Assembly: GCF_038595065.1 (NCBI RefSeq) | Contig: NZ_CP152003.1 | Span: forward strand, 2,770,001 to 2,834,000 | Direction of reading: 5' to 3' | Source of the DNA: Sutcliffiella sp. FSL R7-0096 | GTDB taxonomy: Bacteria > Bacillota > Bacilli > Bacillales > Bacillaceae_I | DNA: 64,000 nucleotides | Shown here: in pieces, positions 1-64,000 of the stretch | How the letters are laid out: each line of letters opens with the position of its first letter | How positions within the stretch are numbered: the stretch's first letter is position 1 | Position numbers and translations under genes: made by a program | The notes under the pieces: generated by a model | Told to the model about the DNA's origin: nothing | Seen by the model: only the letters and a program-made list of their open reading frames with translations | Database searches by the model: none

Positions 1-46
1 CCTTATAATCTTCCAAACTTTTGTTTCCGCAAAACTTTATCTTCAT
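1..46 (-). CDS. trpF: phosphoribosylanthranilate isomerase, N-terminus only
   Basis: Only the first 15 codons lie in the window (the gene runs off the left edge). They read MKIKFCGNKSLEDYK, which fits the conserved TrpF start (K-I/F-C-G). The ATG at 46-44 begins one base after the TAA of trpC, as expected for the next gene of a trp operon. TrpF converts phosphoribosylanthranilate to CdRP in tryptophan synthesis. Confidence 0.85.
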   Translation of the reverse strand, partial: MKIKFCGNKSLEDYK

Positions 47-47
47 T

Positions 48-812
48 TTAGACATGTTCAAGTTCTCCAAAGAGTCTTCTTACCCCTGTACCAGGTGTTC
101 GATCTTTCATGAACGCTTCCCCTACCAGTACGGCTTTTGCCCCAAATTCTTTTACTTGGCGAAGGTCCTCTGCTTTCAGGATGCCGCTTTCGCTAACGAG
201 CAAGGAAGAGCTTGGAATATGTGCGGCAAGTTCCTTAGTAGTTTGGATATCCGTTTCAAAGGTTGCGAGGTTTCTATTATTGACTCCAATGATTTTTGGA
301 GAGATTGTTTGGAGGAGTTGCGTGAGCCTCTCCAAGCTATGCACCTCCACCAGTACATCCAACCCTAGGTCTGTTGCTTGTTTATATAACTCCGCTAATT
401 TTTTATCAGACAGGATCTCAGCAATCAATAAAATCGCATCCGCTCCAATACACGCACTTTCCTCGACTTGAATCGGATCAATGATAAAGTCTTTTCTAAG
501 AACAGGCAGACTTGTAGTTTCCTTTACCATCATCAAATCATGCTTTGACCCCTTAAAATAAGTCTGATCTGTGAGTACGGAAATTGCATCCACACCAACT
601 TTTTCATATTCCGCTCCAATGTCTATTGGTGCAAAGCTTTCTTTTAAGATCCCTTTGGAAGGGGAGGCCTTCTTCATTTCAGCAATCACACCTAGTTCTC
701 GCTTCGGATTTGCCAGTGCATCGTAAAACGAAAAACGCTCTACCTTTTTCTGTGTAGGTAATGTTAAGTTTTTCACTTCTATCTTTTTCGTTTCCACAAT
801 TTTAGTTAACAT
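48..812 (-). CDS. trpC: indole-3-glycerol phosphate synthase
   Basis: 254 residues, close to the usual 250-260. It closes the indole ring from CdRP in tryptophan synthesis. The family signatures are in order: AEMKKASPSKG near residue 45 (phosphate and catalytic Lys region), LRKDFI near 105, GVNNRNL near 176, VSESGI near 206 and AVLVGEAFM near 227, all of the TIM barrel. The start overlaps the end of trpD by 11 bases, so the two are translationally coupled, and the stop is one base before trpF. Confidence 0.97.
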   Translation of the reverse strand: MLTKIVETKKIEVKNLTLPTQKKVERFSFYDALANPKRELGVIAEMKKASPSKGILKESFAPIDIGAEYEKVGVDAISVLTDQTYFKGSKHDLMMVKETTSLPVLRKDFIIDPIQVEESACIGADAILLIAEILSDKKLAELYKQATDLGLDVLVEVHSLERLTQLLQTISPKIIGVNNRNLATFETDIQTTKELAAHIPSSSLLVSESGILKAEDLRQVKEFGAKAVLVGEAFMKDRTPGTGVRRLFGELEHV

Positions 813-1827
813 GCTCGTTCACCCCTGCGTTCTTTAGTTGCTGTAGTAGTTCGTATGGTTTATTTGCCTCGATCAGTTGAACGCCAAGTTCGACACCCTT
901 ATGGATGGTTTCGGTAATTCCTGATACATAGAGAGCGGCCCCAGCATTTAAACAAACAATGTCTCGTGCACTTTCGTTGCTTTTATTTTGAAAAATCTGT
1001 TTGATAAGATGAGAACTCTGTAAGCTGTTGGATACTTGTATGTCTTCCAGTCTGCCTCGTTTGAACCCAAAGTCCTCTGGCGCTATGGAATAAGAAGAAA
1101 TTTCCCCATTTTTCACTTCCACCACATGCGTGCTTGCAGTGATGGTGATTTCATCTAATCCGTCCTCTCCGGCTACAATCAAAACATGTTCCGAACCGAG
1201 TCTATTTAATACTTCCGCCATTTTATAAGCATAATCCGCTGAAAACACCCCGATCACCTGCTTTTTACATCGAACAGGATTGGCGAGTGGTCCCAGAAGG
1301 TTGAAAATCGTCCTAAATCCAATCTCTTTTCTCGGAGCCACAGCATGCTTCATTGCCTCATGATAGATAGGAGCAAAAAGAAAGCTCATTCCATTGTCTT
1401 GAAGGTTTGCTGTTGCTTCTTCTAAAGTTTGCTGTACAGGTATTTGTAATTGCTCTAACACATCTGCACTACCACTGGAGGAGGAAACTGCCCGATTACC
1501 ATGTTTGGCCACTATTGCCCCGCCACTTGCCGCCACGATTGCAGAAGCGGTAGAAATATTGAACGTCGATGCTCCATCCCCACCGGTTCCGCATGTATCT
1601 ATTAAATAAGGGTGCTCATAAGCTATCGGCTTCATATGTCCTCGCATCGCTTTCGTGAAACCCAACATTTCCTCTGGCGTTTCGCCTCGGAATCTAAGAA
1701 TAGAAATAAAACTTGCAATCTGACTGGATGTCACTTCCCCTTTCATCATCAAATCCATCGCACTTTCTGCTTCATCCGTTGTAAGGTTTGCGCCATCTAT
1801 TAGTTTTGTTAAATAGGCTTTAAACAT
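802..1827 (-). CDS. trpD: anthranilate phosphoribosyltransferase
   Basis: Transfers phosphoribose from PRPP to anthranilate. The glycine-rich PRPP signature DTCGTGGDGASTFNIST, the KHGNRAVSS motif and RKEIGFRTIFNLLGPLANP are intact. An upstream in-frame ATG exists at 1857, but the ATG at 1827 (341 residues, MFKAYLTKL) follows an AGGGGGG ribosome site at proper spacing and matches the usual N-terminus. It overlaps the 3' end of trpE by 8 bases and trpC by 11, giving a coupled trpEDC block. Confidence 0.96.
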   Translation of the reverse strand: MFKAYLTKLIDGANLTTDEAESAMDLMMKGEVTSSQIASFISILRFRGETPEEMLGFTKAMRGHMKPIAYEHPYLIDTCGTGGDGASTFNISTASAIVAASGGAIVAKHGNRAVSSSSGSADVLEQLQIPVQQTLEEATANLQDNGMSFLFAPIYHEAMKHAVAPRKEIGFRTIFNLLGPLANPVRCKKQVIGVFSADYAYKMAEVLNRLGSEHVLIVAGEDGLDEITITASTHVVEVKNGEISSYSIAPEDFGFKRGRLEDIQVSNSLQSSHLIKQIFQNKSNESARDIVCLNAGAALYVSGITETIHKGVELGVQLIEANKPYELLQQLKNAGVNEHVN

Positions 1828-3334
1828 AGCTGCATGCCCCCCCTGTCTTTTTTGCAAAATATTTATTTGCTACCTGGATTGTTTCTATTAATGCCGAAGC
1901 TTTATTAATCGTTTCCTTGTACTCTAGTTCTGGAACGGAATCTGCTACGACTCCTGCACCAGCCTGAACATAAAAACTGTTACCACGCTTTTGGATGGTC
2001 CTTATGGTTATACAAGAATCGATATTTCCGTCAAATCCGATGTAACAAATCGCTCCTGCGTATGTGTTTCTCACTGTAGGTTCGAGCTCTTGCAGTATTT
2101 GCATCGCTCTTACCTTCGGTGCGCCTGAAACCGTTCCAGCCGGAAAAGCCGCAAGCAATGCTTCCACAGGAGTAAAGGTTGGTGCCAGCTCTCCCTTTAC
2201 GATGGAAATTAGGTGCATGACTCTTGAAAAATATACAAGTTCTTTCATCACCGGCGTATGGACAGAACCATAGGAGGCAACCCTTCCTAAATCGTTTCTC
2301 GCAAGATCTACAAGCATGTAATGTTCTGCTTGTTCTTTTTCATCTTGCATCAGATCTTGGGCTAATTTCTGGTCTGCCTCTTCTGTTTTCCCTCTTTTTC
2401 TCGTACCGGCTATCGGATGAATCTCTAACTTTCTATCTTGAATTTGTATTAATCTCTCAGGTGAACTTCCTATCAATTCCATCTCATCATATTGCAGGTA
2501 AAATAAATATGGTGATGGATTTTGCCTTCTTAAAACTCGGTATACATCAAACCCTTCTATATCTGCTTCTAACTCAAAACGTTGAGATAGAACGCATTGA
2601 AAGATATCACCTGTCTGGATATATTTTTTTATCTTTTCTACATGTTCAATAAAACGCTCTTTTGTGTAATTGGACTGAACAGGAAGTTCTTCTTTGTCAA
2701 CGTTCACTTCCACAAGTCCATCGTTCTCTTGCCGCTTTCTAATCAAAGAGACTTTGGCGAGGATCGATTGTTTAGCCTCAGTAAATCTCTTCTGCAGCTC
2801 TCTTTCATCTTCTTTTCCTTCTAGACGGATGTAATGGATAAAGTGCAATACATTTTCCTTATGATCACATACCACGATATCCTCACAATACAAAAGATTT
2901 GCTGTGTGTTCTCCGCCATAGGATGAATGCATCGGTACTTTCTCGATAGTAGGTATAAAATCATAACTTAAATAGCCAACCGCCCCACCGGTAAATCCTA
3001 TCTTTTTTTCCAACTGCTTAACTTGTAACAATCTATTGGCGTGTTGAATGACTTCATTCAAATCTTTAGATTGAAAAAGGAACTTGTCGCCATTTTCATC
3101 TCGTAATGAAATGGTGGAATTCTCAGCTGTTATTTTCATAAAAGGATTCATTCCAATAAAGGAGTACCTGGCCCATGCGGAATTGGGCTCTTTGCTTTCT
3201 AATAGATAAACCGCTTCTTTTCTAAGTGCTTGAAAAATCGAAACTGGTGTTAACGTGTCTTCAAAAAAACTTTCAATAATGGGAATGGTTTTAAATTGTT
3301 TGCTTCCATGTAGGAACTCTGCAAACTGTTGCAT
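1820..3334 (-). CDS. trpE: anthranilate synthase component I
   Basis: First committed enzyme of tryptophan synthesis, making anthranilate from chorismate with a glutaminase partner that is not encoded here (in B. subtilis PabA serves). With the start at 3334 it has 504 residues. That ATG follows GGAGGA by 6 bases; the open frame extends to 3415, but those extra 27 codons overlap the attenuator and are not likely translated. LLESK at residues 44-48 is the tryptophan feedback-binding motif, and the C-terminal chorismate-binding half has HPIAGTRKRG, DLARNDLGRV, FPAGTVSGAPK and IQAGAG-type (VQAGAGVVAD) motifs. Expression is controlled by the TRAP leader at 3398-3510. Confidence 0.97.
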   Translation of the reverse strand: MQQFAEFLHGSKQFKTIPIIESFFEDTLTPVSIFQALRKEAVYLLESKEPNSAWARYSFIGMNPFMKITAENSTISLRDENGDKFLFQSKDLNEVIQHANRLLQVKQLEKKIGFTGGAVGYLSYDFIPTIEKVPMHSSYGGEHTANLLYCEDIVVCDHKENVLHFIHYIRLEGKEDERELQKRFTEAKQSILAKVSLIRKRQENDGLVEVNVDKEELPVQSNYTKERFIEHVEKIKKYIQTGDIFQCVLSQRFELEADIEGFDVYRVLRRQNPSPYLFYLQYDEMELIGSSPERLIQIQDRKLEIHPIAGTRKRGKTEEADQKLAQDLMQDEKEQAEHYMLVDLARNDLGRVASYGSVHTPVMKELVYFSRVMHLISIVKGELAPTFTPVEALLAAFPAGTVSGAPKVRAMQILQELEPTVRNTYAGAICYIGFDGNIDSCITIRTIQKRGNSFYVQAGAGVVADSVPELEYKETINKASALIETIQVANKYFAKKTGGACSYV

Positions 3335-3397
3335 TGGATCTCCTCCATTTTCAAGAAATGGAGAATGAGTGTTGTAACGAGGTGTTACAGAATGAGG

Positions 3398-3437
3398 AAA
3401 AAAACAAAAACCCAAAGACAGAGGGGGAGTCTTTGGG
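3398..3437 (-). terminator. trp attenuator terminator
   Basis: On the minus strand CCCAAAGAC (3437-3429) pairs perfectly with GTCTTTGGG (3419-3411) around a C-rich 9-base loop, followed by a U-rich run interrupted by one G (3410-3398). It sits between the TRAP triplets and the trpE start. GACTC in its 5' arm (3431-3427) can instead pair with GAGTC in the TRAP region (3479-3475), a possible antiterminator contact. Confidence 0.9.
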
Positions 3438-3456
3438 TAGATATATAGAATACATT

Positions 3457-3510
3457 CTAACCTCAGCTAATCTCGACTCATTCTCAGCTATTCTCTTCTC
3501 AACTCGGCTC
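3457..3510 (-). promoter_or_regulatory. TRAP-binding site, 11 NAG triplets
   Basis: Minus-strand RNA has eleven GAG/UAG triplets beginning at + coordinates 3510, 3505, 3500, 3495, 3490, 3485, 3479, 3474, 3469, 3464 and 3459. Eight are GAG and three UAG. All steps are 5 bases (triplet plus 2-base spacer) except one of 6 between the sixth and seventh. This is the canonical target of the 11-subunit TRAP ring; bound TRAP blocks the antiterminator so that the terminator forms when tryptophan is plentiful. The TRAP gene (mtrB) is in this window. Confidence 0.95.
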
Positions 3511-3607
3511 ATATAAAGTTATTGATAAGATGGTAAAACTACTTGGCTCTTTAGCCCTCAACTTAATTCTCTAAACTAATCTCTAAACTGTTTTATTACT
3601 TGTAAGT

Positions 3608-3637
3608 ACTATATGATAGAAGATTGCTAATTGTCAA
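3608..3637 (-). promoter_or_regulatory. trp operon promoter (sigma-A type)
   Basis: TTGACA at 3637-3632 and TATAGT at 3613-3608 with an 18-base spacer, reading to the left. The -35 lies inside the last codons of aroH, so trp has an internal promoter in the aro supraoperon. The transcript would begin near 3600, leaving a leader of about 265 bases with a small GGCT/AGCC hairpin before the TRAP triplets. Confidence 0.75.
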
Positions 3638-4007
3638 CCGATAATGTTTTTGCAAGGTCTGGTCGCAGGCTTACCGCTTCATGCAGATAAATATGGTGAA
3701 TGTCTTTTTGCGGCACTTCCGTGTTTACTGTCATCATGACCCTGATACAGGAAGGCAGTGAGTTGGGTACAGCTATTTCCTTCGTGCACATGACCGGAAC
3801 ATAATCCCATCCCTCAAGGTTACGTAGCGCCTTGGCAGGGAAACATGCCGTGATATCTGCCGTTACGGAGATTAACACTTGCGCTACGTCTTCTGCCACA
3901 ATGTTGTTCGCTTCGATCATGTTTTGTAGCAATTCTTCTGTTTTACAGATAATTTCTTTTTCTGCATTCTCCTCTATGGTCGTTGCGCCTCTTACACCAC
4001 GAATCAC
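3627..4007 (-). CDS. aroH: chorismate mutase, AroH type
   Basis: 126 residues, the size of the trimeric monofunctional mutases. It converts chorismate to prephenate, the branch to Phe and Tyr. IRGVRGATT at the N-terminus (catalytic Arg6), FPAKALRNLEGWDYVPVMC in the middle and CIRVMMTVNT followed by IYLHEAVSLRPDL are the AroH signatures. The start is GTG behind AAAGGGGG at 6-base spacing. A MITE-like element lies between aroB and this gene, just upstream of its ribosome site. Confidence 0.96.
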   Translation of the reverse strand: MIRGVRGATTIEENAEKEIICKTEELLQNMIEANNIVAEDVAQVLISVTADITACFPAKALRNLEGWDYVPVMCTKEIAVPNSLPSCIRVMMTVNTEVPQKDIHHIYLHEAVSLRPDLAKTLSVDN

Positions 4008-4034
4008 CGAATTCCCCCTTTGAGTTTTTTAATA

Positions 4035-4202
4035 GGCTCTTTTCTAAAAAATTGTTGCTATCCACTAGTAAGATGTCGGCAGTTGGACTTTTTACTGCAT
4101 GCTTATTTTTGAATATGCACGTGGCATATTTAGTATTACAGGGAAAAGAGCACGACAATAAAGAATAAATACGTAAAAGCAACAAAGTTTACGAAAATAG
4201 CC
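4035..4202 (+). mobile_element. MITE-like element, copy 1, with perfect 8-bp target duplication
   Basis: 168 bp without coding capacity. The left end GGCTCTTTTCTAAAAAATTG and the inverted right end GGCTATTTTCGTAAACTTTG continue to GTTGCT and match at 20 of 25 positions. It is flanked by TTTTAATA at 4027-4034 and 4203-4210, a perfect 8-bp direct repeat. The right copy includes the last codons and TAA of aroB. Similar elements are at 12407-12591, 16482-16644 and 21661-21871. No transposase is in the window, so movement would be in trans. Confidence 0.85.
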
Positions 4203-4204
4203 TT

Positions 4205-5299
4205 TTAATAAAATTCTTGTAAAGTTTCTAGTATAAGCTCATCTGGTACGGAACGCAGTTCAACTTTTCCAACTGACTGTATCAATACCATATGTATATG
4301 ACTGTTCTGAGTTTTTTTGTCTTTCTTCATCCAAGTTAACAGTTCCTGAGGGGAAACGGGTGGTTGGATCTTTATTGGAAAGCCATAACGTTTCCAAGTT
4401 TCTGACAAGCTTTTGCTTAACTGTAGCTCTGGATTCAGCTTTTCACTTAACCTTGTGGCAAAAAGCATCCCCAGTGCCACCCCGTCACCGTGCGTGATTT
4501 TTCCATATCCATAGGCTGCCTCAAGTGCATGACCTAATGTATGGCCAAAATTCAAAATCGCCCGCAAACCTGTTTCTTTTTCGTCATTTGACACGACTTC
4601 CGCTTTGATTTTAATCCCGTTTTCCAGGCAAACAAGCAGTCGGTCTTCTGTGAGGTCGTTCAGATGATATATATTGCTAGTAATCCATTGATGAAAATCT
4701 CTGTCCCAGATAAGGGCGTGCTTGACCACTTCCGCAAAGCCCGAGCGCATCTCTTTCTCAGGCAAACTCTTTAAGAAATTCACATCATAAATGACCGCTT
4801 CTGGTTGATAGAAGGATCCAATCATATTTTTTCCCAGAGGATGATTGATAGCAACCTTTCCTCCCACTGCACTGTCATGTGCTAGGAGTGTAGTGGGAAC
4901 TTGAATGAACTTGATTCCCCTCATAAAAGTAGAGGCAACAAATCCAGCAATGTCTCCTACCACCCCACCGCCTAGAGCAATAATGACAGAATGGCGATCC
5001 AAGTCATTTTCAAGCGCATATGTTTGAATGGCATGATAGTTTTCAAATGACTTGGCTTCTTCACCGTTTGGAATTACAAAGGTAAGGACAGTGAAAGTTT
5101 GATCAAGACTTGCAACTATTTCTGATAGATATAAGTTTGCAACAAGGTCATCTGTCACAACCAACACTTTGCTTGGTTTCTTTTGAAAAGAACCAAGTAA
5201 TTGCGGCAGGTTTTCTATCGCCCCTTTTCCCAAAAATACGGGATACTCCTTAGAAACAGTCTGAACGGTAACATGCTTACAATTAGAATTTTGCGGCAT
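4205..5299 (-). CDS. aroB: 3-dehydroquinate synthase
   Basis: Second step of the shikimate pathway (DAHP to 3-dehydroquinate; NAD and a divalent metal). Signatures: [14 protein letters not shown], the [14 protein letters not shown] nucleotide loop, [24 protein letters not shown], and metal-site [13 protein letters not shown] plus HGDGVALGM. An ATG at 5320 is open, but the ATG at 5299 has AAAGGA at 9-base spacing and gives 364 residues, the usual length, so I chose it. The start overlaps aroC by 17 bases. The stop codon lies in the target duplication of the neighbouring MITE. Confidence 0.95.
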
Positions 5300-6461
5300 G
5301 ATCTCGCATCCTTTGGACATTTTCCTTGATCAGGTCCATTCTATCCTGCCCGAATTGTTCAACAATAGCTTGAGCGATTTCCCATGCGACCACTGCTTCC
5401 GCAACAACGCTTGCTGCCGGCACCGCACAGCTGTCGGAACGTTCAATGCTTGCCTGGAACGGCTCTTTTGTATCAATATCGACGCTTTGAAGCGGCTTGT
5501 AAAGGGTTGGAATAGGTTTCATGACACCTCTCACTACAATCGGCATACCAGTTGTCATACCACCTTCAAAACCTCCAAGATTATTGGATAGTCTGTAATA
5601 GCCTCTCTCTTCGCTCCAAGCAATCTCATCGTGCACTTTACTGCCCGGAAGGCTGGCTGCTTGGAAGCCAACTCCAAACTCGACTCCTTTGAAGGCATTG
5701 ATGCTCATGATGGATGCAGCAACTTTGGCGTCCAATTTGCGGTCATAATGTACATAGCTTCCTACACCTGCTGGAACACCCTCGACAATCACTTCCACTA
5801 TGCCGCCGATGGAATCCCCGTTCTCTTTAGCAGTATCAATGGCATCCATCATCGCCTGTTCCACATTTTTATCATAGCAACGAACAGGGGACGCCTCGGT
5901 TTTCACTTTAAGATCTTCAAGGTTGCTGACTTGCTGAGGATCTGCTTTCACTCCGCCAATTTCCGTAACATGCCCGGCAACCTTGATTCCAAGTTCAGCG
6001 AGGAACTTCCTAGCGACAGCTCCAGCAGCAACCCTTACGGTCGTCTCCCGCGCGGAAGAGCGCTCTAAGACATTTCTCATATCACGGTGACCATATTTAA
6101 TCGCACCGTTTAGATCTGCATGTCCAGGACGAGGTTTTGTCACCTTGCGCTTTACCTCTTCCTGATCTTCTTGTGAAAGGGGCTCGATCCCCATAATTTT
6201 CGTCCAATGCTTCCAATCATCATTCGTTACCGCCAGGGTTATGGGAGAACCTAACGTTTGACCATGACGAACCCCACTCAGAATATCTACGGTATCCTTT
6301 TCAATCTGCATTCTTCTGCCACGGCCATGTCCCTTCTGTCTTCTTGAAAGATCCTCATTAATATCCTCGACAGTCAGTGGCAGCCCGGCTGGGACACCTT
6401 CCAATATGGTTGTCAATTGCGGTCCATGCGACTCGCCAGCAGTCAAATATCTCATCGTCAT
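5283..6461 (-). CDS. aroC: chorismate synthase
   Basis: Makes chorismate from EPSP with reduced FMN (called aroF in B. subtilis). 392 residues; [14 protein letters not shown] at the N-terminus, [34 protein letters not shown] and [16 protein letters not shown] are diagnostic. The ATG at 6461 follows AAGGAGAGG; a second ATG two codons later would give the commonest family N-terminus. It heads the aroC-aroB-aroH-trp block; a repeat-filled 415-bp gap separates it from cheR. Confidence 0.97.
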
Positions 6462-6616
6462 CAGCCTCTCCTTTATCTCTTTAAAGCTTTTAAGCGTGTA
6501 AGTAAAATTAATTATGTAATACTATATCATAAGTGTAGCGGATTGTTCTAGTAAAAAAAAGCAGGTTGTGGGGGAACTTTCTAAGGGGAGTTGACGGCCG
6601 CGGAAATGAGGAATGA

Positions 6617-6876
6617 TAAAACCCCCTGTTTCCAGGGGATTTTAGACTGTTGACAAACTATAAACTAGTTAGGTTATCTGTTGGAAGAGTTGATCTCCGT
6701 TGCAGGAGCTTCGCTTTCCGCGGGCAGTCCGGAAGCCTCCTCGGGCTACGCCCTGCGGGGTCTTCCATGTCCTTTCCTCCCGCAGGAGTCTTCGCTCCTT
6801 CCACTGCGATCCACTGAGAATTTCATTATTTTAAGCTTTGTCTACACACTGAAATCCCCTGTTTCCAGGGGATTTC
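6617..6876. repeat. GC-rich Bacillus-type repeat framed by twin palindromes
   Basis: The 415-bp aroC-cheR gap holds no gene. Its core (about 6689-6820) is a GC-rich repeat with segments such as GCTTCGCTTTCCGCGGGC and CCCGCAGGAGTCTTCGCTCC, related to the copies at 21344-21650 and 22991-23124. It is framed by two similar palindromes, 6617-6644 and 6851-6876, the latter a perfect 11-bp stem with loop TTTC directly after the cheR stop. Next to each is a TGTnGACAAA-like sequence in opposite orientation, so the ends form an inverted repeat of about 40 bp. The palindromes may also act as weak terminators. Confidence 0.7.
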
Positions 6877-7659
<783 letters not shown>

Positions 7660-7757
7660 CTACTTTCTCTCTATATCTATACTTTAAGTATAGCTGATTT
7701 GGGGTGGGAGAGGAGAAAGATTTTTCTCACTTTTTACTTGGACGGTCGATTTGTAGA

Positions 7758-8112
7758 TTCTACCACTTCACCTGCTGGTTCTCCCATTTAACGGGGTACT
7801 TCTACATTTCCCAGCTCCCCTTCTACATTTCCCGACCTCACTTCTACCACTTCACTCCCATGTTCTACAACTTCGCACTCCAGCTACCCCAATTTTAAAT
7901 TAGGTAATCACATGTTTTGGCACTCTTCATTAAAGTAAAGTACCGATCTATATTCGTTCATTCTAACGTTCAACTATCCACTTCTACCTCTCAGAGGGGT
8001 ACTTCTACATTTCCCAGCTCCCCTTCTACATTTCCCGACCTCACTTCTACCACTTAACTCCCATGTTCTACAACTTCGCACTCCAGCTACCCCATTTAAA
8101 ATTAGGTAATCA
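7758..8112. repeat. 21-bp-period array, duplicated as a block
   Basis: The 570-bp cheR-ndk gap has no gene. From 7758 to 7883 six units start every 21 bases exactly (7758, 7779, 7800, 7821, 7842, 7863), typically TTCTAC-A-TTC followed by a variable tail. A second array of five units (7982, 8003, 8024, 8045, 8066) repeats the same unit order; 7793-7910 and 7996-8112 are almost identical, including an AT-rich end after CTACCCC. The 85 bp between them are unrelated. Open frames over this region are heptad artefacts of the 21-base period. Confidence 0.9.
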
Positions 8113-8152
8113 GACAAGATCATTTCCCCCTCGCACCAACCTCCAAAACAAA

Positions 8153-8195
8153 CAAAAAAGCACCTCTCTCAAATCATTTCATTTGAGAAAGGTGC
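8153..8195 (-). terminator. ndk terminator
   Basis: Minus-strand stem GCACCTTTCTCAAAT (8195-8181) pairs with ATTTGAGAGAGGTGC (8174-8160) around a 6-base loop, followed by TTTTTTG. It lies 35 bp beyond the ndk stop. Confidence 0.9.
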
Positions 8196-8229
8196 CTCAG
8201 ACCAGATAAAGCGTTTTCAATTCGTCGTA

Positions 8230-8676
8230 TTAGTAAATCCAGTTGTCCACATCTCTTTTGTACTCAACAAGGCCTTCACCTTTGAAGAATAGACCGATTT
8301 CGCGCTCAGCGCTCTCAGAGGAGTCAGATCCGTGGATGATGTTCTTTCCAACGATTACACCGTACTCTCCGCGGATTGTTCCAGGAGCTGCATCTTTAGG
8401 GTTTGTTGCACCCATCATGTGGCGCGCGGTAGCGATTACATTTTCGCCTTGCCAAACCATTGCGAATACCGGTCCAGATGTGATGAAGTCTACTAGCTCT
8501 CCGAAGAAAGGACGCTCTTTATGTTCACCGTAGTGCTCTTCTGCCAATTCAGTTGGAATTTGCATTAATTTAGCACCTACAAGTTGGAAACCTTTTTTTT
8601 CAAAACGAGAAACGATTTCACCAACAAGGTTACGTTGTACGCCATCAGGCTTTACCATCAAAAATGTTTTTTCCAT
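8230..8676 (-). CDS. ndk: nucleoside diphosphate kinase
   Basis: Balances nucleoside triphosphate pools by transferring the gamma phosphate through a phospho-histidine. 148 residues, with [15 protein letters not shown] at the N-terminus, the [12 protein letters not shown] loop and the active-site [16 protein letters not shown] (His near 115). GGAG precedes the ATG by about 9 bases. A clear terminator follows. Confidence 0.98.
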
Positions 8677-8812
8677 AATAATTTCTCCACCCCATTACGA
8701 TTATGTAAGGTTAGATAAACCCTAACCTACCAAAATATATCACGGTTTTTACAGTTTCGCAACAGAAGATGGAGAATTATCGTAATATTTTACAAAGTTC
8801 ATGAAATGGAGC

Positions 8813-9775
8813 CTAATATTTACGTTTACCTATATACTTTGCCACATTGTTGAAGGACCGTTTTGCAATCCCGTTTGGAAGTTTCTCTAACTCCTTGAAA
8901 GCCTTCTCCAGATAACGATCACTTAATGCAAAGGAGCGGTCAATGGAGTCAGACTTATTGATTAGGTCAATGATTTCTTTTATATCGTCCGCGTCGCTCT
9001 GCTCGTGAATTCGCCTGATCTTCTCATTTAATTCCGGTTTTTCCATCGCATAGAGGACAGGTAATGTGATATTGCCTTGCAGAAGATCGCTTCCGGCAGG
9101 CTTTCCGAGCTGTTCTTCGGTGGAAGTGAAGTCTAATATATCGTCCGTAATCTGAAAGGACATACCGACATAATAACCAAACCAGTAAAGGCTTTGATGA
9201 ACAGAAGCGGGAACTTCGGCAGTGATGGCCCCCAATTGACAACTGACTGCAATTAAAATGGCTGTCTTCCTTTTGATTCTTCTCAGGTAAGTCCGAAGGT
9301 TTTGACCATAATTGTATTTATCACGTATCTGTTCGATTTCGCCTTTACAAAGCTCTACCAAGGTATTGGAGAGAATGCGGTGCGCCTCGATGTCATCCAC
9401 CTTTGTCATCATTTCAAGCGATCTGGCAAAAATATAATCTCCCGTATACATGGCGATACGGTTATCCCACTTTGCTTTGATCGTGGCTTTACCACGCCTT
9501 AATTCGGCGTCATCAATGACATCGTCATGAACAAGAGAGGCCATATGCATGAGTTCGAGTGCCACAGCCACATTTTTGACATTGTGTATATCGTAGGTTC
9601 CAAGTTTGGCCGCCAACAGCACAAAGACAGGGCGAATTCTTTTTCCGCCTGCCTGTAGCAAATGCAAAGAAGCCTCTTGAAGCAGAGCACGTTCCGTCTG
9701 AATAGTGGCTTCTAGTTCATCTTCAATTATTTGTAAATCATTATTTAAAAAGGAATACATCATCTTTAATTTCAT
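8813..9775 (-). CDS. hepT: heptaprenyl diphosphate synthase, catalytic subunit
   Basis: Catalytic subunit of the two-part enzyme that builds the C35 side chain of menaquinone-7. 320 residues from the ATG at 9775, which has AAAGGTG at 6 bases (a GTG three codons earlier overlaps that site and is unlikely). The first aspartate-rich motif is HDDVIDDAELRRG, the second FQITDDILDFTS; GGKRIRPVF is also present. It lies 18 bases after menG and pairs with hepS two genes upstream. Confidence 0.97.
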   Translation of the reverse strand: MKLKMMYSFLNNDLQIIEDELEATIQTERALLQEASLHLLQAGGKRIRPVFVLLAAKLGTYDIHNVKNVAVALELMHMASLVHDDVIDDAELRRGKATIKAKWDNRIAMYTGDYIFARSLEMMTKVDDIEAHRILSNTLVELCKGEIEQIRDKYNYGQNLRTYLRRIKRKTAILIAVSCQLGAITAEVPASVHQSLYWFGYYVGMSFQITDDILDFTSTEEQLGKPAGSDLLQGNITLPVLYAMEKPELNEKIRRIHEQSDADDIKEIIDLINKSDSIDRSFALSDRYLEKAFKELEKLPNGIAKRSFNNVAKYIGKRKY

Positions 9776-9793
9776 GTAGGTCACCTTTACAAA

Positions 9794-10507
9794 CTATTTT
9801 CTAGGTTTAACTCCTAAATGCATGGCAGCGACTCCACCTGTATAAGCTTTTACCTCTACTGGTCGGAAACCTACTTTTTCATACATTTCTTTCAGCTCTT
9901 TCATTCCCGGGAAGTCTTTGGCCGACTCATGTAACCATGCGTATTCGTTATAGCTTTTGGCGAATACTTTTCCGAGCATCGGCATGACATATTGGAAATA
10001 GAGAAAATACATTTGACGGAAACCTGGCATTGTAGGCTGTGACGTTTCCAGACAGACAACCTTCCCGCCCGGCTTGACGACCCTGTACATTTCTTTCAAC
10101 ACTTGAAAATAGTCAGGTACATTCCTTAACCCAAAACCGATGGTTACATAGTCAAAAGAATTATCCTCAAAAGGAAGTGCCATGGCATTACCATGAATTA
10201 GCTCAATATTGGCGGCGCCAAGCTGTTTGACTTTTTCCTTCCCGATGGAAAGCATGTTTTCACTGAAGTCCAGACCCACCACGTTGCCGTTTTTTCCGAC
10301 AGCATCCGCCATGGAAATGGTCCAATCAGCAGTGCCACAACATACGTCCAATGCTTTTGAGCCTGACTTCACATTCATCCTTTTCATCGTATCCTTCCGC
10401 CATGCTACATGACGCTGAAAGCTGATGACGGAATTCATCTTGTCGTAGTTTTTATATATTTTTTCAAAGACATTATGCACTCGCTCTTCTTTGGATGGAT
10501 GTTGCAT
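9794..10507 (-). CDS. menG: demethylmenaquinone methyltransferase
   Basis: Last step of menaquinone synthesis, methylating demethylmenaquinone with SAM. 237 residues of the UbiE/MenG family: [13 protein letters not shown]-binding [26 protein letters not shown], and [15 protein letters not shown]. It starts 3 bases after hepS and is followed by hepT, so one transcript makes the isoprenoid tail and methylates the product. Confidence 0.97.
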
Positions 10508-10510
10508 GGC

Positions 10511-11329
10511 TTACCCTTCTTCCGCATACTTTTTCGATGAAAATGGTATTTCATAAAAAAGTTCCTGTATTCTTGTTTCCAATAAGTTATTCATTTTGGG
10601 AATAGAATGAGTTATCTGCTCAATCTTCCCTTTTACATGATCGATATATCTGTCCATTAGGTAGAGCATATAGGTTTCCTGATCCTTAGAGGGGTCATTT
10701 TTCTCCCCTATGGAAAAGGCAATCCGTCTTAATGTTTCAAAAAGGAAGGAAGACTTTTCTTGACAAAAGCTCTTCCTTTCTTGGATTAAGCGCTTTAATA
10801 ATAAGAAATTGACACTTAATTCTTTAAGCACTGTGTTGGAAAAATAGCTGGATACAGACTGTATCAAAGATGATTCTATCTTTCCAAGGCTATCCATCAG
10901 GTTCTCGATGCCTTCTAGTTCTTTTTGATAATAAGCAATTTTATGTTCATTGATCTGTTTGATCGAATGGGCCAATGTTTTTATCATGGTGATGTCATTA
11001 ACATCTGCCAGCAGTCTGTAGTAAAGACCGCTATAGTAGTCACCAGCGAGAACAGTCAACTGACGGCTCTTCTCATCGCCCTTTTCCAATTGGTCCGCTT
11101 TCGCGTTTGTAACCATATCATGGGTATCAAGGGCAATTTGAACAAGCATGGTCGATAATATATATTGTTCTTTTGTTTCATCGGCCATCTCGATGGATTC
11201 CAGCACGGAATAGAGGAGCAACAGCTTATCCTCATCTATGATAGGGTATTCAATATGTTTTATTAAATATGGATGTGTAATCAGATTATGTAGTTTTTCT
11301 TTGATCATGGATATATGTATATGACTCAC
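10511..11329 (-). CDS. hepS: heptaprenyl diphosphate synthase, small subunit
   Basis: Non-catalytic partner of HepT. It has no DDxxD motif, but HPYLIKHIEYPIIDEDKLLLLYS, LVQIALDTHDMVTNAKA and QLTVLAGDYYSGLYYRLLA are HepS signatures. The open frame reaches 11386, but GTG at 11329 follows AAGGGTGG at 7 bases and gives 272 residues, nearer the usual 250. First gene of hepS-menG-hepT; a terminator after mtrB suggests its own promoter in the 230-bp gap. Confidence 0.93.
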   Translation of the reverse strand: MSHIHISMIKEKLHNLITHPYLIKHIEYPIIDEDKLLLLYSVLESIEMADETKEQYILSTMLVQIALDTHDMVTNAKADQLEKGDEKSRQLTVLAGDYYSGLYYRLLADVNDITMIKTLAHSIKQINEHKIAYYQKELEGIENLMDSLGKIESSLIQSVSSYFSNTVLKELSVNFLLLKRLIQERKSFCQEKSSFLFETLRRIAFSIGEKNDPSKDQETYMLYLMDRYIDHVKGKIEQITHSIPKMNNLLETRIQELFYEIPFSSKKYAEEG

Positions 11330-11488
11330 TAAAGACCACCCTTGTTCCCTTTTCTTGACTGACGGCCGTTTCGCGCAGGCGAACAAGGCCTAACTAAAAT
11401 AGACAAAGTTAATTATAGCACATTAGTGAAGCATATTGTTGAAATGGGCTATCTTTCTTTAGTTTAACCCTGCAAGGAGTAGATAATA

Positions 11489-11520
11489 AGAAAAGCAGAG
11501 AAATAAATATTCATCTGCTT
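11489..11520 (-). terminator. mtrB terminator
   Basis: Minus-strand AAGCAGA pairs with TCTGCTT across an A/T-rich 13-base loop, followed by TTCTT. It is a modest stem about 40 bp beyond the mtrB stop. Confidence 0.6.
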
Positions 11521-11559
11521 TCAATGGTTTACCTTTGTGGTTAGATTGTACTGAAACAA

Positions 11560-11781
11560 TCAGTCTGTTTCCATTTCTCCGTGAGAAGATTGGATAAGGG
11601 CTTTACCTCTGATCTTGATGGCGGAGGTGTGCTCCGTGAATTGGGCTATCATCACTTCTCCCCTGTCAAGCTTTTCAGAATGATGGAAACGAGTATCCGT
11701 TCCGCGAGTTAGACCAATGACACTTACTCCATCTTCCTTTGCTTTTATTACAATGAAATCGTTCGAGTTTGTTTGACCCAT
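11560..11781 (-). CDS. mtrB: trp RNA-binding attenuation protein TRAP
   Basis: 73 residues. Forms an 11-subunit ring that binds tryptophan between subunits and then eleven NAG triplets in target RNAs. The RNA contacts known in B. subtilis TRAP, Lys37, Lys56 and Arg58, are at exactly the same positions here, and [16 protein letters not shown] and [11 protein letters not shown] are intact. The ATG at 11781 follows AAGGAGG at 7 bases (an ATG two codons earlier overlaps that site). It follows folE by 30 bases. The target leader before trpE is 8 kb away in the same window. Confidence 0.98.
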
Positions 11782-11811
11782 GACCATCCTCCTTGTTTCT
11801 ATGTTTCACTA

Positions 11812-12378
11812 TTAACCTTTAATCAATGAGAGTACTTCCGCTCTTGCGGCTGGATCATTCTCCAGAACACCACGGACTGCAGATGTGATTGTCATCGCTC
11901 CCGGTTTCTTTACTCCACGCATTGTCATGCACATATGCTCTGCTTCCACCACTACCATCACTCCATGAGGATCTAATGATTCTACGATGGATTCGGCAAT
12001 GGTCGATGTGATTCGTTCCTGTAACTGTGGACGTTTTGCAACCGCCTCCACTGCACGGGCAAGTTTACTCAAACCAGTCACTTTACCGCCCTTAGGTATG
12101 TATGCAACATGCGCCTTCCCGAAAAATGGCACAAGATGGTGCTCACACATGGAAAAGAAGGAGATGTCCTTAACTAGCACTAACTCTTCATGCGCTTCTC
12201 CGAATACTGTCTTGAAGTGTTCTTTCGGATCCTCGTTAAGCCCCGAGAATACTTCTGTATACATTTTTGCCACTCGTTTTGGGGTGTCTAGCAAACCTTC
12301 GCGATTAGGGTCTTCCCCGATTGCTTCCAAAATCATTCGTACTGCTTGTTCTATTTGAGCTTTATTCACTTCAGTCAT
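11812..12378 (-). CDS. folE: GTP cyclohydrolase I
   Basis: First enzyme of folate synthesis (GTP to dihydroneopterin triphosphate). 188 residues with the zinc and active-site segments [43 protein letters not shown] and [16 protein letters not shown]. Start ATG behind AGGAGG at 9 bases. It is paired with mtrB (also called mtrA-mtrB). A MITE-like element lies immediately upstream, between hbs and folE. Confidence 0.98.
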
Positions 12379-12406
12379 TTAGTTTATCCTCCTACATTAC
12401 CGCAAA

Positions 12407-12591
12407 AGCTTTATTCATATACTTTGTTGCTTTAAAGTATTTTTTGCCCTGACCGTTATACATCTTACCGTCGTGCTCTTTTCCTGTTGTACAGAAAAGT
12501 CTACCTTGACAGTTTTAGAGTAGGAGTGCGATAAAAAGTCCTAAAGCTGACTTTTTACGGGCGAATAGCAACAACCTTTGAGAAAAGAGTT
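12407..12591 (-). mobile_element. MITE-like element, copy 4 (degraded)
   Basis: 185 bp in the 330-bp folE-hbs gap. In reverse orientation it begins AACTCTTTTCTCAAAGG, GTTGCTATT, and has the internal AAAAAGTC...GACTTTTT palindrome shared with copies 2 and 3; the other end carries ACTTTGTTGCTTT. The first bases of both ends have drifted from GGCT. Imperfect flanking repeat GCAAAA (12402-12407 and 12593-12598) suggests an old target duplication. It separates folE from hbs, so folE transcription may start inside or next to it. Confidence 0.7.
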
Positions 12592-12640
12592 TTGCAAAAA
12601 ATAGCTGTAATGTGATTCTAGCATAAGTTTTTTTATAAAA

Positions 12641-12677
12641 GCAAAAATAAAGAGGCGCAAACTGTGCGCCTCTTTAT
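12641..12677 (-). terminator. hbs terminator
   Basis: A perfect 13-bp stem, ATAAAGAGGCGCA with TGCGCCTCTTTAT (12647-12659 / 12665-12677), with a 5-base loop, followed on the minus strand by TTTTGC. Confidence 0.92.
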
Positions 12678-12708
12678 GCTGACATTCATTTGACTATGTA
12701 GCTGTCAA

Positions 12709-12981
12709 TTATTTCACAGCATCTTTAAGTGCTTTACCAGGTTTGAAAGCTGGTACTTTGCTAGCAGCGATTTCGATCTCTTCCCCAGTTTGTGGGTTGC
12801 GACCTTTACGTGCAGCACGCTCACGTACTTCAAAGTTACCAAAACCGATTAATTGTACTTTGTCACCGTTTTTAAGTGCGTCAAGAATTGTATCGAAAAC
12901 AGCATCAACTGCTTTAGTAGCATCTTTTTTGGAAAGTTCACTAGCTTCAGCAACTGCATTGATTAAATCTGTCTTGTTCAT
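12709..12981 (-). CDS. hbs: DNA-binding protein HU
   Basis: 90-residue histone-like protein that bends and compacts DNA as a dimer. [21 protein letters not shown] at the start and the DNA arm [30 protein letters not shown] at the end are typical. The ATG at 12981 has GGAGGAGGTGA upstream; a GTG at 12990 lies within that site and is not used. The gene is monocistronic with a strong terminator. Confidence 0.98.
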
Positions 12982-13346
12982 GCCATTCACCTCCTCCCAA
13001 AGGAGTTAATCGCTATTCTAAACCAAAACTCAGTTTTAGTCTAGTAAAAGCCTTTAGTATTAACATTTGTTCACAATTTTGATTGATTCTATACATGATA
13101 GAATCGCTTAATCTTGTAACTAGGCTTATATTAACCCATAAAACACTAGATTTCAACAAATTTCTCGCAAAAAACTGTGTTTGCAGGAATATTTCGCCAT
13201 TTCAGAGAAGATTTTCTGATTGTAGATTAACACAAGAATCCTGTTATATCAAGAAATTCTCCTTATTCCCCACACAAAATAAGCTCCCCGTCTGTGTGTT
13301 TATACCACAGTCAGGAAGCTCTTAAACATACTCCATTCTAAATTCT
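12982..13346. other. hbs-spoIVA intergenic region
   Basis: 365 bp without a gene. It must hold the hbs promoter and leader. I see an inverted repeat GATTCTAT-ACATG-ATAGAATC at 13085-13105 about 105 bp upstream of hbs and no convincing -35/-10 pair. The left-reading spoIVA terminator lies at its right end (13270-13318). Confidence 0.6.
13270..13318 (-). terminator. spoIVA terminator
   Basis: Minus-strand AGCTTCC-TGA-CTGTG pairs imperfectly with CACAG-ACGGGGAGCT around a GTATAAACA-like loop, followed by TATTTTGTG. It is about 30 bp beyond the spoIVA stop. Confidence 0.75.
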
Positions 13347-14825
13347 TTATAAAATTATCGCAATAAGCCCGCCAGAGCCTTCATTGATGATACGCTCCAA
13401 TGTTTCTTTCAGCTTATATCTTGCATTCTCAGGCATTAGCGAGATCTTGGCATGGATCCCCTCTCTTACGATGGAGCTCAAGGAGCGTCCGAAAATATCA
13501 GAATTCCAGATTGAAAGTGGATCATCTTCAAAGTCCTGCATCAGATATCGGACAAGCTCCTCACTTTGTTTTTCCGTTCCAATGATTGGAGCAAACTCAG
13601 ACTCCACATCCACTTTGATCATATGAATGGACGGTGCCACAGCCTTTAACCTGACCCCAAACCTTGAGCCTTGTCGGATGATTTCCGGCTCTTCTAAACT
13701 CATATCTGTCAAAGCCGGTGACGCAATGCCGTAACCAGTTTGCTTCACCATTTTCAAAGCATCTGATACTTGATCGTATTCCGCCTTGGCATATGCGAAA
13801 TCCTGCATCAGTTGTAATAGATGATCTTTTCCTCTGATCTCCACCCCTACCACTTCTTTCAGGATGTGATCATACAAATCGTCTGGAGCGTAAAGGTCGA
13901 TTTCTGCAATCCCCTGCCCCATTTCTATTCCTGCAAGACCTGCCCGGTCAATGAATTCATATTCGCTGAAATGGCCCACCACTCTGTCTACATCGCGAAG
14001 GCGCTTGATATCCTTCACCGTGTCCTTTACAGCTTCCTGGTAGCTTTCACGCAGCCAGTGGTTATCCTTCAGAACCATCACCCAGCTGGGAAGGTTCACA
14101 TTCACTTCAAGTACTGGGAACTCGAATAATGCCTCTCTTAGAACATTGTACACATCTGACTCCCTCATGCTCTCCACACTCATCGCGATTACAGGGATGT
14201 CGTATTTTTCGCACAGCTCGCGTTTTAAGGCTTCTGTTTCCGGGTGATGCGGTTGAACAGTGTTGATTACCATGATAAATGGTTTACCAACCTCTTTTAG
14301 TTCCTCCACTACCCTTTCCTCAGCCTCGATATAATCTCGGCGTGGAATCTCTCCTATGGAGCCATCTGTGGCAATGACCACACCAATGGTGGAATGCTCC
14401 TGGATTACTTTTCTTGTGCCGATTTCCGCTGCTTCATGGAATGGGATCGGTTCCTCATACCAAGGTGTGTTAATCATTCTTGGGCCATTTTCATCCTCAT
14501 ACCCTTTGGCACCCGGTACTGTATAGCCCACACAGTCGACAAGTCGAATATTCACATCAAGGCCTTCATCCACTTTAACCTTTACTGCCTGGTTAGGAAC
14601 AAATTTAGGCTCTGTTGTCATGATCGTTTTTCCAGCTGCACTTTGTGGCAGCTCATCTTGGGCACGAGCTTTATCGGACTCGTTTCCTATATTCGGCAGA
14701 ACCACTAACTCCATGAACCTTTTGATGAAAGTTGATTTCCCTGTACGAACAGCTCCTACGACCCCTAAATATATATCGCCGCCCGTTCGTTCAGCGATAT
14801 CTTTGAAAATATCTACTTTTTCCAA
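13347..14825 (-). CDS. spoIVA: spore coat morphogenetic ATPase SpoIVA
   Basis: Forms the basement layer of the spore coat on the outer forespore membrane, polymerising with ATP hydrolysis. 492 residues, the standard length, from a TTG start at 14825 (GGGAGGG at 6 bases); an in-frame ATG six codons earlier overlaps that site. Walker A GAVRTGKST puts the key lysine at residue 30, and the C-terminus NEGSGGLIAIIL is the conserved membrane-anchoring end. A sigma-E promoter is 70 bp upstream. Confidence 0.98.
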   Translation of the reverse strand: MEKVDIFKDIAERTGGDIYLGVVGAVRTGKSTFIKRFMELVVLPNIGNESDKARAQDELPQSAAGKTIMTTEPKFVPNQAVKVKVDEGLDVNIRLVDCVGYTVPGAKGYEDENGPRMINTPWYEEPIPFHEAAEIGTRKVIQEHSTIGVVIATDGSIGEIPRRDYIEAEERVVEELKEVGKPFIMVINTVQPHHPETEALKRELCEKYDIPVIAMSVESMRESDVYNVLREALFEFPVLEVNVNLPSWVMVLKDNHWLRESYQEAVKDTVKDIKRLRDVDRVVGHFSEYEFIDRAGLAGIEMGQGIAEIDLYAPDDLYDHILKEVVGVEIRGKDHLLQLMQDFAYAKAEYDQVSDALKMVKQTGYGIASPALTDMSLEEPEIIRQGSRFGVRLKAVAPSIHMIKVDVESEFAPIIGTEKQSEELVRYLMQDFEDDPLSIWNSDIFGRSLSSIVREGIHAKISLMPENARYKLKETLERIINEGSGGLIAIIL

Positions 14826-14893
14826 GTGATTCCCTCCCGACATTTATCTTGGGATTTACATTTTCTAGTAAGGATATAATCTATGACACTATA

Positions 14894-14923
14894 TGTGTAT
14901 GATGTTGTCCTAATTAAATATGA
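14894..14923 (-). promoter_or_regulatory. sigma-E promoter of spoIVA
   Basis: Reading left: TCATATT (14923-14917) fits the -35 KMATATT; after a 15-base spacer CATACACA (14901-14894) fits the -10 CATACAnT except the last base. Position and spacing agree with mother-cell expression of spoIVA. Confidence 0.75.
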
Positions 14924-15023
14924 CTAATATTTATAAGAAAATTCATCCCCGGTATTCTTTTATAATTTTCATGAAATATGGCATTACATAAATATCAGTG
15001 ATTATAAATTTTCGTGTTTTACT

Positions 15024-15070
15024 AAAAATAAAGAACCCTTCTTTAGAATGTATTCTCTAAAAAAGGGTTC
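15024..15070 (-). terminator. yphF terminator
   Basis: GAACCCTT (15070-15063 on the minus strand) pairs with AAGGGTTC (15040-15033), with an inner AGAAT/ATTCT stem, followed by TTTATTTTT. Confidence 0.88.
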
Positions 15071-15082
15071 ATGACAACTTTT

Positions 15083-15814
15083 CTATTCAGGTTTGAAAAT
15101 TACTGGTTCATTATTCTCATCCAAGGTATATGGCAAAGAATATGCGGGGACAAAGACAGAATGATCCACAATGATATCGCGGATGTCATCACCTTGTTTA
15201 TAATTATGCTCATGCTTTTGAAGAAAGTCATATAAGTCAATAGAATAGTCCAATTGCGCTTGACCTGCGTTATTGAGGATAAATGGGAGGTTCTTCCCAG
15301 TAATCGGGCTTTCTGCAAATGGTTCTGCGGAATAACCTAGCTTTTCCCAATCTATCTTGAATGCCTGATCATTAATAACTTCTTTTATGGGTGCATATCC
15401 ATTGTTTGAGCGTTTGTACATATCGATTCTTAAATTGATATCACGGATTGACTCAGCCACTCTCAAATCAATCAGTTTGACAGTTGGATTCTCCTCCACA
15501 TCCACCAGCACATATAAGTAGACTCCACCACTTTCATATGCTGTGCCTGGAGGTTCTTGTATGTACCTTGGTGAAAGCTTGTTAAAATCAATGGGATACT
15601 TCTGATAGATTGGAGTATCCATATCTCTATCCTTAATCGGCAATAATCCATCACTTGCTTCCCTATATTGATTCACTGAGGATTGAACGACTTCCAGCTG
15701 ATCCAAATAAGGGACCTGGTTTTGCTTCATTCGGTCTTGGGGGTATAGACAGCCTGACAGCACGCTGCTGACAACCATTATTCCTACTAGTAGGAAGAAC
15801 CTATTTAATGTCAT
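15083..15814 (-). CDS. yphF: YphF-like lipoprotein
   Basis: 243 residues. N-terminal hydrophobic segment ends in lipobox VLSGC with Cys22, so the mature protein would be anchored outside the membrane. The rest has two similar halves with YQKYPIDFNKLSPRYI and DQAFKIDWEKLGYSAEP. Placed next to spoIVA as yphF is in B. subtilis. Function unknown. It follows yphE by 22 bases and is probably co-transcribed with it. Confidence 0.85.
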   Translation of the reverse strand: MTLNRFFLLVGIMVVSSVLSGCLYPQDRMKQNQVPYLDQLEVVQSSVNQYREASDGLLPIKDRDMDTPIYQKYPIDFNKLSPRYIQEPPGTAYESGGVYLYVLVDVEENPTVKLIDLRVAESIRDINLRIDMYKRSNNGYAPIKEVINDQAFKIDWEKLGYSAEPFAESPITGKNLPFILNNAGQAQLDYSIDLYDFLQKHEHNYKQGDDIRDIIVDHSVFVPAYSLPYTLDENNEPVIFKPE

Positions 15815-15836
15815 AGTTAATTCCTTCCTTTATCTC

Positions 15837-16043
15837 TTATTGTTCCGGGACCGGACCGCTGAACACTACATAGAAAATAATAAGTCCAGCAAGGACGATT
15901 AATAAAAAAGCAATCGTGTTCAGTATTCCTCTTACGATGGAGTTCTTAATCTTGAATCTAGTAAAATAAACGGTTAAAACGGATATAAACATGAATCCCA
16001 TTGCTACAAATGAAATCCACATCTTCATCAATGCAGGTGACAT
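15837..16043 (-). CDS. yphE: small membrane protein, DUF2768 (YphE)
   Basis: 68 residues from ATG at 16043, chosen because AAGGAGAG precedes it by 9 bases; a much longer open frame to 16196 lacks a ribosome site. Two hydrophobic helices (about residues 6-26 and 40-61) span the membrane. Position beside yphF and gpsA matches B. subtilis yphE. Function unknown. Confidence 0.82.
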   Translation of the reverse strand: MSPALMKMWISFVAMGFMFISVLTVYFTRFKIKNSIVRGILNTIAFLLIVLAGLIIFYVVFSGPVPEQ

Positions 16044-16373
16044 CCTCATCTCTCCTTTTCCGTGAAACATTATAGCACAAGACATACATGAAAAAAACTC
16101 CAATCCTCCCATTACCAGGACAGTAAAGCGACCGGGGTCATAAATTGGACAAAATTTTGAAGAAAGTAAACAAACACCCATACTTTTCAAGCGCATAACT
16201 TATAAAGAAGAAACGATAGGAGGGTGCGCTTAGGTAGTAATCCATAATTTTTACAAGCTTTTTTGCGATAAATAGGCATTTGGCGATGCATGTATGTATA
16301 TTGCCGCATAAGATGTGTATGAGGATATCACTGGTTGAGCTGTGGGATTGGATTATTTAGTCTTTTATATTAT
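16044..16373 (+). other. gene-free stretch, possible small-RNA locus
   Basis: No supported ORF lies between yphE and copy 2 of the MITE. It ends at a strong plus-strand terminator (16374-16412) that no plus-strand gene explains. AGGAGGG occurs at 16219, but no start codon is suitably placed after it. A short non-coding RNA or a lost gene is possible; I see no convincing promoter. Confidence 0.35.
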
Positions 16374-16412
16374 GCTGAAGTAAAAATGGCCCCTTTTACT
16401 TCAGCTTTTTTT
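16374..16412 (+). terminator. orphan rightward terminator
   Basis: GCTGAAGTAAAA (16374-16385) pairs perfectly with TTTTACTTCAGC (16394-16405), loop of 8, followed by TTTTTTTG. The U run is only on the plus strand, so it stops rightward transcription, yet neighbouring genes read left. Confidence 0.85.
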
Positions 16413-16481
16413 GTTGCCTTTAAACACTGCTGTTGATTTCCGGCAGCTATGAAACTGTATCCACTAAAAATATTTTCAGAA

Positions 16482-16644
16482 AGCTCTTTTCTCAAAAATT
16501 GTTGCTATTTACTAGTAAAAAGTCGGCAATTGGAATTTTTACTGCGTACTTACTCTAAGTATGCATGTAGCATATTTAATATCGCAGGGAATATAGCGGC
16601 TAGTTCAAAAATACGTAAAAGCAACAAAGATTACGAAAATAGCC
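16482..16644 (+). mobile_element. MITE-like element, copy 2
   Basis: 163 bp, same orientation as copy 1. Left end AGCTCTTTTCTCAAAAATTG then GTTGCTATTTACTAG; right end GCAACAAAGATTACGAAAATAGCC. The inner left part carries the AAAAAGTC-GGCAATTG-type palindrome. Flanks TTTCAGAA and ATTCAAAA agree at 6 of 8 positions, a worn target duplication. It lies downstream of gpsA. Confidence 0.8.
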
Positions 16645-16650
16645 ATTCAA

Positions 16651-16685
16651 AAAAAACGCCATTCCTCAATGGAAGTGGCGTTTTT
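16651..16685 (-). terminator. gpsA terminator
   Basis: Minus-strand AAACGCCA...TGGCGTTTTTTTT hairpin with inner CCATT/AATGG pairing, about 10 bp beyond the gpsA stop. A/T runs on both sides could make it bidirectional. Confidence 0.85.
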
Positions 16686-16695
16686 AGAATGGAGT

Positions 16696-17730
16696 TTAGA
16701 TCCTGTCACCAAGAAGCTGTGCTAGGTCATCCAGTTCGGTTGTCTTAGAGCGGCTCATGAGCTCGTCTACCGCGTCCTTTGGGTCTACCCCATCAAAGAG
16801 CACATGGTATAGAGCGGATGTGAGAGGCATCTTGACTTGGAGCTTCTGGGATAGCTGATAGGCTGCCTTTGTAGTGCGGACACCTTCTACTACCATACCC
16901 ATATTTTCCAACACCTCATCTAGTTTCAAGCCTTTTCCTAACATGTTACCTGCCCGCCAGTTTCTGCTGTGTACGCTTGTGCATGTTACGATAAGGTCTC
17001 CCATGCCTGTAAGGCCGAGGAAAGTAAGGGGATTTGCCCCCAAGCAGCTGCCAAGGCGCGCTATTTCTGCAAGACCCCTTGTTATTAATGCTGCTTTTGC
17101 ATTATCACCATAACCAAGACCATCTGTTATACCTGCTCCAAGTGCAATGATGTTTTTAAGGGAGCCGCCGATTTCAACGCCTACCACATCCGTGTTCGTG
17201 TAAACGCGGAAATGCTGATTGATGAAAAGATCTTGCACTCTCTCGGCCGCTTCCACATCCAAGCAAGCAGCAGTAACCGTTGTAGGCTGCCTTAGGCTTA
17301 CTTCTTCGGCGTGACTCGGTCCCGATAGAACTACCACCGCTTTGCGGACAGATTCAGGCAATTCTTCTTCAATAACCTCTGAGACCCTCAAGTGAGTATC
17401 CGGCTCAATCCCTTTACTGACATGAACGAACAAAGTAGGACTGGATAGATACCCTTTTACTTGCTGACAAACTTCCCTCATCGCTTTTGTTGGCACGGCA
17501 AGCACAACGGCCTCTACCCCGCTGACCGCTTCTTCCATAGAAGTGTACCCAACTATCTTATCTGAAAGGATGATTTTCTTTAAATATTTCTCATTTGTAT
17601 GATATTGATTTATTTCATCGATTTGAGCTTGTTTATGTCCCCAAAGACGGACTTCATGGTTATTATCAGCAAGGACGATTGCAAGGGCAGTTCCCCAGCT
17701 TCCTGCTCCTAAAACAGCTACCTTTTTCAC
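16696..17730 (-). CDS. gpsA: glycerol-3-phosphate dehydrogenase [NAD(P)+]
   Basis: Makes sn-glycerol 3-phosphate for phospholipids. 344 residues: Rossmann loop [12 protein letters not shown] at the N-terminus, [17 protein letters not shown], the active-site [14 protein letters not shown], and [14 protein letters not shown] plus SRNWRAG. It starts 17 bases after the end of der and is likely co-transcribed with it. Confidence 0.97.
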
Positions 17731-17747
17731 TAACTCACTCCTCCCTG

Positions 17748-19058
17748 TTATTTACGTGGACGTGCGATAAGTTTAATAGGTGTTCCTTCAAATCCGAATG
17801 CATCCCTGATACGATTCTCAAGGAATCGCTTGTAAGAGAAGTGCAGCAGTTCTGGATCGTTAACGAAAATGACAAAGGTAGGCGGCTTTACAGCAACTTG
17901 AGTCGCATAATAGATTTTCAAACGTTGTCCTTTGTCTGTAGGAGTTGGATTCATGGCGACCGCATCCATGATGACATCATTCAATACTGTTGTCACAACA
18001 CGCATAGAATGGTTTTCACTTGCCATTTCAATTTTAGGAATTAACGTATGGATACGTTTTTTTGTTTTTGCAGACAAGAAAACAATTGGTGCATAATCAA
18101 GGAATAAGAAATGATCTCTGATTTTCTGCTCAAACTCCTTCATGGTCTTCTCGTCTTTTTCTACTGCATCCCATTTGTTTACCACGATCACAATGGCTCT
18201 ACCAGCTTCATGCGCGTACCCTGCAATTTTTTTATCCTGCTCGATGATGCCTTCTTCCCCGTTAATCACAACCAAAACAACGTCAGAGCGTTCAATTGCT
18301 CTTAATGCACGGAGTACACTGTACTTTTCGGTAGTCTCATACACTTTCCCTTTTTTACGCATACCAGCTGTATCAATAATTACGTACTCTTTTCCATCAT
18401 AAGTATATGGAGTATCAATAGCATCCCTCGTGGTCCCGGCAATATCACTAACGATAACGCGCTCTTCGCCGAGCAATGCATTAACTAAAGAGGATTTTCC
18501 AACGTTTGGACGACCGATCAAAGAGAACTTGATAATATCATCATCGTAGTCATCTTCTTCGTTTTTAGGGAAATTCTCAATAACGAAGTCCAATAGATCC
18601 CCAAGTCCCAAGCCATGAGAACCTGAAATCGGAATCGGTTCCCCGAAACCTAATGCATAAAAGTCATATAACGTATCTCTCATCTCAGGATTGTCCACTT
18701 TGTTTACAGCAACCACTACAGGTTTTTTTGAACGGTAAAGGATTTTAGCAACCTCTTCGTCCGCTGTTGTCAATCCTTCGCGGCCATTTGTCATGAAAAT
18801 GATCACATCCGCTTCATCAATGGCAATCTCCGCCTGTTCACGGATCTGTGTCATAAATGGAGCATCACTTATTTCTATTCCACCAGTATCTATAATATTA
18901 AAATACTGATTAAGCCATTCGCCGGAGCTGTAGATTCTATCTCTTGTCACTCCCGGTACATCTTCAACAATGGAGATTCTTTCTCCTACTATTCGGTTAA
19001 ATATAGTGGATTTACCCACGTTCGGTCTTCCAACAATCGCTACGGTTGGTTTTGGCAT
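17748..19058 (-). CDS. der: ribosome assembly GTPase Der (EngA)
   Basis: Double GTPase acting in late 50S subunit assembly. 436 residues from the ATG at 19058 (GGGAGGGTGG upstream), the standard length; the frame is open to 19118. First G domain: [20 protein letters not shown]. Second: [25 protein letters not shown]. The C-terminal KH-like domain ends in [14 protein letters not shown]. Confidence 0.98.
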
Positions 19059-19319
19059 GGTGACCACCCTCCCATTTATTCTTAGTATATATGTAAATAT
19101 TCTCATTCGAAAAAACAAGAAATTCTACTTATAATTTTGTCATTATCTTAGTCTTTACTAAAGGCTGTTTTCAGATACTTTAAATGCTGCAAACAGTTTC
19201 CATTATATTACTCTAATAAAAGAAACCCTCCTGCAAAAGGAAGGCCTAACTTGAATAGTTTAACATTATTCGGTGCAATAAGGAAGTCTGACTTTTTTCA
19301 CAAGTAGGATTTATATGAA

Positions 19320-19511
19320 TCAATGCTTGACGATGACGTACAATTCTTCACCAAGTCCATGCGCAATTCCATCAAGAATGGCTTCCAAGTTGGCAGCAAT
19401 GAATTCCATTTCCTCTTTCGTATCACAGGTGAAAGTGGGTGCTCCCCCGGCAATTTTTGATGCATTCGTTGTGATGACAGCAAGGATATACTTTCCGATT
19501 TCAACTTCCAT
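19320..19511 (-). CDS. small partner of the YIEGIA membrane protein
   Basis: 63 residues, MEVEIGKYILAVITTN...AGGAPTFTCDTKEEMEFIAANLEAILDG..., soluble and without Cys clusters. It overlaps the end of the YIEGIA gene by 11 bases, so the two are coupled. It resembles proteins annotated as the capping-complex subunit for YIEGIA, which occur with sporulation-linked YIEGIA proteins. The biochemical role is not known to me. Confidence 0.75.
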   Translation of the reverse strand: MEVEIGKYILAVITTNASKIAGGAPTFTCDTKEEMEFIAANLEAILDGIAHGLGEELYVIVKH

Positions 19512-20397
19512 CTTTGTTCACCTTCTCCTTCAGGTTCTTCGTAGGCATCCTGATCGCATTTTCCAACGTCGGGACCTGTTCAAGAATTGCCATCCCAATT
19601 TTGAGGTCCTGTTCTTGTGGTAAAAGGAATACCCCTACACGTCCATCATCAAGATCCCTTTTTGCCAACGGAACGAGAGCGGGAGTCCCGGAGTCACGAT
19701 ATACACCTAAAGCAGTCGACATGTCATGAAGGATTGCTTGTCTCTGGCCCAAGTTGGCAATCGTTGTCCTCGCATTGAAATTCTTAGGCTTTAAAACAAA
19801 GCCCATCCCATACTTCAATACCTCTTTCTGGCGTTCAGGCAACCCTATATTCATGATGTAGATATTATCTACATACAACCCCGCTCCTTCAAAATGAGGT
19901 TTTACATATTCAATATCCACAATATCTTTCAATTGTCCACCAGTCATCAGCTTATGGGAAAGTAAAGCGGCTGATACTCCAACAACCAACCCCACCCATA
20001 CGTTTGCAGCAAGGTAGGCAAGAGTAGCCAAAAAAGCCGTAATCATGACTAAATAATTTCTTCCCTCGAATGCAATGGCAATTCCCTCAATATAGGTGTT
20101 CCCCCTTGGCACCAATTCATAGGCATCCAATTCGGTAAGCGTGTTTCTTTCCATATTCCGAACATCTCGAAATTGGGAGGCTGCCAGAGCCAAAAAGGTA
20201 ATTGCTGCAAATTCTTGTTCCATTATAGCAGGAACTGCGATTGTCCCAAGCCCCGAAGCTATAAAGGCAAGCGATAGATGAATGATTTTCCCGTGTAAAT
20301 AAGTAGGATATTGCCGATAATCAGTCACTAGCATATACATTCTTGTCGCAAGTCCTATTACAACTCCGAAAAGGATCGGATATGTATATTCGTTCAT
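19501..20397 (-). CDS. yphB: YIEGIA family membrane protein
   Basis: 298 residues. It contains the name-giving TYIEGIAIAFEGRNY near residue 101. Hydrophobic helices lie at about 7-25, 38-75, 115-145, followed by a soluble C-terminal half. Found between der and yphA in Bacilli, where B. subtilis has yphB; that assignment is by position. The family is restricted to spore formers and linked to the spore envelope. It overlaps yphA by 4 bases. Confidence 0.8.
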   Translation of the reverse strand: MNEYTYPILFGVVIGLATRMYMLVTDYRQYPTYLHGKIIHLSLAFIASGLGTIAVPAIMEQEFAAITFLALAASQFRDVRNMERNTLTELDAYELVPRGNTYIEGIAIAFEGRNYLVMITAFLATLAYLAANVWVGLVVGVSAALLSHKLMTGGQLKDIVDIEYVKPHFEGAGLYVDNIYIMNIGLPERQKEVLKYGMGFVLKPKNFNARTTIANLGQRQAILHDMSTALGVYRDSGTPALVPLAKRDLDDGRVGVFLLPQEQDLKIGMAILEQVPTLENAIRMPTKNLKEKVNKDGS

Positions 20398-20999
20398 CCT
20401 TGTCTCTCCCTTACACGTTTTTGTATGACCGAATCTAGGTAGACTGTGACCGTTTCAAACATCATCCATGTGCCAAGACCGGCAGACGTTAAGAAAAGCA
20501 CAGCCAAGAATTCAAAAGAACCTATAACAGAATAGGAAAAAATACTTTTTAAAACTATGCTGTTCAATATTTCCCCCTGCAACACGCCTGTAAGCATAAA
20601 GACAAACCTTTCCCACTTCGTTTTGAACAGTAGTAAGGATAAGTATAGAAGAATAAAAGAAAGCATCCATGTTCTGTCAATAATAATCCAAACCGGATCG
20701 TATATTTCAAATATGACGAAGCATACGTATGCCAATGACAAAGTACAGATGGAAAAATAGTGTAGGAAATACTTCTGTTTCATCGTTTTTGTCAATAAAA
20801 TGAAGGCAGTAAAAATGAGAATAATAAATGCTACACTCACCCTAAAATCAAAGATATTTAAGTAAGTAGTGGACCCAGCCATCACCAACAGCAACAATAA
20901 AGACAGGAATGTCCGAACCGTTGATTTCGGGAAGAAAAATGTTATGATGATCCAACCTATCCAACCAAGAAAATAAAAATATAAGCCTGCCGTTTCCAT
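20394..20999 (-). CDS. yphA: YphA-like integral membrane protein
   Basis: 201 residues, mostly hydrophobic with about six membrane helices (for example residues 8-20, 26-44, 52-66, 78-96, 108-122). IFEIYDPVWIIIDRTWMLSFILL is like the conserved YDPVW segment of YphA. Placed as in B. subtilis, 4-base overlap with the YIEGIA gene. Function unknown. Confidence 0.78.
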   Translation of the reverse strand: METAGLYFYFLGWIGWIIITFFFPKSTVRTFLSLLLLLVMAGSTTYLNIFDFRVSVAFIILIFTAFILLTKTMKQKYFLHYFSICTLSLAYVCFVIFEIYDPVWIIIDRTWMLSFILLYLSLLLFKTKWERFVFMLTGVLQGEILNSIVLKSIFSYSVIGSFEFLAVLFLTSAGLGTWMMFETVTVYLDSVIQKRVRERQG

Positions 21000-21124
21000 T
21001 TCCCCATCCCTCCTTTCACCAAATCATTATGCCTAAAAAGAAGGAATACTAATCATGTTTGACAGTATGTTTTAGTTGAAAAAGAGAATAATAATCCTCA
21101 AATTAACCGAAAAGAGGTGATCAT

Positions 21125-21256
21125 ATGGGAAAAGATAGACAAGAAAGAAAACTCAAAGCCCAAAAGAGAACGGAGTCGGATCGAGATCAATCTCTAAAGT
21201 ACCCTGGAGCAACAAGTCTGGAAGGTCCAGATGAAGCGCGCGAAAGAAATAAATAA
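21125..21256 (+). CDS. ypzI: YpzI family small protein
   Basis: 43 residues, highly charged: MGKDRQERKLKAQKRTESDR... ending LEGPDEARERNK, no hydrophobic segment. AGAGGTGA lies 5 bases before the ATG, a strong site that supports a real gene, and a terminator follows. Small proteins of this type, found divergent from yphA, are called YpzI. Function unknown. Confidence 0.8.
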   Translation: MGKDRQERKLKAQKRTESDRDQSLKYPGATSLEGPDEARERNK

Positions 21257-21281
21257 AGAATTTTATCTGGTTAAAAACAAT

Positions 21282-21332
21282 AAAAAACATCGCCTCCAAT
21301 CCTTTTCACCAGGATAAGACGATGTTTTTTTC
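21282..21332 (+). terminator. ypzI terminator
   Basis: AAAAAACATCG (21282-21292) pairs with CGATGTTTTTT (21320-21330), inner TCC/GGA stem, U run at the end. 25 bp beyond the ypzI stop. Confidence 0.85.
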
Positions 21333-21343
21333 ATTTATTTCTA

Positions 21344-21650
21344 AAGCTCTGATACAGTATAACTGTTGATTTTTGCAGCAACATAGCTGTTAATTGGAGC
21401 AATAGGCGCAGACTCCTGAGGGAGATAGCGTTTAGGGGAGACCCCGCAGGCGCAAGCAAGGCCTCTGAAAAACCTAATAACTTATCTTTTTTATAGTTTC
21501 TAGCTGTTGATTGGAGCAATAGGCGAAGACTCCTGCGGGGGGGATAGTGACCATCTTGAGACTCCGCAGGGCGTAGCCTGAGGAGGCTCAAGGTCGCCCC
21601 GCGGAAAGCGAAGCCCAGTGCGGAAATCAACAGCGGTGTGTAACAGAGTT
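21344..21650 (-). repeat. GC-rich Bacillus-type repeat, two nested copies
   Basis: The ypzI-fni gap (617 bp) has no gene. Two GC-rich copies in tandem: a truncated one (about 21385-21470) and a full one (21502-21634), both opening with AGCTGTTrATTGGAGCAATA and containing GACTCCTG and CCGCAGG. The full copy ends GGAAATCAACAGC. The whole is framed by AGCTCTGATACAG (21344) and TAACAGAGTT (21641-21650), an outer inverted repeat. Minus-strand ORFs through it are artefacts. Confidence 0.75.
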
Positions 21651-21660
21651 ATTTCTAAAA

Positions 21661-21871
21661 GGCTCTTTTCGTAACTTTTTTGCTTTTTCGTATGGATACA
21701 TCAACCGTTATTTCCCTTACTGTCGTGCTCTTTTCCCTGCCGTACTTAAGAAACTACTTGCACCTTAAAGAGTATGAAAGCAGTGAAAAGTCCAATTGCC
21801 GACTTTTCTCGTAAAAAGTCCAATTGCCGACTTTTTACAAGTAAATAGCAACATTCTCTGAGAAAAGAGCC
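21661..21871 (-). mobile_element. MITE-like element, copy 3, with perfect 8-bp target duplication
   Basis: 211 bp, inverted relative to copies 1 and 2. Ends GGCTCTTTTCGTAACTTTTT and, reversed, GGCTCTTTTCTCAGAGAATG followed by GTTGCT. The AAAAAGTC palindrome is duplicated inside (two similar 26-28 bp blocks around 21785-21830), making this copy longer. Flanks TTCTAAAA at 21653-21660 and 21872-21879 are identical; the right one contains the TAG of fni. Confidence 0.85.
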
Positions 21872-21873
21872 TT

Positions 21874-22932
<1,059 letters not shown>

Positions 22933-22990
22933 TTATCACCTAGACATAATTATTTTGACTGCTTTTATGATAAATATTTTCCTCAAAACC

Positions 22991-23124
22991 GCTGTTGGTT
23001 TATGCACTGGGCTTCGCTTTCCGAGGGGGCGGCCTTGAGCCTCCTCAGTCTACGCCCTGCAGGGTCACAACATTGTCGCTACTTCCCCCACTGGAGTCTT
23101 CGCCCTGTGCTAAAAATCAACAGC
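22991..23124 (+). repeat. GC-rich Bacillus-type repeat, single copy
   Basis: Lies between ypfD and fni. Begins GCTGTTGGTTTATGCACTGG and ends AAAATCAACAGC, which form an inverted pair. The core has GCTTCGCTTTCCGAGGGGGC and CCACTGGAGTCTTCGCC, matching in opposite orientation the copy at 21502-21634. Confidence 0.75.
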
Positions 23125-23166
23125 TAAATAGCATTACATCTATTTATATATTTCATTTAACATTTA

Positions 23167-24312
23167 TTATTTCTTCAACTTGCTGAGTTTATCCCCAATC
23201 ATTTCTCCTAATTGGAATCCGCCGGACTCCTCAGCTTGATTGTATTGGCTATAGTCCTCTTCTTCTTCAGGCTCTTCCAATTCACGGATACTTAAGGAGA
23301 TTCTTTGGTCAGTTTCGTTGACATCCAAAACTTTCACTTGGACTTTGTCACCTTCTGTCAACACTTCATGAGGAGTGCCGATATGCTTGTTGGAGATTTG
23401 GGAAATATGAACTAACCCTTCCACTCCAGGCAATACTTCGACGAAAGCTCCGAAAGATACTAAGCGTTTTACAACACCTTCTGTTACGCTGCCAGCAGAT
23501 AGCTTTTCTGATACTTGTGCCCACGGCCCAGGTAATGTCTCTTTAATGGATAGAGAGATTCTTTCATTGTCACGGTCGACGGAAAGGACTTTCACATTTA
23601 CTTTCTGGCCCTCTGTCACTACATCGGACGGCTTGCCTACATGCTCGTAGGATAGCTGGGAAATGTGGACCAATCCATCCACACCGCCGATATCGACGAA
23701 TGCACCAAAATCAGTGATGCGTTGTACAGTTCCTTCAAGTACTTGACCAGTTTCAATGGTATCAAGCAACTGGTGTTTTTTATTCTGCATCTCTTCCTCT
23801 ACCACTGCACGGTGTGAAAGAATGACACGGTTTTTCTCTTTCTCAAGCTCTACCACTTTAAATGTTAATGTCTTTCCTTTGTAATCAGAGAAATCATCCA
23901 CAAAGTAGTTTTCGACTAAGGATGCGGGAACAAAACCACGTACTCCAAGATCTACCACAAGTCCGCCCTTTACGACATCCTTGATTTCCGCCTCGAATAC
24001 TTCCTTAGATTCGAATTTCTTTTGTAAATCTTCCCATGCTAGATCTGCGTCTACCGCTTTTTTGGATAAGACAAGTAATTCTTCTTCTACTTTCGTCACT
24101 TTTAATTGAAGTTCCTGACCTTCTGCCACCACATCTGTTGCTTTTTCTACGTGAAGGCTGGAAAGTTCGCTTATCGGAATGATTCCATCTAACTTACTAC
24201 CCTCAATTGATACGAGGACCTGCTTTTCTTCTACTTTAGTAACTGTTCCAGTTACTTTGTTGCCAACCTCTAAATTGTTAACTTCTACTTGATTCATGTC
24301 TTCCACCATCAT
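23167..24312 (-). CDS. ypfD: ribosomal protein S1 homologue YpfD
   Basis: RNA-binding protein with four S1 domains (about residues 17-85, 105-170, 190-258 and 275-345), shorter than the six-domain S1 of enterobacteria and typical for Bacillus. Repeats such as [19 protein letters not shown] and [20 protein letters not shown] mark domains 3 and 4. C-terminal tail ends [18 protein letters not shown] chose ATG at 24312 (GGAGGAGG upstream); ATG at 24327 overlaps that site. The 5' leader has a hairpin (24375-24405). Confidence 0.95.
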
Positions 24313-24374
24313 TATTACCTCCTCCATACAAACCAGCTAATCCATTATTTATGTAAGTAACGGTAGACGTTACG

Positions 24375-24405
24375 TAAGTATGCAGGCTAAAGCCTAAACA
24401 TACGT
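24375..24405 (-). promoter_or_regulatory. hairpin in the ypfD leader
   Basis: In the 274-bp gap before ypfD, minus-strand CATAC/GTATG-type arms (24399-24403 and 24378-24382) enclose GGCT-TT-AGCC (24391-24394 and 24385-24388), about 65 bp upstream of the start. It has no U run, so it is more likely a leader structure than a terminator. Function is a guess. Confidence 0.4.
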
Positions 24406-24601
24406 ACTTAACAAAAGTTGCATTTGTTTCGTGTAATAATTCATAAATTAACGGATGTTAACTTACTTGATTGTTGGACAGATCAATTAGAACTGCCGAG
24501 TTATAATATACAGGAATACTACTAAACAAAATCCTACAAATTTAGCTTCCTTCTACTAACTTCTAATAAATAGTACATTTTGTCAAGTCAAAACTCTTAA
24601 A

Positions 24602-25183
24602 CTATCTGTTTTTTTCGATAAGTTCGCGAATGGAATTCATTACCAGCAACGTTGCTTCTTCAGCAGATATTTTTTCCGTGCGTGGCTGGGTAAAATCAAT
24701 TGGTTTTCCATATACCACTTTTAATGGTTGGAATTTCTTATATGGTCCAATTATCGCACAAGGAACGACTGCAGCATCGGAACGGAGAGCAAAAAATCCC
24801 GCTCCAGCCAACCCTTTACCAAGTTCTCCAGTTTTACTTCTGGTCCCTTCAGGAAATAGCCCGAGCACATGGCCTTCCTTTAACACTTTTAGTGCTTTCC
24901 GTAATGCTTCCCTGTCACTCATTCCCCTTTTTACAGGAAACGCATGAATTTTGGGTAGGATGGATTTAAGGATAGGCACGTGAAAAATCTCCTCTTTTGC
25001 CATAAAACGGACTGTCCTTGGCGAGGTAATTCCCACAACGGGAGGATCCAAGTTATCGATATGGTTCGAGCATATCAAAACTGGCCCTTCTTTAGGAATG
25101 TTCTCGATACCGATTACTTTAATGCGAAACAAAGGCTTAAGCACTACTGAGACAATGAATTTAGCGAATGAGTATAAAGTCAT
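24602..25183 (-). CDS. plsC: 1-acyl-sn-glycerol-3-phosphate acyltransferase
   Basis: Second acylation of phosphatidic acid synthesis at the membrane. 193 residues. Acyltransferase block [10 protein letters not shown] gives the catalytic H41-x4-D46, block [18 protein letters not shown] binds the phosphate, and [11 protein letters not shown] is block IV. The start overlaps the cmk stop in ATGA (4 bases). Confidence 0.92.
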
Positions 25184-25872
25184 GGACGCCCTGCCCTTTC
25201 TGTTTCTAAAACAACCAACTCCATAATTTTACCTACCACTTGATCAATGGATAATGAGGTGGTATCTATCTCTTTTGCATCGTCTGCTTTTTGTAGAGGG
25301 GCAATTTCCCGCTCGGAGTCAAGTTTGTCCCGTCTAGCAATTTCTTGTTTTAGTTTCTCCAAATCCGAATCAAAACCTTTTGAAAGGTTTTCCGCATGTC
25401 TTCTATGCGCTCTTTCGTCGACGGAGGCAAGAAGGAACACCTTCACTTCGGCATCAGGTAGCACGTGCGTACCGATGTCTCTCCCGTCCATCACGACTCC
25501 GCCACGCTTGGCAAGAACTCGTTGTCTTGCTACCATTTCCTCACGGACGCATTTATGTTTTGCAACGATGGATACATTGTTTGTCACATCATGCGTGCGA
25601 ATTTGCTCTGTTACATCTTCATCATTTATGTACACGTGTTGTGTTTTATTGTTTGTGGCACGCAAATCTATTTCCATCTTTTCTACCAATTCCTGCAATG
25701 ACTTTTCATCTTCCAAGTTGACATCATGTCTGATAGCTTGAAAAGTTATTGCTCTGTACATTGCCCCTGTATCAATATATAAATATCCTAATTTGTCTGC
25801 GACGATTTTTGCTACTGTACTTTTTCCTGCCGCTGCAGGCCCGTCGATTGCCACTGATAATTTTTGTTTCAT
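25180..25872 (-). CDS. cmk: cytidylate kinase
   Basis: Phosphorylates CMP and dCMP. 230 residues from the ATG at 25872 (AGGAGG at 4 bases; an in-frame GTG at 25890 overlaps that site). P-loop [13 protein letters not shown], then [30 protein letters not shown] and [10 protein letters not shown] are the NMP-kinase motifs. Translationally coupled to plsC. Confidence 0.97.
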
Positions 25873-25967
25873 AGTTCCTCCTGAATTCACTTTTAATCTT
25901 TTTTACATGAAAAAAGCAGGGTATCCCTGCATTTCCCCTGTTTTCATCCATCTATATTTTATCATAA

Positions 25968-26150
25968 TCATCTACTTTGGTCGAATGTTTCTATATGTTC
26001 CATAATTTTCATACCGCCAACTCCCTCATATTGAATTACCTTGCTTAAAAAAGGAGCAGCACCGGTGTAGAGAAGCAAACCTTGAGCACATATCATACAG
26101 ATTAACTGTATGACTATCAACTTAATGATAATTTTTTCCACTCTTTTCAT
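25968..26150 (-). CDS. ypfB: small membrane protein YpfB-like
   Basis: 60 residues from ATG at 26150. One hydrophobic helix (about 8-32, IIIKLIVIQLICMICAQGLLLY) after a basic N-terminus. Size and position between motI and cmk match B. subtilis ypfB (DUF5359). Function unknown. Confidence 0.7.
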   Translation of the reverse strand: MKRVEKIIIKLIVIQLICMICAQGLLLYTGAAPFLSKVIQYEGVGGMKIMEHIETFDQSR

Positions 26151-26217
26151 ATAACCTTCACCCATTCATCCTCTTTGTCGTTACTCATAGTATGGATGAT
26201 TTTGGAAGGTTTTATGC

Positions 26218-26871
26218 TTAAATAAGAGTCTTTCTTAATAACAATTGCTGTTCAAAGCAATACTTTATTATAATCTGCCTTTCTACTTCCTTAATGGGAT
26301 CAAATTGCAGGGAGGCCCTCATTCTGTTCCTATCGACTTCCACTAATCTAATCACTTTGCTTTTCAGCTTTAAATAGTGAGTTTCTCCATTATTAAGATG
26401 AAGAACAAATGTTGTCAGTACATGCTCCTTTTCAGGCAATGTGGCATGTTCAGGCAATAAGACTGCCGCCCCTCCTGCACTGATATCATGAGTGACGGTT
26501 ATAAAAGGGTCGAAATCGACGGATAACGGATGGACTGCCACATCTATATTGCTTTCTACCCTGACATACTGTCGACGTTGTATCTTGGCAACTTGATCAT
26601 AACCGGGGAAGGATAACTGCATCATGGGTATTGCCTGTTTGATCCTGCCCAAAACCTCACTCTCGAATGTATAGGCAACACCTTCTTCTGTTACATAGGA
26701 AATAAGTAATTGTGTTCCGTTCAAAATATATGTAGTTCTGCCATTTGCGTAATGAGACGGATAATCCACATAGAATTCTTTATCTTTCACTTCCTGTACT
26801 TTGCATCTATATTTTTCCACTTTATCATCATTTCGCACTTGCAGAGTTAATACGACCCCTGGCTTTAACAA
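26218..26871 (-). CDS. motI: c-di-GMP-binding PilZ protein (flagellar brake)
   Basis: 217 residues with an N-terminal YcgR-like domain and a C-terminal PilZ domain. The c-di-GMP signature is intact: RRQYVRV (RxxxR) near residue 101 and DISAGGAAVLLP (DxSxxG) near 130. The B. subtilis orthologue MotI/YpfA (DgrA) disengages the flagellar motor when c-di-GMP is high. Start is TTG at 26871 behind AAGGGGG at 7 bases. Confidence 0.9.
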   Translation of the reverse strand: MLKPGVVLTLQVRNDDKVEKYRCKVQEVKDKEFYVDYPSHYANGRTTYILNGTQLLISYVTEEGVAYTFESEVLGRIKQAIPMMQLSFPGYDQVAKIQRRQYVRVESNIDVAVHPLSVDFDPFITVTHDISAGGAAVLLPEHATLPEKEHVLTTFVLHLNNGETHYLKLKSKVIRLVEVDRNRMRASLQFDPIKEVERQIIIKYCFEQQLLLRKTLI

Positions 26872-26945
26872 AACATTGCCCCCTTAACACCCCGTTGTTT
26901 CTTTTCCTTGCTAATTTTTTCTATTTATTCCTATTAAACCATTTT

Positions 26946-26980
26946 ACGAAAAAAAGGAAAAGCCAATTTCGACTTTTCCT
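26946..26980 (-). terminator. ypeB terminator
   Basis: AGGAAAAG (26980-26973, minus) pairs with CTTTTCCT (26962-26955) over a 10-base loop, followed by TTTTTTCG. It ends sleB-ypeB. Confidence 0.85.
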
Positions 26981-27058
26981 CTAAAGTAAATACCTTTAAA
27001 TTCAATTTATTGCAGGTTTTGTTAGTATTTGTTTCAGGTGCTACGATTAAGGTCATTT

Positions 27059-28399
27059 TTACAGGTCATATAGTAATTCTGGGTTTTTTAGTTTTTCTAC
27101 TTTTTCTTCACGGCCATCGTTTGCATTGATAAAGATTTGGTATGTGTCATTGTCTATGGTTCCCAAAAACTCATAGCATAGGACTTCTTCCCCGATATCA
27201 TTATTGATGATGGCCAAATAGTCTTCCATGATCATCACTTTGTCATTTATTTTATCTGTTGCTTCCTGAACCGAAATACCCGGTTCTGGAATTTCACGCA
27301 AATGGTGTGACATCAAATAATCCTTTGCAGAGAAACCAACGATTTCTCCCGTATCCAGACTCACTTTCATCTTGATGGCATCAGGATAAACTCTCACCCC
27401 ATCCACATTGGATACGAATGTGAAAATTCCAAGTTTATTGTATTCCACACTTTCATATAAATCCAGTGTATCGAATTTATTCTGTTTCAAGAAGTTTCTA
27501 GCCTTTTGAGTCGCTTCATTTAGACTTATGTTTTTCTTTTCAGGCTTTTTATCCTGAACCAGATAAATAGGGATTCCACCTTTTTTCGCAATATCCATAT
27601 AGGTGTCCTGCTGGCTTTTATCCACTATCTTCAAACTATAGAATCCAAATTCGGACCCTTCACCGTTCTCCGTGATGATAATTTCTTCATTGCCTTCTAG
27701 TTCTAAGTATTTGTCCGCAATTTTCTTAGCATCTTCTTCTGTAATGGTTTTACCGGAAAGTTTGCTAAAGTTCTTATCCTTCTGGTTCATGGAGGTGAAG
27801 GTCGGTCCAAATTCGGCTTCGTCATACCCTTCTACATTCTTCTCCACTGTTTTGAATCCATCGATAATGGTGTTATCTTGTGGTTGATCTTTCGCTGACA
27901 AAGCGAGCTCCACATCCATCCAACGCAAATTATTGCTCATAACCATGCTTTGGACTCTTCTTAATTCCTGCCTGATTTCATCGGACTTTTGGTACAGTGC
28001 TTGAAGTGTTCCATATTCCTCATCAGATAATGGATTTTTATCTAAGTCCCTTACCGCTACTTGATAGGTATAATCACCTGTATTTGTCAAAAACTCTTCA
28101 GTCTTATTAAAAGGAAGGAGTGTCAATGGCAACTGCCCGACATCATTCTGGGCTTCTGAGGTAATCCTCCATACTTCAGCAAAGGATGGGGATAACTGTT
28201 CTCTGGAACTCATTGCCAAAGTCGTTCCTATCTTATCATGTAGCAGGTCCACGTGGTACACCAGGTCATGGAAAGCACGTTGATAGTTATTTTCCGCATT
28301 AATGAGGACTGCGTTTTTATCTTGATGCTCTTGATAACCCCAATACCCTGTTCCTGCTACCGCAATTGCTAAAACAGCGATAATTACAAGTCTCAACAT
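27059..28399 (-). CDS. ypeB: germination protein YpeB
   Basis: 446 residues. One N-terminal membrane anchor (about 4-22), a helical region, then three PepSY-type repeats such as ITEEDAKKIADKYLEL, LNEATQKARNFLKQN and SVQEATDKINDKV. Together with SleB it degrades spore cortex on germination; each stabilises the other in dormant spores. It begins 18 bases after sleB and is in the same forespore operon. Confidence 0.94.
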   Translation of the reverse strand: MLRLVIIAVLAIAVAGTGYWGYQEHQDKNAVLINAENNYQRAFHDLVYHVDLLHDKIGTTLAMSSREQLSPSFAEVWRITSEAQNDVGQLPLTLLPFNKTEEFLTNTGDYTYQVAVRDLDKNPLSDEEYGTLQALYQKSDEIRQELRRVQSMVMSNNLRWMDVELALSAKDQPQDNTIIDGFKTVEKNVEGYDEAEFGPTFTSMNQKDKNFSKLSGKTITEEDAKKIADKYLELEGNEEIIITENGEGSEFGFYSLKIVDKSQQDTYMDIAKKGGIPIYLVQDKKPEKKNISLNEATQKARNFLKQNKFDTLDLYESVEYNKLGIFTFVSNVDGVRVYPDAIKMKVSLDTGEIVGFSAKDYLMSHHLREIPEPGISVQEATDKINDKVMIMEDYLAIINNDIGEEVLCYEFLGTIDNDTYQIFINANDGREEKVEKLKNPELLYDL

Positions 28400-28417
28400 A
28401 ATTTTTCACCCTCTTCA

Positions 28418-29485
28418 TTAGTCACAGAAAATGTGTTTTCCTATTCTTTTAATTTGGGGACGTCCCCATATCCAGCCGCTTGTCGCTGTGTCAGGATTAA
28501 AATAATAAGTCGCGCCTTCAGATGGATCCATACCATTGATCGCGTCAACTACCGCTCTCTTTGCCGTATCATTCGGTGTCAACCAGATCTGACCGTCTGC
28601 CACAGCTGTAAATGCAAGTGGTTCGAATATTACGCCAGATACAGTATTCGGGAATGTAGGGGAATTGATTCGGTTCAAAATAACCGCAGCTACTGCAATC
28701 TGACCCTCGTAAGGTTCTCCACGAGCTTCTCCGTATACCGCGTTTGCCATCAACTGAATATCATTGTCCGAGAAGCCTCCCGGCATATTGGTCGCACTCT
28801 GGGCTTCCCCTTCTTCCTCGGCAGGCTGATCTTCAGGTGCCTGTTCTTCTTGAGGAGCCGGCGCTTGTTCCTGCTCAGGAGCAGGTTGCTCTTGTTGTGG
28901 CGCTGGTTGTTCTTGCTCTGGAGCAGGCTGCTGTTCTGGAGCAGGTGGTTCTTGTCCTGGAGCAGGCTGTTGCTCTGGTGCTGGTTTGCCAGTACCTTTT
29001 TGCGGTGCCGCTTCTGGTTTTTGATATTGTGTTTTTTGTTTCTGCCATTGATTGGTTGCTCCAGTTTTCGCTTTTTCTATTGTTGCGGGAGAAGGTTCAA
29101 CTTGATACTTAAGCTCCATCCCACCGTAATGTGTAAAGCGTTTACCGGAATTAATTTGTTGATGAACCCAATCTTTATAGAATTTAGTTGATTTATTCAG
29201 CATTTCTTTGGTTTTTGGACCAACAAGCCCATCTACATCATCGAGACCAAATTCCTGTTGAAAATTCTTTACTGCCCAATACGTCGACCAACCATAAACA
29301 CCATCAATACTTGCATGGTAGTAGCCATTATACTGGAGCCGGGCTTGCAGTTCGACAACATCATTCCCTGTGGCACCCTTCTGGATGATCTGCTCCGAAA
29401 AGGCATCTACAGAGGTTTGATTTATCGAAAATAACATACATGTGCTAAAAAGGAACATACATGAAATTAATAGTAACCGTTTCAC
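28418..29485 (-). CDS. sleB: spore cortex-lytic enzyme SleB
   Basis: 355 residues, longer than the roughly 305 of B. subtilis. Signal peptide (1-29), a peptidoglycan-binding domain (GATGNDVVELQARLQYNGYY, 40-95), a Pro/Gln/Glu-rich linker from about 150 to 233 with repeated PAPEQ, and a C-terminal SleB/CwlJ hydrolase domain (NDIQLMANAVYGEARGEPYEGQIAVAAV) whose Glu in GEARGE is the catalytic residue of lytic transglycosylases of this group. Start is GTG behind AAAGGAGG. Co-transcribed with ypeB. Confidence 0.95.
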   Translation of the reverse strand: MKRLLLISCMFLFSTCMLFSINQTSVDAFSEQIIQKGATGNDVVELQARLQYNGYYHASIDGVYGWSTYWAVKNFQQEFGLDDVDGLVGPKTKEMLNKSTKFYKDWVHQQINSGKRFTHYGGMELKYQVEPSPATIEKAKTGATNQWQKQKTQYQKPEAAPQKGTGKPAPEQQPAPGQEPPAPEQQPAPEQEQPAPQQEQPAPEQEQAPAPQEEQAPEDQPAEEEGEAQSATNMPGGFSDNDIQLMANAVYGEARGEPYEGQIAVAAVILNRINSPTFPNTVSGVIFEPLAFTAVADGQIWLTPNDTAKRAVVDAINGMDPSEGATYYFNPDTATSGWIWGRPQIKRIGKHIFCD

Positions 29486-29613
29486 CTTACATTTCCTCCT
29501 TTGACTTCTTTAAACAATTGTTACAATGTATTTTCCGTAGATAATGGTATTTTATACAGATTCATTTGGAGAAAAGAGGTATTCCATAAAATGGATGATT
29601 CAATAAATGAAAA

Positions 29614-29660
29614 TAAGCCCGCAAAAAAAGTTTCCTTAGACAACTTTTTTTTGCGGGCTA
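29614..29660 (-). terminator. prsW terminator overlapping its stop codon
   Basis: AGCCCGCAAAAAAAAGTTG pairs with AACTTTTTTTGCGGGCT on the minus strand, followed by TATTTTC. The left arm is the last codons of prsW and the loop holds its TAA. Confidence 0.85.
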
Positions 29661-30310
29661 TATTTTTCTACCGTATTTGCAAGTTTGACTTTTCTTAAAC
29701 CGAGCCACCATAAAAACACCATAAATGGAACCATATAAAGCCCCCAATATTTTTGGGAAAGGATGATCATATCATACATTCCGTGTAGAAATATAGGGGT
29801 GGTCAACGATAAAGAAATCCAGAGCCTTTTTTTTCTGGGATTAAATGAGAACTTTCCCTTACCTAAATAATATCCCATAATAACCCCGAACAACGCATGG
29901 CTGGAAACAGGCAAAACCGCTCTACCAAATGCCAGTTCCACTCCATTTGCAAAAAGGAAGAGAATGTTCTCAGCAGTTGCAAAGCCTAGTGAGACAGCCA
30001 CACCATATACAATTCCGTCGTAATGTTCATCAAAGTGGAGGTTCTGGTACACAAGGTAGATAAGGATAAACCATTTGAAGAACTCTTCTAGCAGACCTGA
30101 AAGGAGAAAGGCCTTTACAAAATGCGATGTGACATTAAGTTCCAGCTGGATAACATATTGGATAAACATAAGCGGAAACACAAGCAACGCACCAAACATG
30201 AATATTTTAAATACATATGCTATGGGTTCTTTCGTGAACGTATCCTTTAAATAAAAATATGATAACAATGCTAAGCCTGGAGCAATCCCGGCGGATACAA
30301 CTGCCAGCAT
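29636..30310 (-). CDS. prsW: membrane protease PrsW
   Basis: Glutamic-type intramembrane protease. In B. subtilis it makes the first cut in anti-sigma factor RsiW. 224 residues from the ATG at 30310 (MLAVVSAGIAPGLALLSYFYLKD, the family N-terminus); a TTG six codons earlier has no ribosome site. About seven helices; motifs LLEEFFKW (Glu-Glu), FATAENILFL and PVSSHALFG (His), and TTPIFLHGMYD are conserved. No sigW or rsiW is in the window. Confidence 0.92.
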   Translation of the reverse strand: MLAVVSAGIAPGLALLSYFYLKDTFTKEPIAYVFKIFMFGALLVFPLMFIQYVIQLELNVTSHFVKAFLLSGLLEEFFKWFILIYLVYQNLHFDEHYDGIVYGVAVSLGFATAENILFLFANGVELAFGRAVLPVSSHALFGVIMGYYLGKGKFSFNPRKKRLWISLSLTTPIFLHGMYDMIILSQKYWGLYMVPFMVFLWWLGLRKVKLANTVEKYSPQKKVV

Positions 30311-30434
30311 AAATAAGCCTCGTTTCAATCTGTTTTTTTTTATCGTATCATGTTATCGTAATTAATGAAATAAGATGTCTAAACTTTTGGAAATTGTTTG
30401 TAAATAAATTGGCTATTATTATGAGGTGACGTAT

Positions 30435-31409
30435 ATGAAAAAGAAAATAATGATCATCCACACAGGTGGTACAATCTCTATGTCTGAGGATGAACAGACC
30501 GGTGCAGTTTCACCAGGAGAAAGAAACCCTTTGACAACCATTCCTTTGGTTGTGGATTCTCATGTCGAAATCGAAAGTCATGAGCTATTCAACCTTCCTT
30601 CTCCACATATTACCACTAAACATATGCTTGAGCTTTCAACGTTCATCGACCACCAGGCTGTCGAGAACGCAGTTGAAGGTTTCGTAATCACGCATGGAAC
30701 AGACACGTTGGAGGAAACAGCTTTTTTCCTCGATCTAACTGTCCAAACAAGAGTTCCAATTGTCTTGACAGGGGCGATGCGTTCGAGTAATGAAATTGGA
30801 TCAGACGGTCCTTATAACCTCCTCGCATCGGTAAAAGTAGCTGCAAGTGAGGAAGCCCGAAACAAAGGTGTCCTCGTTGTACTTAATGACGAGGTACACA
30901 CAGCAAAGAACGTGACAAAGACACATACTTCTAATATTGCCACATTCCAAAGCCCCCAGTATGGCCCTATCGGAATCGTGACAAAAAGAGGCGCGTTTTT
31001 TCACCATTCCCCTGTTGCAGAGGATAAGTACCTTGTGAAGGCAGTATCCAAAAATGTGATGTTATTGAAAGCATATGCAGGGATGGATTCAAGTATATTT
31101 CACTCGTTAAAAGACATGAAGATCGATGGAGTCGTTTTGGAAGCGCTTGGACAAGGTAACATACCACCTACAGCAGTGGATGGGATCAAAGCCCTTAGAG
31201 ATGCAGATATTCCTGTGGTGATGGTATCCCGTTGCTTCAATGGAATAGTACAGGATATTTACGGCTATGAGGGAGGCGGCCGTAAATTGAAGGAATTAGG
31301 AGTAATTTTCTCCAATGGCCTAAATGGTCAAAAGGCTCGAATCAAACTGATGGTAGCACTTGAAAGCACCAGGGATACGTCGGAGTTACAGCTGCTGTTT
31401 TTAAGGTAA
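30435..31409 (+). CDS. ansA: L-asparaginase, type I
   Basis: Hydrolyses asparagine to aspartate and ammonia in the cytoplasm. 324 residues from ATG at 30435, 6 bases after GAGGTGA. First catalytic threonine in IHTGGTISM, second in THGTDTLEETAFFLDL; LTGAMRSSNEIGSDGPYNLLA is typical. No signal peptide, so the cytoplasmic type. Transcribed against its neighbours, with a terminator shared with ypdA. Confidence 0.94.
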   Translation: MKKKIMIIHTGGTISMSEDEQTGAVSPGERNPLTTIPLVVDSHVEIESHELFNLPSPHITTKHMLELSTFIDHQAVENAVEGFVITHGTDTLEETAFFLDLTVQTRVPIVLTGAMRSSNEIGSDGPYNLLASVKVAASEEARNKGVLVVLNDEVHTAKNVTKTHTSNIATFQSPQYGPIGIVTKRGAFFHHSPVAEDKYLVKAVSKNVMLLKAYAGMDSSIFHSLKDMKIDGVVLEALGQGNIPPTAVDGIKALRDADIPVVMVSRCFNGIVQDIYGYEGGGRKLKELGVIFSNGLNGQKARIKLMVALESTRDTSELQLLFLR

Positions 31410-31421
31410 TGAGAAAAAATA

Positions 31422-31456
31422 TGGAGTGCTCAAGATTTTTGAGCACTCCATTTTAT
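31422..31456. terminator. bidirectional terminator between ansA and ypdA
   Basis: A perfect 12-bp stem TGGAGTGCTCAA / TTGAGCACTCCA with a 5-base loop, T run on the right (TTTTATATT) and A run on the left. It ends ansA and could also end ypdA transcripts. Confidence 0.88.
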
Positions 31457-31572
31457 ATTGGGCGACTATGTAGACTGGATGAACCTTACAGTGGATTGCA
31501 CTGTCCTCATTAGCCCTCTAGGACGACCGACGAACCTATAAGTAGATGGATTACTTTGTCCTCATCGGATTC

Positions 31573-32559
31573 TTATTTCTCCTTAAAAGTCCAACTTCTA
31601 CCCTTAATACACTCCGCAATCATTCCACCATGAAACCGGCCGTTTTCAATAAAAATCTCATTTGCATTATTTCCAGCGGCAATGACACCAGCAATAAAGA
31701 TTCCCTTCACATTGGTTTCCATTGTTTCTTCGTTGAAGATAGGACGTCCCGACTCTTCATCAATTCCAACTCCCATTTCAGTCAGAAAGGAATGATCCGG
31801 ATGATAGCCAATCATGGCAAACACATGATCATTATGAATGGTCTGCTCCTGCCCATCCTTATTAACAAAAGATAGTTCTTTCTCTGTAATTCGAGTCACA
31901 TTTGATTCAAATTCCATTCGAATGGTCCCATTACGAACAAGGGCTTCAAACTCCGGAAGGATCCATGGTTTGACGCTAGGTGAGTAGGTTTCTCCTCGAT
32001 AAATAACGGTGACGTGTGCATCGGCCTTTACGAGTTCCAATGCTGCATCCACACTAGAATTTTTACCGCCGATCACCGCTACGTGTTTATCAAAATAAGG
32101 ATGGCCTTCCTTAAAATAATGAGAGACCTTATCCAATTCCGCGCCAGGCACTTCCAATTTATTGTGATTATCATAATATCCAGTTGCAATCACTACATGA
32201 CTGGTTGCATATTTTTGTTTTGAAGTATGCACAACGAAAGTGCCATCCTCGAGTTTTTCTACCCGCTCCACCAGTTCAAAAGCGTTCACTTCAATCTTTT
32301 TTCTTTTAACTACTTCCCGATAATAGGTTAAGGCCTGTATTCTGACGGGCTTTCTATTTTCCGTGATAAAAGGTACTTCCCCTATTTCAAGCTTTTCGCT
32401 TGAGCTGAAGAAGGTCTGATGGGTGGGGTAGTTATAGATTGCATTTACAATATTTCCTTTTTCTATGACAAGTGGGGATAATCCCGCATCCTGCAGGGCT
32501 ATCGCTGCCGACAATCCGCATGGACCGCCTCCCACTATGATGGCATCTCTGTTTATCAC
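31573..32559 (-). CDS. ypdA: bacillithiol disulfide reductase YpdA (Bdr)
   Basis: FAD/NADPH flavoprotein that reduces oxidised bacillithiol. 328 residues. FAD loop VGGGPCGLSAAIAL contains the catalytic Cys14; NADPH-binding AVIGGKNSSVDAALELVK near 168; the final GVIAAGNNANEIFIENGRFHG contacts FAD. Start GTG. Placed beside gudB as in B. subtilis. Implies that the organism makes bacillithiol. Confidence 0.93.
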   Translation of the reverse strand: MINRDAIIVGGGPCGLSAAIALQDAGLSPLVIEKGNIVNAIYNYPTHQTFFSSSEKLEIGEVPFITENRKPVRIQALTYYREVVKRKKIEVNAFELVERVEKLEDGTFVVHTSKQKYATSHVVIATGYYDNHNKLEVPGAELDKVSHYFKEGHPYFDKHVAVIGGKNSSVDAALELVKADAHVTVIYRGETYSPSVKPWILPEFEALVRNGTIRMEFESNVTRITEKELSFVNKDGQEQTIHNDHVFAMIGYHPDHSFLTEMGVGIDEESGRPIFNEETMETNVKGIFIAGVIAAGNNANEIFIENGRFHGGMIAECIKGRSWTFKEK

Positions 32560-32621
32560 CGTTGTTCAACTCCGTCTTACAAATTTAATTTTCTGTAGCT
32601 TTATTCTGCATATCCGATTAC

Positions 32622-32659
32622 GCATACAAAAATCCCCTATCACTATATGATAGGGGATT
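32622..32659 (-). terminator. gudB terminator
   Basis: A 12-bp perfect stem AATCCCCTATCA / TGATAGGGGATT (32631-32642 / 32648-32659) with a 5-base loop, followed on the minus strand by TTTTGTATG. Confidence 0.9.
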
Positions 32660-32678
32660 GGGAAAGCTTAAGCAAATA

Positions 32679-33959
32679 TTAAATCCAGCCTCTGAAGCGT
32701 GAAGCTTCGGCCATTTTACGTGCACCGACCATATAAGCGGAAAGTCTCATATCCACACGTCGGCTTTGTGATGTGTCATATACATTGTTGAACGACTTGA
32801 CCATCACTTTTTCAAGCTTTTCTTCTACTTCCTCTTCTGTCCAGTAGTAACCTTGGTTGTTCTGCACCCACTCAAAGTAGGATACTGTCACTCCGCCTGC
32901 ACTTGCAAGCACATCAGGAACAAGTAGGATACCACGATCAGTCAATATTTGCGTTCCTTCAATGGTAGTCGGCCCATTCGCAGCTTCTACCACAATTTTT
33001 GCACGGATATTGTGAGCGTTCTCTTCAGTAATCTGATTTTCAATCGCTGCAGGAACAAGAATGTCACACTCTAGCTCCAACAGTTCTTTATTAGAAATCG
33101 TGTTGTTGAATAGCTTCGTAACAGTTCCGAAACTGTCTCTGCGGTCAAGTAGATAATCTATGTCCAGGCCATTCGGATCATATAGTCCACCGTAAGCATC
33201 GGAAATTCCAACTACCTTTGCCCCTGCATCGTGCATGAATTTAGACAGGTAACTTCCTGCATTACCAAACCCTTGAACCACGACTCGTGCACCTTCGATA
33301 TTTATGCCTTTTTTCTTGGCAGCTTCACGGATGCAGATGGTAACCCCTTTTGCTGTTGCCGATTCTCTTCCATGCGATCCACCTAGTACTAGTGGTTTCC
33401 CTGTAATAAATCCAGGAGAGTTAAATTCATCGATTCGGCTATATTCGTCCATCATCCAAGCCATGATTTGTGAGTTGGTAAAGACGTCCGGAGCAGGGAT
33501 ATCCTTTGTAGGTCCAACAATCTGGCTGATTGCACGAACGTAACCACGACTTAATCTTTCCAATTCCCTAAAAGACATTTCACGTGGATCACAGACGATA
33601 CCGCCTTTCCCTCCACCGTATGGAAGGTCTACAATTCCACATTTCAAACTCATCCAGATGGACAGTGCCTTCACTTCTTTTTCAGAAACATTGGGATGAA
33701 AACGGATTCCACCTTTAGTCGGTCCTACAGCATCATTATGTTGGGCACGATAACCAGTGAAAATTTTGACAGATCCATCATCCATCCTTACCGGAATCTT
33801 CACCGTTAACATGCGCATAGGTTCTTTTAGCAGCTCATATACTTCTTCAGGATAGCCTAACCTCTCCAAGGCTTTATGTATAACAACTTGTGTTGATTTT
33901 AATACATCCAACTTCTCTTCAATAGAATTCTTTTTTTCATTGCTTTTTTCGGCTACCAT
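32679..33959 (-). CDS. gudB: NAD-dependent glutamate dehydrogenase
   Basis: Degrades glutamate to 2-oxoglutarate and ammonia. 426 residues. Substrate-binding KGGIRFHPN, catalytic PYGGGKGGIVCDP (Lys near 118), DVFTNSQIMAWMMDEY, VVQGFGNAGSYLSKF for NAD, and a C-terminus ASRFRGWI. The segment SEKEVKALSIWMSLK has VKA once, unlike the inactive gudB of B. subtilis 168 in which those three codons are duplicated, so this should be an active enzyme. Confidence 0.97.
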   Translation of the reverse strand: MVAEKSNEKKNSIEEKLDVLKSTQVVIHKALERLGYPEEVYELLKEPMRMLTVKIPVRMDDGSVKIFTGYRAQHNDAVGPTKGGIRFHPNVSEKEVKALSIWMSLKCGIVDLPYGGGKGGIVCDPREMSFRELERLSRGYVRAISQIVGPTKDIPAPDVFTNSQIMAWMMDEYSRIDEFNSPGFITGKPLVLGGSHGRESATAKGVTICIREAAKKKGINIEGARVVVQGFGNAGSYLSKFMHDAGAKVVGISDAYGGLYDPNGLDIDYLLDRRDSFGTVTKLFNNTISNKELLELECDILVPAAIENQITEENAHNIRAKIVVEAANGPTTIEGTQILTDRGILLVPDVLASAGGVTVSYFEWVQNNQGYYWTEEEVEEKLEKVMVKSFNNVYDTSQSRRVDMRLSAYMVGARKMAEASRFRGWI

Positions 33960-34158
33960 AAGTAAACCTCCTAGATTGTCTCACATAATAAGATTGAAAT
34001 AGTCCATCTTCATGACATAGTATACACCTTCCGTACCACTATGCAAAGATGGAAAATAAACTTTTATTAAAAAAATGTAACCGATTACAAAACGTAAGAA
34101 TTGTCAGAAAATACTAACAGCCTAAACTACAGAAAACGTTTGTAGAATAGGCCGTATC

Positions 34159-34749
34159 TTAATTAAAGTACTTATTTAATTGCTCCATGGCATGATTTTC
34201 CAATAATTTCTTCCCATATTCCTCCACACGATGAGTAGTCATGGTAGATGGCGTGCCATATTCGGATAACAAGGCAATCAAAGTGTCCATCTCCATCATG
34301 AGGTCCACATCCCCCTCCAATAACAGCAAGTAGAACATCCGGTCATGGGAATAGATGGTACCTCCATGGATATGAAAAGCTTGAAGTCTTTTTGCTAAAT
34401 CAATAAGATGGTCAAAGGACTCGAATACATAAAACAGTTCCTGACTTTCATCCACCGTAACTTGCATCTCTATATATTCATCGTTGAACTCTTCTTCCAA
34501 TTCTTCCTGCTCGGTGGAAGTCACAATGACAACCATCCCTTGTGCCTGGAGTGCATAGACTTCTACGTTCAACGAACCGCTTACTTCAAATCCCAACTCC
34601 GCGCTAGCCTCATCAATCATGTCTCGAAACAGCTGATGAACCTTTTGCGAATCCTTCCATAGGTCCTCTTTTGTTAACCCGCGATCTTCCAAGTCATCAA
34701 ATGTGAGGAATATCTTTATCTTGTTGTAGTTTAATCGTTCCAGCCGCAT
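34159..34749 (-). CDS. mecB: MecA-type ClpC adaptor (YpbH/MecB)
   Basis: 196 residues. MRLERLNYNKIKIFLTFDDLEDRGL and an acidic centre (EQEELEEEFNDE) followed by a ClpC-binding C-terminal domain (SFDHLIDLAKRLQ...GTIYSHDRMFYLLL). MecA-family adaptors deliver substrates to ClpCP; MecB is the paralogue of MecA and the position beside gudB fits B. subtilis ypbH. Confidence 0.92.
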   Translation of the reverse strand: MRLERLNYNKIKIFLTFDDLEDRGLTKEDLWKDSQKVHQLFRDMIDEASAELGFEVSGSLNVEVYALQAQGMVVIVTSTEQEELEEEFNDEYIEMQVTVDESQELFYVFESFDHLIDLAKRLQAFHIHGGTIYSHDRMFYLLLLEGDVDLMMEMDTLIALLSEYGTPSTMTTHRVEEYGKKLLENHAMEQLNKYFN

Positions 34750-34859
34750 GAAAGACTCCTCCCCTACCTTTACACCCTTTAACTCCCTTGAACTTCTTAC
34801 ATTTTATGATAGAAGGTGTAAGTTGGTTCGTGACGAACTTCCATTGTTGGAAAGGAAAT

Positions 34860-35765
34860 TTAATTCATCCTTACCCGCAACCAGTCTTCCCAATCTTTCA
34901 TCGAACTTCCAATGAGGTGATCATAAAATTCCCTTTTTTTGTTTTCTGACATTTTATCGACTGCTGTACCTCCAAGTCCAATGATTAGCGACGGATATTG
35001 CTGTTTCAGCTCTGTCACCATTTCCAATGTTTTAGGCAGATTGACGGAAAGGGTACAAGACAAAAATAGAAATTTCGGATCAATCTCTTTTAGGACGATA
35101 TGGATATCATCATCTGCGATACTTGTACCAAGATAGACCGTTTCAAACCCTTTTCTTCTAACAAATAGCGTATATATAAGTAACCCGAGTTCATGCCACT
35201 CTCCTGGTCCACATACCGACACCGTTTTAGGAAGGAAGCCGTTTACCGGTAATCCGTGAAGAATCATCCCAATCCGTGAGCGCAGAAATGCAGAGGCAAA
35301 ATGTTCGTGGGCACTTGAAATTTCATCCTTCTCCCACATATCACCTATCTTAACGAGCAATGTTCCCAGAATATCAATCAGCACTTTCTCAACCGAGTAT
35401 AAACTAAAAATCTTATCCATCAATTCATGAGCTTGCCCTTCATTGAACTGCAAAAGAGCTTCCATTAATTGATTAAGTAATTCAGTGGACATATCTTCCG
35501 TATATGTATGTTCCGTTTCCAGAAAAGTTTGATTGTTCTTTTCGAACAGTGAAACGGCTTGACTGATGGTGAAGCCTTTGTTCACTTTCTGGATTAACCA
35601 TTTGAGTATCCTAATATGTTCTTCCGTGTACAAGCGATGTCCAGACTCATTTCTGACCGGAGCAATAATTTGATATCTTCTCTCCCACGCTCGTAATGTT
35701 CCTGGCTGGATACCCAGCATTTTTGAGGCTGCTTTAATATTGTACTTACCTTCATTAGTTGACAT
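34860..35765 (-). CDS. CarH-like B12-dependent MerR photoreceptor regulator
   Basis: 301 residues from ATG at 35765 (AAAGGG upstream; the open frame extends 8 codons further to a TTG). Domain 1 (9-75) is a MerR helix-turn-helix, KAASKMLGIQPGTLRAWERRY. Domain 2 is the helical cobalamin cap with W144-x9-E154-H155, the signature of CarH/LitR. Domain 3 is a B12-binding Rossmann fold with E189-x-H191-x-x-G194, where His is the expected lower axial ligand. Such proteins repress DNA as AdoCbl-bound tetramers in the dark and fall apart in light. The residue after Trp144, His in Thermus CarH, is Glu here. No carotenoid gene is in the window. Confidence 0.85.
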   Translation of the reverse strand: MSTNEGKYNIKAASKMLGIQPGTLRAWERRYQIIAPVRNESGHRLYTEEHIRILKWLIQKVNKGFTISQAVSLFEKNNQTFLETEHTYTEDMSTELLNQLMEALLQFNEGQAHELMDKIFSLYSVEKVLIDILGTLLVKIGDMWEKDEISSAHEHFASAFLRSRIGMILHGLPVNGFLPKTVSVCGPGEWHELGLLIYTLFVRRKGFETVYLGTSIADDDIHIVLKEIDPKFLFLSCTLSVNLPKTLEMVTELKQQYPSLIIGLGGTAVDKMSENKKREFYDHLIGSSMKDWEDWLRVRMN

Positions 35766-35803
35766 ACAGATCCCTTTCTCTCCTATCAAAATCCATACTT
35801 TGC

Positions 35804-35841
35804 ATTATATAATACGAAAGTGTTTGTGTAAACTTTGTATA
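35804..35841 (-). promoter_or_regulatory. promoter of the CarH-like gene with overlapping TnTACA repeats
   Basis: Reading left: TTTACA (35832-35827), 17-base spacer, TATAAT (35809-35804), an excellent sigma-A promoter 40 bp before the start. TTTACA is itself a TnTACA motif; TATACA lies 9 bases upstream (35841-35836) and TGTTCA 11 bases further. CarH operators are direct repeats of this core over the -35, so autorepression is likely. Confidence 0.7.
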
Positions 35842-35880
35842 GGTTTTGAACAGGATGTTACAGGTGATGGAGATAGATTA

Positions 35881-36654
35881 TCATCCTTCTCTAGTGGTAA
35901 TGGTGAGGATATGTGTTTCCGGTGGAGCCCCTAAACGAAGTGGAACCAACGACGTTCCAAAACCATTACTGACCAAAAGAGTTGTGTATGGTAAGTGTGT
36001 AATCCTCCCTTTCTCATGTGGACCAAATCCGAAAATTCGAATTTGCCCTCCATGGGTATGTCCACTTAATACCAGGCTGATTCCCTCTTTTTCAGTGAAT
36101 TTCTCCACGATTTCAGGTTCATGACTTACCAAGATCTTGAAACTGTCCACGCTTGTTTCCTCCAAAGCCACATCGAGACGATCTCTTTCATGCACTAAAT
36201 CGTCCACCCCTAAAATCTCTAGCTTATCTCCCACTTCACTTTCAAACAAATAGCTTTTGTTATCCAGTATCTTTACTCCATGATGCAATAGGAGGGAATC
36301 CAATTCATGATGCTCGACTTCATAGTCATTGTTACCCCATACATAAAAGACGATGCCTAATTTTTTCAGTTGCTTGATATTCTCCTCTACCTGATCAAAC
36401 GGGACCTTGTTTTCTGTCAGGTCACCACCAATGACCACCAAATCTATGTTTTTAACTCTTTTTATAAAATCCGGATCAATTTTCCTCCTATGAATGTCGG
36501 AAATGAAGAAAATCCTGACCTTCCCTAAGCTGCTTGGAAACTCAGGGAATGCAAGTGTCTGTTCTACTATATTTTCTTGGTTAGCCTGACGGTACATGTA
36601 TAAAAGAAGTGCTGCCCCAAAAGCAGCAAGAACCCCAAATAAACTCCAAACCAT
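35881..36654 (-). CDS. ypbG: membrane-anchored metallophosphoesterase (YpbG)
   Basis: 257 residues. N-terminal helix (2-22) then a calcineurin-like domain with FFISDIHRRKI, VVIGGDLTEN, VWGNNDYE, VSHEPEI and LSGHTHGGQIRIFGFGP, which together bind two metals. Substrate unknown. Its neighbours ypbF-ypbE-ypbD-recQ follow the B. subtilis order. Confidence 0.9.
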   Translation of the reverse strand: MVWSLFGVLAAFGAALLLYMYRQANQENIVEQTLAFPEFPSSLGKVRIFFISDIHRRKIDPDFIKRVKNIDLVVIGGDLTENKVPFDQVEENIKQLKKLGIVFYVWGNNDYEVEHHELDSLLLHHGVKILDNKSYLFESEVGDKLEILGVDDLVHERDRLDVALEETSVDSFKILVSHEPEIVEKFTEKEGISLVLSGHTHGGQIRIFGFGPHEKGRITHLPYTTLLVSNGFGTSLVPLRLGAPPETHILTITTREG

Positions 36655-36681
36655 AAGATACTTCCCTTCTTTTTAAAAATA

Positions 36682-36771
36682 GGCTCTGTTAAACAGGATG
36701 TTGAAGCAAAAATCAACAGTACGCTTGAACAGAACCAAAAAATAAAAGTTGCGATAATTTTCTATCGCAAC
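36682..36771 (-). terminator. ypbF terminator next to a solo repeat remnant
   Basis: GTTGCGATA / TATCGCAAC (36748-36756 / 36763-36771) with a 6-base loop is followed on the minus strand by TTTTATTTTTT and ends ypbF. Just beyond it, 36682-36736 has GGCTCTGTTAAACAG and AATCAACAG...GAACAGAACC, the outer ends of the GC-rich repeat family without a core. Confidence 0.75.
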
Positions 36772-36790
36772 TATACCATAACAAGCAAGC

Positions 36791-37246
36791 TCACTTCGTT
36801 TCATGATACAAATTAATATCAAATTCCCTTTTCATCATATCAAAAACTTGATGCCTTTGTTTCCAATCGGCAGGTTTGGACCAATAATCATCACTTCTTT
36901 TCACCATTTCTTTTCGCAAGTCATGATATTCTTTCTCCGCCTTGTCTTTTTTATAAAGAAGGTATTTAATCATCCCCAGCTGAAAAGCGATGAACATAAC
37001 AATCCAGAAATGTACTGAACGATCAAAAAAATAGGAGATGCTTACAGAATAGGCAGGGGACTGATGGAAAATGTAAAAGTATACATATGCCAAAAAAAGT
37101 CCTACCGTAACACAACAGAACATCCTCCACCTCCACTCTCGTTTTTTGAAGGTGTCCTGCTTCCGTTTTTTATTAACCAACAGCTGCAATGTCTGTTTTG
37201 TCGCTTCATCTGTATGATGGTTCAGCATTTTAATTTCCGGCTCCAT
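36791..37246 (-). CDS. ypbF: YpbF family membrane protein (DUF2663)
   Basis: 151 residues. Two membrane helices (about 42-61 and 80-98) between basic, soluble ends (KKRKQDTFKKREWRWR; KKDKAEKEYHDLRKEMVKR). Position between ypbG and ypbE matches B. subtilis. Function unknown. Confidence 0.85.
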   Translation of the reverse strand: MEPEIKMLNHHTDEATKQTLQLLVNKKRKQDTFKKREWRWRMFCCVTVGLFLAYVYFYIFHQSPAYSVSISYFFDRSVHFWIVMFIAFQLGMIKYLLYKKDKAEKEYHDLRKEMVKRSDDYWSKPADWKQRHQVFDMMKREFDINLYHETK

Positions 37247-37317
37247 ATTTAATCCCCTCTTTCATAACCTGTCCTATTAGAAATTATGCAAAAGAGGGGA
37301 CCTGTATGAATCGCATC

Positions 37318-38013
37318 CTACCTATTAATCGGAATAAGCAGTTTCTGGCCTACATTTACCTGATCATTGACAAGATTATTATAATCACTGATTATTCTTT
37401 CGCCTTCCCTGCTGCTGAAATACTTCATGGAAATGCGGAAGAGGTTTTCACTTTCTTGAACTACATGTTCTACATATTGCACATTAGACTGTTCTTCTGT
37501 AACCGTCGTTTCTGGGGTTTCTTCTGTTTCCATACCACCAGAAGTGCTTGTTTCCACAGGAGGGCTAGCTGCGGTCACCTCTTCTTTTTCTATTGTCTTC
37601 CCTGGTCCGCTTGTTTCCTTGCCATCTTCCCCTTCAGCTACCTGTTCTTTGTCCGTCTCCATAATGGAAACTCGATCTGTTGCAGGAATTTCTTTTTCAC
37701 TCTCTTTGTTTGCCGCGGTGTCAGCTGAGACATTTTTCGAGATGGAGATGGATTCCACATTCTTCACTGGTGGCGTAAAGATTTTGTCGAGGAAACTGGA
37801 ATCCTTGTCATTAAAATGGATTGCCAAAATGCTGATAGGTATCAGAAGAAACAGTACACCTACTAACCGGACAAAAGGAAAATTCAGCTTCCATTTAGTA
37901 TTCGAGTTTCGTTTATGAGCGTGCAGTTCACTTCTTGAAGGTAGCTTGTTAGTTTCTTTTTGGACTTCCTCCCTTAGCCCGTCTGCTTGATCCAACCCTT
38001 TATTATCATTCAT
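37318..38013 (-). CDS. ypbE: LysM-domain membrane protein YpbE
   Basis: 231 residues from ATG at 38013 (AGGAGTGGGG upstream; an ATG 11 codons earlier is open). Cytoplasmic charged N-terminus, one membrane helix near 44-65, a long Glu/Thr-rich stalk (85-175), and a C-terminal LysM domain (VQESENLFRISMKYFSSREGERIISDYNNLVNDQVNVGQKLLIP) for peptidoglycan binding. Overlaps the end of ypbD by 8 bases. Confidence 0.88.
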   Translation of the reverse strand: MNDNKGLDQADGLREEVQKETNKLPSRSELHAHKRNSNTKWKLNFPFVRLVGVLFLLIPISILAIHFNDKDSSFLDKIFTPPVKNVESISISKNVSADTAANKESEKEIPATDRVSIMETDKEQVAEGEDGKETSGPGKTIEKEEVTAASPPVETSTSGGMETEETPETTVTEEQSNVQYVEHVVQESENLFRISMKYFSSREGERIISDYNNLVNDQVNVGQKLLIPINR

Positions 38014-38623
38014 TTTCCCCACTCCTGCCCTTTTCATGGTCTTCAATTTTCACGTAGTCATATCTAATCTTTAATGCGAGTAATACATCAATCAGAAAAT
38101 GCGCCCATATTGTGACAAATAGACTTCCTGTCGCTTCATAGAGGTATCCGAGTAAAAAGCTTAATATAACAACGGAGAGGAATAATACCCATTTGTGCAA
38201 ATATCTAATATGTAGCAGTGCGAAAACGATACTTGCGACCCAAATTCCAAAATGTGTTTGAATAACTCCTCGGAACAAGAATTCTTCCGCTGTTGAAATA
38301 AATATTGCCAGTAAAAAAATATGAGGGACACTTCTGGTCTGGAACATCTTTTCGTTGATGCCACCGTCGTCGAAAAGATCCCTCGGTAGCCACTTCATCA
38401 ATAACAGGTCAATACCAACAACGCCTATGCCCACTAACGTCCCGATTACCAAGACTTCTAACGGTTTCCAGGACAGTATCCTAAGGAAGGAAGCAATGTT
38501 GTCGAATAGGATAAAAGCAAGAATCACCCCGATAACCAAGAATGCCAACTGGGATAGGTATAGATGGAATAGGAGCTCTTTTGGGCTCATATCTTTAATC
38601 ATTTCAGCTTGTCTATTTTTCAC
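38006..38623 (-). CDS. ypbD: CPBP family intramembrane protease YpbD
   Basis: 205 residues, about six helices. The CPBP (Abi) motifs are present: TAEEFLFRGVIQTHFG (EExxxR) near residue 112, FALLHIRY, and HFLIDVLLAL. Homologues are putative metal-dependent intramembrane proteases. Start GTG overlaps the recQ stop in GTGA, with AGGAAG upstream. Confidence 0.88.
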   Translation of the reverse strand: MKNRQAEMIKDMSPKELLFHLYLSQLAFLVIGVILAFILFDNIASFLRILSWKPLEVLVIGTLVGIGVVGIDLLLMKWLPRDLFDDGGINEKMFQTRSVPHIFLLAIFISTAEEFLFRGVIQTHFGIWVASIVFALLHIRYLHKWVLFLSVVILSFLLGYLYEATGSLFVTIWAHFLIDVLLALKIRYDYVKIEDHEKGRSGENE

Positions 38624-40155
38624 TTTTCAACTTCCTGCCAAAATATATTTTTCAAAAGACCCTGCCAAGAAAGGGACATATCCTTTCCCTCGGACAAGTT
38701 CCTTTTTTCCCCTTTAAAATAATCCATATCCAAGCCACAAACATCACAACATGGAACAGGAGTAGAAATTAATTCTTCATCAAAATAGCGGAGGATACCC
38801 TTTCTTCTGCACAGAGATGTTGAAGTCCAAAGGTTAAAATCTTCCAATTTGTTTCGTTTCACTGTTGTGCGTTCTTCCATGTGGGCAAGAATGAATGCAA
38901 TGCAATCTTTAATTGTCTTGTATGATAGGCACCCTTGCTTCTTAATGAACTCATTTATTTGGTAGGAAAGGTACCTCCAATGGGATTCCTCCTCGGGGGC
39001 ATTTTCCATCCATTCTCTTACTGAGACTCTGGCCAAATCAGTGAGTTCCCCATATGAAGCAACCAGTTCATGCACTGTGTAAGAAATCCAAGCAGGGTCA
39101 GGAAGTTCATTTTCAATAATGAATTCCGGTAGCGTCGCATCTTCCTTGCTTTTTAATAAAATGGCAATGCTTCTGTTGCCACCCCTTCCTGCACGCCCAA
39201 TTTCCTGCACATATGCCTCAAGTTGTGTTGGTTGATGATAATGGATGACAAAACTTACATTGCTTTTATTGATTCCCATTCCGAAAGCACTTGTACAGCA
39301 GATAATATCTAGCTGATTCATCAGAAACTGCTGCTGGATCAAGACCCGCTGTTCCTGAGTCAAGCCTGCATGATAATAGGCAATACGTGTTATACCGTTA
39401 TCTTGAAGGTATCTACAAATCGCTTCTGTTTTTGTTCTACTTGAAAAATAGACAATTCCAGGGGACCTGAGAGATTGTAGCAGTTCCAACAGCCTTTCTT
39501 TCTTTTCTTGGTTGTTGGGAAGGTACTCTACCTTCATCGCGATGTTTGGCCTGTCCACTGAATTGATATGAAGGGAAGGGGAAGTCATATTTAAAAACGT
39601 ATGAATATCCTTGATAACGTTTCTAGTGGCTGTTGCGGTAAGTGCCAAACTCGGCGGCCCTCCCAGTGATTCCTTTACCTTCCCCAATTTCAGATAATCC
39701 GTGCGGAAGTCGTGTCCCCATTGCGAAACACAATGGGCTTCATCGACTACAAACAGACCGATTTGGATAGATTGCAGCTTTTTGATCCATCTTTCCACTT
39801 GGAGCATTTCAGGCGATATAAAAATGAATTTGTACCTATGCAGGTCGAGGGACAACAGCCGTTCTCTCTCTGAGAATGACAAAAAGGAATTAAGCGCAAC
39901 CACACTTTTCTCCCCACTGGCCCTCAGTTGTTGCACTTGGTCTTCCATTAAGGATAATAAGGGAGAAACTATCAGGACCGCCCCTTCTAATACATATCCC
40001 GGAAGCTGATAACAAAGGGATTTCCCTCCGCCGGTAGGAAGAAGTGCGATGACGTCTTTGTAATCGAGCACATCTTCCATTATTTCTTTTTGGCCATTTT
40101 TGAAGGATGAAAAGCCGGTTTTAGCTTTTAACAGATTTTCTAGACTCATCGCCAT
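38620..40155 (-). CDS. recQ: ATP-dependent DNA helicase RecQ (short form)
   Basis: 511 residues. 3'-5' helicase of recombination and repair. Motif I LLPTGGGKSLCYQLP, DEAH box VVDEAHCVSQWGHDFR, TATAT, motif V/VI GMGINKSNVSFVIHYHQP...YVQEIGRAGRGG, and a zinc module CRRKGILRYFDE...CCDVCG. There is no C-terminal HRDC domain. An ATG two codons in (40149) is an equally good start. It overlaps ypbB by 35 bases and ypbD by 4. Confidence 0.95.
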   Translation of the reverse strand: MAMSLENLLKAKTGFSSFKNGQKEIMEDVLDYKDVIALLPTGGGKSLCYQLPGYVLEGAVLIVSPLLSLMEDQVQQLRASGEKSVVALNSFLSFSERERLLSLDLHRYKFIFISPEMLQVERWIKKLQSIQIGLFVVDEAHCVSQWGHDFRTDYLKLGKVKESLGGPPSLALTATATRNVIKDIHTFLNMTSPSLHINSVDRPNIAMKVEYLPNNQEKKERLLELLQSLRSPGIVYFSSRTKTEAICRYLQDNGITRIAYYHAGLTQEQRVLIQQQFLMNQLDIICCTSAFGMGINKSNVSFVIHYHQPTQLEAYVQEIGRAGRGGNRSIAILLKSKEDATLPEFIIENELPDPAWISYTVHELVASYGELTDLARVSVREWMENAPEEESHWRYLSYQINEFIKKQGCLSYKTIKDCIAFILAHMEERTTVKRNKLEDFNLWTSTSLCRRKGILRYFDEELISTPVPCCDVCGLDMDYFKGEKRNLSEGKDMSLSWQGLLKNIFWQEVEK

Positions 40156-41212
40156 CCCCCATCCTTGTCAGAACCAATCTTATTTGAAAATAGGTTATAT
40201 CCTGATTAGTCAATCTTTCTTTAATCCTTCGAAGTTGATGTGTATGTAACTTTTGAATGACCTTTACAATTTCACTTATTTTCTCCTTTTCAATATAAGG
40301 TTCAATGGAGAATTGTTCTGAATGCAAGGCAATCTCAACAATATGATCCTCAATGGTGCTCACCTTAAGGCGTCTTAATTGGGCTATGTCCAGTAAGCTG
40401 AGACCTTTGTTAAGAAGCTTCAAAGTTTTCTGTGTGGTTTCCGTCAGTTTCGGACGTACCAGTAAATCACGGCATATGGAATAAAGAGTTGGGTAGGTTC
40501 CTTTTGACTCTTCCTTTTCTAGGTTGCTCATGATGTAATGCAGGACGGCTTGGAATTCCACTTCAACCCAAAAAGGATCGGTATGAAGCAGTCTTGCAAT
40601 TTGCTCCGCTGTTCTACCCACTTGTCGGTGTCCTGTTAGCATCAGGGTGAAAACTGTGGCCTGTTTGGTTGTTACCTGTTGCAGGTGTTGATTCGTTTCA
40701 TGATACAAGTCATTCATCAACTGCGCTTTGAGACGCCCTTTTTGTTGAAACAGATGGCTTTTAACCCAACGCTGTACGGAATCCTCATACTGAATCGGCA
40801 GGAAGGAACTTTCCTTCCCAGCTAAGTTGGATAGAGTCTGAACAAGTAAAGAGTACCTCTTCCAAAAGTGTTTGCTTTTTTCCTTATATGAAAAGCCATC
40901 CAAATAGGAGGGGAAAGGATACACTTTACCGTATTCGGATAATTTGTCTTTCCCTGTTTCCGTTATAATATAATGTTCTGTCTGAATCTCTTCAATAAGA
41001 CCTTGTGTTGCCAAAGCTTCCATGTTTTCTAACAGAAAGTTTCGATTCAATTCCGGAAAAAGACCATATAGAAAACCCAATGAAAAGATGTTGGCATCTT
41101 GTATCGTTTGAGAGGATTTCTTCCCTCTAAGCAAATGAAAAATGCCCGAAATGCTCCTCTCTCCGCGTAAAGCATGGAGACAAAACAAGCACAAAAATTC
41201 GAATGATTTCAT
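40121..41212 (-). CDS. ypbB: YpbB, helicase-linked helix-turn-helix protein
   Basis: 363 residues from ATG at 41212 (AAAGGTGTAG upstream; a longer ATG frame starts at 41245). The C-terminal part (TLKLLNKGLSLLDIAQLRRLKVSTIEDHIVEIALH) is the HTH/RQC-like domain found in RecQ-associated proteins. Always found in front of recQ in Bacilli, with a 35-base overlap here, so a role with RecQ is inferred. Confidence 0.88.
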   Translation of the reverse strand: MKSFEFLCLFCLHALRGERSISGIFHLLRGKKSSQTIQDANIFSLGFLYGLFPELNRNFLLENMEALATQGLIEEIQTEHYIITETGKDKLSEYGKVYPFPSYLDGFSYKEKSKHFWKRYSLLVQTLSNLAGKESSFLPIQYEDSVQRWVKSHLFQQKGRLKAQLMNDLYHETNQHLQQVTTKQATVFTLMLTGHRQVGRTAEQIARLLHTDPFWVEVEFQAVLHYIMSNLEKEESKGTYPTLYSICRDLLVRPKLTETTQKTLKLLNKGLSLLDIAQLRRLKVSTIEDHIVEIALHSEQFSIEPYIEKEKISEIVKVIQKLHTHQLRRIKERLTNQDITYFQIRLVLTRMGDGDESRKSVKS

Positions 41213-41355
41213 CAAAGTTCTACACCTTTCTTCCCCTACAGTCATTTTATCAAAATTTTGTAAAATGCGACATGTTTATCACATCTTTTCGTCGGGTAAT
41301 CTAACAATATGTTATCAGAACCCTTATGTGATAAGCATTCTCATTGAGTTTTCTA

Positions 41356-41384
41356 TTGAAAAGTTAAGAAAACATCTTTACAAT
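41356..41384 (+). promoter_or_regulatory. fer promoter (sigma-A type)
   Basis: TTGAAA (41356-41361), 17 bases, TACAAT (41379-41384); about 85 bp before the fer start. Confidence 0.6.
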
Positions 41385-41443
41385 ATAAAGTATGAGGAAT
41401 TCGTTTCCAACTAATAATTGGAAATGTTCGTCCTATCGACTAG

Positions 41444-41716
<273 letters not shown>

Positions 41717-41729
41717 TAAACGAAATGAA

Positions 41730-41759
41730 CCCCGATTCCTAAGAATCGGGGTTTTATTA
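41730..41759. terminator. fer terminator
   Basis: CCCCGATTC / GAATCGGGG (41730-41738 / 41743-41751) with a 4-base loop, then TTTTATTATT. Lies between converging fer and ribU. Confidence 0.92.
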
Positions 41760-41766
41760 TTGTTAA

Positions 41767-42351
41767 CTATACGTTTTTCACTTCTAACTGACGCTCAAGC
41801 CAGACTGCCAACTTCTTATATAACAACAGGAATAAGAACGTGACAATAAGCCCTTTTATAATATTAAAAGGCAAAATACCTTTAACGATACCTTCAATCA
41901 TTTGTGCAGATGATTCAGCAGGGACATTCAAGAAATAGGTGAATGCCGGCAAGAAAATATAATAATTAAGGACGCTCATAAACATTGCCATCGATAAAGT
42001 TCCAACCACTAGACCGAGGCCCAACCCTTTCGTTGTTCGGATCTTATTGAATATGAAGTATGTCGGCAAGATAAAGAGCACTCCAGCAGTAAAATTGGCC
42101 ATCTGTCCGACAGGAACTCCGGTCATGCTGCCTTGGACGATATAATGAAGGATATTTTTGATTGCTTCAACGGTAATACCTGCAACCGGGCCAAAAATAA
42201 TCGCAGCAAGCAATGCAGGGACGTCACTGAAGTCCACAGATAAAAATGGAGGCAACAACGGGAGTGGAAAACTTAACCACATGAGCAGGTAAGAGATACC
42301 ACTTAACATACCCACTGTTACCATTTTTTTGATGCGTTTTGATTGATTCAT
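41767..42351 (-). CDS. ribU: riboflavin ECF transporter S component
   Basis: 194 residues from ATG at 42351 (AAGGAG at 9 bases); the frame is open to 42465 but reads through the riboswitch leader. Six helices; FSDVPALLAAIIFGPVAGITVEAIKN is the conserved RibU loop. Substrate-binding subunit that uses the shared EcfAA'T module. The FMN riboswitch upstream confirms the substrate. B. subtilis name ypaA/fmnP. Confidence 0.96.
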   Translation of the reverse strand: MNQSKRIKKMVTVGMLSGISYLLMWLSFPLPLLPPFLSVDFSDVPALLAAIIFGPVAGITVEAIKNILHYIVQGSMTGVPVGQMANFTAGVLFILPTYFIFNKIRTTKGLGLGLVVGTLSMAMFMSVLNYYIFLPAFTYFLNVPAESSAQMIEGIVKGILPFNIIKGLIVTFLFLLLYKKLAVWLERQLEVKNV

Positions 42352-42533
42352 TTCTTTTCTCTCCTTTTCAAATGGAGATCCACCTCGTACGAAAAGAGAG
42401 ATTTCAAAGCTTTCATTTACTTCAGGATGCCACACCACGTAAAAGAACCGCTTGTCGATTAACAAACGGGAGTGTTGAAGGCATCAGGAAATAAGCGTTG
42501 AAAAACGCTGCATTTTCAACCACTTTGAACCTC

Positions 42534-42660
42534 CATCTTCTCCCATCCAGACTATACTGTCGGCTTTGGAATCACACCAAATCCTGCCACTAAAGGCTCG
42601 CGGGCTTAGAGAGTCAACCTCATCACCGCCGATCGGGAATTTCACCCTGCCCCGAAGATA
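42534..42660 (-). promoter_or_regulatory. FMN riboswitch (RFN element)
   Basis: Minus-strand reads ATCTTCGGGGCAGGGTGAAA, ATTCCCGATCGGCGGTGAT, GCCCGCGAGCC, GGCAGGATTTGGTGTGATTC, CAAAGCCGACAGTATAGTCTGGATGGGAGAAGAT, the conserved core of the FMN aptamer. The two ATCTTC/GAAGAT ends form P1. Downstream, AGCGTT...AACGCT and an overlapping GTTGAAAA...TTTTTCAAC can form mutually exclusive hairpins (42490-42520). A -10 TATAAT-like box lies at about 42684-42690. Confidence 0.95.
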
Positions 42661-42794
42661 GATCATATTATTTAGTTACGAAGTTATTATACTCGTAAAA
42701 TAGGAAAAAGGAAAGAGAAATGAACCTTTATTCATTTTTTATGGGGATTTCGCAACAATAAGCGCTTACATAGGTTCGACCTGTCGCAAAGTTA

Positions 42795-42823
42795 TTGACA
42801 GCCCCCTTTTTAGATGATAAGTT
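42795..42823 (+). promoter_or_regulatory. serA promoter (sigma-A type)
   Basis: TTGACA (42795-42800), 17 bases, TAAGTT (42818-42823), 38 bp before the serA start. Confidence 0.5.
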
Positions 42824-42860
42824 ATCAGAAATTTTATAAAATTTTGGAGGGATATCTTTT

Positions 42861-44435
42861 ATGTACCACGTGCTTGTTGCAGATTCAATTAGTTCAGACG
42901 GACTGACTCCACTACTGGAAGCGGAGAACGTCAAGGTTTATAGGAAAGACCGCGAGGAGGACATTTACAACCGTGAAGACATTCAAGCTCTGCTTGTGCG
43001 CAGTGCAACCCAGGTGGATGAGGATCTGCTTGCCTCGCTTCCTAACCTGCAGGTAGTTGCAAGAGCCGGGGTCGGAGTTGATAATATAGATATTCAGGCT
43101 GCTACAAAACGCGGTGTTGTGGTCGTTAATGCACCTGATGGTAATACCATTTCCACCGCTGAGCATACCTTTGCCATGATTTCATCATTGGTACGTCATA
43201 TTCCTCAAGCCAATATGAATGTGAAAGGTTCACAGTGGAGTCGTAAGAAGTTCATCGGAACGGAGCTTTTCGGAAAGACTCTCGGAATTGTGGGTTTCGG
43301 TCGAATTGGCAGTGAAATAGCCAAACGCGCGAAAGCTTTCCAGATGAAAGTCGTGGTCTACGATCCATTTCTGACAGAAACACGAGCTGAGAAATTAAGT
43401 GTGACCTCCTTGCCTTTGGATGACGTGATGAAGGTAGCTGATATTATTACGGTACATACTCCTCTCACAAAAGATACGAAAGGTCTTTTCAACAGAGAAA
43501 ACATCTCTTCTTTGAAAAAAGGCGTCTATCTAGTGAACTGTGCCCGTGGTGGAATTATTGACGAAGAAGCCCTTTTGTATCACTTAAACACAGGACATGT
43601 TGCTGGCGCAGCTCTTGATGTTTTCGAAGTGGAACCACCCACCAATAGAGACTTGGTAGAGCATGAACATGTAATTGTCACCCCACATTTGGGTGCATCA
43701 ACGAAAGAGGCTCAATATAACGTAGCATACCAGGTTTCCAAAGATGTACTGGACTATCTAAATGGGCAATCCGTCCATACAAGCATCAACCTTCCCACCA
43801 TTCCTAAAGAGATCTACAAGAAGATCCAACCGTTTTATCAGCTTGGAAAAACGGTCGGCTCCATACTTTCTCAAGCTGCGAAAACACCTATTGAGGAAAT
43901 CGTTGCAACCTATGCAGGAAAAATTACAGAATGGGAAACCTCCATCCTTACAAAAAGCGTCATAGCAGGATTCTTACGTAACCGGGTTGATACGACCGTA
44001 AATGAAGTCAATGCAGCAACTATTGCGAAAGAACGTGGCATTAACTACGGTGAAAAGCATACATCTGAGAGCTACGGTTATTCCAATATCATACAGGTAG
44101 AAGTGAAAGGGAAAGATGTCCACCTTATCGTAAGAGCAACATTTATAGACGGATACGGTGCTAGAATCGTCCATATGAACGGTTTTGATATTGACTTTGC
44201 TCCAAGTGGACATTTACTATATGTCCAGCATCAAGACCGCCCTGGTGTCATCGGACAACTTGGTAACATTTTCGGCAAGCACGAGACTAACATTGCAACG
44301 ATGCATGTAGGCCGCATGCTTCAAGGTGGCAAGGCAATCATGATGCTCTCATTTGACCAGCAGTTGGATAAGTCACTTGTAGATGAAATCCTTCTCATAC
44401 CGGATATATCTTCCGCGATAACGTTGGAACTATAA
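42861..44435 (+). CDS. serA: D-3-phosphoglycerate dehydrogenase
   Basis: First step of serine synthesis. 524 residues. RAGVGVDNID, NAD loop LGIVGFGRIGSEIAKRAKAF near 145, NCARGGIIDEEAL (catalytic Arg), HVIVTPHLGASTKEAQ (catalytic His), an intervening ASB domain, and a C-terminal ACT domain (LLYVQHQDRPGVIGQLGNIFGKHETNIATMHVGR) for serine feedback. GGAGGG 9 bases before the ATG. Confidence 0.98.
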   Translation: MYHVLVADSISSDGLTPLLEAENVKVYRKDREEDIYNREDIQALLVRSATQVDEDLLASLPNLQVVARAGVGVDNIDIQAATKRGVVVVNAPDGNTISTAEHTFAMISSLVRHIPQANMNVKGSQWSRKKFIGTELFGKTLGIVGFGRIGSEIAKRAKAFQMKVVVYDPFLTETRAEKLSVTSLPLDDVMKVADIITVHTPLTKDTKGLFNRENISSLKKGVYLVNCARGGIIDEEALLYHLNTGHVAGAALDVFEVEPPTNRDLVEHEHVIVTPHLGASTKEAQYNVAYQVSKDVLDYLNGQSVHTSINLPTIPKEIYKKIQPFYQLGKTVGSILSQAAKTPIEEIVATYAGKITEWETSILTKSVIAGFLRNRVDTTVNEVNAATIAKERGINYGEKHTSESYGYSNIIQVEVKGKDVHLIVRATFIDGYGARIVHMNGFDIDFAPSGHLLYVQHQDRPGVIGQLGNIFGKHETNIATMHVGRMLQGGKAIMMLSFDQQLDKSLVDEILLIPDISSAITLEL

Positions 44436-44455
44436 AACTTAATCGTACTGCAATA

Positions 44456-44498
44456 AAAAAAGCAGGACAGGGAAATTAATCAGTTCCCTCCTGCTTTT
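44456..44498. terminator. shared terminator of serA and hisJ
   Basis: AGCAGGA-CA-GGGAA pairs with TTCCC-TCCTGCT, with A run on the left and TTTTAC on the right; it lies between the converging genes. Confidence 0.85.
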
Positions 44499-44505
44499 AC
44501 TGTTT

Positions 44506-45318
44506 TCAGCCCAATTCCAACTCGACCCGCTCTCCCTTATTAAACGTCATGATTGATCTGTACCCTACTGCTTTTGCAAGTTCAATAGCTTGATCATAAT
44601 CCGCACCTACATGCTCAGGGACATGGGCATCAGATGATAGGACAATAGGCACCTTTTTGTCATGACACATCTTTAATAAACGTTTATCGGGATAAAGTTC
44701 ACCTACAGGCTTTCTTAACCCTGCAGTGCTAATTTCTACACAAGTCTTGGAGTTGGCAAGTGCCGTCGAAGCCCTGTCATACTGTTCCAGAAGAAACTCT
44801 TCATCCTGGGGTACGTACTTAAATATTTTCACTAAATCCAGGTGGCCGATTATATCAAACATATTTGATTGGGCAAGTGTGACCACCTGGTCAAAATACT
44901 TGGTATACACTTCATATGTATCTCGGCGATCCCACTCTTTTCTAAATTCGGCCAAATCGATCCCGAAGTCTTCCACCCAGTGGATGGAACCGATCACATA
45001 GTCAAACGGATAAGTATCAATGAACCTTTTCATCTCCACATGTTTTCCTGGCGTGTAATCCATCTCGATTGACATTTTTACGTTGATATCTTGATTCCAT
45101 GCCTCCTGAAACAGTTGGAAATAATCAGCCATATCATAGTATCGCCGTTCTTCCACCCAAGGGTTACTAAGGATATCTTTTGTCTGATAGAAATGGTAGG
45201 CGTGTTCGGATATGCCAAACTCTTGTATCCCTTTTTGTTGCGCTGATGTTATGAACTCTTTTAAATAGTCAAGTGTGAGCGTCCCTCTTTCCAGATGATT
45301 ATGGTAGTCTGTAAGCAT
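44506..45318 (-). CDS. hisJ: histidinol-phosphatase, PHP type
   Basis: 270 residues. Dephosphorylates histidinol phosphate in histidine synthesis. PHP metal motifs MLTDYHNHLERG, EFGISEHAYHF, MEMDYTP, DYVIGSIHW, DIIGHLDLVK and SSDAHVPEHVG are all present. It stands alone; no other his gene is in the window. Confidence 0.93.
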   Translation of the reverse strand: MLTDYHNHLERGTLTLDYLKEFITSAQQKGIQEFGISEHAYHFYQTKDILSNPWVEERRYYDMADYFQLFQEAWNQDINVKMSIEMDYTPGKHVEMKRFIDTYPFDYVIGSIHWVEDFGIDLAEFRKEWDRRDTYEVYTKYFDQVVTLAQSNMFDIIGHLDLVKIFKYVPQDEEFLLEQYDRASTALANSKTCVEISTAGLRKPVGELYPDKRLLKMCHDKKVPIVLSSDAHVPEHVGADYDQAIELAKAVGYRSIMTFNKGERVELELG

Positions 45319-45495
45319 TTTTGGTTGTCCCCTCTCTTCTTTTTTGCTAATTATACTACTATTCTAAGAGAGTTTGGGGGGGATTTTCAGAATTAACCAA
45401 AATTTAATAAGAAGGATGTCGCGATGATTTTCTTCCCATATGAAATAAGGTGGCGTTAAGTCTTATCTGGCCATTTACCGATAACGCATCTTGAA

Positions 45496-45527
45496 ACAGT
45501 AAAAGCGTGCACAAATGCACGCTTTTT
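45496..45527 (-). terminator. rsiX terminator
   Basis: AAAAGCGTGCA / TGCACGCTTTT with a 4-base loop, starting 2 bp beyond the rsiX stop. Confidence 0.85.
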
Positions 45528-45529
45528 AC

Positions 45530-46807
45530 TTACTCACTATAAGGAATTGGATTAGGTGAAAAAGGTACGCTTACCTCTTCATTGAGTGGGATAGTACCGA
45601 TTGTTCCGGTTTGGGACGATTCGAAAACCACACCCATTAATCCGAATTCTTTTGCTACCATCAGCATCGCCTCAAGCGCAAAGATGGTTTCTTCGTTATC
45701 TTCTAGCACGCTGCTATCAGCTAACTTTATGCGAGCTATCGCTCCATCATCTTTTATCGTCACCCCATCCACTTTTACCGTGTCTGGAATGGATGGTTCA
45801 AGCTTGCTATAGTCATGCTGTTCAGGGGCACTTGTCATAGCCTTAAGAGTATCTCCAATCGTTTTAAATCGCTCATGGCCGGCAACTAAAAGTAGAATGG
45901 AGCCTGTATAGTATTTATAATAGGCACGTTTTTGATTTTGTTCAAAAACAATTGGGCCCTCGTATACTGTATTACCTATTTCAACATTCACTTTATTGCC
46001 ATTATCACTCAACTGAACTTGAGAGTAATGAAGACTGAATGTATCTATTAGTTCTTTTTGGAATAATGGGTCTTGGAAAGAAGAAAGCCCTTTATCCATC
46101 TTTGTAATGTCTACTACAGGAACTCGATTTCCCGAAGCATCAATTTCTTCTGTAACAACTCCAAAATCATTGATGAATGGCTTTTCTAATCCATAATTTT
46201 CAAATGCTAGGTTGCCACGGACTTTGTTTAACGCATCTACATACGTTTGGCCTTCCTCCTTCGATACAATCACTGTCAATGGAGTAGTTGACCCTCCAAA
46301 AGGAATAGTATCCGCATGAGACAAGGTAGCGCCTATCGTCACAGCATATTCATCAGCCTCATTATAAGCTGACACAACAAAGCTTCTTCCATCTGCAGTC
46401 ATCATTTCAACTGCAGCAAAATCACTAGCTTCCGATTCATCCTTTGATAAAGCCTCTTCTTCCTCGCTTATATGTTTGCGGCTAGATTCCATCTCGACTT
46501 CAGAGTCATCGGAGGCTTCATGCGCATCCATCGTAGCCATATCCATGTTTTCTTCTGATCCGCTATTTGCATCAGAGCCGCTCAAACTCATATCAAAGTT
46601 CATGTTATTGACAAACATTGGTCCGATAATTGCTACAATGAATAAGGCTGCCACCAAAGCGACCGCAGGCATTAGTTTCGTTCGGCGAGGTGTACTTGCT
46701 AACTTTGGTTGAATTTCTTTATATATTTGATTCGGGTCCCGATCATCTTTAATTTTAGGCATTTGCCTCAAAAGCTTTTCCAGTTGGTCTTGCTCGTCAT
46801 GACGCAT
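45530..46807 (-). CDS. rsiX: anti-sigma-X factor RsiX
   Basis: 425 residues. Cytoplasmic N-terminus of about 43, one membrane helix (about 44-66), an acidic Asp/Glu/Ser-rich stretch (75-130) and a large extracytoplasmic domain. It follows sigX with an 11-base overlap (AAAGGAGG inside sigX), and the sigX-rsiX pair beside resE is conserved. Longer than B. subtilis RsiX (about 370) because of the acidic insert. Assignment rests on topology and context. Confidence 0.88.
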   Translation of the reverse strand: MRHDEQDQLEKLLRQMPKIKDDRDPNQIYKEIQPKLASTPRRTKLMPAVALVAALFIVAIIGPMFVNNMNFDMSLSGSDANSGSEENMDMATMDAHEASDDSEVEMESSRKHISEEEEALSKDESEASDFAAVEMMTADGRSFVVSAYNEADEYAVTIGATLSHADTIPFGGSTTPLTVIVSKEEGQTYVDALNKVRGNLAFENYGLEKPFINDFGVVTEEIDASGNRVPVVDITKMDKGLSSFQDPLFQKELIDTFSLHYSQVQLSDNGNKVNVEIGNTVYEGPIVFEQNQKRAYYKYYTGSILLLVAGHERFKTIGDTLKAMTSAPEQHDYSKLEPSIPDTVKVDGVTIKDDGAIARIKLADSSVLEDNEETIFALEAMLMVAKEFGLMGVVFESSQTGTIGTIPLNEEVSVPFSPNPIPYSE

Positions 46808-47333
46808 TGCTGTTTCCTCCTTTCTCTTGAAGTTCTTCCATATAAGTCTTTAAGACCTTTAAGGCTCTATGCTGAGTTGTTTTCACCTTACTTTCCGTCC
46901 ATCCCAGTATCTGGGCAGTTTCTTGAATGGATAAGGCTTGTATGTACCGCAGGACAAGGACCAGCCGATGATCGACTTTACATTTATCCAAGCACCGGTA
47001 CATTTGTTGGACTTGTTCATTTTGAAGAGCTATCTCTTCTGGTAGGGGAGCGTGATCTCTGACTTGCTGTTTATTCCAGTCAAATGTTTCAAGTAGTTTG
47101 TTTTTCCATCCTTTATGTTTACGGAAGGAATCGATGGCGACATGTTTAGCTATGGAAAAGAGCCATGTCTTTTCGCTGCTTTTTCCTTCGAAACGGTCAT
47201 AGGAACGCAAAACTTTTATATAAACTTCTTGAACGAGGTCTTCCGCTTGCTCCTTATTGTTCACCATATAATATAGGAATTGATAAACATCCTGGTGATA
47301 TTTTTCATAGAGCTCTTGAAAAACGGTATTCAT
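46797..47333 (-). CDS. sigX: ECF sigma factor SigX
   Basis: 178 residues. Region 2: QAEDLVQEVYIKVLRSYDRFEGKSSEKTWLFSIAKHVAIDSFR; region 4: LVLVLRYIQALSIQETAQILGWTESKVKTTQHRALKVL. Closely follows B. subtilis SigX, which controls D-alanylation and phosphatidylethanolamine genes and so envelope charge. A sigma-X promoter is directly upstream. Confidence 0.95.
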   Translation of the reverse strand: MNTVFQELYEKYHQDVYQFLYYMVNNKEQAEDLVQEVYIKVLRSYDRFEGKSSEKTWLFSIAKHVAIDSFRKHKGWKNKLLETFDWNKQQVRDHAPLPEEIALQNEQVQQMYRCLDKCKVDHRLVLVLRYIQALSIQETAQILGWTESKVKTTQHRALKVLKTYMEELQEKGGNSNAS

Positions 47334-47357
47334 AGTTTCCCTCCGTTCATTTCATTA

Positions 47358-47384
47358 GTCGCATATTATAGTGAAAAAGTTACA
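47358..47384 (-). promoter_or_regulatory. sigma-X autoregulatory promoter
   Basis: Reading left: TGTAAC (47384-47379), 17 bases, CGAC (47361-47358), the exact -35 and -10 core of B. subtilis sigma-X promoters, 25 bp before sigX. Confidence 0.85.
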
Positions 47385-47555
47385 TTACAAATATATTAAA
47401 AAAATTACAATTTGACTAGATGTATTTTGGTATTTTTTTCTTGCAAATTTCTATCTTATTTTAAGTATACTGGATGTCCTTAATGGATTATAGGGATTTT
47501 TGTAGGCATTTGCTCCACATGCTTTATACATATTTCGACCTATTCCTAGTCTAAT

Positions 47556-47590
47556 AGTAAAAGCGTCAACACCCGATGGGTACTGACGCT
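47556..47590 (-). terminator. terminator after the ECF S-component gene
   Basis: AGCGTCA-GT-ACCC / GGGT-GT-TGACGCT with a 3-base loop, then TTTACT; 8 bp beyond the stop. Confidence 0.8.
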
Positions 47591-47598
47591 CCTCGACT

Positions 47599-48150
47599 TC
47601 ATTTCTTATTCGTACTGCTCATCATGTATTCAGGTAAGGTACCTTTTCTTCTCACAATAAATGGCGCTTTTTCGTTAAGCAATCTGGAAAGAATCGGGTA
47701 TAACACGATAAAGAAGACGACATTTCCTATGGCATGATTGATATCGAACGGCAAGCCGGCCAAGTAATAAGGTAAAAAGGGAAAGCCCCCTACGACCATG
47801 TTTTGGATGGAAAATACAAGACCGAAAAATAATCCGCAGAGGCCGGCATATAGAGAAAGTATAAAAACCGGTACCTTTTTAAACCAGATTCCCAATGCTC
47901 CACTTACTAGTCCTATGACCGACCATGCAAAAATCTGTGTAAATGTCCACAACCCCGTACCAAGGACGAGATTTGTGGCAAATGTGGTCCCTACTGCTAG
48001 AATGACTCCTGAGAGGGGGCCCATCCAAAACGCACAGATAATGATGATTGCCGTTACTGGTTGCACATTTGGAACGGAAGCAAACGCAATTCTTCCTACA
48101 ACACAAAGAGCAATCAGCATTCCCAATAATGCTATCTTCTTGGTAGTCAT
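47599..48150 (-). CDS. ECF transporter S component, probable cobalamin uptake
   Basis: 183 residues, about six helices. MTTKKIALLGMLIALCVVGRIAFASVPNVQPVTAIIIICAFWMGPLSGVILAVGTT is the N-terminal S-component pattern that binds the T protein. It lies 2 bases after a transcobalamin-like lipoprotein, and the pair is behind a cobalamin riboswitch, so B12 or a precursor is the likely substrate (families called CblT/CbrT). No own ATPase; it would use the common EcfAA'T. Substrate is inferred. Confidence 0.85.
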   Translation of the reverse strand: MTTKKIALLGMLIALCVVGRIAFASVPNVQPVTAIIIICAFWMGPLSGVILAVGTTFATNLVLGTGLWTFTQIFAWSVIGLVSGALGIWFKKVPVFILSLYAGLCGLFFGLVFSIQNMVVGGFPFLPYYLAGLPFDINHAIGNVVFFIVLYPILSRLLNEKAPFIVRRKGTLPEYMMSSTNKK

Positions 48151-48152
48151 AC

Positions 48153-48569
48153 TTATTCCACCTTTTGATAATCAAAATGTACTTCGTCGTTCTCCTCTAA
48201 AGTATAATCACTTGCACCTACCATTAAGCTTTCCCCATTAACTGATATGTTCCAATAATAATCTGCTTCATCTTCAGAGCCAAGCCCGTCAATCCCAACA
48301 ATAAAATCTCCACCAAAACCTGTGGTAAGGTCAAAGTTGCGATCCATCACGTCCATAAGGGATTCTCCTTCTTCAAATTCAAACGTGTCCTCGCTGATGA
48401 CTTCTTCGCCTTCTTTAGTCAGCTTGATGGAAGTAGATAAGTTATTTTCTTGTTGTTCCTGTGCAGGAGCCGAGTTGTTGGTGTTTTGGTTTGCTTCGTT
48501 TGTCGCATCTGCACATCCTGCTAAAACCAGAGTAAGTGCTGCAACTAGTGTTAACAAATAATTCTTCAT
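48153..48569 (-). CDS. lipoprotein with DUF4430 / transcobalamin-like domain
   Basis: 138 residues from ATG at 48569 (AAGGGG at 10 bases; an ATG three codons earlier is too close to that site). Signal peptide with lipobox LAGC (Cys19), an Asn/Gln/Glu linker to about 43, then a domain with ESLMDVMD, DYYWNISVNGESLMVG and SDYTLEENDEVHFDY, which matches the C-terminal domain of animal transcobalamin and intrinsic factor. Probably captures cobalamin outside the membrane and hands it to the S component encoded next. Confidence 0.85.
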   Translation of the reverse strand: MKNYLLTLVAALTLVLAGCADATNEANQNTNNSAPAQEQQENNLSTSIKLTKEGEEVISEDTFEFEEGESLMDVMDRNFDLTTGFGGDFIVGIDGLGSEDEADYYWNISVNGESLMVGASDYTLEENDEVHFDYQKVE

Positions 48570-48640
48570 TTTTCTCATTTCCCCTTATGTAAGTTTATTG
48601 GTAGATTTGTAAAACGTGTGTCCCCGGGTTATGAGCAAAC

Positions 48641-48672
48641 AAAAAACCCCATCCGATTTTCAGGATGAGGTG
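48641..48672 (-). terminator. riboswitch-controlled terminator
   Basis: Minus-strand CCTCATCC / GGATGGGG (48670-48663 / 48654-48647, one G-U pair) with TTTTTTG, between the cobalamin aptamer and the lipoprotein gene. It is the likely off-switch. Confidence 0.85.
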
Positions 48673-48754
48673 ATAACGGCATATTAATTCAATAAGAAAA
48701 CATAGTTGTGCCGTCTCTCCTACTCAACCCCCGAAGTATTGAAACTGGTATAAA

Positions 48755-48940
48755 TAATTGGCAGGTCTACTGACTTATGCTTCCTCCTACTATGAGCCTT
48801 CCCATATGGTGACCTAATTCCTTAAGCCTATTCATACAGTGGTAATCTCATTTCGTCCACATTTACAGTTGCGGGGACAGTCTTGGCATTGCACCAAATT
48901 CCCTATTAAGTCACCATCGTGACACCAATTATATGTTAAC
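48755..48940 (-). promoter_or_regulatory. cobalamin riboswitch
   Basis: Minus-strand conserved pieces in order: GGTGCAATGCCAAGACTGTCC, CCGCAACTGT, GCTTAAGGAATTAGGTCACC, ATGGGAAGGC, GTAGGAGGAAGCATAAGTCAG and AGACCTGCC. These are the B12-box and core of the AdoCbl riboswitch. A terminator follows, so high cobalamin should shut the uptake genes. Confidence 0.93.
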
Positions 48941-49021
48941 TATTCAGTTTTACTAAGTTTCATATTACAAGATATGTCTATGGATGACAAGAAAATGTTT
49001 CATACAAAACAAGATTTTTCG

Positions 49022-50806
49022 CTATTGCTCATCATATAAATTCAACTTTTGCGGAATAAACATGGAAAATGTCGTGCCTTCGTTTTCTTTGGAGTGAACC
49101 GATATGGTTCCTTGATGCGCATCCACTATATTTTTCACGATTGCCAACCCAAGACCGGTACCTGCGCGCCCTCTAGTTCTCGCCTTATCGGCTTTGTAAA
49201 ACCGTTCAAATACAAATGGAAGATCCTCTTCGGGAATCCCGTGTCCGGAGTCTTTCACATCGATTTTAACCCCATTGTCCATCATTTTAACATGGATGGA
49301 GATTATCCCTTCGTCAGCCGTATGACGAATTGCGTTATCAACAAGGTTTGTCATCACTTGTTCCATCCGATCGACATCCATTTGGATAGAGCCCTTTCCG
49401 TCTACAAGAGAATGCAGGGCAATCGCCTTTTCTTTTGCCAACCCCTGAAATTTACGAGTGATTTTCTCTACAAAAATTGCGACATCAGTCTGTTCATAGT
49501 TCAAGGAAATATGACCTGCTTCCATTCTTGCCAAATCGAGAAGATCATTGACCAGTCTTCCCATCCTTAAGGATTCATCATAAATCACGGAAGCCAGTTC
49601 TTTTTTCTCTTCTTCCGTTCCTGCTATATCATCCACAATTGCCTCGCTGTAACCCTGAAGCATGGAGATAGGTGTACGTAGCTCATGGGAGACATTGGCA
49701 ATAAAGTCTTTCCTAAGCTTATCAAGCCTTCTCTCTTCCGTCATGTCACGGATAACGGCAACTGCTCCACGAATATTTGTTTGCGTGTACAGAGGGCTCA
49801 TTACAATTACCCATGTGCGCCCCTGATAGATCAACTCAATACTTTGCTCCTTTTCTACCGATATGGCCCGCTGGAACATTTCTTTCACCTCACCAGGAAG
49901 GTCTTCTCCACTGGCGTTCCCCTCTTGATAGAACCATGCCTGCAAAAACTTTTCAGCAGGTGGGTTCGTAACAAGGATGGTCCCATCGCGATTCAGGGTA
50001 ATTACCCCATCCGCCATACTACTGAGTATGTTTGCAAGATGTTCCTTTTCCTGATTCAGGGCATTGATATTAAATTTGAGCTGCCTTCCCATTTGGTTGA
50101 AAGCCATTCCCAATTCACCTATTTCATCCGAGGTTAGGATTGGGACCTTCGTGTCAAATTTCCCACGTGCAACTTCAAAGGCAGCTTCTCTCATATTTCT
50201 GAGTGGAGCTGTGATTCTAGTTGAAAGAAAGAAAGCAAAAATGGTCGTCAGAAAGATGGCAAATCCAGCTGCAAGCAAAATCAGCTTCGTCGTTTGTTTT
50301 GTCGTTTCTTTTATAGCAAGAAGGGACTGATAAACAAAAACAGCTCCATCTTTATTTCCGTCAATATGCAAAGGGATACCGACAATCATCACTTCCCCAT
50401 GCATTTCATCGGTGATATTCAGATCTGGGAGGTACGTTTTCTTTGTTACAATCGGCTGATCTTCAAATACAAGGGAAAGCTCTGGATCATTCAGGAAAAA
50501 TTCTGCAGGAAGATGATCGATTTCCGGATTCGGCGAATGAGAAAACTCCCCTTTATCAGTGAAAATCACCACTCGAGATACTTCATCCACAAGCTCCCAT
50601 GCAATGGATTTAGATTGTTCCATATTTTCATGCTGCTCCAGTATCAACGAAATCTTACTTGCAGCCTGTGTCAGGTCTTTCTCCGCTTCCTGTACATGGT
50701 AATTATCAAAGAATTCAAGTAACAAGATCGTCAATACAAATAATACAAAGGAAACCAAAAGTAAAATGGTAAGCCAGAGCTTACCAACGACACTTCTCCA
50801 AATCAT
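49022..50806 (-). CDS. resE: sensor histidine kinase ResE
   Basis: 594 residues. Two membrane helices (9-31 and about 167-189) around an extracytoplasmic sensor domain, HAMP ([21 protein letters not shown]), PAS ([15 protein letters not shown]), HisKA with phospho-acceptor in [13 protein letters not shown], and HATPase with N box [21 protein letters not shown] and [13 protein letters not shown]. Senses respiratory or redox conditions and phosphorylates ResD; the start overlaps resD by 4 bases (ATGA). Confidence 0.95.
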
Positions 50807-51522
50807 GATTCATTGCCAACCTCAAATTTATAGCCTACTCCCCATACTGTAACAATCATTTTGGAGGCCGGTTCCGATACTTTGTTCAACTTCTCACGGA
50901 GTCGTTTCACATGTGTATCTACCGTACGTAAATCACCAAAGAATTCATACTGCCATACTTCTTTCAACAGTTGTTCACGGTCAAAAACTTTATCCGGGGA
51001 TTTTGCCAGGAAATAAAGGAGTTCGTATTCCTTAGGTGTAAGATTTACTTCTTTCCCTTCGGATGTCACGCGATGTGCGTCATTGTCGATCGTCAAATGC
51101 GGAAATACGATGACATCCTTTGTTGTCGTCTCCGTGGTAAGAAATGTTGTACTAGATGAGCGACGTAACAACGCTTTCACACGCAGCACCACTTCTCTTG
51201 GGCTGAATGGCTTTACGATATAATCGTCTGTTCCTACTTCGAATCCCTGCACGCGATTCGTCTCTTCTCCCTTGGCCGTCAGCATGATGATCGGGGTTGC
51301 TTTCTTTTCTCTGATCTCTTTACAAACCTCCATACCATCCATTCCGGGCATCATAATATCCAAGAGAATGACATCGTACTCTTTTTCCAATGCTAGTTCG
51401 AGCGCAGAGTGGCCGTTATCTGCCTCTTCAATGACATAGTTTTCCCTTTCAAGATACATCTTCAGAAGCCTTCTAATTCGGTCTTCGTCATCCACCACAA
51501 GAATTCTCACTTCTTTTTCCAT
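50803..51522 (-). CDS. resD: response regulator ResD
   Basis: 239 residues from the ATG at 51522 (AAGGGGG at 7 bases). The frame is open to 51702, but those codons run into resC and have no ribosome site. Receiver domain with DDEDRIRR, phospho-acceptor in [13 protein letters not shown], and KPF; C-terminal OmpR-type winged helix ([38 protein letters not shown]). Activates aerobic and anaerobic respiration genes in Bacillus. Confidence 0.96.
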
Positions 51523-51548
51523 TAATAAAGCCCCCTTATTAGATTCTG

Positions 51549-51582
51549 TAGGAAAAGCCTCCACAACTTTGTGAAGGCTCAT
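51549..51582 (-). terminator. resC terminator
   Basis: Minus-strand AGCCTTCACAA / TTGTGGAGGCT with a 2-base apex, then TTTTCC; it splits resABC from resDE and suggests partial read-through or a separate resD promoter. Confidence 0.65.
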
Positions 51583-51590
51583 TATAGGTA

Positions 51591-52754
51591 TTACATTGCA
51601 TAAGAGTGAAGTCCGGCAATGATTAGGTTTACTCCGATAAGATTGAACAAGATGATGGCAAAACCGACAAGCGTCAGCCAAGCCGATTTCTCCCCTTCCC
51701 AACCTTTAGAAAGGCGCAAATGAAGATATCCAGCATAAAAGAGCCAAGTGATGAATGCCCATACTTCCTTAGGATCCCATGCCCAGAACCTCGACCAGGC
51801 AATTTGTGCCCAAATGGCAGCAAATATCAAACCTCCAAGTGTGAATACAGGGAAACCAATGGTAACGGCACGATAACCAATTTCATCAACCATGTTAAGG
51901 TTCACTCTTGAAACAGCAGGTTTTAATGCTTGTCCAATAGGCTTTCTTAAGACAAGACGTAAAATCAGGTAAAGGATGGCACCTCCAAGTAGAGACCAAA
52001 TCACTGTGTTCAGTTTAAGAGTATTAATCCAAGGTGAAAGGTTCACAAGAGAATCCATTCTTCCTTCTGTCAATAGTTCTCCTTCATTAGGTCCGACAAT
52101 TGGATATAAGTTATATTCAACTTGTGCTTGTGCACCCTCTTTGTTGATATAGGAGAATTGAGCTTCATAGTCCATTGCACCAAACCCTATGGAGATAAGG
52201 ATGAACCCTAGGAAGGAAATCAATACATAGAGGGTGAATTCAACCCAAAACGGTTTTTGCCCTTTTTTTGTATAATCTACCACTTTTACAAGGTAAATTA
52301 AACCTGCGGCAAAGCTAACGGAAAGGATGGCAATTCCCAATGCTACCGTAGAAACGTGAATTGCCAGCCAGTGACTTTGCAGCGCCGGGATAAGCGGTGA
52401 GATATCACTTGGAAACATGGCCGCATAGGCAATAAGCAATAAGGCAATTGGTAGTGTAAATACTCCCAATGTGCTTGTTTTATAAATGAAATAAATGACA
52501 ATGAATGCTAAAACCATCATCATCCCGAAGAATGTCGTAAATTCAAACAGGTTACTGACAGGTGCATGTCCACCCGCTATCCAGCGTGTGATGAAATAAC
52601 CTAACTGTGCAATAAAACCTAGAATGGTAATACTAATTCCTATTTTAGCAGCTTTATTGCCTTGTTTTCCACGTATGGCTCCGCCAAAGAAGGCTGTTCC
52701 AACAAGGTAAAGGATAAAAGCAGCATATAGTAAATTTCCACTGAGCTGTGCCAT
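51591..52754 (-). CDS. resC: cytochrome c synthesis protein ResC (CcsA type)
   Basis: 387 residues, about nine membrane helices. The heme-handling [23 protein letters not shown] motif and conserved histidines ([21 protein letters not shown]) mark CcsA/CcsB heme ligases. With ResB it carries heme out and attaches it to apocytochrome c. Starts 2 bases after resB. Confidence 0.95.
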
Positions 52755-52756
52755 CT

Positions 52757-54418
52757 TTAGACCTCCTCTTTCTTTTCTCTGTCTTTTTCCTGTTCCTTTT
52801 CCGCTTCCACTTGATCAACAGGAATGGAGATGGAAGTTTGTTCAAATGCTTTGTTGATTTCATTTTTCAACCCAAACCAATTTTTGTTCGTATGTCCTGC
52901 AACGAAAATCTCATTGCCTACTTTTCTGACCCAGACACGACGGTGATTCCAATACATCCCCTGGATGACACCGATCATGAAGATGGTACCACCAAGTCCA
53001 AGGATCCAAAGGGTAAGGTCTTTTCGGACCGTCAATCCGGAAACGTTCCGTGTTTCAAAACCGGCAAATGTCATTTTGTTTTCGTTGGTACCATTCGGTT
53101 CTATGTTTTGTCTAATTGCGACCAAGGCAATTTCTCCCTCAGATGTTTCCGGTGTGATCATCCGGAAAACAAAAGCAGGGTTGTTCGGAACTCTTGTCTT
53201 GGTTGCTGGCTCTCCACTTTCTAAAGTGAAATCAGGAAAATAGTTTACAAGTTCGATGGATCTTCCATCCCCTAAATCATAACTTGACTCAGGGTTTAAG
53301 AGATCCACTTTAATTGTACCAAAATTATCTCCGGATTCCTTATTTTCAAGGTTGAATGACATGGTTTTAAATTCATTCAACTTATAATCCACTTGATAAA
53401 AAGCAAAGTTGTCATGCTTCAATGGTTGGTTCACCTGGATGGCATGCTCTTTTACTTCTTTTAATTCCGGCTCTGCCCCTACAATGAATTCTCCTTGTCG
53501 TTCATAGAGAACGGCATTCGTCTGGAAATTGCTTGCAATGGCATCTTCCCCAGCCCTGGAGATCGCAGAGTTGAATATTTCGTCTGATGATTCGCTATTA
53601 TAGGTTTCAAAAATAAAGCCTTCGTTTTTTAGATAATACTGGCCACCAGTGCCTGGTACCAACCTTGTCTCCCCTTCACGCACCCAAACAACTTCGTCCA
53701 CGTACATGCCCGGAAAGAACCGCAGCATGGCACCAATCAAGAATATTATGATACCTATATGGTTTACATATGGTCCCCATCTAGAAAAACGGTTTTTCTC
53801 CGCGAGGATATTTCCATCTTCTTCTCTGACATTGAACTTTCTTTTCAATAACCCTTGTTTTGCTTTCTCTATTTCCGCTTCCGCATCCCCATGGACCATA
53901 GTAGTTCCAAACACACGTTGGCGCTTCATGAAGCTCTCATGTCTAGTCACCTTTTGGGTTTTTAACGATTTATGTAGAGGAATAAATCGATCCAGACTGG
54001 CAATGACAAGGGATATGCCAAGTGCTGCTATCAGAAGCATGTACCACCATGAACCATACAGATCGTGGAATCCAAGAGTATAGTACATTTTACCGGCAAA
54101 ACCGTACTCCTGTTCATAATAGATATGGGGAGGAATAGTCTGGTTAATATAATCCTTTTGTGGAAAAATCGTCCCGATGGAAGAAGCCACTAGGATAATG
54201 AAAATAATCCAAATCCCTACTTTCACGGACGAAAAGAAGTTCCACACTTTATCAATAATGGTTTTGTTATAGGTTTGTGAACGCCTTGCACTACCTTCAT
54301 AGCGCATATCCAATAGTTTTTCTTTGCTGTGGTCATTCTCCGTCGGCTTTCCACACGCCTCACAAAGAATGGTCCCCTCTGGATTGAGGTGTCCACACTC
54401 ACATTTAATATCATTCAT
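52757..54418 (-). CDS. resB: cytochrome c synthesis protein ResB (Ccs1 type)
   Basis: 553 residues. N-terminal zinc-ribbon-like [20 protein letters not shown] (cysteines 6, 8, 19, 22), helices near 66-84, 125-140 and 215-235, a large extracytoplasmic domain, a last helix near 480, and a charged Lys/Glu tail. Pairs with ResC in system II maturation. 16 bases after resA. Confidence 0.95.
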
Positions 54419-54434
54419 ACGTATAAACTCCCTA

Positions 54435-54962
54435 TTATTCAGGCTTGATCATTTCCATGAATTCCTTTATATTACCTTCAGACAATTCACCGGAACTTTT
54501 CTTCACGACCTTCCCATTTTCATCAATGAGGATGGTAGTAGGCAAAGGAAGGATTCCATAAGCCTGTCTTACCTGGTCGTGTTTATCCATAGGAATGGGA
54601 AACGTCAACCCATGACGGTCCCTGAATTTCTCTACTGCCAGGTTCGTTTCTTGGATATTCACTGCAATGATTTCGACGCCTTGGTCTTTATATGCTTGAT
54701 ATTGGTTTTCCATATAGGGCATTTCCCGTTCACAAGGCTTGCACCAAGTTCCCCAAAAGTTTAGAAAGACCCCTTTTCCGCGGTAATCAGACAACATCAC
54801 TTCATTACCTTCCAAATCGGTCAGCACGAAGTTAGGTGCCTCATCCCCCACATCTACAATCTCCTTGGATTGAAAGAAGGTTGTATACATCGTATATCCA
54901 ATCGCTAATAAAAGAAGCAGCAGAATGGTTGTACGCATAACTAAACGTTGCTTTTTATTCAT
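54435..54962 (-). CDS. resA: thiol-disulfide oxidoreductase ResA
   Basis: 175 residues. Membrane-anchored (helix 10-30) thioredoxin-fold protein facing out. WGTWCKPCERE has Cys74 and Cys77; it reduces the CxxCH cysteines of apocytochrome c before heme attachment. First gene of resA-resB-resC. A TATAAT box lies about 35 bp upstream. Confidence 0.96.
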   Translation of the reverse strand: MNKKQRLVMRTTILLLLLLAIGYTMYTTFFQSKEIVDVGDEAPNFVLTDLEGNEVMLSDYRGKGVFLNFWGTWCKPCEREMPYMENQYQAYKDQGVEIIAVNIQETNLAVEKFRDRHGLTFPIPMDKHDQVRQAYGILPLPTTILIDENGKVVKKSSGELSEGNIKEFMEMIKPE

Positions 54963-55058
54963 CTACATACTCTCCTAAAACTGAGACATTTCATCCTTGT
55001 TATTATAACATTTACTACTTTTTACATAGATAATAGAATATGAAGGTTTTGTGACACC

Positions 55059-55185
55059 AAGAAAAGCGGAGGCGGCTCGTTCAGGCCCGACAAGCATAAG
55101 ACAGTTTTCGGAAGAGGTCGCTCTTTGACCTCTGCAGAAAACTGGCTTATGACCTCGAGGGCCTAGCCGCCGTAGCTAGACAATC
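55059..55185. repeat. long inverted repeat of Bacillus type
   Basis: About 127 bp that folds on itself: GGCGGC (55071) with GCCGCC (55166), GGCCC with GGGCC, CATAAGACAGTTTTC with GAAAACTGGCTTATG, and AGAGGTC with GACCTCT at the centre. Flanked by AGAAAAGCGGA on both sides. Not coding. Similar elements starting AAAGCGGAGGCGGCTCG are widespread in Bacillus genomes. Confidence 0.8.
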
Positions 55186-55229
55186 AGAAAAGCGGAAGGT
55201 GCCCGTTTTGGGACGTGGCGGTCGTGTTT

Positions 55230-55345
55230 ATCCATCCTTTTGGAGCATATATCCATCCTAAATAGATTTTATCCTTCCTAAAGGGCAACATATCCATTCA
55301 AACGAACATTTATCCATCGAAAAAGAGAGGATATCCATATTTACT
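55230..55345. repeat. 20-21 bp-period array, ATCCATCC type
   Basis: Six ATCCATCC-like starts at 55230, 55251, 55271, 55292, 55312 and 55333, spaced 20 or 21 bases; only the first half of each unit is conserved. Part of the 641-bp rluB-resA gap, which has no gene. Confidence 0.8.
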
Positions 55346-55382
55346 CGCTTTCGGGCTTTATCACAATAGGCCCATCCGACAA

Positions 55383-55507
55383 GTTATGCCAATTTGAAGG
55401 GAGTTCGTGCCAAAACGTATCGAGTTCATGCCAAAATGCATCGAGTTCGTGCCAAAACACATCGAGTTCATGCCAAACTACCCCAAGTTCGTGCCAAAAT
55501 TATTTTC
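55383..55507. repeat. 21-bp-period array, GTTCGTGCCAAAA type
   Basis: GTTCrTGCCAAA repeats at 55403, 55424, 55445, 55466 and 55487, exactly 21 bases apart, with a diverged first unit at 55383. Adjacent to, but different in sequence from, the array at 55230. Confidence 0.88.
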
Positions 55508-55603
55508 CAGCTACTACGACACCATTAAACTAGTACGGTGTCTGTGCATAAACAAAAGCGGAAGCTGCCTATTAAGCTTCCTCCGCTTTCCTTCATACTA
55601 TTG

Positions 55604-56332
55604 CTATTTCTTCGGCTTTGTCGCCATTACCCGCAGCTGTTTCACTTCATGCGGTGTCAGTTCACGAGCTTCACCGGCGGAAAGACCCTGAAGTGTAAGG
55701 AAACCGTAACGTTCCCTTTTCAGCTTCATGACTGGATGCCCGATTGCTTCGAACATACGGCGAACTTGCCTGTTACGGCCTTCATGAATACTGATTTCAA
55801 AAATGGATGTATTTTTAGTCCGCTCCATGGAAAGCAACTTTATTCTTGCTGGTGCCGTCTTGCCATCTTCAAGCTTGATGCCTCTCTCCAAGCTTTTGAT
55901 TGCTTCACGGGAAGGAATACCTTTCAGTTTGGCAACATACACCTTTTCTACCTCTGAAGCGGGATGCATCAGCGCATTTGCGAATTCGCCGTCATTGGTC
56001 ATCAACAACAGACCAGATGTATCATAATCCAATCGCCCTACCGGATAGATTCGTTCTGGTATATATGGGAAAAAGTCTGTAGCGACCTTTCTACCTTTAT
56101 CATCACTTACACTGGAGATGACGCCTCTTGGCTTATATAATAGGAAGTAGACAGGTTCCTCTCTTTCAACTTGGACGCCCTCCACTTCAATCTTATCGTT
56201 AGAAGACACTTTGACCCCAAGTTCTTTTACTACTTTATCGTTAACTTTGACTTTACCTTCTTTTATCAGTTCTTCTGCTTTTCTTCTAGATGCCACACCG
56301 GCATGTGCTATTACTTTTTGTAACCGTTCCAT
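55604..56332 (-). CDS. rluB: 23S rRNA pseudouridine synthase RluB
   Basis: 242 residues from ATG at 56332 (GAGGTGA at 6 bases; the frame extends to 56407). N-terminal S4 RNA-binding domain (LQKVIAHAGVASRRKAEELIKEGKVKVND) and a RsuA-type catalytic domain with GRLDYDTSGLLLMTNDG (catalytic Asp) and HEGRNRQVRRMFEAIGHPV. Modifies 23S rRNA. Follows spmB as in B. subtilis, but with a repeat array in between. Confidence 0.95.
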   Translation of the reverse strand: MERLQKVIAHAGVASRRKAEELIKEGKVKVNDKVVKELGVKVSSNDKIEVEGVQVEREEPVYFLLYKPRGVISSVSDDKGRKVATDFFPYIPERIYPVGRLDYDTSGLLLMTNDGEFANALMHPASEVEKVYVAKLKGIPSREAIKSLERGIKLEDGKTAPARIKLLSMERTKNTSIFEISIHEGRNRQVRRMFEAIGHPVMKLKRERYGFLTLQGLSAGEARELTPHEVKQLRVMATKPKK

Positions 56333-56529
56333 TTCTTTCACCTCATTCAACATCTTACCCGACTTTCCTAAGAAAAGCCAAGATTTCTCTACCACTATTC
56401 TTTCCAATATTCACAAACTCTAATTATACCTGCAGTCTTTCCTAAAAAGAAAGAAAAACTTATGGTTGTCGGCTTCGGGGCTGACACATTTCATGAAGAG
56501 TTGTTTTATTCTTTTTTTAGCTCAAGAAG

Positions 56530-56875
56530 GTCTTTATCCCTCTTATGAAGACTTCCCTTATTCTTTTGCCAATCAAGAGCGGTCTTCATCTCTCTTATGA
56601 AGACCTCCCTTTTTCTTTTGCCTACTCAGAGAGGTCTTCATCTCTCTTATGAAGACCTCCCTTTTTCTTTTGCCAGCCCAGAGAGGTCTTCATCTCTCTT
56701 ATGAAAACCTCTCTCCTTTTATTTCAATCCAAAAGAGGTCTTCATCCCTCCCTTGAAAGCCTCTTCTTCTCATTTTCCCAATTCAAAAAGTTCACCATCG
56801 CTTCCTTGAAAGCCTCTACTTCTCATTATTCCAACTCAAAGAGGCCTTCATCCCATTCTTGAAGACCTCAACTAA
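56530..56875. repeat. 52-bp tandem array of hairpin units
   Basis: Seven units start at 56530, 56582, 56634, 56686, 56738, 56790 and 56844, that is 52 bases apart except the last. Each has GAGGTCTTCA, about 9 bases, then TGAAGACCTC, a 10-bp inverted repeat, and a T/C-rich linker. Units 2 and 3 are nearly identical; the rightmost are most diverged. It fills the 492-bp rluB-spmB gap; no gene is there. Confidence 0.9.
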
Positions 56876-56899
56876 ATATATGGTGAAACTATCACAATA

Positions 56900-57433
56900 C
56901 TACATCGCAAAAAAGAATGTCACAACCAGTATGGAAACGATAATCCCCACAATATCCGCTAACAACCCCACTTTTAGCGCATCACCCATTTTCTTGATCC
57001 CCACTGCCCCAAAATAGACGGTAATGACATACAGAGTCGTATCCGTACTTCCCTGTAAAATGGAGGCTAGACGGCCCATGAAGGAATCAGGCCCATATGT
57101 CGCAATCATATCCGTTGTCATACCAAGTGCTGCGGTACCTGATATGGGTCGAATAATGGAAAGAGGAACAATTTCAGCTGGTACTCCGATGGCCTGCATC
57201 GCTGGTCGAACGAATTCTACAAGAAAGTCCAGTGCGCCGGATGCCCGGAATATGGAAATAGCTACAAGCATTCCTACCAGAAATGGAATGATGGAAATGG
57301 CTATCTTGATTCCCTCTCTACCTCCTTCAACGAAGGTCTCATAAGTGGGAACTTTCTTGAATGTCGCATAGAGAAGGATGAATCCGATTATGAGGGGAAT
57401 CAGCCAGAGAGAAATTAGTGAAATAACCTGCAT
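56900..57433 (-). CDS. spmB: spore maturation protein B
   Basis: 177 residues, about five helices, with a nucleoside-recognition (gate) domain: GREGIKIAISIIPFLVGMLVAISIFRASGALD and RPISGTAALGM. SpmA and SpmB are needed for full core dehydration and heat resistance. Starts 3 bases after spmA. Confidence 0.95.
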   Translation of the reverse strand: MQVISLISLWLIPLIIGFILLYATFKKVPTYETFVEGGREGIKIAISIIPFLVGMLVAISIFRASGALDFLVEFVRPAMQAIGVPAEIVPLSIIRPISGTAALGMTTDMIATYGPDSFMGRLASILQGSTDTTLYVITVYFGAVGIKKMGDALKVGLLADIVGIIVSILVVTFFFAM

Positions 57434-57436
57434 CGC

Positions 57437-58027
57437 CTACCTCCTTTTTGCCATTCTACGATAATAGAAAAATCGGTCTATGGATATGGCTGCAATGGTA
57501 GAGCATAAAGTTGCAACTAAAGTAGGTCCGACTATTTCAGTTGGAGCAGCTGAGCCATAGTTCATCCTGATGGCAATTACTGTGGTAGGAATCAATGTAA
57601 GGCTTGATGTGTTAATTGCCAAAAATGTTATCATGGAGCGGCTCGCTTCTACTTTCCCCCCATTAAGTTCCCTAAGCTGCTCCATTGCTTTGATCCCCAT
57701 TGGTGTTGCCGCATTACCGAGACCGAACATGTTTGCAATCATATTGGATAACATATACCCCATGGCAGGATGATCTGGTGGAACCTCCGGAAAAATCCTG
57801 CGGACAATTGGTTTGAAAAGAGATGCCAACTTCTCAAGTAGTCCTGCTTCCTGAGCGATTCTCATCAATCCGAGCCAAAAAACCAAAATACTGATAAAGC
57901 CTATACAAATGGTGACAGCTTCCTTTGCACCGGTGAATATAGCTTCATTTACTTTGTCCATCGTTCCATTAATCATAGCGAATATGATTCCGATAATCGT
58001 CATCGCCACCCAGATAATGTTTACCAT
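57437..58027 (-). CDS. spmA: spore maturation protein A
   Basis: 196 residues with several helices. MVNIIWVAMTIIGIIFAMINGTMDKVNEAIFTGAKEAVTICIGFISILVFWLGLMRIAQEAGLL and NMFGLGNAATPMGIKAM are SpmA signatures. It overlaps dacB by 7 bases; dacB-spmA-spmB is one mother-cell operon. Confidence 0.95.
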   Translation of the reverse strand: MVNIIWVAMTIIGIIFAMINGTMDKVNEAIFTGAKEAVTICIGFISILVFWLGLMRIAQEAGLLEKLASLFKPIVRRIFPEVPPDHPAMGYMLSNMIANMFGLGNAATPMGIKAMEQLRELNGGKVEASRSMITFLAINTSSLTLIPTTVIAIRMNYGSAAPTEIVGPTLVATLCSTIAAISIDRFFYYRRMAKRR

Positions 58028-59175
58028 GGAAACTTCCCTGCCCCAATAAAGAAGATATTCTTAAATATATTCCAGAATCCACCTTCTTTTTCGATTTTCT
58101 TCTCATAATAGATCGGCGTCTCCACCACAGCTTCATCCTGGACGATTACGGTGTATTCACCTACCACTTCTGGAATATCCCCTTCATCTTTCCATTCCTT
58201 CTTGGGCTTCACTAGCGTGATTTTCACACGTGTGTTGTCCTTCTCTTTTTTGGTCATAGGAAATTTGATATCCCGAGTAAGCGTGACTTTCCCTTTATAA
58301 AAATCGTCCTTAATGTCTCTTAATTTACCTTTCTCCGCAATTTCATAGAGCTCATAATCAACAAATGCACGATTAAACATATATATATGGTCTTTCCAGT
58401 CATCTGGGCCATTCAATGTTACGGCGATTACATCCAACCCATCCTTGGATGCTGTGGTGATAAGTGTCCTTTTTGCTCGTTTGGTGTATCCTGTTTTGCC
58501 TCCAGTGGCATATTGATACATGCCTGTTACAAGGCGATGTTTGTTTGTCCAGCTTCTGTCCCAAGTTTCACCTGGCGCAGCCGGTGCACGGTACACTTTC
58601 GTGCCTGCAATTTTTTTGAACTTATCGTTTTGCATTGCATATCTAGTTAGAAGCGCCATGTCATAGGCAGTGGAATAATGATTTTCGTGATCATCCAATC
58701 CATGCGGATTGGCAAATTCCGTATGGATCATTCCCAGCTCAGCAGCTTTTTCGTTCATCATGTATACAAAGCCTTCCAAGCTGCCTCCCACATGCTCGGC
58801 AATAGCTACCGCAGAATCATTTCCGGAACGAAGCATCAGCCCATACACGAGGTGTTCCAGTTTTATCTTTTCTCCTGGTTTCAAATAGATAGAAGACCCT
58901 TCCGCCCTAATCGCTTTTTCGCTAACGGTCGCAATCTCGTCCATTTTACCGGATTCAATGGCAAGGATTGCCGTCATCACCTTTGTAATGCTGGCAATCC
59001 GCTGTTTGTCATGTGCACTTTTTTCATAAATAATCCTGCCGCTCTCTTGTTCTATCAATACCGCATTTCGCGCACTGACCCCAACCTGCTCCGCTGTAGC
59101 CTTTTGAGAAAAACTTATACTAAATATCAGCAGCGCTACCAAGACGATGCTGAGCACCTTTTGCGTTAGAGACAT
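58021..59175 (-). CDS. dacB: D-alanyl-D-alanine carboxypeptidase DacB (PBP5*)
   Basis: 384 residues. Signal peptide ending near ATA28, then a class A DD-carboxypeptidase: S62-ITK65 (SxxK), RSGNDSAV (SxN), and GGKTGYTKRAKRTL (KTG). C-terminal beta domain and an amphipathic end near 370. It trims cross-links of spore cortex. Preceded by a sigma-E promoter. Confidence 0.95.
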   Translation of the reverse strand: MSLTQKVLSIVLVALLIFSISFSQKATAEQVGVSARNAVLIEQESGRIIYEKSAHDKQRIASITKVMTAILAIESGKMDEIATVSEKAIRAEGSSIYLKPGEKIKLEHLVYGLMLRSGNDSAVAIAEHVGGSLEGFVYMMNEKAAELGMIHTEFANPHGLDDHENHYSTAYDMALLTRYAMQNDKFKKIAGTKVYRAPAAPGETWDRSWTNKHRLVTGMYQYATGGKTGYTKRAKRTLITTASKDGLDVIAVTLNGPDDWKDHIYMFNRAFVDYELYEIAEKGKLRDIKDDFYKGKVTLTRDIKFPMTKKEKDNTRVKITLVKPKKEWKDEGDIPEVVGEYTVIVQDEAVVETPIYYEKKIEKEGGFWNIFKNIFFIGAGKFPW

Positions 59176-59205
59176 CCAATCCCATCCCTTATCTATTTTT
59201 GTACA

Positions 59206-59235
59206 AGTTTATGCGACACCTGTCCATATTTATGA
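59206..59235 (-). promoter_or_regulatory. sigma-E promoter of dacB-spmAB
   Basis: Reading left: TCATAAA (59235-59229) against KMATATT, 15-base spacer, CATAAACT (59213-59206) against CATACAnT; one mismatch in the -10 and two in the -35. Confidence 0.6.
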
Positions 59236-59277
59236 ATGGTTTTTATGGGGGAATGAAAAGCAGCTAATGTAAAACAT

Positions 59278-59306
59278 ATAAAAGGGAAGGTTCGCACCTC
59301 CCCTTG
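59278..59306 (-). terminator. superoxide dismutase terminator
   Basis: AAGGGGAGGT / ACCTTCCCTT (59305-59296 / 59291-59282, minus) with a GCGA loop, then TTATATG; 8 bp beyond the stop. Confidence 0.75.
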
Positions 59307-59314
59307 TCACACAC

Positions 59315-60205
59315 TCAATAGGCTTTCCATTTTAACTTGGATGCTTCCTGGTAACGTTTTTCAACGTCTTTCCAGTTCACCAGATTCCACCACTTTTCAA
59401 TATAGTCCTTGCGATCATCCTTATATTGCAGATAATAAGCATGCTCCCAAACATCCAAACCGAGCAGAGGGATGGTATCCCATTGGGTGAAGAGCTGTTG
59501 TTTTTCCGTCTGAAGGATTTCCAATCGGTGAGCACGCGGTGACCAGACAAGTAATGCCCATCCCACCCCTTCAACTTTATCAGCCGCCTCTGAAAAATGT
59601 TTTTTGAATTTTTCGTAGCTTCCGAAATCCTGGATGAGCTGTTGCATCAATCTGCCGCTTGGTTGGCCACCTCCAGTTGGCGACATATTGTCCCAGAACA
59701 TGGTATGCAAATAATGTCCGGATCCGTGAAAGGCCGCTTCCCGTTCCCAATGTTTAATTAAATCAAAATCGCCGGTTTCCCTTGCTTCCAGCATCTTCAT
59801 TTCGGCTTTGTTCAAGCCATCCACATAGCTTTTATGATGTTTTAAATGATGAAGCTCCATTATATCCCTTGATATATATGGTTCAAGCGCATTATATGGA
59901 TATGGAAGTGGGGGCAGTGTATGTTGCCCAATAGGCACTCTCCCATTATTCACTCTTCCAATGCTTACACTCTGCATCCCTTGCGCCACTTCTTCCACAC
60001 ACCTTTTAATATCGAGGACTTCCGGTTCATAAATGTACTCTGATTGGGCAGTGTCCTGTACCCTTTTTAGGATTCCCCTGGTTTCTTGTAACCAGTTATT
60101 TCGGTGCTCGTTCCCCTCTCTCTGATTGGCGGTCAATATATCGAGGCACCATTCCTCCACGTCTGCCAAGAACTGCTTGAAAACAAGTTGATTTTGCTTT
60201 ATCAT
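59315..60205 (-). CDS. sodF: Fe/Mn superoxide dismutase with N-terminal extension
   Basis: 297 residues from ATG at 60205 (AGGAGGGG just upstream; a GTG at 60223 overlaps it). Residues 1-95 are an extra helical region without known motif; the SOD proper begins at TLPPLPYPYNALEPY. Metal ligands are seen: H119 in MELHHLKHH, H167 in GHYLHTMFWDN, and Asp and His in GLDVWEHAYYLQY. Same architecture as Bacillus SodF proteins. Placed between dacB and ypuI, an insertion compared with B. subtilis. Metal choice cannot be read. Confidence 0.88.
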   Translation of the reverse strand: MIKQNQLVFKQFLADVEEWCLDILTANQREGNEHRNNWLQETRGILKRVQDTAQSEYIYEPEVLDIKRCVEEVAQGMQSVSIGRVNNGRVPIGQHTLPPLPYPYNALEPYISRDIMELHHLKHHKSYVDGLNKAEMKMLEARETGDFDLIKHWEREAAFHGSGHYLHTMFWDNMSPTGGGQPSGRLMQQLIQDFGSYEKFKKHFSEAADKVEGVGWALLVWSPRAHRLEILQTEKQQLFTQWDTIPLLGLDVWEHAYYLQYKDDRKDYIEKWWNLVNWKDVEKRYQEASKLKWKAY

Positions 60206-60282
60206 TGTTCCCCTCCTCTGCACTCATCGTTGTATTCTATGCAAAAATTGGGCAATAAGGAACGGTGGCTGGCGTAAAAATA

Positions 60283-60314
60283 AAAAACACCCAGTCCGGA
60301 TGGATTGGGTGCTT
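60283..60314 (-). terminator. ypuI terminator
   Basis: CACCCA / TGGGTG stem with inner TCC/GGA pairs (60311-60301 / 60300-60288, minus) followed by TTTTTTATTTTT; 8 bp beyond the ypuI stop. Confidence 0.88.
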
Positions 60315-60321
60315 TCAATGA

Positions 60322-60810
60322 TTAATTGCTTTGGATCATTTTAGTACGGTAATCTGTTTCATAGTATTCCAATTCTTCACGGACAGCCTGGAACTCACTT
60401 TCAAGGCCGCGTATCACCACTTTTAAAGACTCTGGTGGCGCTTCGTGAAACTGAATGGAGTTCTTACCTGTATAGGCAGAGCGGCTGTCCTCATACCATG
60501 CATCGTTTCTTGGAGCAAAAAACTCTTCAATGCATTGGTGATAAATATTATATAGTACCTTCTCTGCGGCAGATTTCCTGAATGGTTCACTTTTGAGGAT
60601 GACCTGACAAGCATTCAACCCCTCATCACAGAAAACGGCAAGGCGGCGAGTATTTAATAACAGGAGTTCCACGTACTCTTGCTTTGTTGAAGATTCCTCC
60701 ATCAAAGCGGTTAAAGTAGCCTCGTTTAAAAATGCGTTCAATTGATGTACTGTATTTCCTAAAAAACTCTCGACCTGTTCTGTTTGTGATTTAACAATTG
60801 TATTTGCCAT
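60322..60810 (-). CDS. ypuI: YpuI family protein (DUF3907)
   Basis: 162 residues, soluble, largely helical. NTVHQLNAFLNEATL, LLNTRRLAVFCDEGL and FFAPRNDAWYEDSRSAYTGKNSI identify the family, which is limited to Bacilli and found between scpB and dacB. Function unknown. Confidence 0.88.
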   Translation of the reverse strand: MANTIVKSQTEQVESFLGNTVHQLNAFLNEATLTALMEESSTKQEYVELLLLNTRRLAVFCDEGLNACQVILKSEPFRKSAAEKVLYNIYHQCIEEFFAPRNDAWYEDSRSAYTGKNSIQFHEAPPESLKVVIRGLESEFQAVREELEYYETDYRTKMIQSN

Positions 60811-60901
60811 TTAAGAATGACCCTCCAACTATTATTTTTTCTATCTGGCAGTTTCTATAAGTTACGTAAGGTAAGCTAAAAGTATTACTGCTTGGCCCAT
60901 T

Positions 60902-61333
60902 TCAAGATGATGGTTGTGCTAAAAAGTTAAGGGGAGATGTAAGTCGGTATTCTCCATTTTGCTGCAGGCCTTCGAAGATTTCTTTTAACTTCGAAATATT
61001 CACACCCTCGAAATAGCTTGCAAGCTCTTCCTTCGTGTTGATATAAATTCGCTTTCTCTGGCGAAAACTTGGATTTTTGATTAAGCAGATGATGGCTACC
61101 AGATCTTTGAACGTGATCTGCCTGCCCCCCAATTCAAAAATGGGATCTTCTTTTTGTTGGATATTCGGAATAAATTCAGCAAACGTTTCGTCGAAATAGC
61201 GAATATAAAGTACATGAAACGTCCTTTGTTCCCCAGCATCTTCAAATGACACAACGGATCTGTTGAAAAAATCCTCCGACGTGTTGGATTGGGCTTTTTC
61301 TAATTCATACCCTCTAATTTCAGTTATACGCAT
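60902..61333 (-). CDS. unrecognised protein
   Basis: 143 residues from ATG at 61333 (AGGGAGTGA 4 bases upstream; ATG at 61357 is open but lacks a site). Soluble, no signal peptide or cysteine. First half is beta-like (RTFHVLYIRYFDETFAEFIP, PIFELGGRQITFKDLVAIICLI), second half basic then helical (RQRKRIYINTKEELASYF, ISKLKEIFEGLQ). I do not recognise it; B. subtilis has nothing between ypuI and scpB. Codon use and ribosome site look native. Confidence 0.75.
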   Translation of the reverse strand: MRITEIRGYELEKAQSNTSEDFFNRSVVSFEDAGEQRTFHVLYIRYFDETFAEFIPNIQQKEDPIFELGGRQITFKDLVAIICLIKNPSFRQRKRIYINTKEELASYFEGVNISKLKEIFEGLQQNGEYRLTSPLNFLAQPSS

Positions 61334-61468
61334 GCGTTCACTCCCTATTGCTCTCATTCCATGAATCTGATTGTCGATATTCCACTACCATCAACGTGGA
61401 GTGCTATCAAGCGTGGCTATGTTAAAGCCATCTGTACTACTATTTTACCATATTATAAAAAAATAATC

Positions 61469-62047
61469 TTAAGATTCAAATGTTTCTTGAAACTTTTCGA
61501 AAAATAAATCCGCTTCCTCGTCCATTTCTTCCATGTTCACCGTCAGCGGTGGCAATTCTTTAATATCTTTCAATCCAAAGTAGTCCAGGAACTCTTTTGT
61601 AGTGCCATAAAGAATCGCCCTTCCGGTACCTTCTGCTCGTCCCACTTCTTTGACAAGGGCTTTTGCAGCCAATGTTTGCAGGGGTCTTTCACTTTTCACT
61701 CCGCGGATATTCTCCACTTCGGTCCTTGTGATAGGTTGCTTATAGGCCACAATCGCCAATGTTTCAAGAGCTGCCTGGGAAAGAGTTTGGGATGTGGGAG
61801 ATTCCACCAGTCTTTTCAAATATACAGAGTGTTCTTTCTTCGTTGTCAGCTGATACGTTCCTGCTAGCTCAATTAACGTTATTCCCCGTTCCTTTTTCTT
61901 ATACCCTTTTTGAAGGTCAGCCAATATATCAATTACGATATGTTCCTCCACCTCGAGTACCGTCGTAAGTTGTTTAAGCGTCAGTCCATCGTCTCCTGCG
62001 GCAAACAGGAGACTCTCGACAATCGCTTTCCAATTAGTAATAGTCAA
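61469..62047 (-). CDS. scpB: segregation and condensation protein B
   Basis: 192 residues from a TTG at 62047 ([22 protein letters not shown]), the family N-terminus, with GGAGGA about 10 bases upstream; the frame is open to 62092. Two winged helices ([51 protein letters not shown]) and an acidic tail. Dimer that joins ScpA and the SMC heads. Overlaps scpA by 14 bases. Confidence 0.95.
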
Positions 62048-62816
62048 TTTCCTCGTTTCCTCCTTCCTTGTATGAAACATAGATATCCGCAAAGTTATTA
62101 TCCTGCTCCAACAGTATGCTATCTTTCTTTAAAAGTTCCAATATGGCCAAAAAGGTAACAACAATATATTCCTTACTTGATTCAGGAAAAAGTTCATAGA
62201 AATGTTTACGACCCTTAAATTGACGCAAATCTTGCATCAGTTCCTCCATCCGCTTTTCTATAGGTATTTCTTGTCTTGTTATTCTCGTTTGCATGGGCTT
62301 TTGGATTTTTTTTCTACGCATCAGCTTTTGTAAAGCTCCAAGCATGTCATATAGGGAAACATCGAGTTTGACCTCATCAGGTTGCACATCCCTCATAAGA
62401 TCACTGAGGTCACTTGGCGGTTTTGTATAGAGGTGGCTTCTTTCTTCCTCCATCTCTTTCAGGTCATCGGCTGCTTCTTTATACTTTCTGTATTCGATCA
62501 GTCGGTTCATTAATTCCTCACGGGGATCTTCTTCATACTCTGCAAATTCATCTTCCTCATCTGGCAACTCTTCATCGTGTTTCGGCAAAAGCATTTTGCT
62601 TTTGATTTCAATCAGCGTTGCAGCCATTACAAGGTATTCACTAGCAACATCCAATTGCAATTCTTTCATGGTATGTATGTATAATAAGTATTGCTCGGTG
62701 ATCTGAGCAACCGGGATATCATATATATCAATCTCCAGCCTGTTTATCAAATGTAATAATAAATCCAATGGGCCTTCAAAGGCCTCTACTTTCACATTAT
62801 ATTCCTGCACAATCAT
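62034..62816 (-). CDS. scpA: segregation and condensation protein A
   Basis: 260 residues, the kleisin of the SMC complex. N-terminal [35 protein letters not shown] binds one SMC head, an acidic centre ([20 protein letters not shown]), and a C-terminal winged helix ([17 protein letters not shown]) binds the other. AGGTGG precedes the ATG by 5 bases. Confidence 0.97.
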
Positions 62817-62934
62817 TCATCCACCTAACATAAACATCAAACTATACAATAGTATAGAGTATTCCGGCATTATTTTATAGAGTTTTCATGATTATGTTAA
62901 AATATTATTAGATTTACATAAAGGGGGAAATCCT

Positions 62935-63456
62935 TTGTATCCGAAAGCTTATCTTGATTATTTATACCATTTTCATTGTGATAGAGACTATTTCGAATGC
63001 CATGAGGTTCTAGAGGAATATTGGAAGGAAAAAGATGCAGCCGAGCGGGAGATTCATTGGGTTGGGCTCATTCAGATTGCTGTGGGGCTCTACCACCAGC
63101 GACGTGGGAATTACAAGGGAGCTTTGCGAATGCTTCAAAATGCCCATTCGATTATCGGTAAAGAGTCAGCAGAAATTAATGCGTTGGGACTTGATAGTCG
63201 TAAATTGGTTATATTGCTTGGAGAGCGGATTGATTGTGTACGAAGGGAAGAACCATATAGCAGCTTGAATTTGCCGATAGCAGACCCTGAACTGCAGATA
63301 TCTTGTGAAGCTATGGCGAAAAAATCGAGAAAAGCTTGGGGTGCAGCAAGTGATTTGCTTGATGGTTCATTGGTGAACAGGCATACTCTCCGAGATCGTA
63401 CTGAAGTGATTGCAGAGAGGCGACGCCAGCTTAACCTGCGGAAGCGGCAAGAATAG
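62935..63456 (+). CDS. ypuF: YpuF family protein (DUF309)
   Basis: 173 residues. TTG start at 62935 behind AAGGGGGAAA. FHCDRDYFECHEVLEEYWK and WVGLIQIAVGLYHQRRGNYKGALRMLQ are the DUF309 helical signature. Divergent from scpA and convergent with ribT as in B. subtilis. Function unknown. Confidence 0.9.
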   Translation: MYPKAYLDYLYHFHCDRDYFECHEVLEEYWKEKDAAEREIHWVGLIQIAVGLYHQRRGNYKGALRMLQNAHSIIGKESAEINALGLDSRKLVILLGERIDCVRREEPYSSLNLPIADPELQISCEAMAKKSRKAWGAASDLLDGSLVNRHTLRDRTEVIAERRRQLNLRKRQE

Positions 63457-63542
63457 GATTAGTCGGGCTTTAGGGAGTGGGATGGGAAAGGGATTGAATG
63501 TGCTGGCCTATTGTAGAAATGTGAAGTTTTTGTCGAACGGCA

Positions 63543-63637
63543 TGTATTGGGTGCATTTTCGCTTGTATTTTCATTTCCCGGACTCTATTTGCTGCAGTTC
63601 CGCTTGTAATTTCATTTTCCGGATTTTCCCGTATTGT
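63543..63637. repeat. weak 21-bp-period array after ypuF
   Basis: Units near 63543, 63564, 63584 and 63605 begin TGTA-like and alternate two types; the second and fourth, TGTATTTTCATTTCCCGGA and TGTAATTTCATTTTCCGGA, match at 17 of 19. Spacing 21, 20, 21. No gene in the 262-bp gap. Confidence 0.6.
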
Positions 63638-63667
63638 AGCCCACGTGAAAATTCATCTTTACAACGC

Positions 63668-63706
63668 AAAAAACGACGCACTTTCATTAGAAAGCCGTCG
63701 TTTTTC
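63668..63706. terminator. shared terminator of ypuF and ribT
   Basis: AAAACGACG / CGTCGTTTT with inner CTTTC/GAAAG pairs, A run on the left and T run on the right, between converging genes. Confidence 0.85.
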
Positions 63707-63718
63707 TCCTATATGCAG

Positions 63719-64000
63719 TTATTCACTACATTCTTTTTCATCTAGATCACATTTTTCAATAAATGCAGTTGTATATTGTGTTGTTTTCACCGCTTTGTTA
63801 GGATAGGTTTCTGTGAGCGCCACGACCATTTTCTTGCCAAAACCTTGTCCACGATGGGATGGTATGACACTGATATGTTGAATGGTGAAGCTGTCCTCCT
63901 CCAACTCGATACCGATCAGTCCAATGATATCGTCTTCTTTCCAAAGAAAAAGCTGCCAGTTTTCTTTATCTTCGTAGTCTCTCATGGATTGCTGTAACTT
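63719..64000 (-). CDS. ribT: GNAT acetyltransferase RibT, C-terminal part
   Basis: The frame is open to the right edge (94 codons seen), so the N-terminus is missing. KLQQSMRDYEDKENWQLFLWKEDDIIGLIG, then the acetyl-CoA motif HISVIPSHRGQGFGKKMV, and FIEKCDLDEKE at the end match RibT of the riboflavin operon, which would lie outside the window. The ATG at 63985 is internal, not the start. Confidence 0.9.
   Translation of the reverse strand, partial: KLQQSMRDYEDKENWQLFLWKEDDIIGLIGIELEEDSFTIQHISVIPSHRGQGFGKKMVVALTETYPNKAVKTTQYTTAFIEKCDLDEKECSE

Follow-up and report, generated by a model that had tools for sequence, protein, structure and literature searches.

The minus strand of the window (the whole stretch of 64,000 nucleotides that was analysed) carries a real and conserved B12 uptake cassette of an already known pairing, in which a cobalamin riboswitch precedes the genes of a DUF4430 lipoprotein and of an ECF transporter S component. 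We assign a probability of roughly 0.72 to the reading that this cassette serves B12-repressed cobamide uptake, with the lipoprotein capturing the corrinoid and the CbrT-like S component importing it. By analogy to animal B12 carriers, the lipoprotein is best read as a capture module of the transcobalamin beta type. In the usual account of ECF transporters, the S component alone captures the substrate, and a widespread, B12-regulated partner lipoprotein with a transcobalamin beta fold would be a concrete case of an added capture step. It would also provide bacterial DUF4430 proteins with a likely function and suggest that the animal two-domain B12 carriers may have relatives among bacterial surface proteins.

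Along the minus strand, the cassette consists of a promoter-like site, the cobalamin riboswitch, a terminator, the DUF4430 lipoprotein gene, the S component gene and a hairpin. These features and their flanks are located as follows:

49022..50806, minus strand: upstream flank, sensor histidine kinase (family matches; ResE by position)
48962..48990, minus strand: promoter-like site TTGTCA-17-TAATAT, a consensus match upstream of the riboswitch
48743..48944, minus strand: cobalamin riboswitch aptamer RF00174 (covariance model, 107.3 bits, E 6.9e-26)
48646..48671, minus strand: intrinsic terminator, 9-bp stem followed by T's, probable expression platform of the riboswitch
48153..48578, minus strand: DUF4430 lipoprotein (CbrS-like), ORF of 141 aa, probable true start at 48569
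48513..48515, minus strand: codon of the lipobox cysteine (sequence LAGC), Cys22 of the longest ORF
48162..48368, minus strand: DUF4430 domain with the transcobalamin beta-domain fold (PF14478, residues 71-139)
47599..48150, minus strand: ECF transporter S component, CbrT-like, 183 aa (PF12822), 2-base gap after the lipoprotein
47556..47598, minus strand: hairpin of 19 pairs with T's behind, -21.7 kcal/mol, probable cassette-end terminator
46797..47333, minus strand: downstream flank, sigX (NF007220, 286.2 bits against 260)

The initial annotation had placed a cobalamin riboswitch with its own terminator at the head of the cassette, and both elements were recovered. The aptamer matches the complete RF00174 model (positions 1-189) and, at 107.3 bits, lies far above the gathering threshold of 31.5. 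As this match runs to 48944, the cassette limit originally set at 48940 had to be corrected. The terminator at 48671-48646, a 9-bp stem with a T tail, sits ahead of both genes, the lipoprotein first and then the S component, and its hairpin was also recovered behind the aptamer in the predicted fold of the leader, at a z-score of only -1.76. Sites of the TTGTCA-17-TAATAT type are no commoner in the region than expected by chance (6 against 5.4 expected), and a pattern scan for terminators did not list the hairpin at 47556..47598.

Within the lipoprotein gene, the second ATG at 48569 is the probable true start, as it shows the better spacing to an AAGGGG motif and as relatives of the same genus begin at the corresponding MKK (MKKLL). 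Comparisons relied on hand-chosen sets, namely A1 (n = 27) and A2 (n = 28), drawn mostly from compact loci, and A3 (n = 15), consisting of surface and toroid proteins. The lipobox cysteine was found to be nearly invariant (at least 90%) across the 27 aligned lipoproteins of set A1, as are several residues of the domain: F92, I93 and A122 are each conserved in 25 rows, W109, N114 and D131 in 26, and G121 in all 27. The family assignment proposed at the outset is supported by a PF14478 match of 67 bits against a cut-off of 23.8 at residues 71-139, the sole match to this family in the whole genome. A search of the PDB with the single sequence listed mostly antibody light chains (best E 0.0028, with 3u7z at 0.37), a chance likeness that was rejected as kinship, and it was therefore replaced by profile and fold searches. 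With a profile of the 27 relatives, the best match was 3u7z (E 1.1e-6), followed by haptocorrin 4kki, listed in the PDB as transcobalamin-1 (7e-5), and intrinsic factor (0.009), while three unrelated proteins (E 0.013-0.047) match the lipoprotein leader only.

An AlphaFold2 model of the lipoprotein places 77 of 141 residues at a pLDDT of at least 90, and ten-residue blocks from residue 51 onward reach 90-97, except for a single block at 79 and the C-terminal one at 78. Compared with the PDB by Foldseek, this model yielded 19 matches at E <= 0.001, comprising two chains of 3u7z and 17 of transcobalamin, haptocorrin or intrinsic factor; the next match was a SUMO-like fold at E 0.026. The likeness to the C-terminal domain of transcobalamin and intrinsic factor, first noticed in the sequence alone, thus holds for both the profile and the fold. 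In the profile alignment, counted by eye, Val352, Phe370 and Leu377, which we take to be ligand contacts of intrinsic factor, stand opposite Ile93, Ile111 and Leu118 of the lipoprotein, which are hydrophobic too; no weight is given to this correspondence. A Pfam scan of the 141 aa of the window lipoprotein identified DUF4430 alone and no alpha/alpha toroid. The genome's one PF13243 match lies elsewhere, in an open frame of 658 aa that by its size is of the squalene-hopene cyclase type.

According to a study on human transcobalamin (PMC5599065), crystals of the isolated beta domain contain bound cyanocobalamin and cobinamide, the alpha and beta domains assemble only with cobalamin, and splitting of the domains lowers the affinity. 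Since the human beta domain binds alone and splitting reduces affinity, a beta-only lipoprotein could by analogy act as a cobamide binder, although its affinity would probably be below that of complete transcobalamin.

The S component gene (ORF 47599-48150) begins 2 bases after the lipoprotein gene, as described initially, and its product matches PF12822 at 35.6 bits (cut-off 30.7). A phmmer search of the PDB returned one sequence at E <= 1, namely 6fnp_A (E 5.2e-22), which is titled "Membrane protein" and which we take to be CbrT of Lactobacillus delbrueckii. The record of L. delbrueckii DSM 20074 (L106) carries the 6fnp sequence at 98% identity. This sole match agrees with the earlier proposal of an ECF S component in a B12 uptake cassette and makes it one of the CbrT type, a name that reportedly goes back to a comparative study of 2009. 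The window protein shares 35% identity over 145 columns with the cbrT copy of locus L105, which falls inside the range of 25-60% given for CbrT homologues in Lactobacillales in the eLife 2018 paper (PMC5997447). The same paper describes binding and transport of cobalamin and cobinamide by L. delbrueckii ECF-CbrT (PMC5997447). From this published work on a homologue, we infer that the S component of the window transports cobalamin. The lipoprotein would, as a further inference of our own, bind cobamides and act together with it. Of a CbrT-type S component, about six membrane helices would be expected; a hydropathy scan gave overlapping hydrophobic segments only. The cassette itself contains no EcfT or EcfA genes and two EcfT-family (PF02361) genes exist elsewhere in the genome; the ECF module is therefore likely encoded outside the cassette.

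Other substrates were considered for the S component. A folate S component was rejected at 12.6 bits against a folate model cut-off of 60. At 41767-42663 (minus strand), the window harbors an FMN riboswitch (121.9 bits) followed by a second ECF S component, which is RibU-like by this riboswitch, so that two riboswitch-controlled S components occur within one window. This second S component shows no detectable similarity to the cassette S component, and a riboflavin S component was rejected on this basis.

The pairing under B12 riboswitches that the initial annotation expected in other genomes was examined in an order-level sample of 150 genomes and a phylum-level sample of 299. In the order sample, DUF4430 and the S component each occur in 54 of 150 genomes and together in 53, leaving one genome with DUF4430 alone (G053) and one with a weak S match alone (G024, 7.2e-5); in one genome with both (G035), the two genes lie on different contigs. 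A cobalamin-class riboswitch (RF00174 or RF01482) was found upstream on the same strand in 48 of the 53 genomes with the pair, that is, in 47 with fetched loci and in the window, including a partial match of 38.6 bits in L089. For the remaining five (G014, G035, G059, G077, G122), a strict-filter search identified no RF00174 genome-wide. As the same search detected RF00174 somewhere in 142 of 150 genomes, it is the place of the riboswitch and not its presence that counts as evidence. Two of the three refuting conditions named in the initial annotation, a missing riboswitch match and a lack of co-occurrence in other genomes, were checked, and neither applies.

A similar picture emerged from the phylum sample, in which DUF4430 is present in 95 of 299 genomes and the CbrT profile matches 113 at E <= 0.001. 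At E <= 1e-10, 90 genomes have both, five DUF4430 only (G271, G320, G325, G343, G414), three the S component only and 201 neither; a strong CbrT match thus accompanies DUF4430 in 90 of 95 genomes versus 3 of 204 without DUF4430, and only 3 of 93 strong matches (G228, G304, G396) lack it. At E <= 0.001, the respective numbers are 91, 4, 22 and 182. Tests of this co-occurrence are inflated by the relatedness of the sampled genomes and are not to be taken literally. Among 20 phylum loci, chosen by hand and mostly the best-scoring from the 95 DUF4430 genomes, 13 exhibit a cobalamin riboswitch; of the seven that do not, two (L147, L158) are truncated at the end of a contig.

Three locus layouts were distinguished in a survey that used one DUF4430 match per locus (in expanded loci that in the shorter protein) and, for L049, one of three riboswitches. 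Starts and strands were read by hand where automatic picks failed (such as L061, L062, L071 and L074, the last of which is compact). The compact layout, to which the window cassette belongs, consists of riboswitch, lipoprotein and S component. In the intermediate layout (L057, L058, L082), an AdoCbl-type riboswitch is followed by a protein of 448-462 aa, a DUF4430 protein and the S component. The first protein shows weak toroid matches (PF13243, E 4e-5 to 3e-4) under the Pfam cut-off, and the DUF4430 proteins (236-240 aa) show no lipobox by pattern. The expanded layout was identified for 20 loci in 19 genomes, with a riboswitch found in 19 of the 20. It combines a large surface protein with a DUF4430 protein, in which the pattern mostly detects a lipobox; some loci add a sortase, and the S component lies about 2.4-2.6 kb further on. 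In L044, the intervening genes are one that by eye resembles EcfT and one for a double ABC ATPase. Sortase genes (PF04203) were detected inside the B12 operons of the two loci tested (L090:3732-4331 and L098:5898-6482), where they adjoin surface proteins with LPXTG-like ends, and L047 and L086 contain a sortase-like gene by eye.

The surface proteins of expanded operons vary in architecture. In L044 (9112-14217, minus strand), a cobalamin-riboswitch operon encodes an S-layer-type protein of 1701 aa with six DUF4430 stretches, SLH domains and toroid matches above cut-off. The L046 protein combines DUF4430 with a toroid (PF13243 above cut-off), its LPXTG match being below cut-off. The L049 DUF4430 protein has toroid and dockerin matches, both below their cut-offs, and is preceded by three tandem cobalamin riboswitches (L049:3108-4140). 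The next gene there carries a cohesin domain above cut-off, and attachment of this B12 protein to the surface by a cohesin-dockerin pair is a possible arrangement. Six more surface proteins were scanned, of which five exhibited DUF4430 above cut-off, with toroid matches of varying strength (above at least one cut-off in L098 and L096, below in L086, L092 and L047); the L089 protein showed SLH domains only.

A model of the L046 protein (mean pLDDT 78) was compared with known folds by Foldseek. Its toroid resembles alpha/alpha toroids as a class: terpene cyclases rank ahead of transcobalamin, which stands at ranks 10 and 11. For the beta part, the matches are 3u7z and the beta domain of transcobalamin; the domain order is reversed relative to transcobalamin. 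Both transcobalamin fold classes thus co-occur in B12-regulated bacterial operons, whereas common descent of the whole two-domain protein would go beyond these matches. A specifically transcobalamin-like toroid is not supported, as terpene cyclases, farnesyltransferase and transcobalamin rank about equal in the fold search, and it is also disfavored by sequence, where squalene-hopene cyclase is nearest.

The window cassette is flanked by sigX (NF007220) and a histidine kinase which, from its position and synteny, is presumably ResE. The initial annotation had described it as inserted between sigX and the resDE genes. The location stands as far as sigX and the histidine kinase in the resE position are concerned, and the notion of an insertion in this genome does not, since relatives belonging to six families show a cassette between resE and sigX matches as well, in at least 14 of the 55 loci fetched, which argues against a recent event. 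These loci comprise 11 compact (L051, L052, L056, L059, L064, L065, L067, L068, L070, L078, L080) and three expanded ones (L086, L092, L096). A resE or resD match of more than 100 bits occurs in at least 28 of 55; both flank counts are lower bounds because the fetched windows differ in size.

In a tree of S components, whose rows were trimmed at the N-terminus and which contains no S row for L054, L055 and L073, 33 compact and 20 expanded rows lie on two sides of one well-supported branch. As both layouts occur at resE-sigX, the sequences indicate that this slot has held two lineages. An origin of the compact cassette from an expanded operon by in-place loss is not supported by this separation in the tree, which is rooted at its midpoint only. 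At one locus, L073 (G059), which lies beside resD and sigX matches, three stop codons interrupt the S component match, and no riboswitch was detected there. By its sequence, this is a decaying cassette.

The riboswitch, the gene pair, its family and fold membership and its co-occurrence are observations, onto which the following mechanism can be built. At low intracellular cobalamin, the riboswitch would let transcription pass the terminator, so that both genes would be expressed together. The lipoprotein would be tethered to the outer side of the membrane, where its transcobalamin-beta-type domain would most likely bind corrinoid loosely and raise the local concentration. The CbrT-like S component would then bind the ligand with high affinity and import it via the ECF module encoded elsewhere.

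It was considered whether the S component might import B12 with the lipoprotein as an accessory that does not bind cobamides, for example one that stabilizes the S component, holds it in position or docks to part of the wall. In the eLife paper, ECF-CbrT is active in uptake as a purified complex (PMC5997447), which means that transport itself does not depend on the lipoprotein. In line with an accessory role, rare genomes carry CbrT without DUF4430, and the sole bacterial DUF4430 match in the PDB, 3u7z, is titled "putative metal binding protein". Further points against the preferred reading are that L. delbrueckii DSM 20074 keeps cbrT with only nrdJ and cbrS pieces upstream (L106:5576-5969), that five phylum genomes have DUF4430 but no strong CbrT match, that the two genes of G035 are on different contigs, that weaker binding is expected of a lone beta domain, and that the genome has another probable B12 importer. 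However, apart from 3u7z, every fold match at E <= 0.001 is a B12 carrier, the CbrT profile is present in 90 of the 95 DUF4430 genomes, and the L044 surface protein, which repeats DUF4430 six times alongside a toroid, looks like ligand capture. An accessory role is hence considered unlikely, if worth keeping in mind.

The host genome contains four RF00174 riboswitches including that of the cassette. The second precedes a run of cobO-, cobB-, cobQ- and cobT-like genes (by eye) followed by a binding protein (PF01497) and a permease (PF01032), the third two ribonucleotide reductase subunit-like genes and the fourth a metE-like gene (both by eye). Six B12-binding-domain matches above cut-off were counted in the genome. 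In the window, a MerR-type regulator at 34860-35789 (minus strand) combines B12-binding and B12-binding_2 domains (PF13411, PF02310, PF02607), in the manner of the B12-based light-sensing repressors CarH/LitR. By their families, the PF01497 and PF01032 genes are a probable second B12 importer of the BtuFCD type. The cassette is thus probably a second uptake route of the host.

This second importer raises the alternative that the cassette serves other corrinoids, for instance cobinamide or cobamides carrying a different lower ligand, in salvage beside the BtuFCD-type B12 importer. With the cobO/cobB/cobQ/cobT-like run and the BtuFCD-type genes, the host could remodel corrinoids. L. delbrueckii CbrT takes cobinamide as well, but with a 4-fold lower affinity (PMC5997447), and a dedicated salvage function appears improbable. 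That the riboswitch, the lipoprotein and the S component are accidental neighbors that do not work together is scarcely credible given their co-occurrence and shared riboswitch in tens of genomes, even if the G035 genes lie on different contigs with no riboswitch match.

Capture by the lipoprotein followed by CbrT-type import, the preferred reading, can tentatively be extended to a Gram-positive, transcobalamin-like relay, to which we give slightly less than even odds. Surface proteins with toroid and beta domains would pass the ligand to a beta lipoprotein and from there to a CbrT-type importer. The catchers would be either proteins anchored in the wall or S-layer that combine a toroid with one to six beta domains, or a toroid protein and a beta protein made separately, and the window cassette would represent the minimal, beta-only form. 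Animal carriers would share the ancestry of the beta domain, perhaps that of the whole two-domain arrangement.

The pair is neither new nor particular to this genome. Apart from its wide distribution, the L. delbrueckii gene order nrdJ-cbrS-cbrT-pduO is in print, and that paper mentions cbrS once, in this gene order (PMC5997447). The gene in the cbrS place encodes DUF4430 in L105, L107 and L109, and DUF4430 lies directly before the S component in L110. A 2023 proteomics paper uses the annotation "additional lipoprotein component of putative cobalamin ECF transporter"; it also lists, close to an rtpR gene, a DUF4430 protein of L. rhamnosus (PMC9963975). Together, the published order with DUF4430 in the cbrS place and the annotation name make the DUF4430-CbrT pairing known as annotation. 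A literature search, with subscription journals mostly outside its scope, brought up among the papers listed no recognisable study of what bacterial DUF4430 proteins do.

The window cassette shares with the L. delbrueckii CbrT cluster a homologous S component, which in both is immediately preceded by a DUF4430 gene (seen before cbrT in L105, L107 and L110). It differs in its cobalamin riboswitch and in its neighbors, which are sigX and the histidine kinase and not nrdJ or pduO. The window protein carries a lipobox, whereas the L105 protein, 27% identical to it over 78 columns, has no cysteine in its leader. L105 itself is an L. delbrueckii-like nrdJ-DUF4430-cbrT-pduO cluster with a cbrT of 98% identity on a contig labelled Faecalicatena absiana, for which contamination, mislabelling or recent transfer are possible explanations. 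A B12-dependent ribonucleotide reductase and a cobalamin adenosyltransferase adjoin the pair in L050 and L105, L050 being the case seen among the order loci, and this neighborhood is not counted as defining for membership in the CbrS type.

Surface binding of B12 before membrane transport is the same kind of task as that of the Bacteroides proteins BtuG, BtuH and DUF4465, among which BtuG, a lipoprotein, cooperates with a TonB-dependent transporter of the outer membrane. The terms transcobalamin, intrinsic factor and DUF gave no match in the text of the BtuH paper (PMC8941943). BtuFCD likewise employs an extracytoplasmic binding protein serving a membrane B12 importer; its proteins belong to other families than those of the cassette, and this genome has a BtuFCD-like set of its own elsewhere. 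In both the profile and the fold search, the best match of the window lipoprotein is the DUF4430 protein RUMGNA_00854 (3u7z). With the beta domains of transcobalamin, intrinsic factor and haptocorrin, the lipoprotein shares the fold and sequence-profile similarity, and it differs from these carriers in having no alpha/alpha toroid and in being a predicted membrane-anchored lipoprotein of a bacterium.
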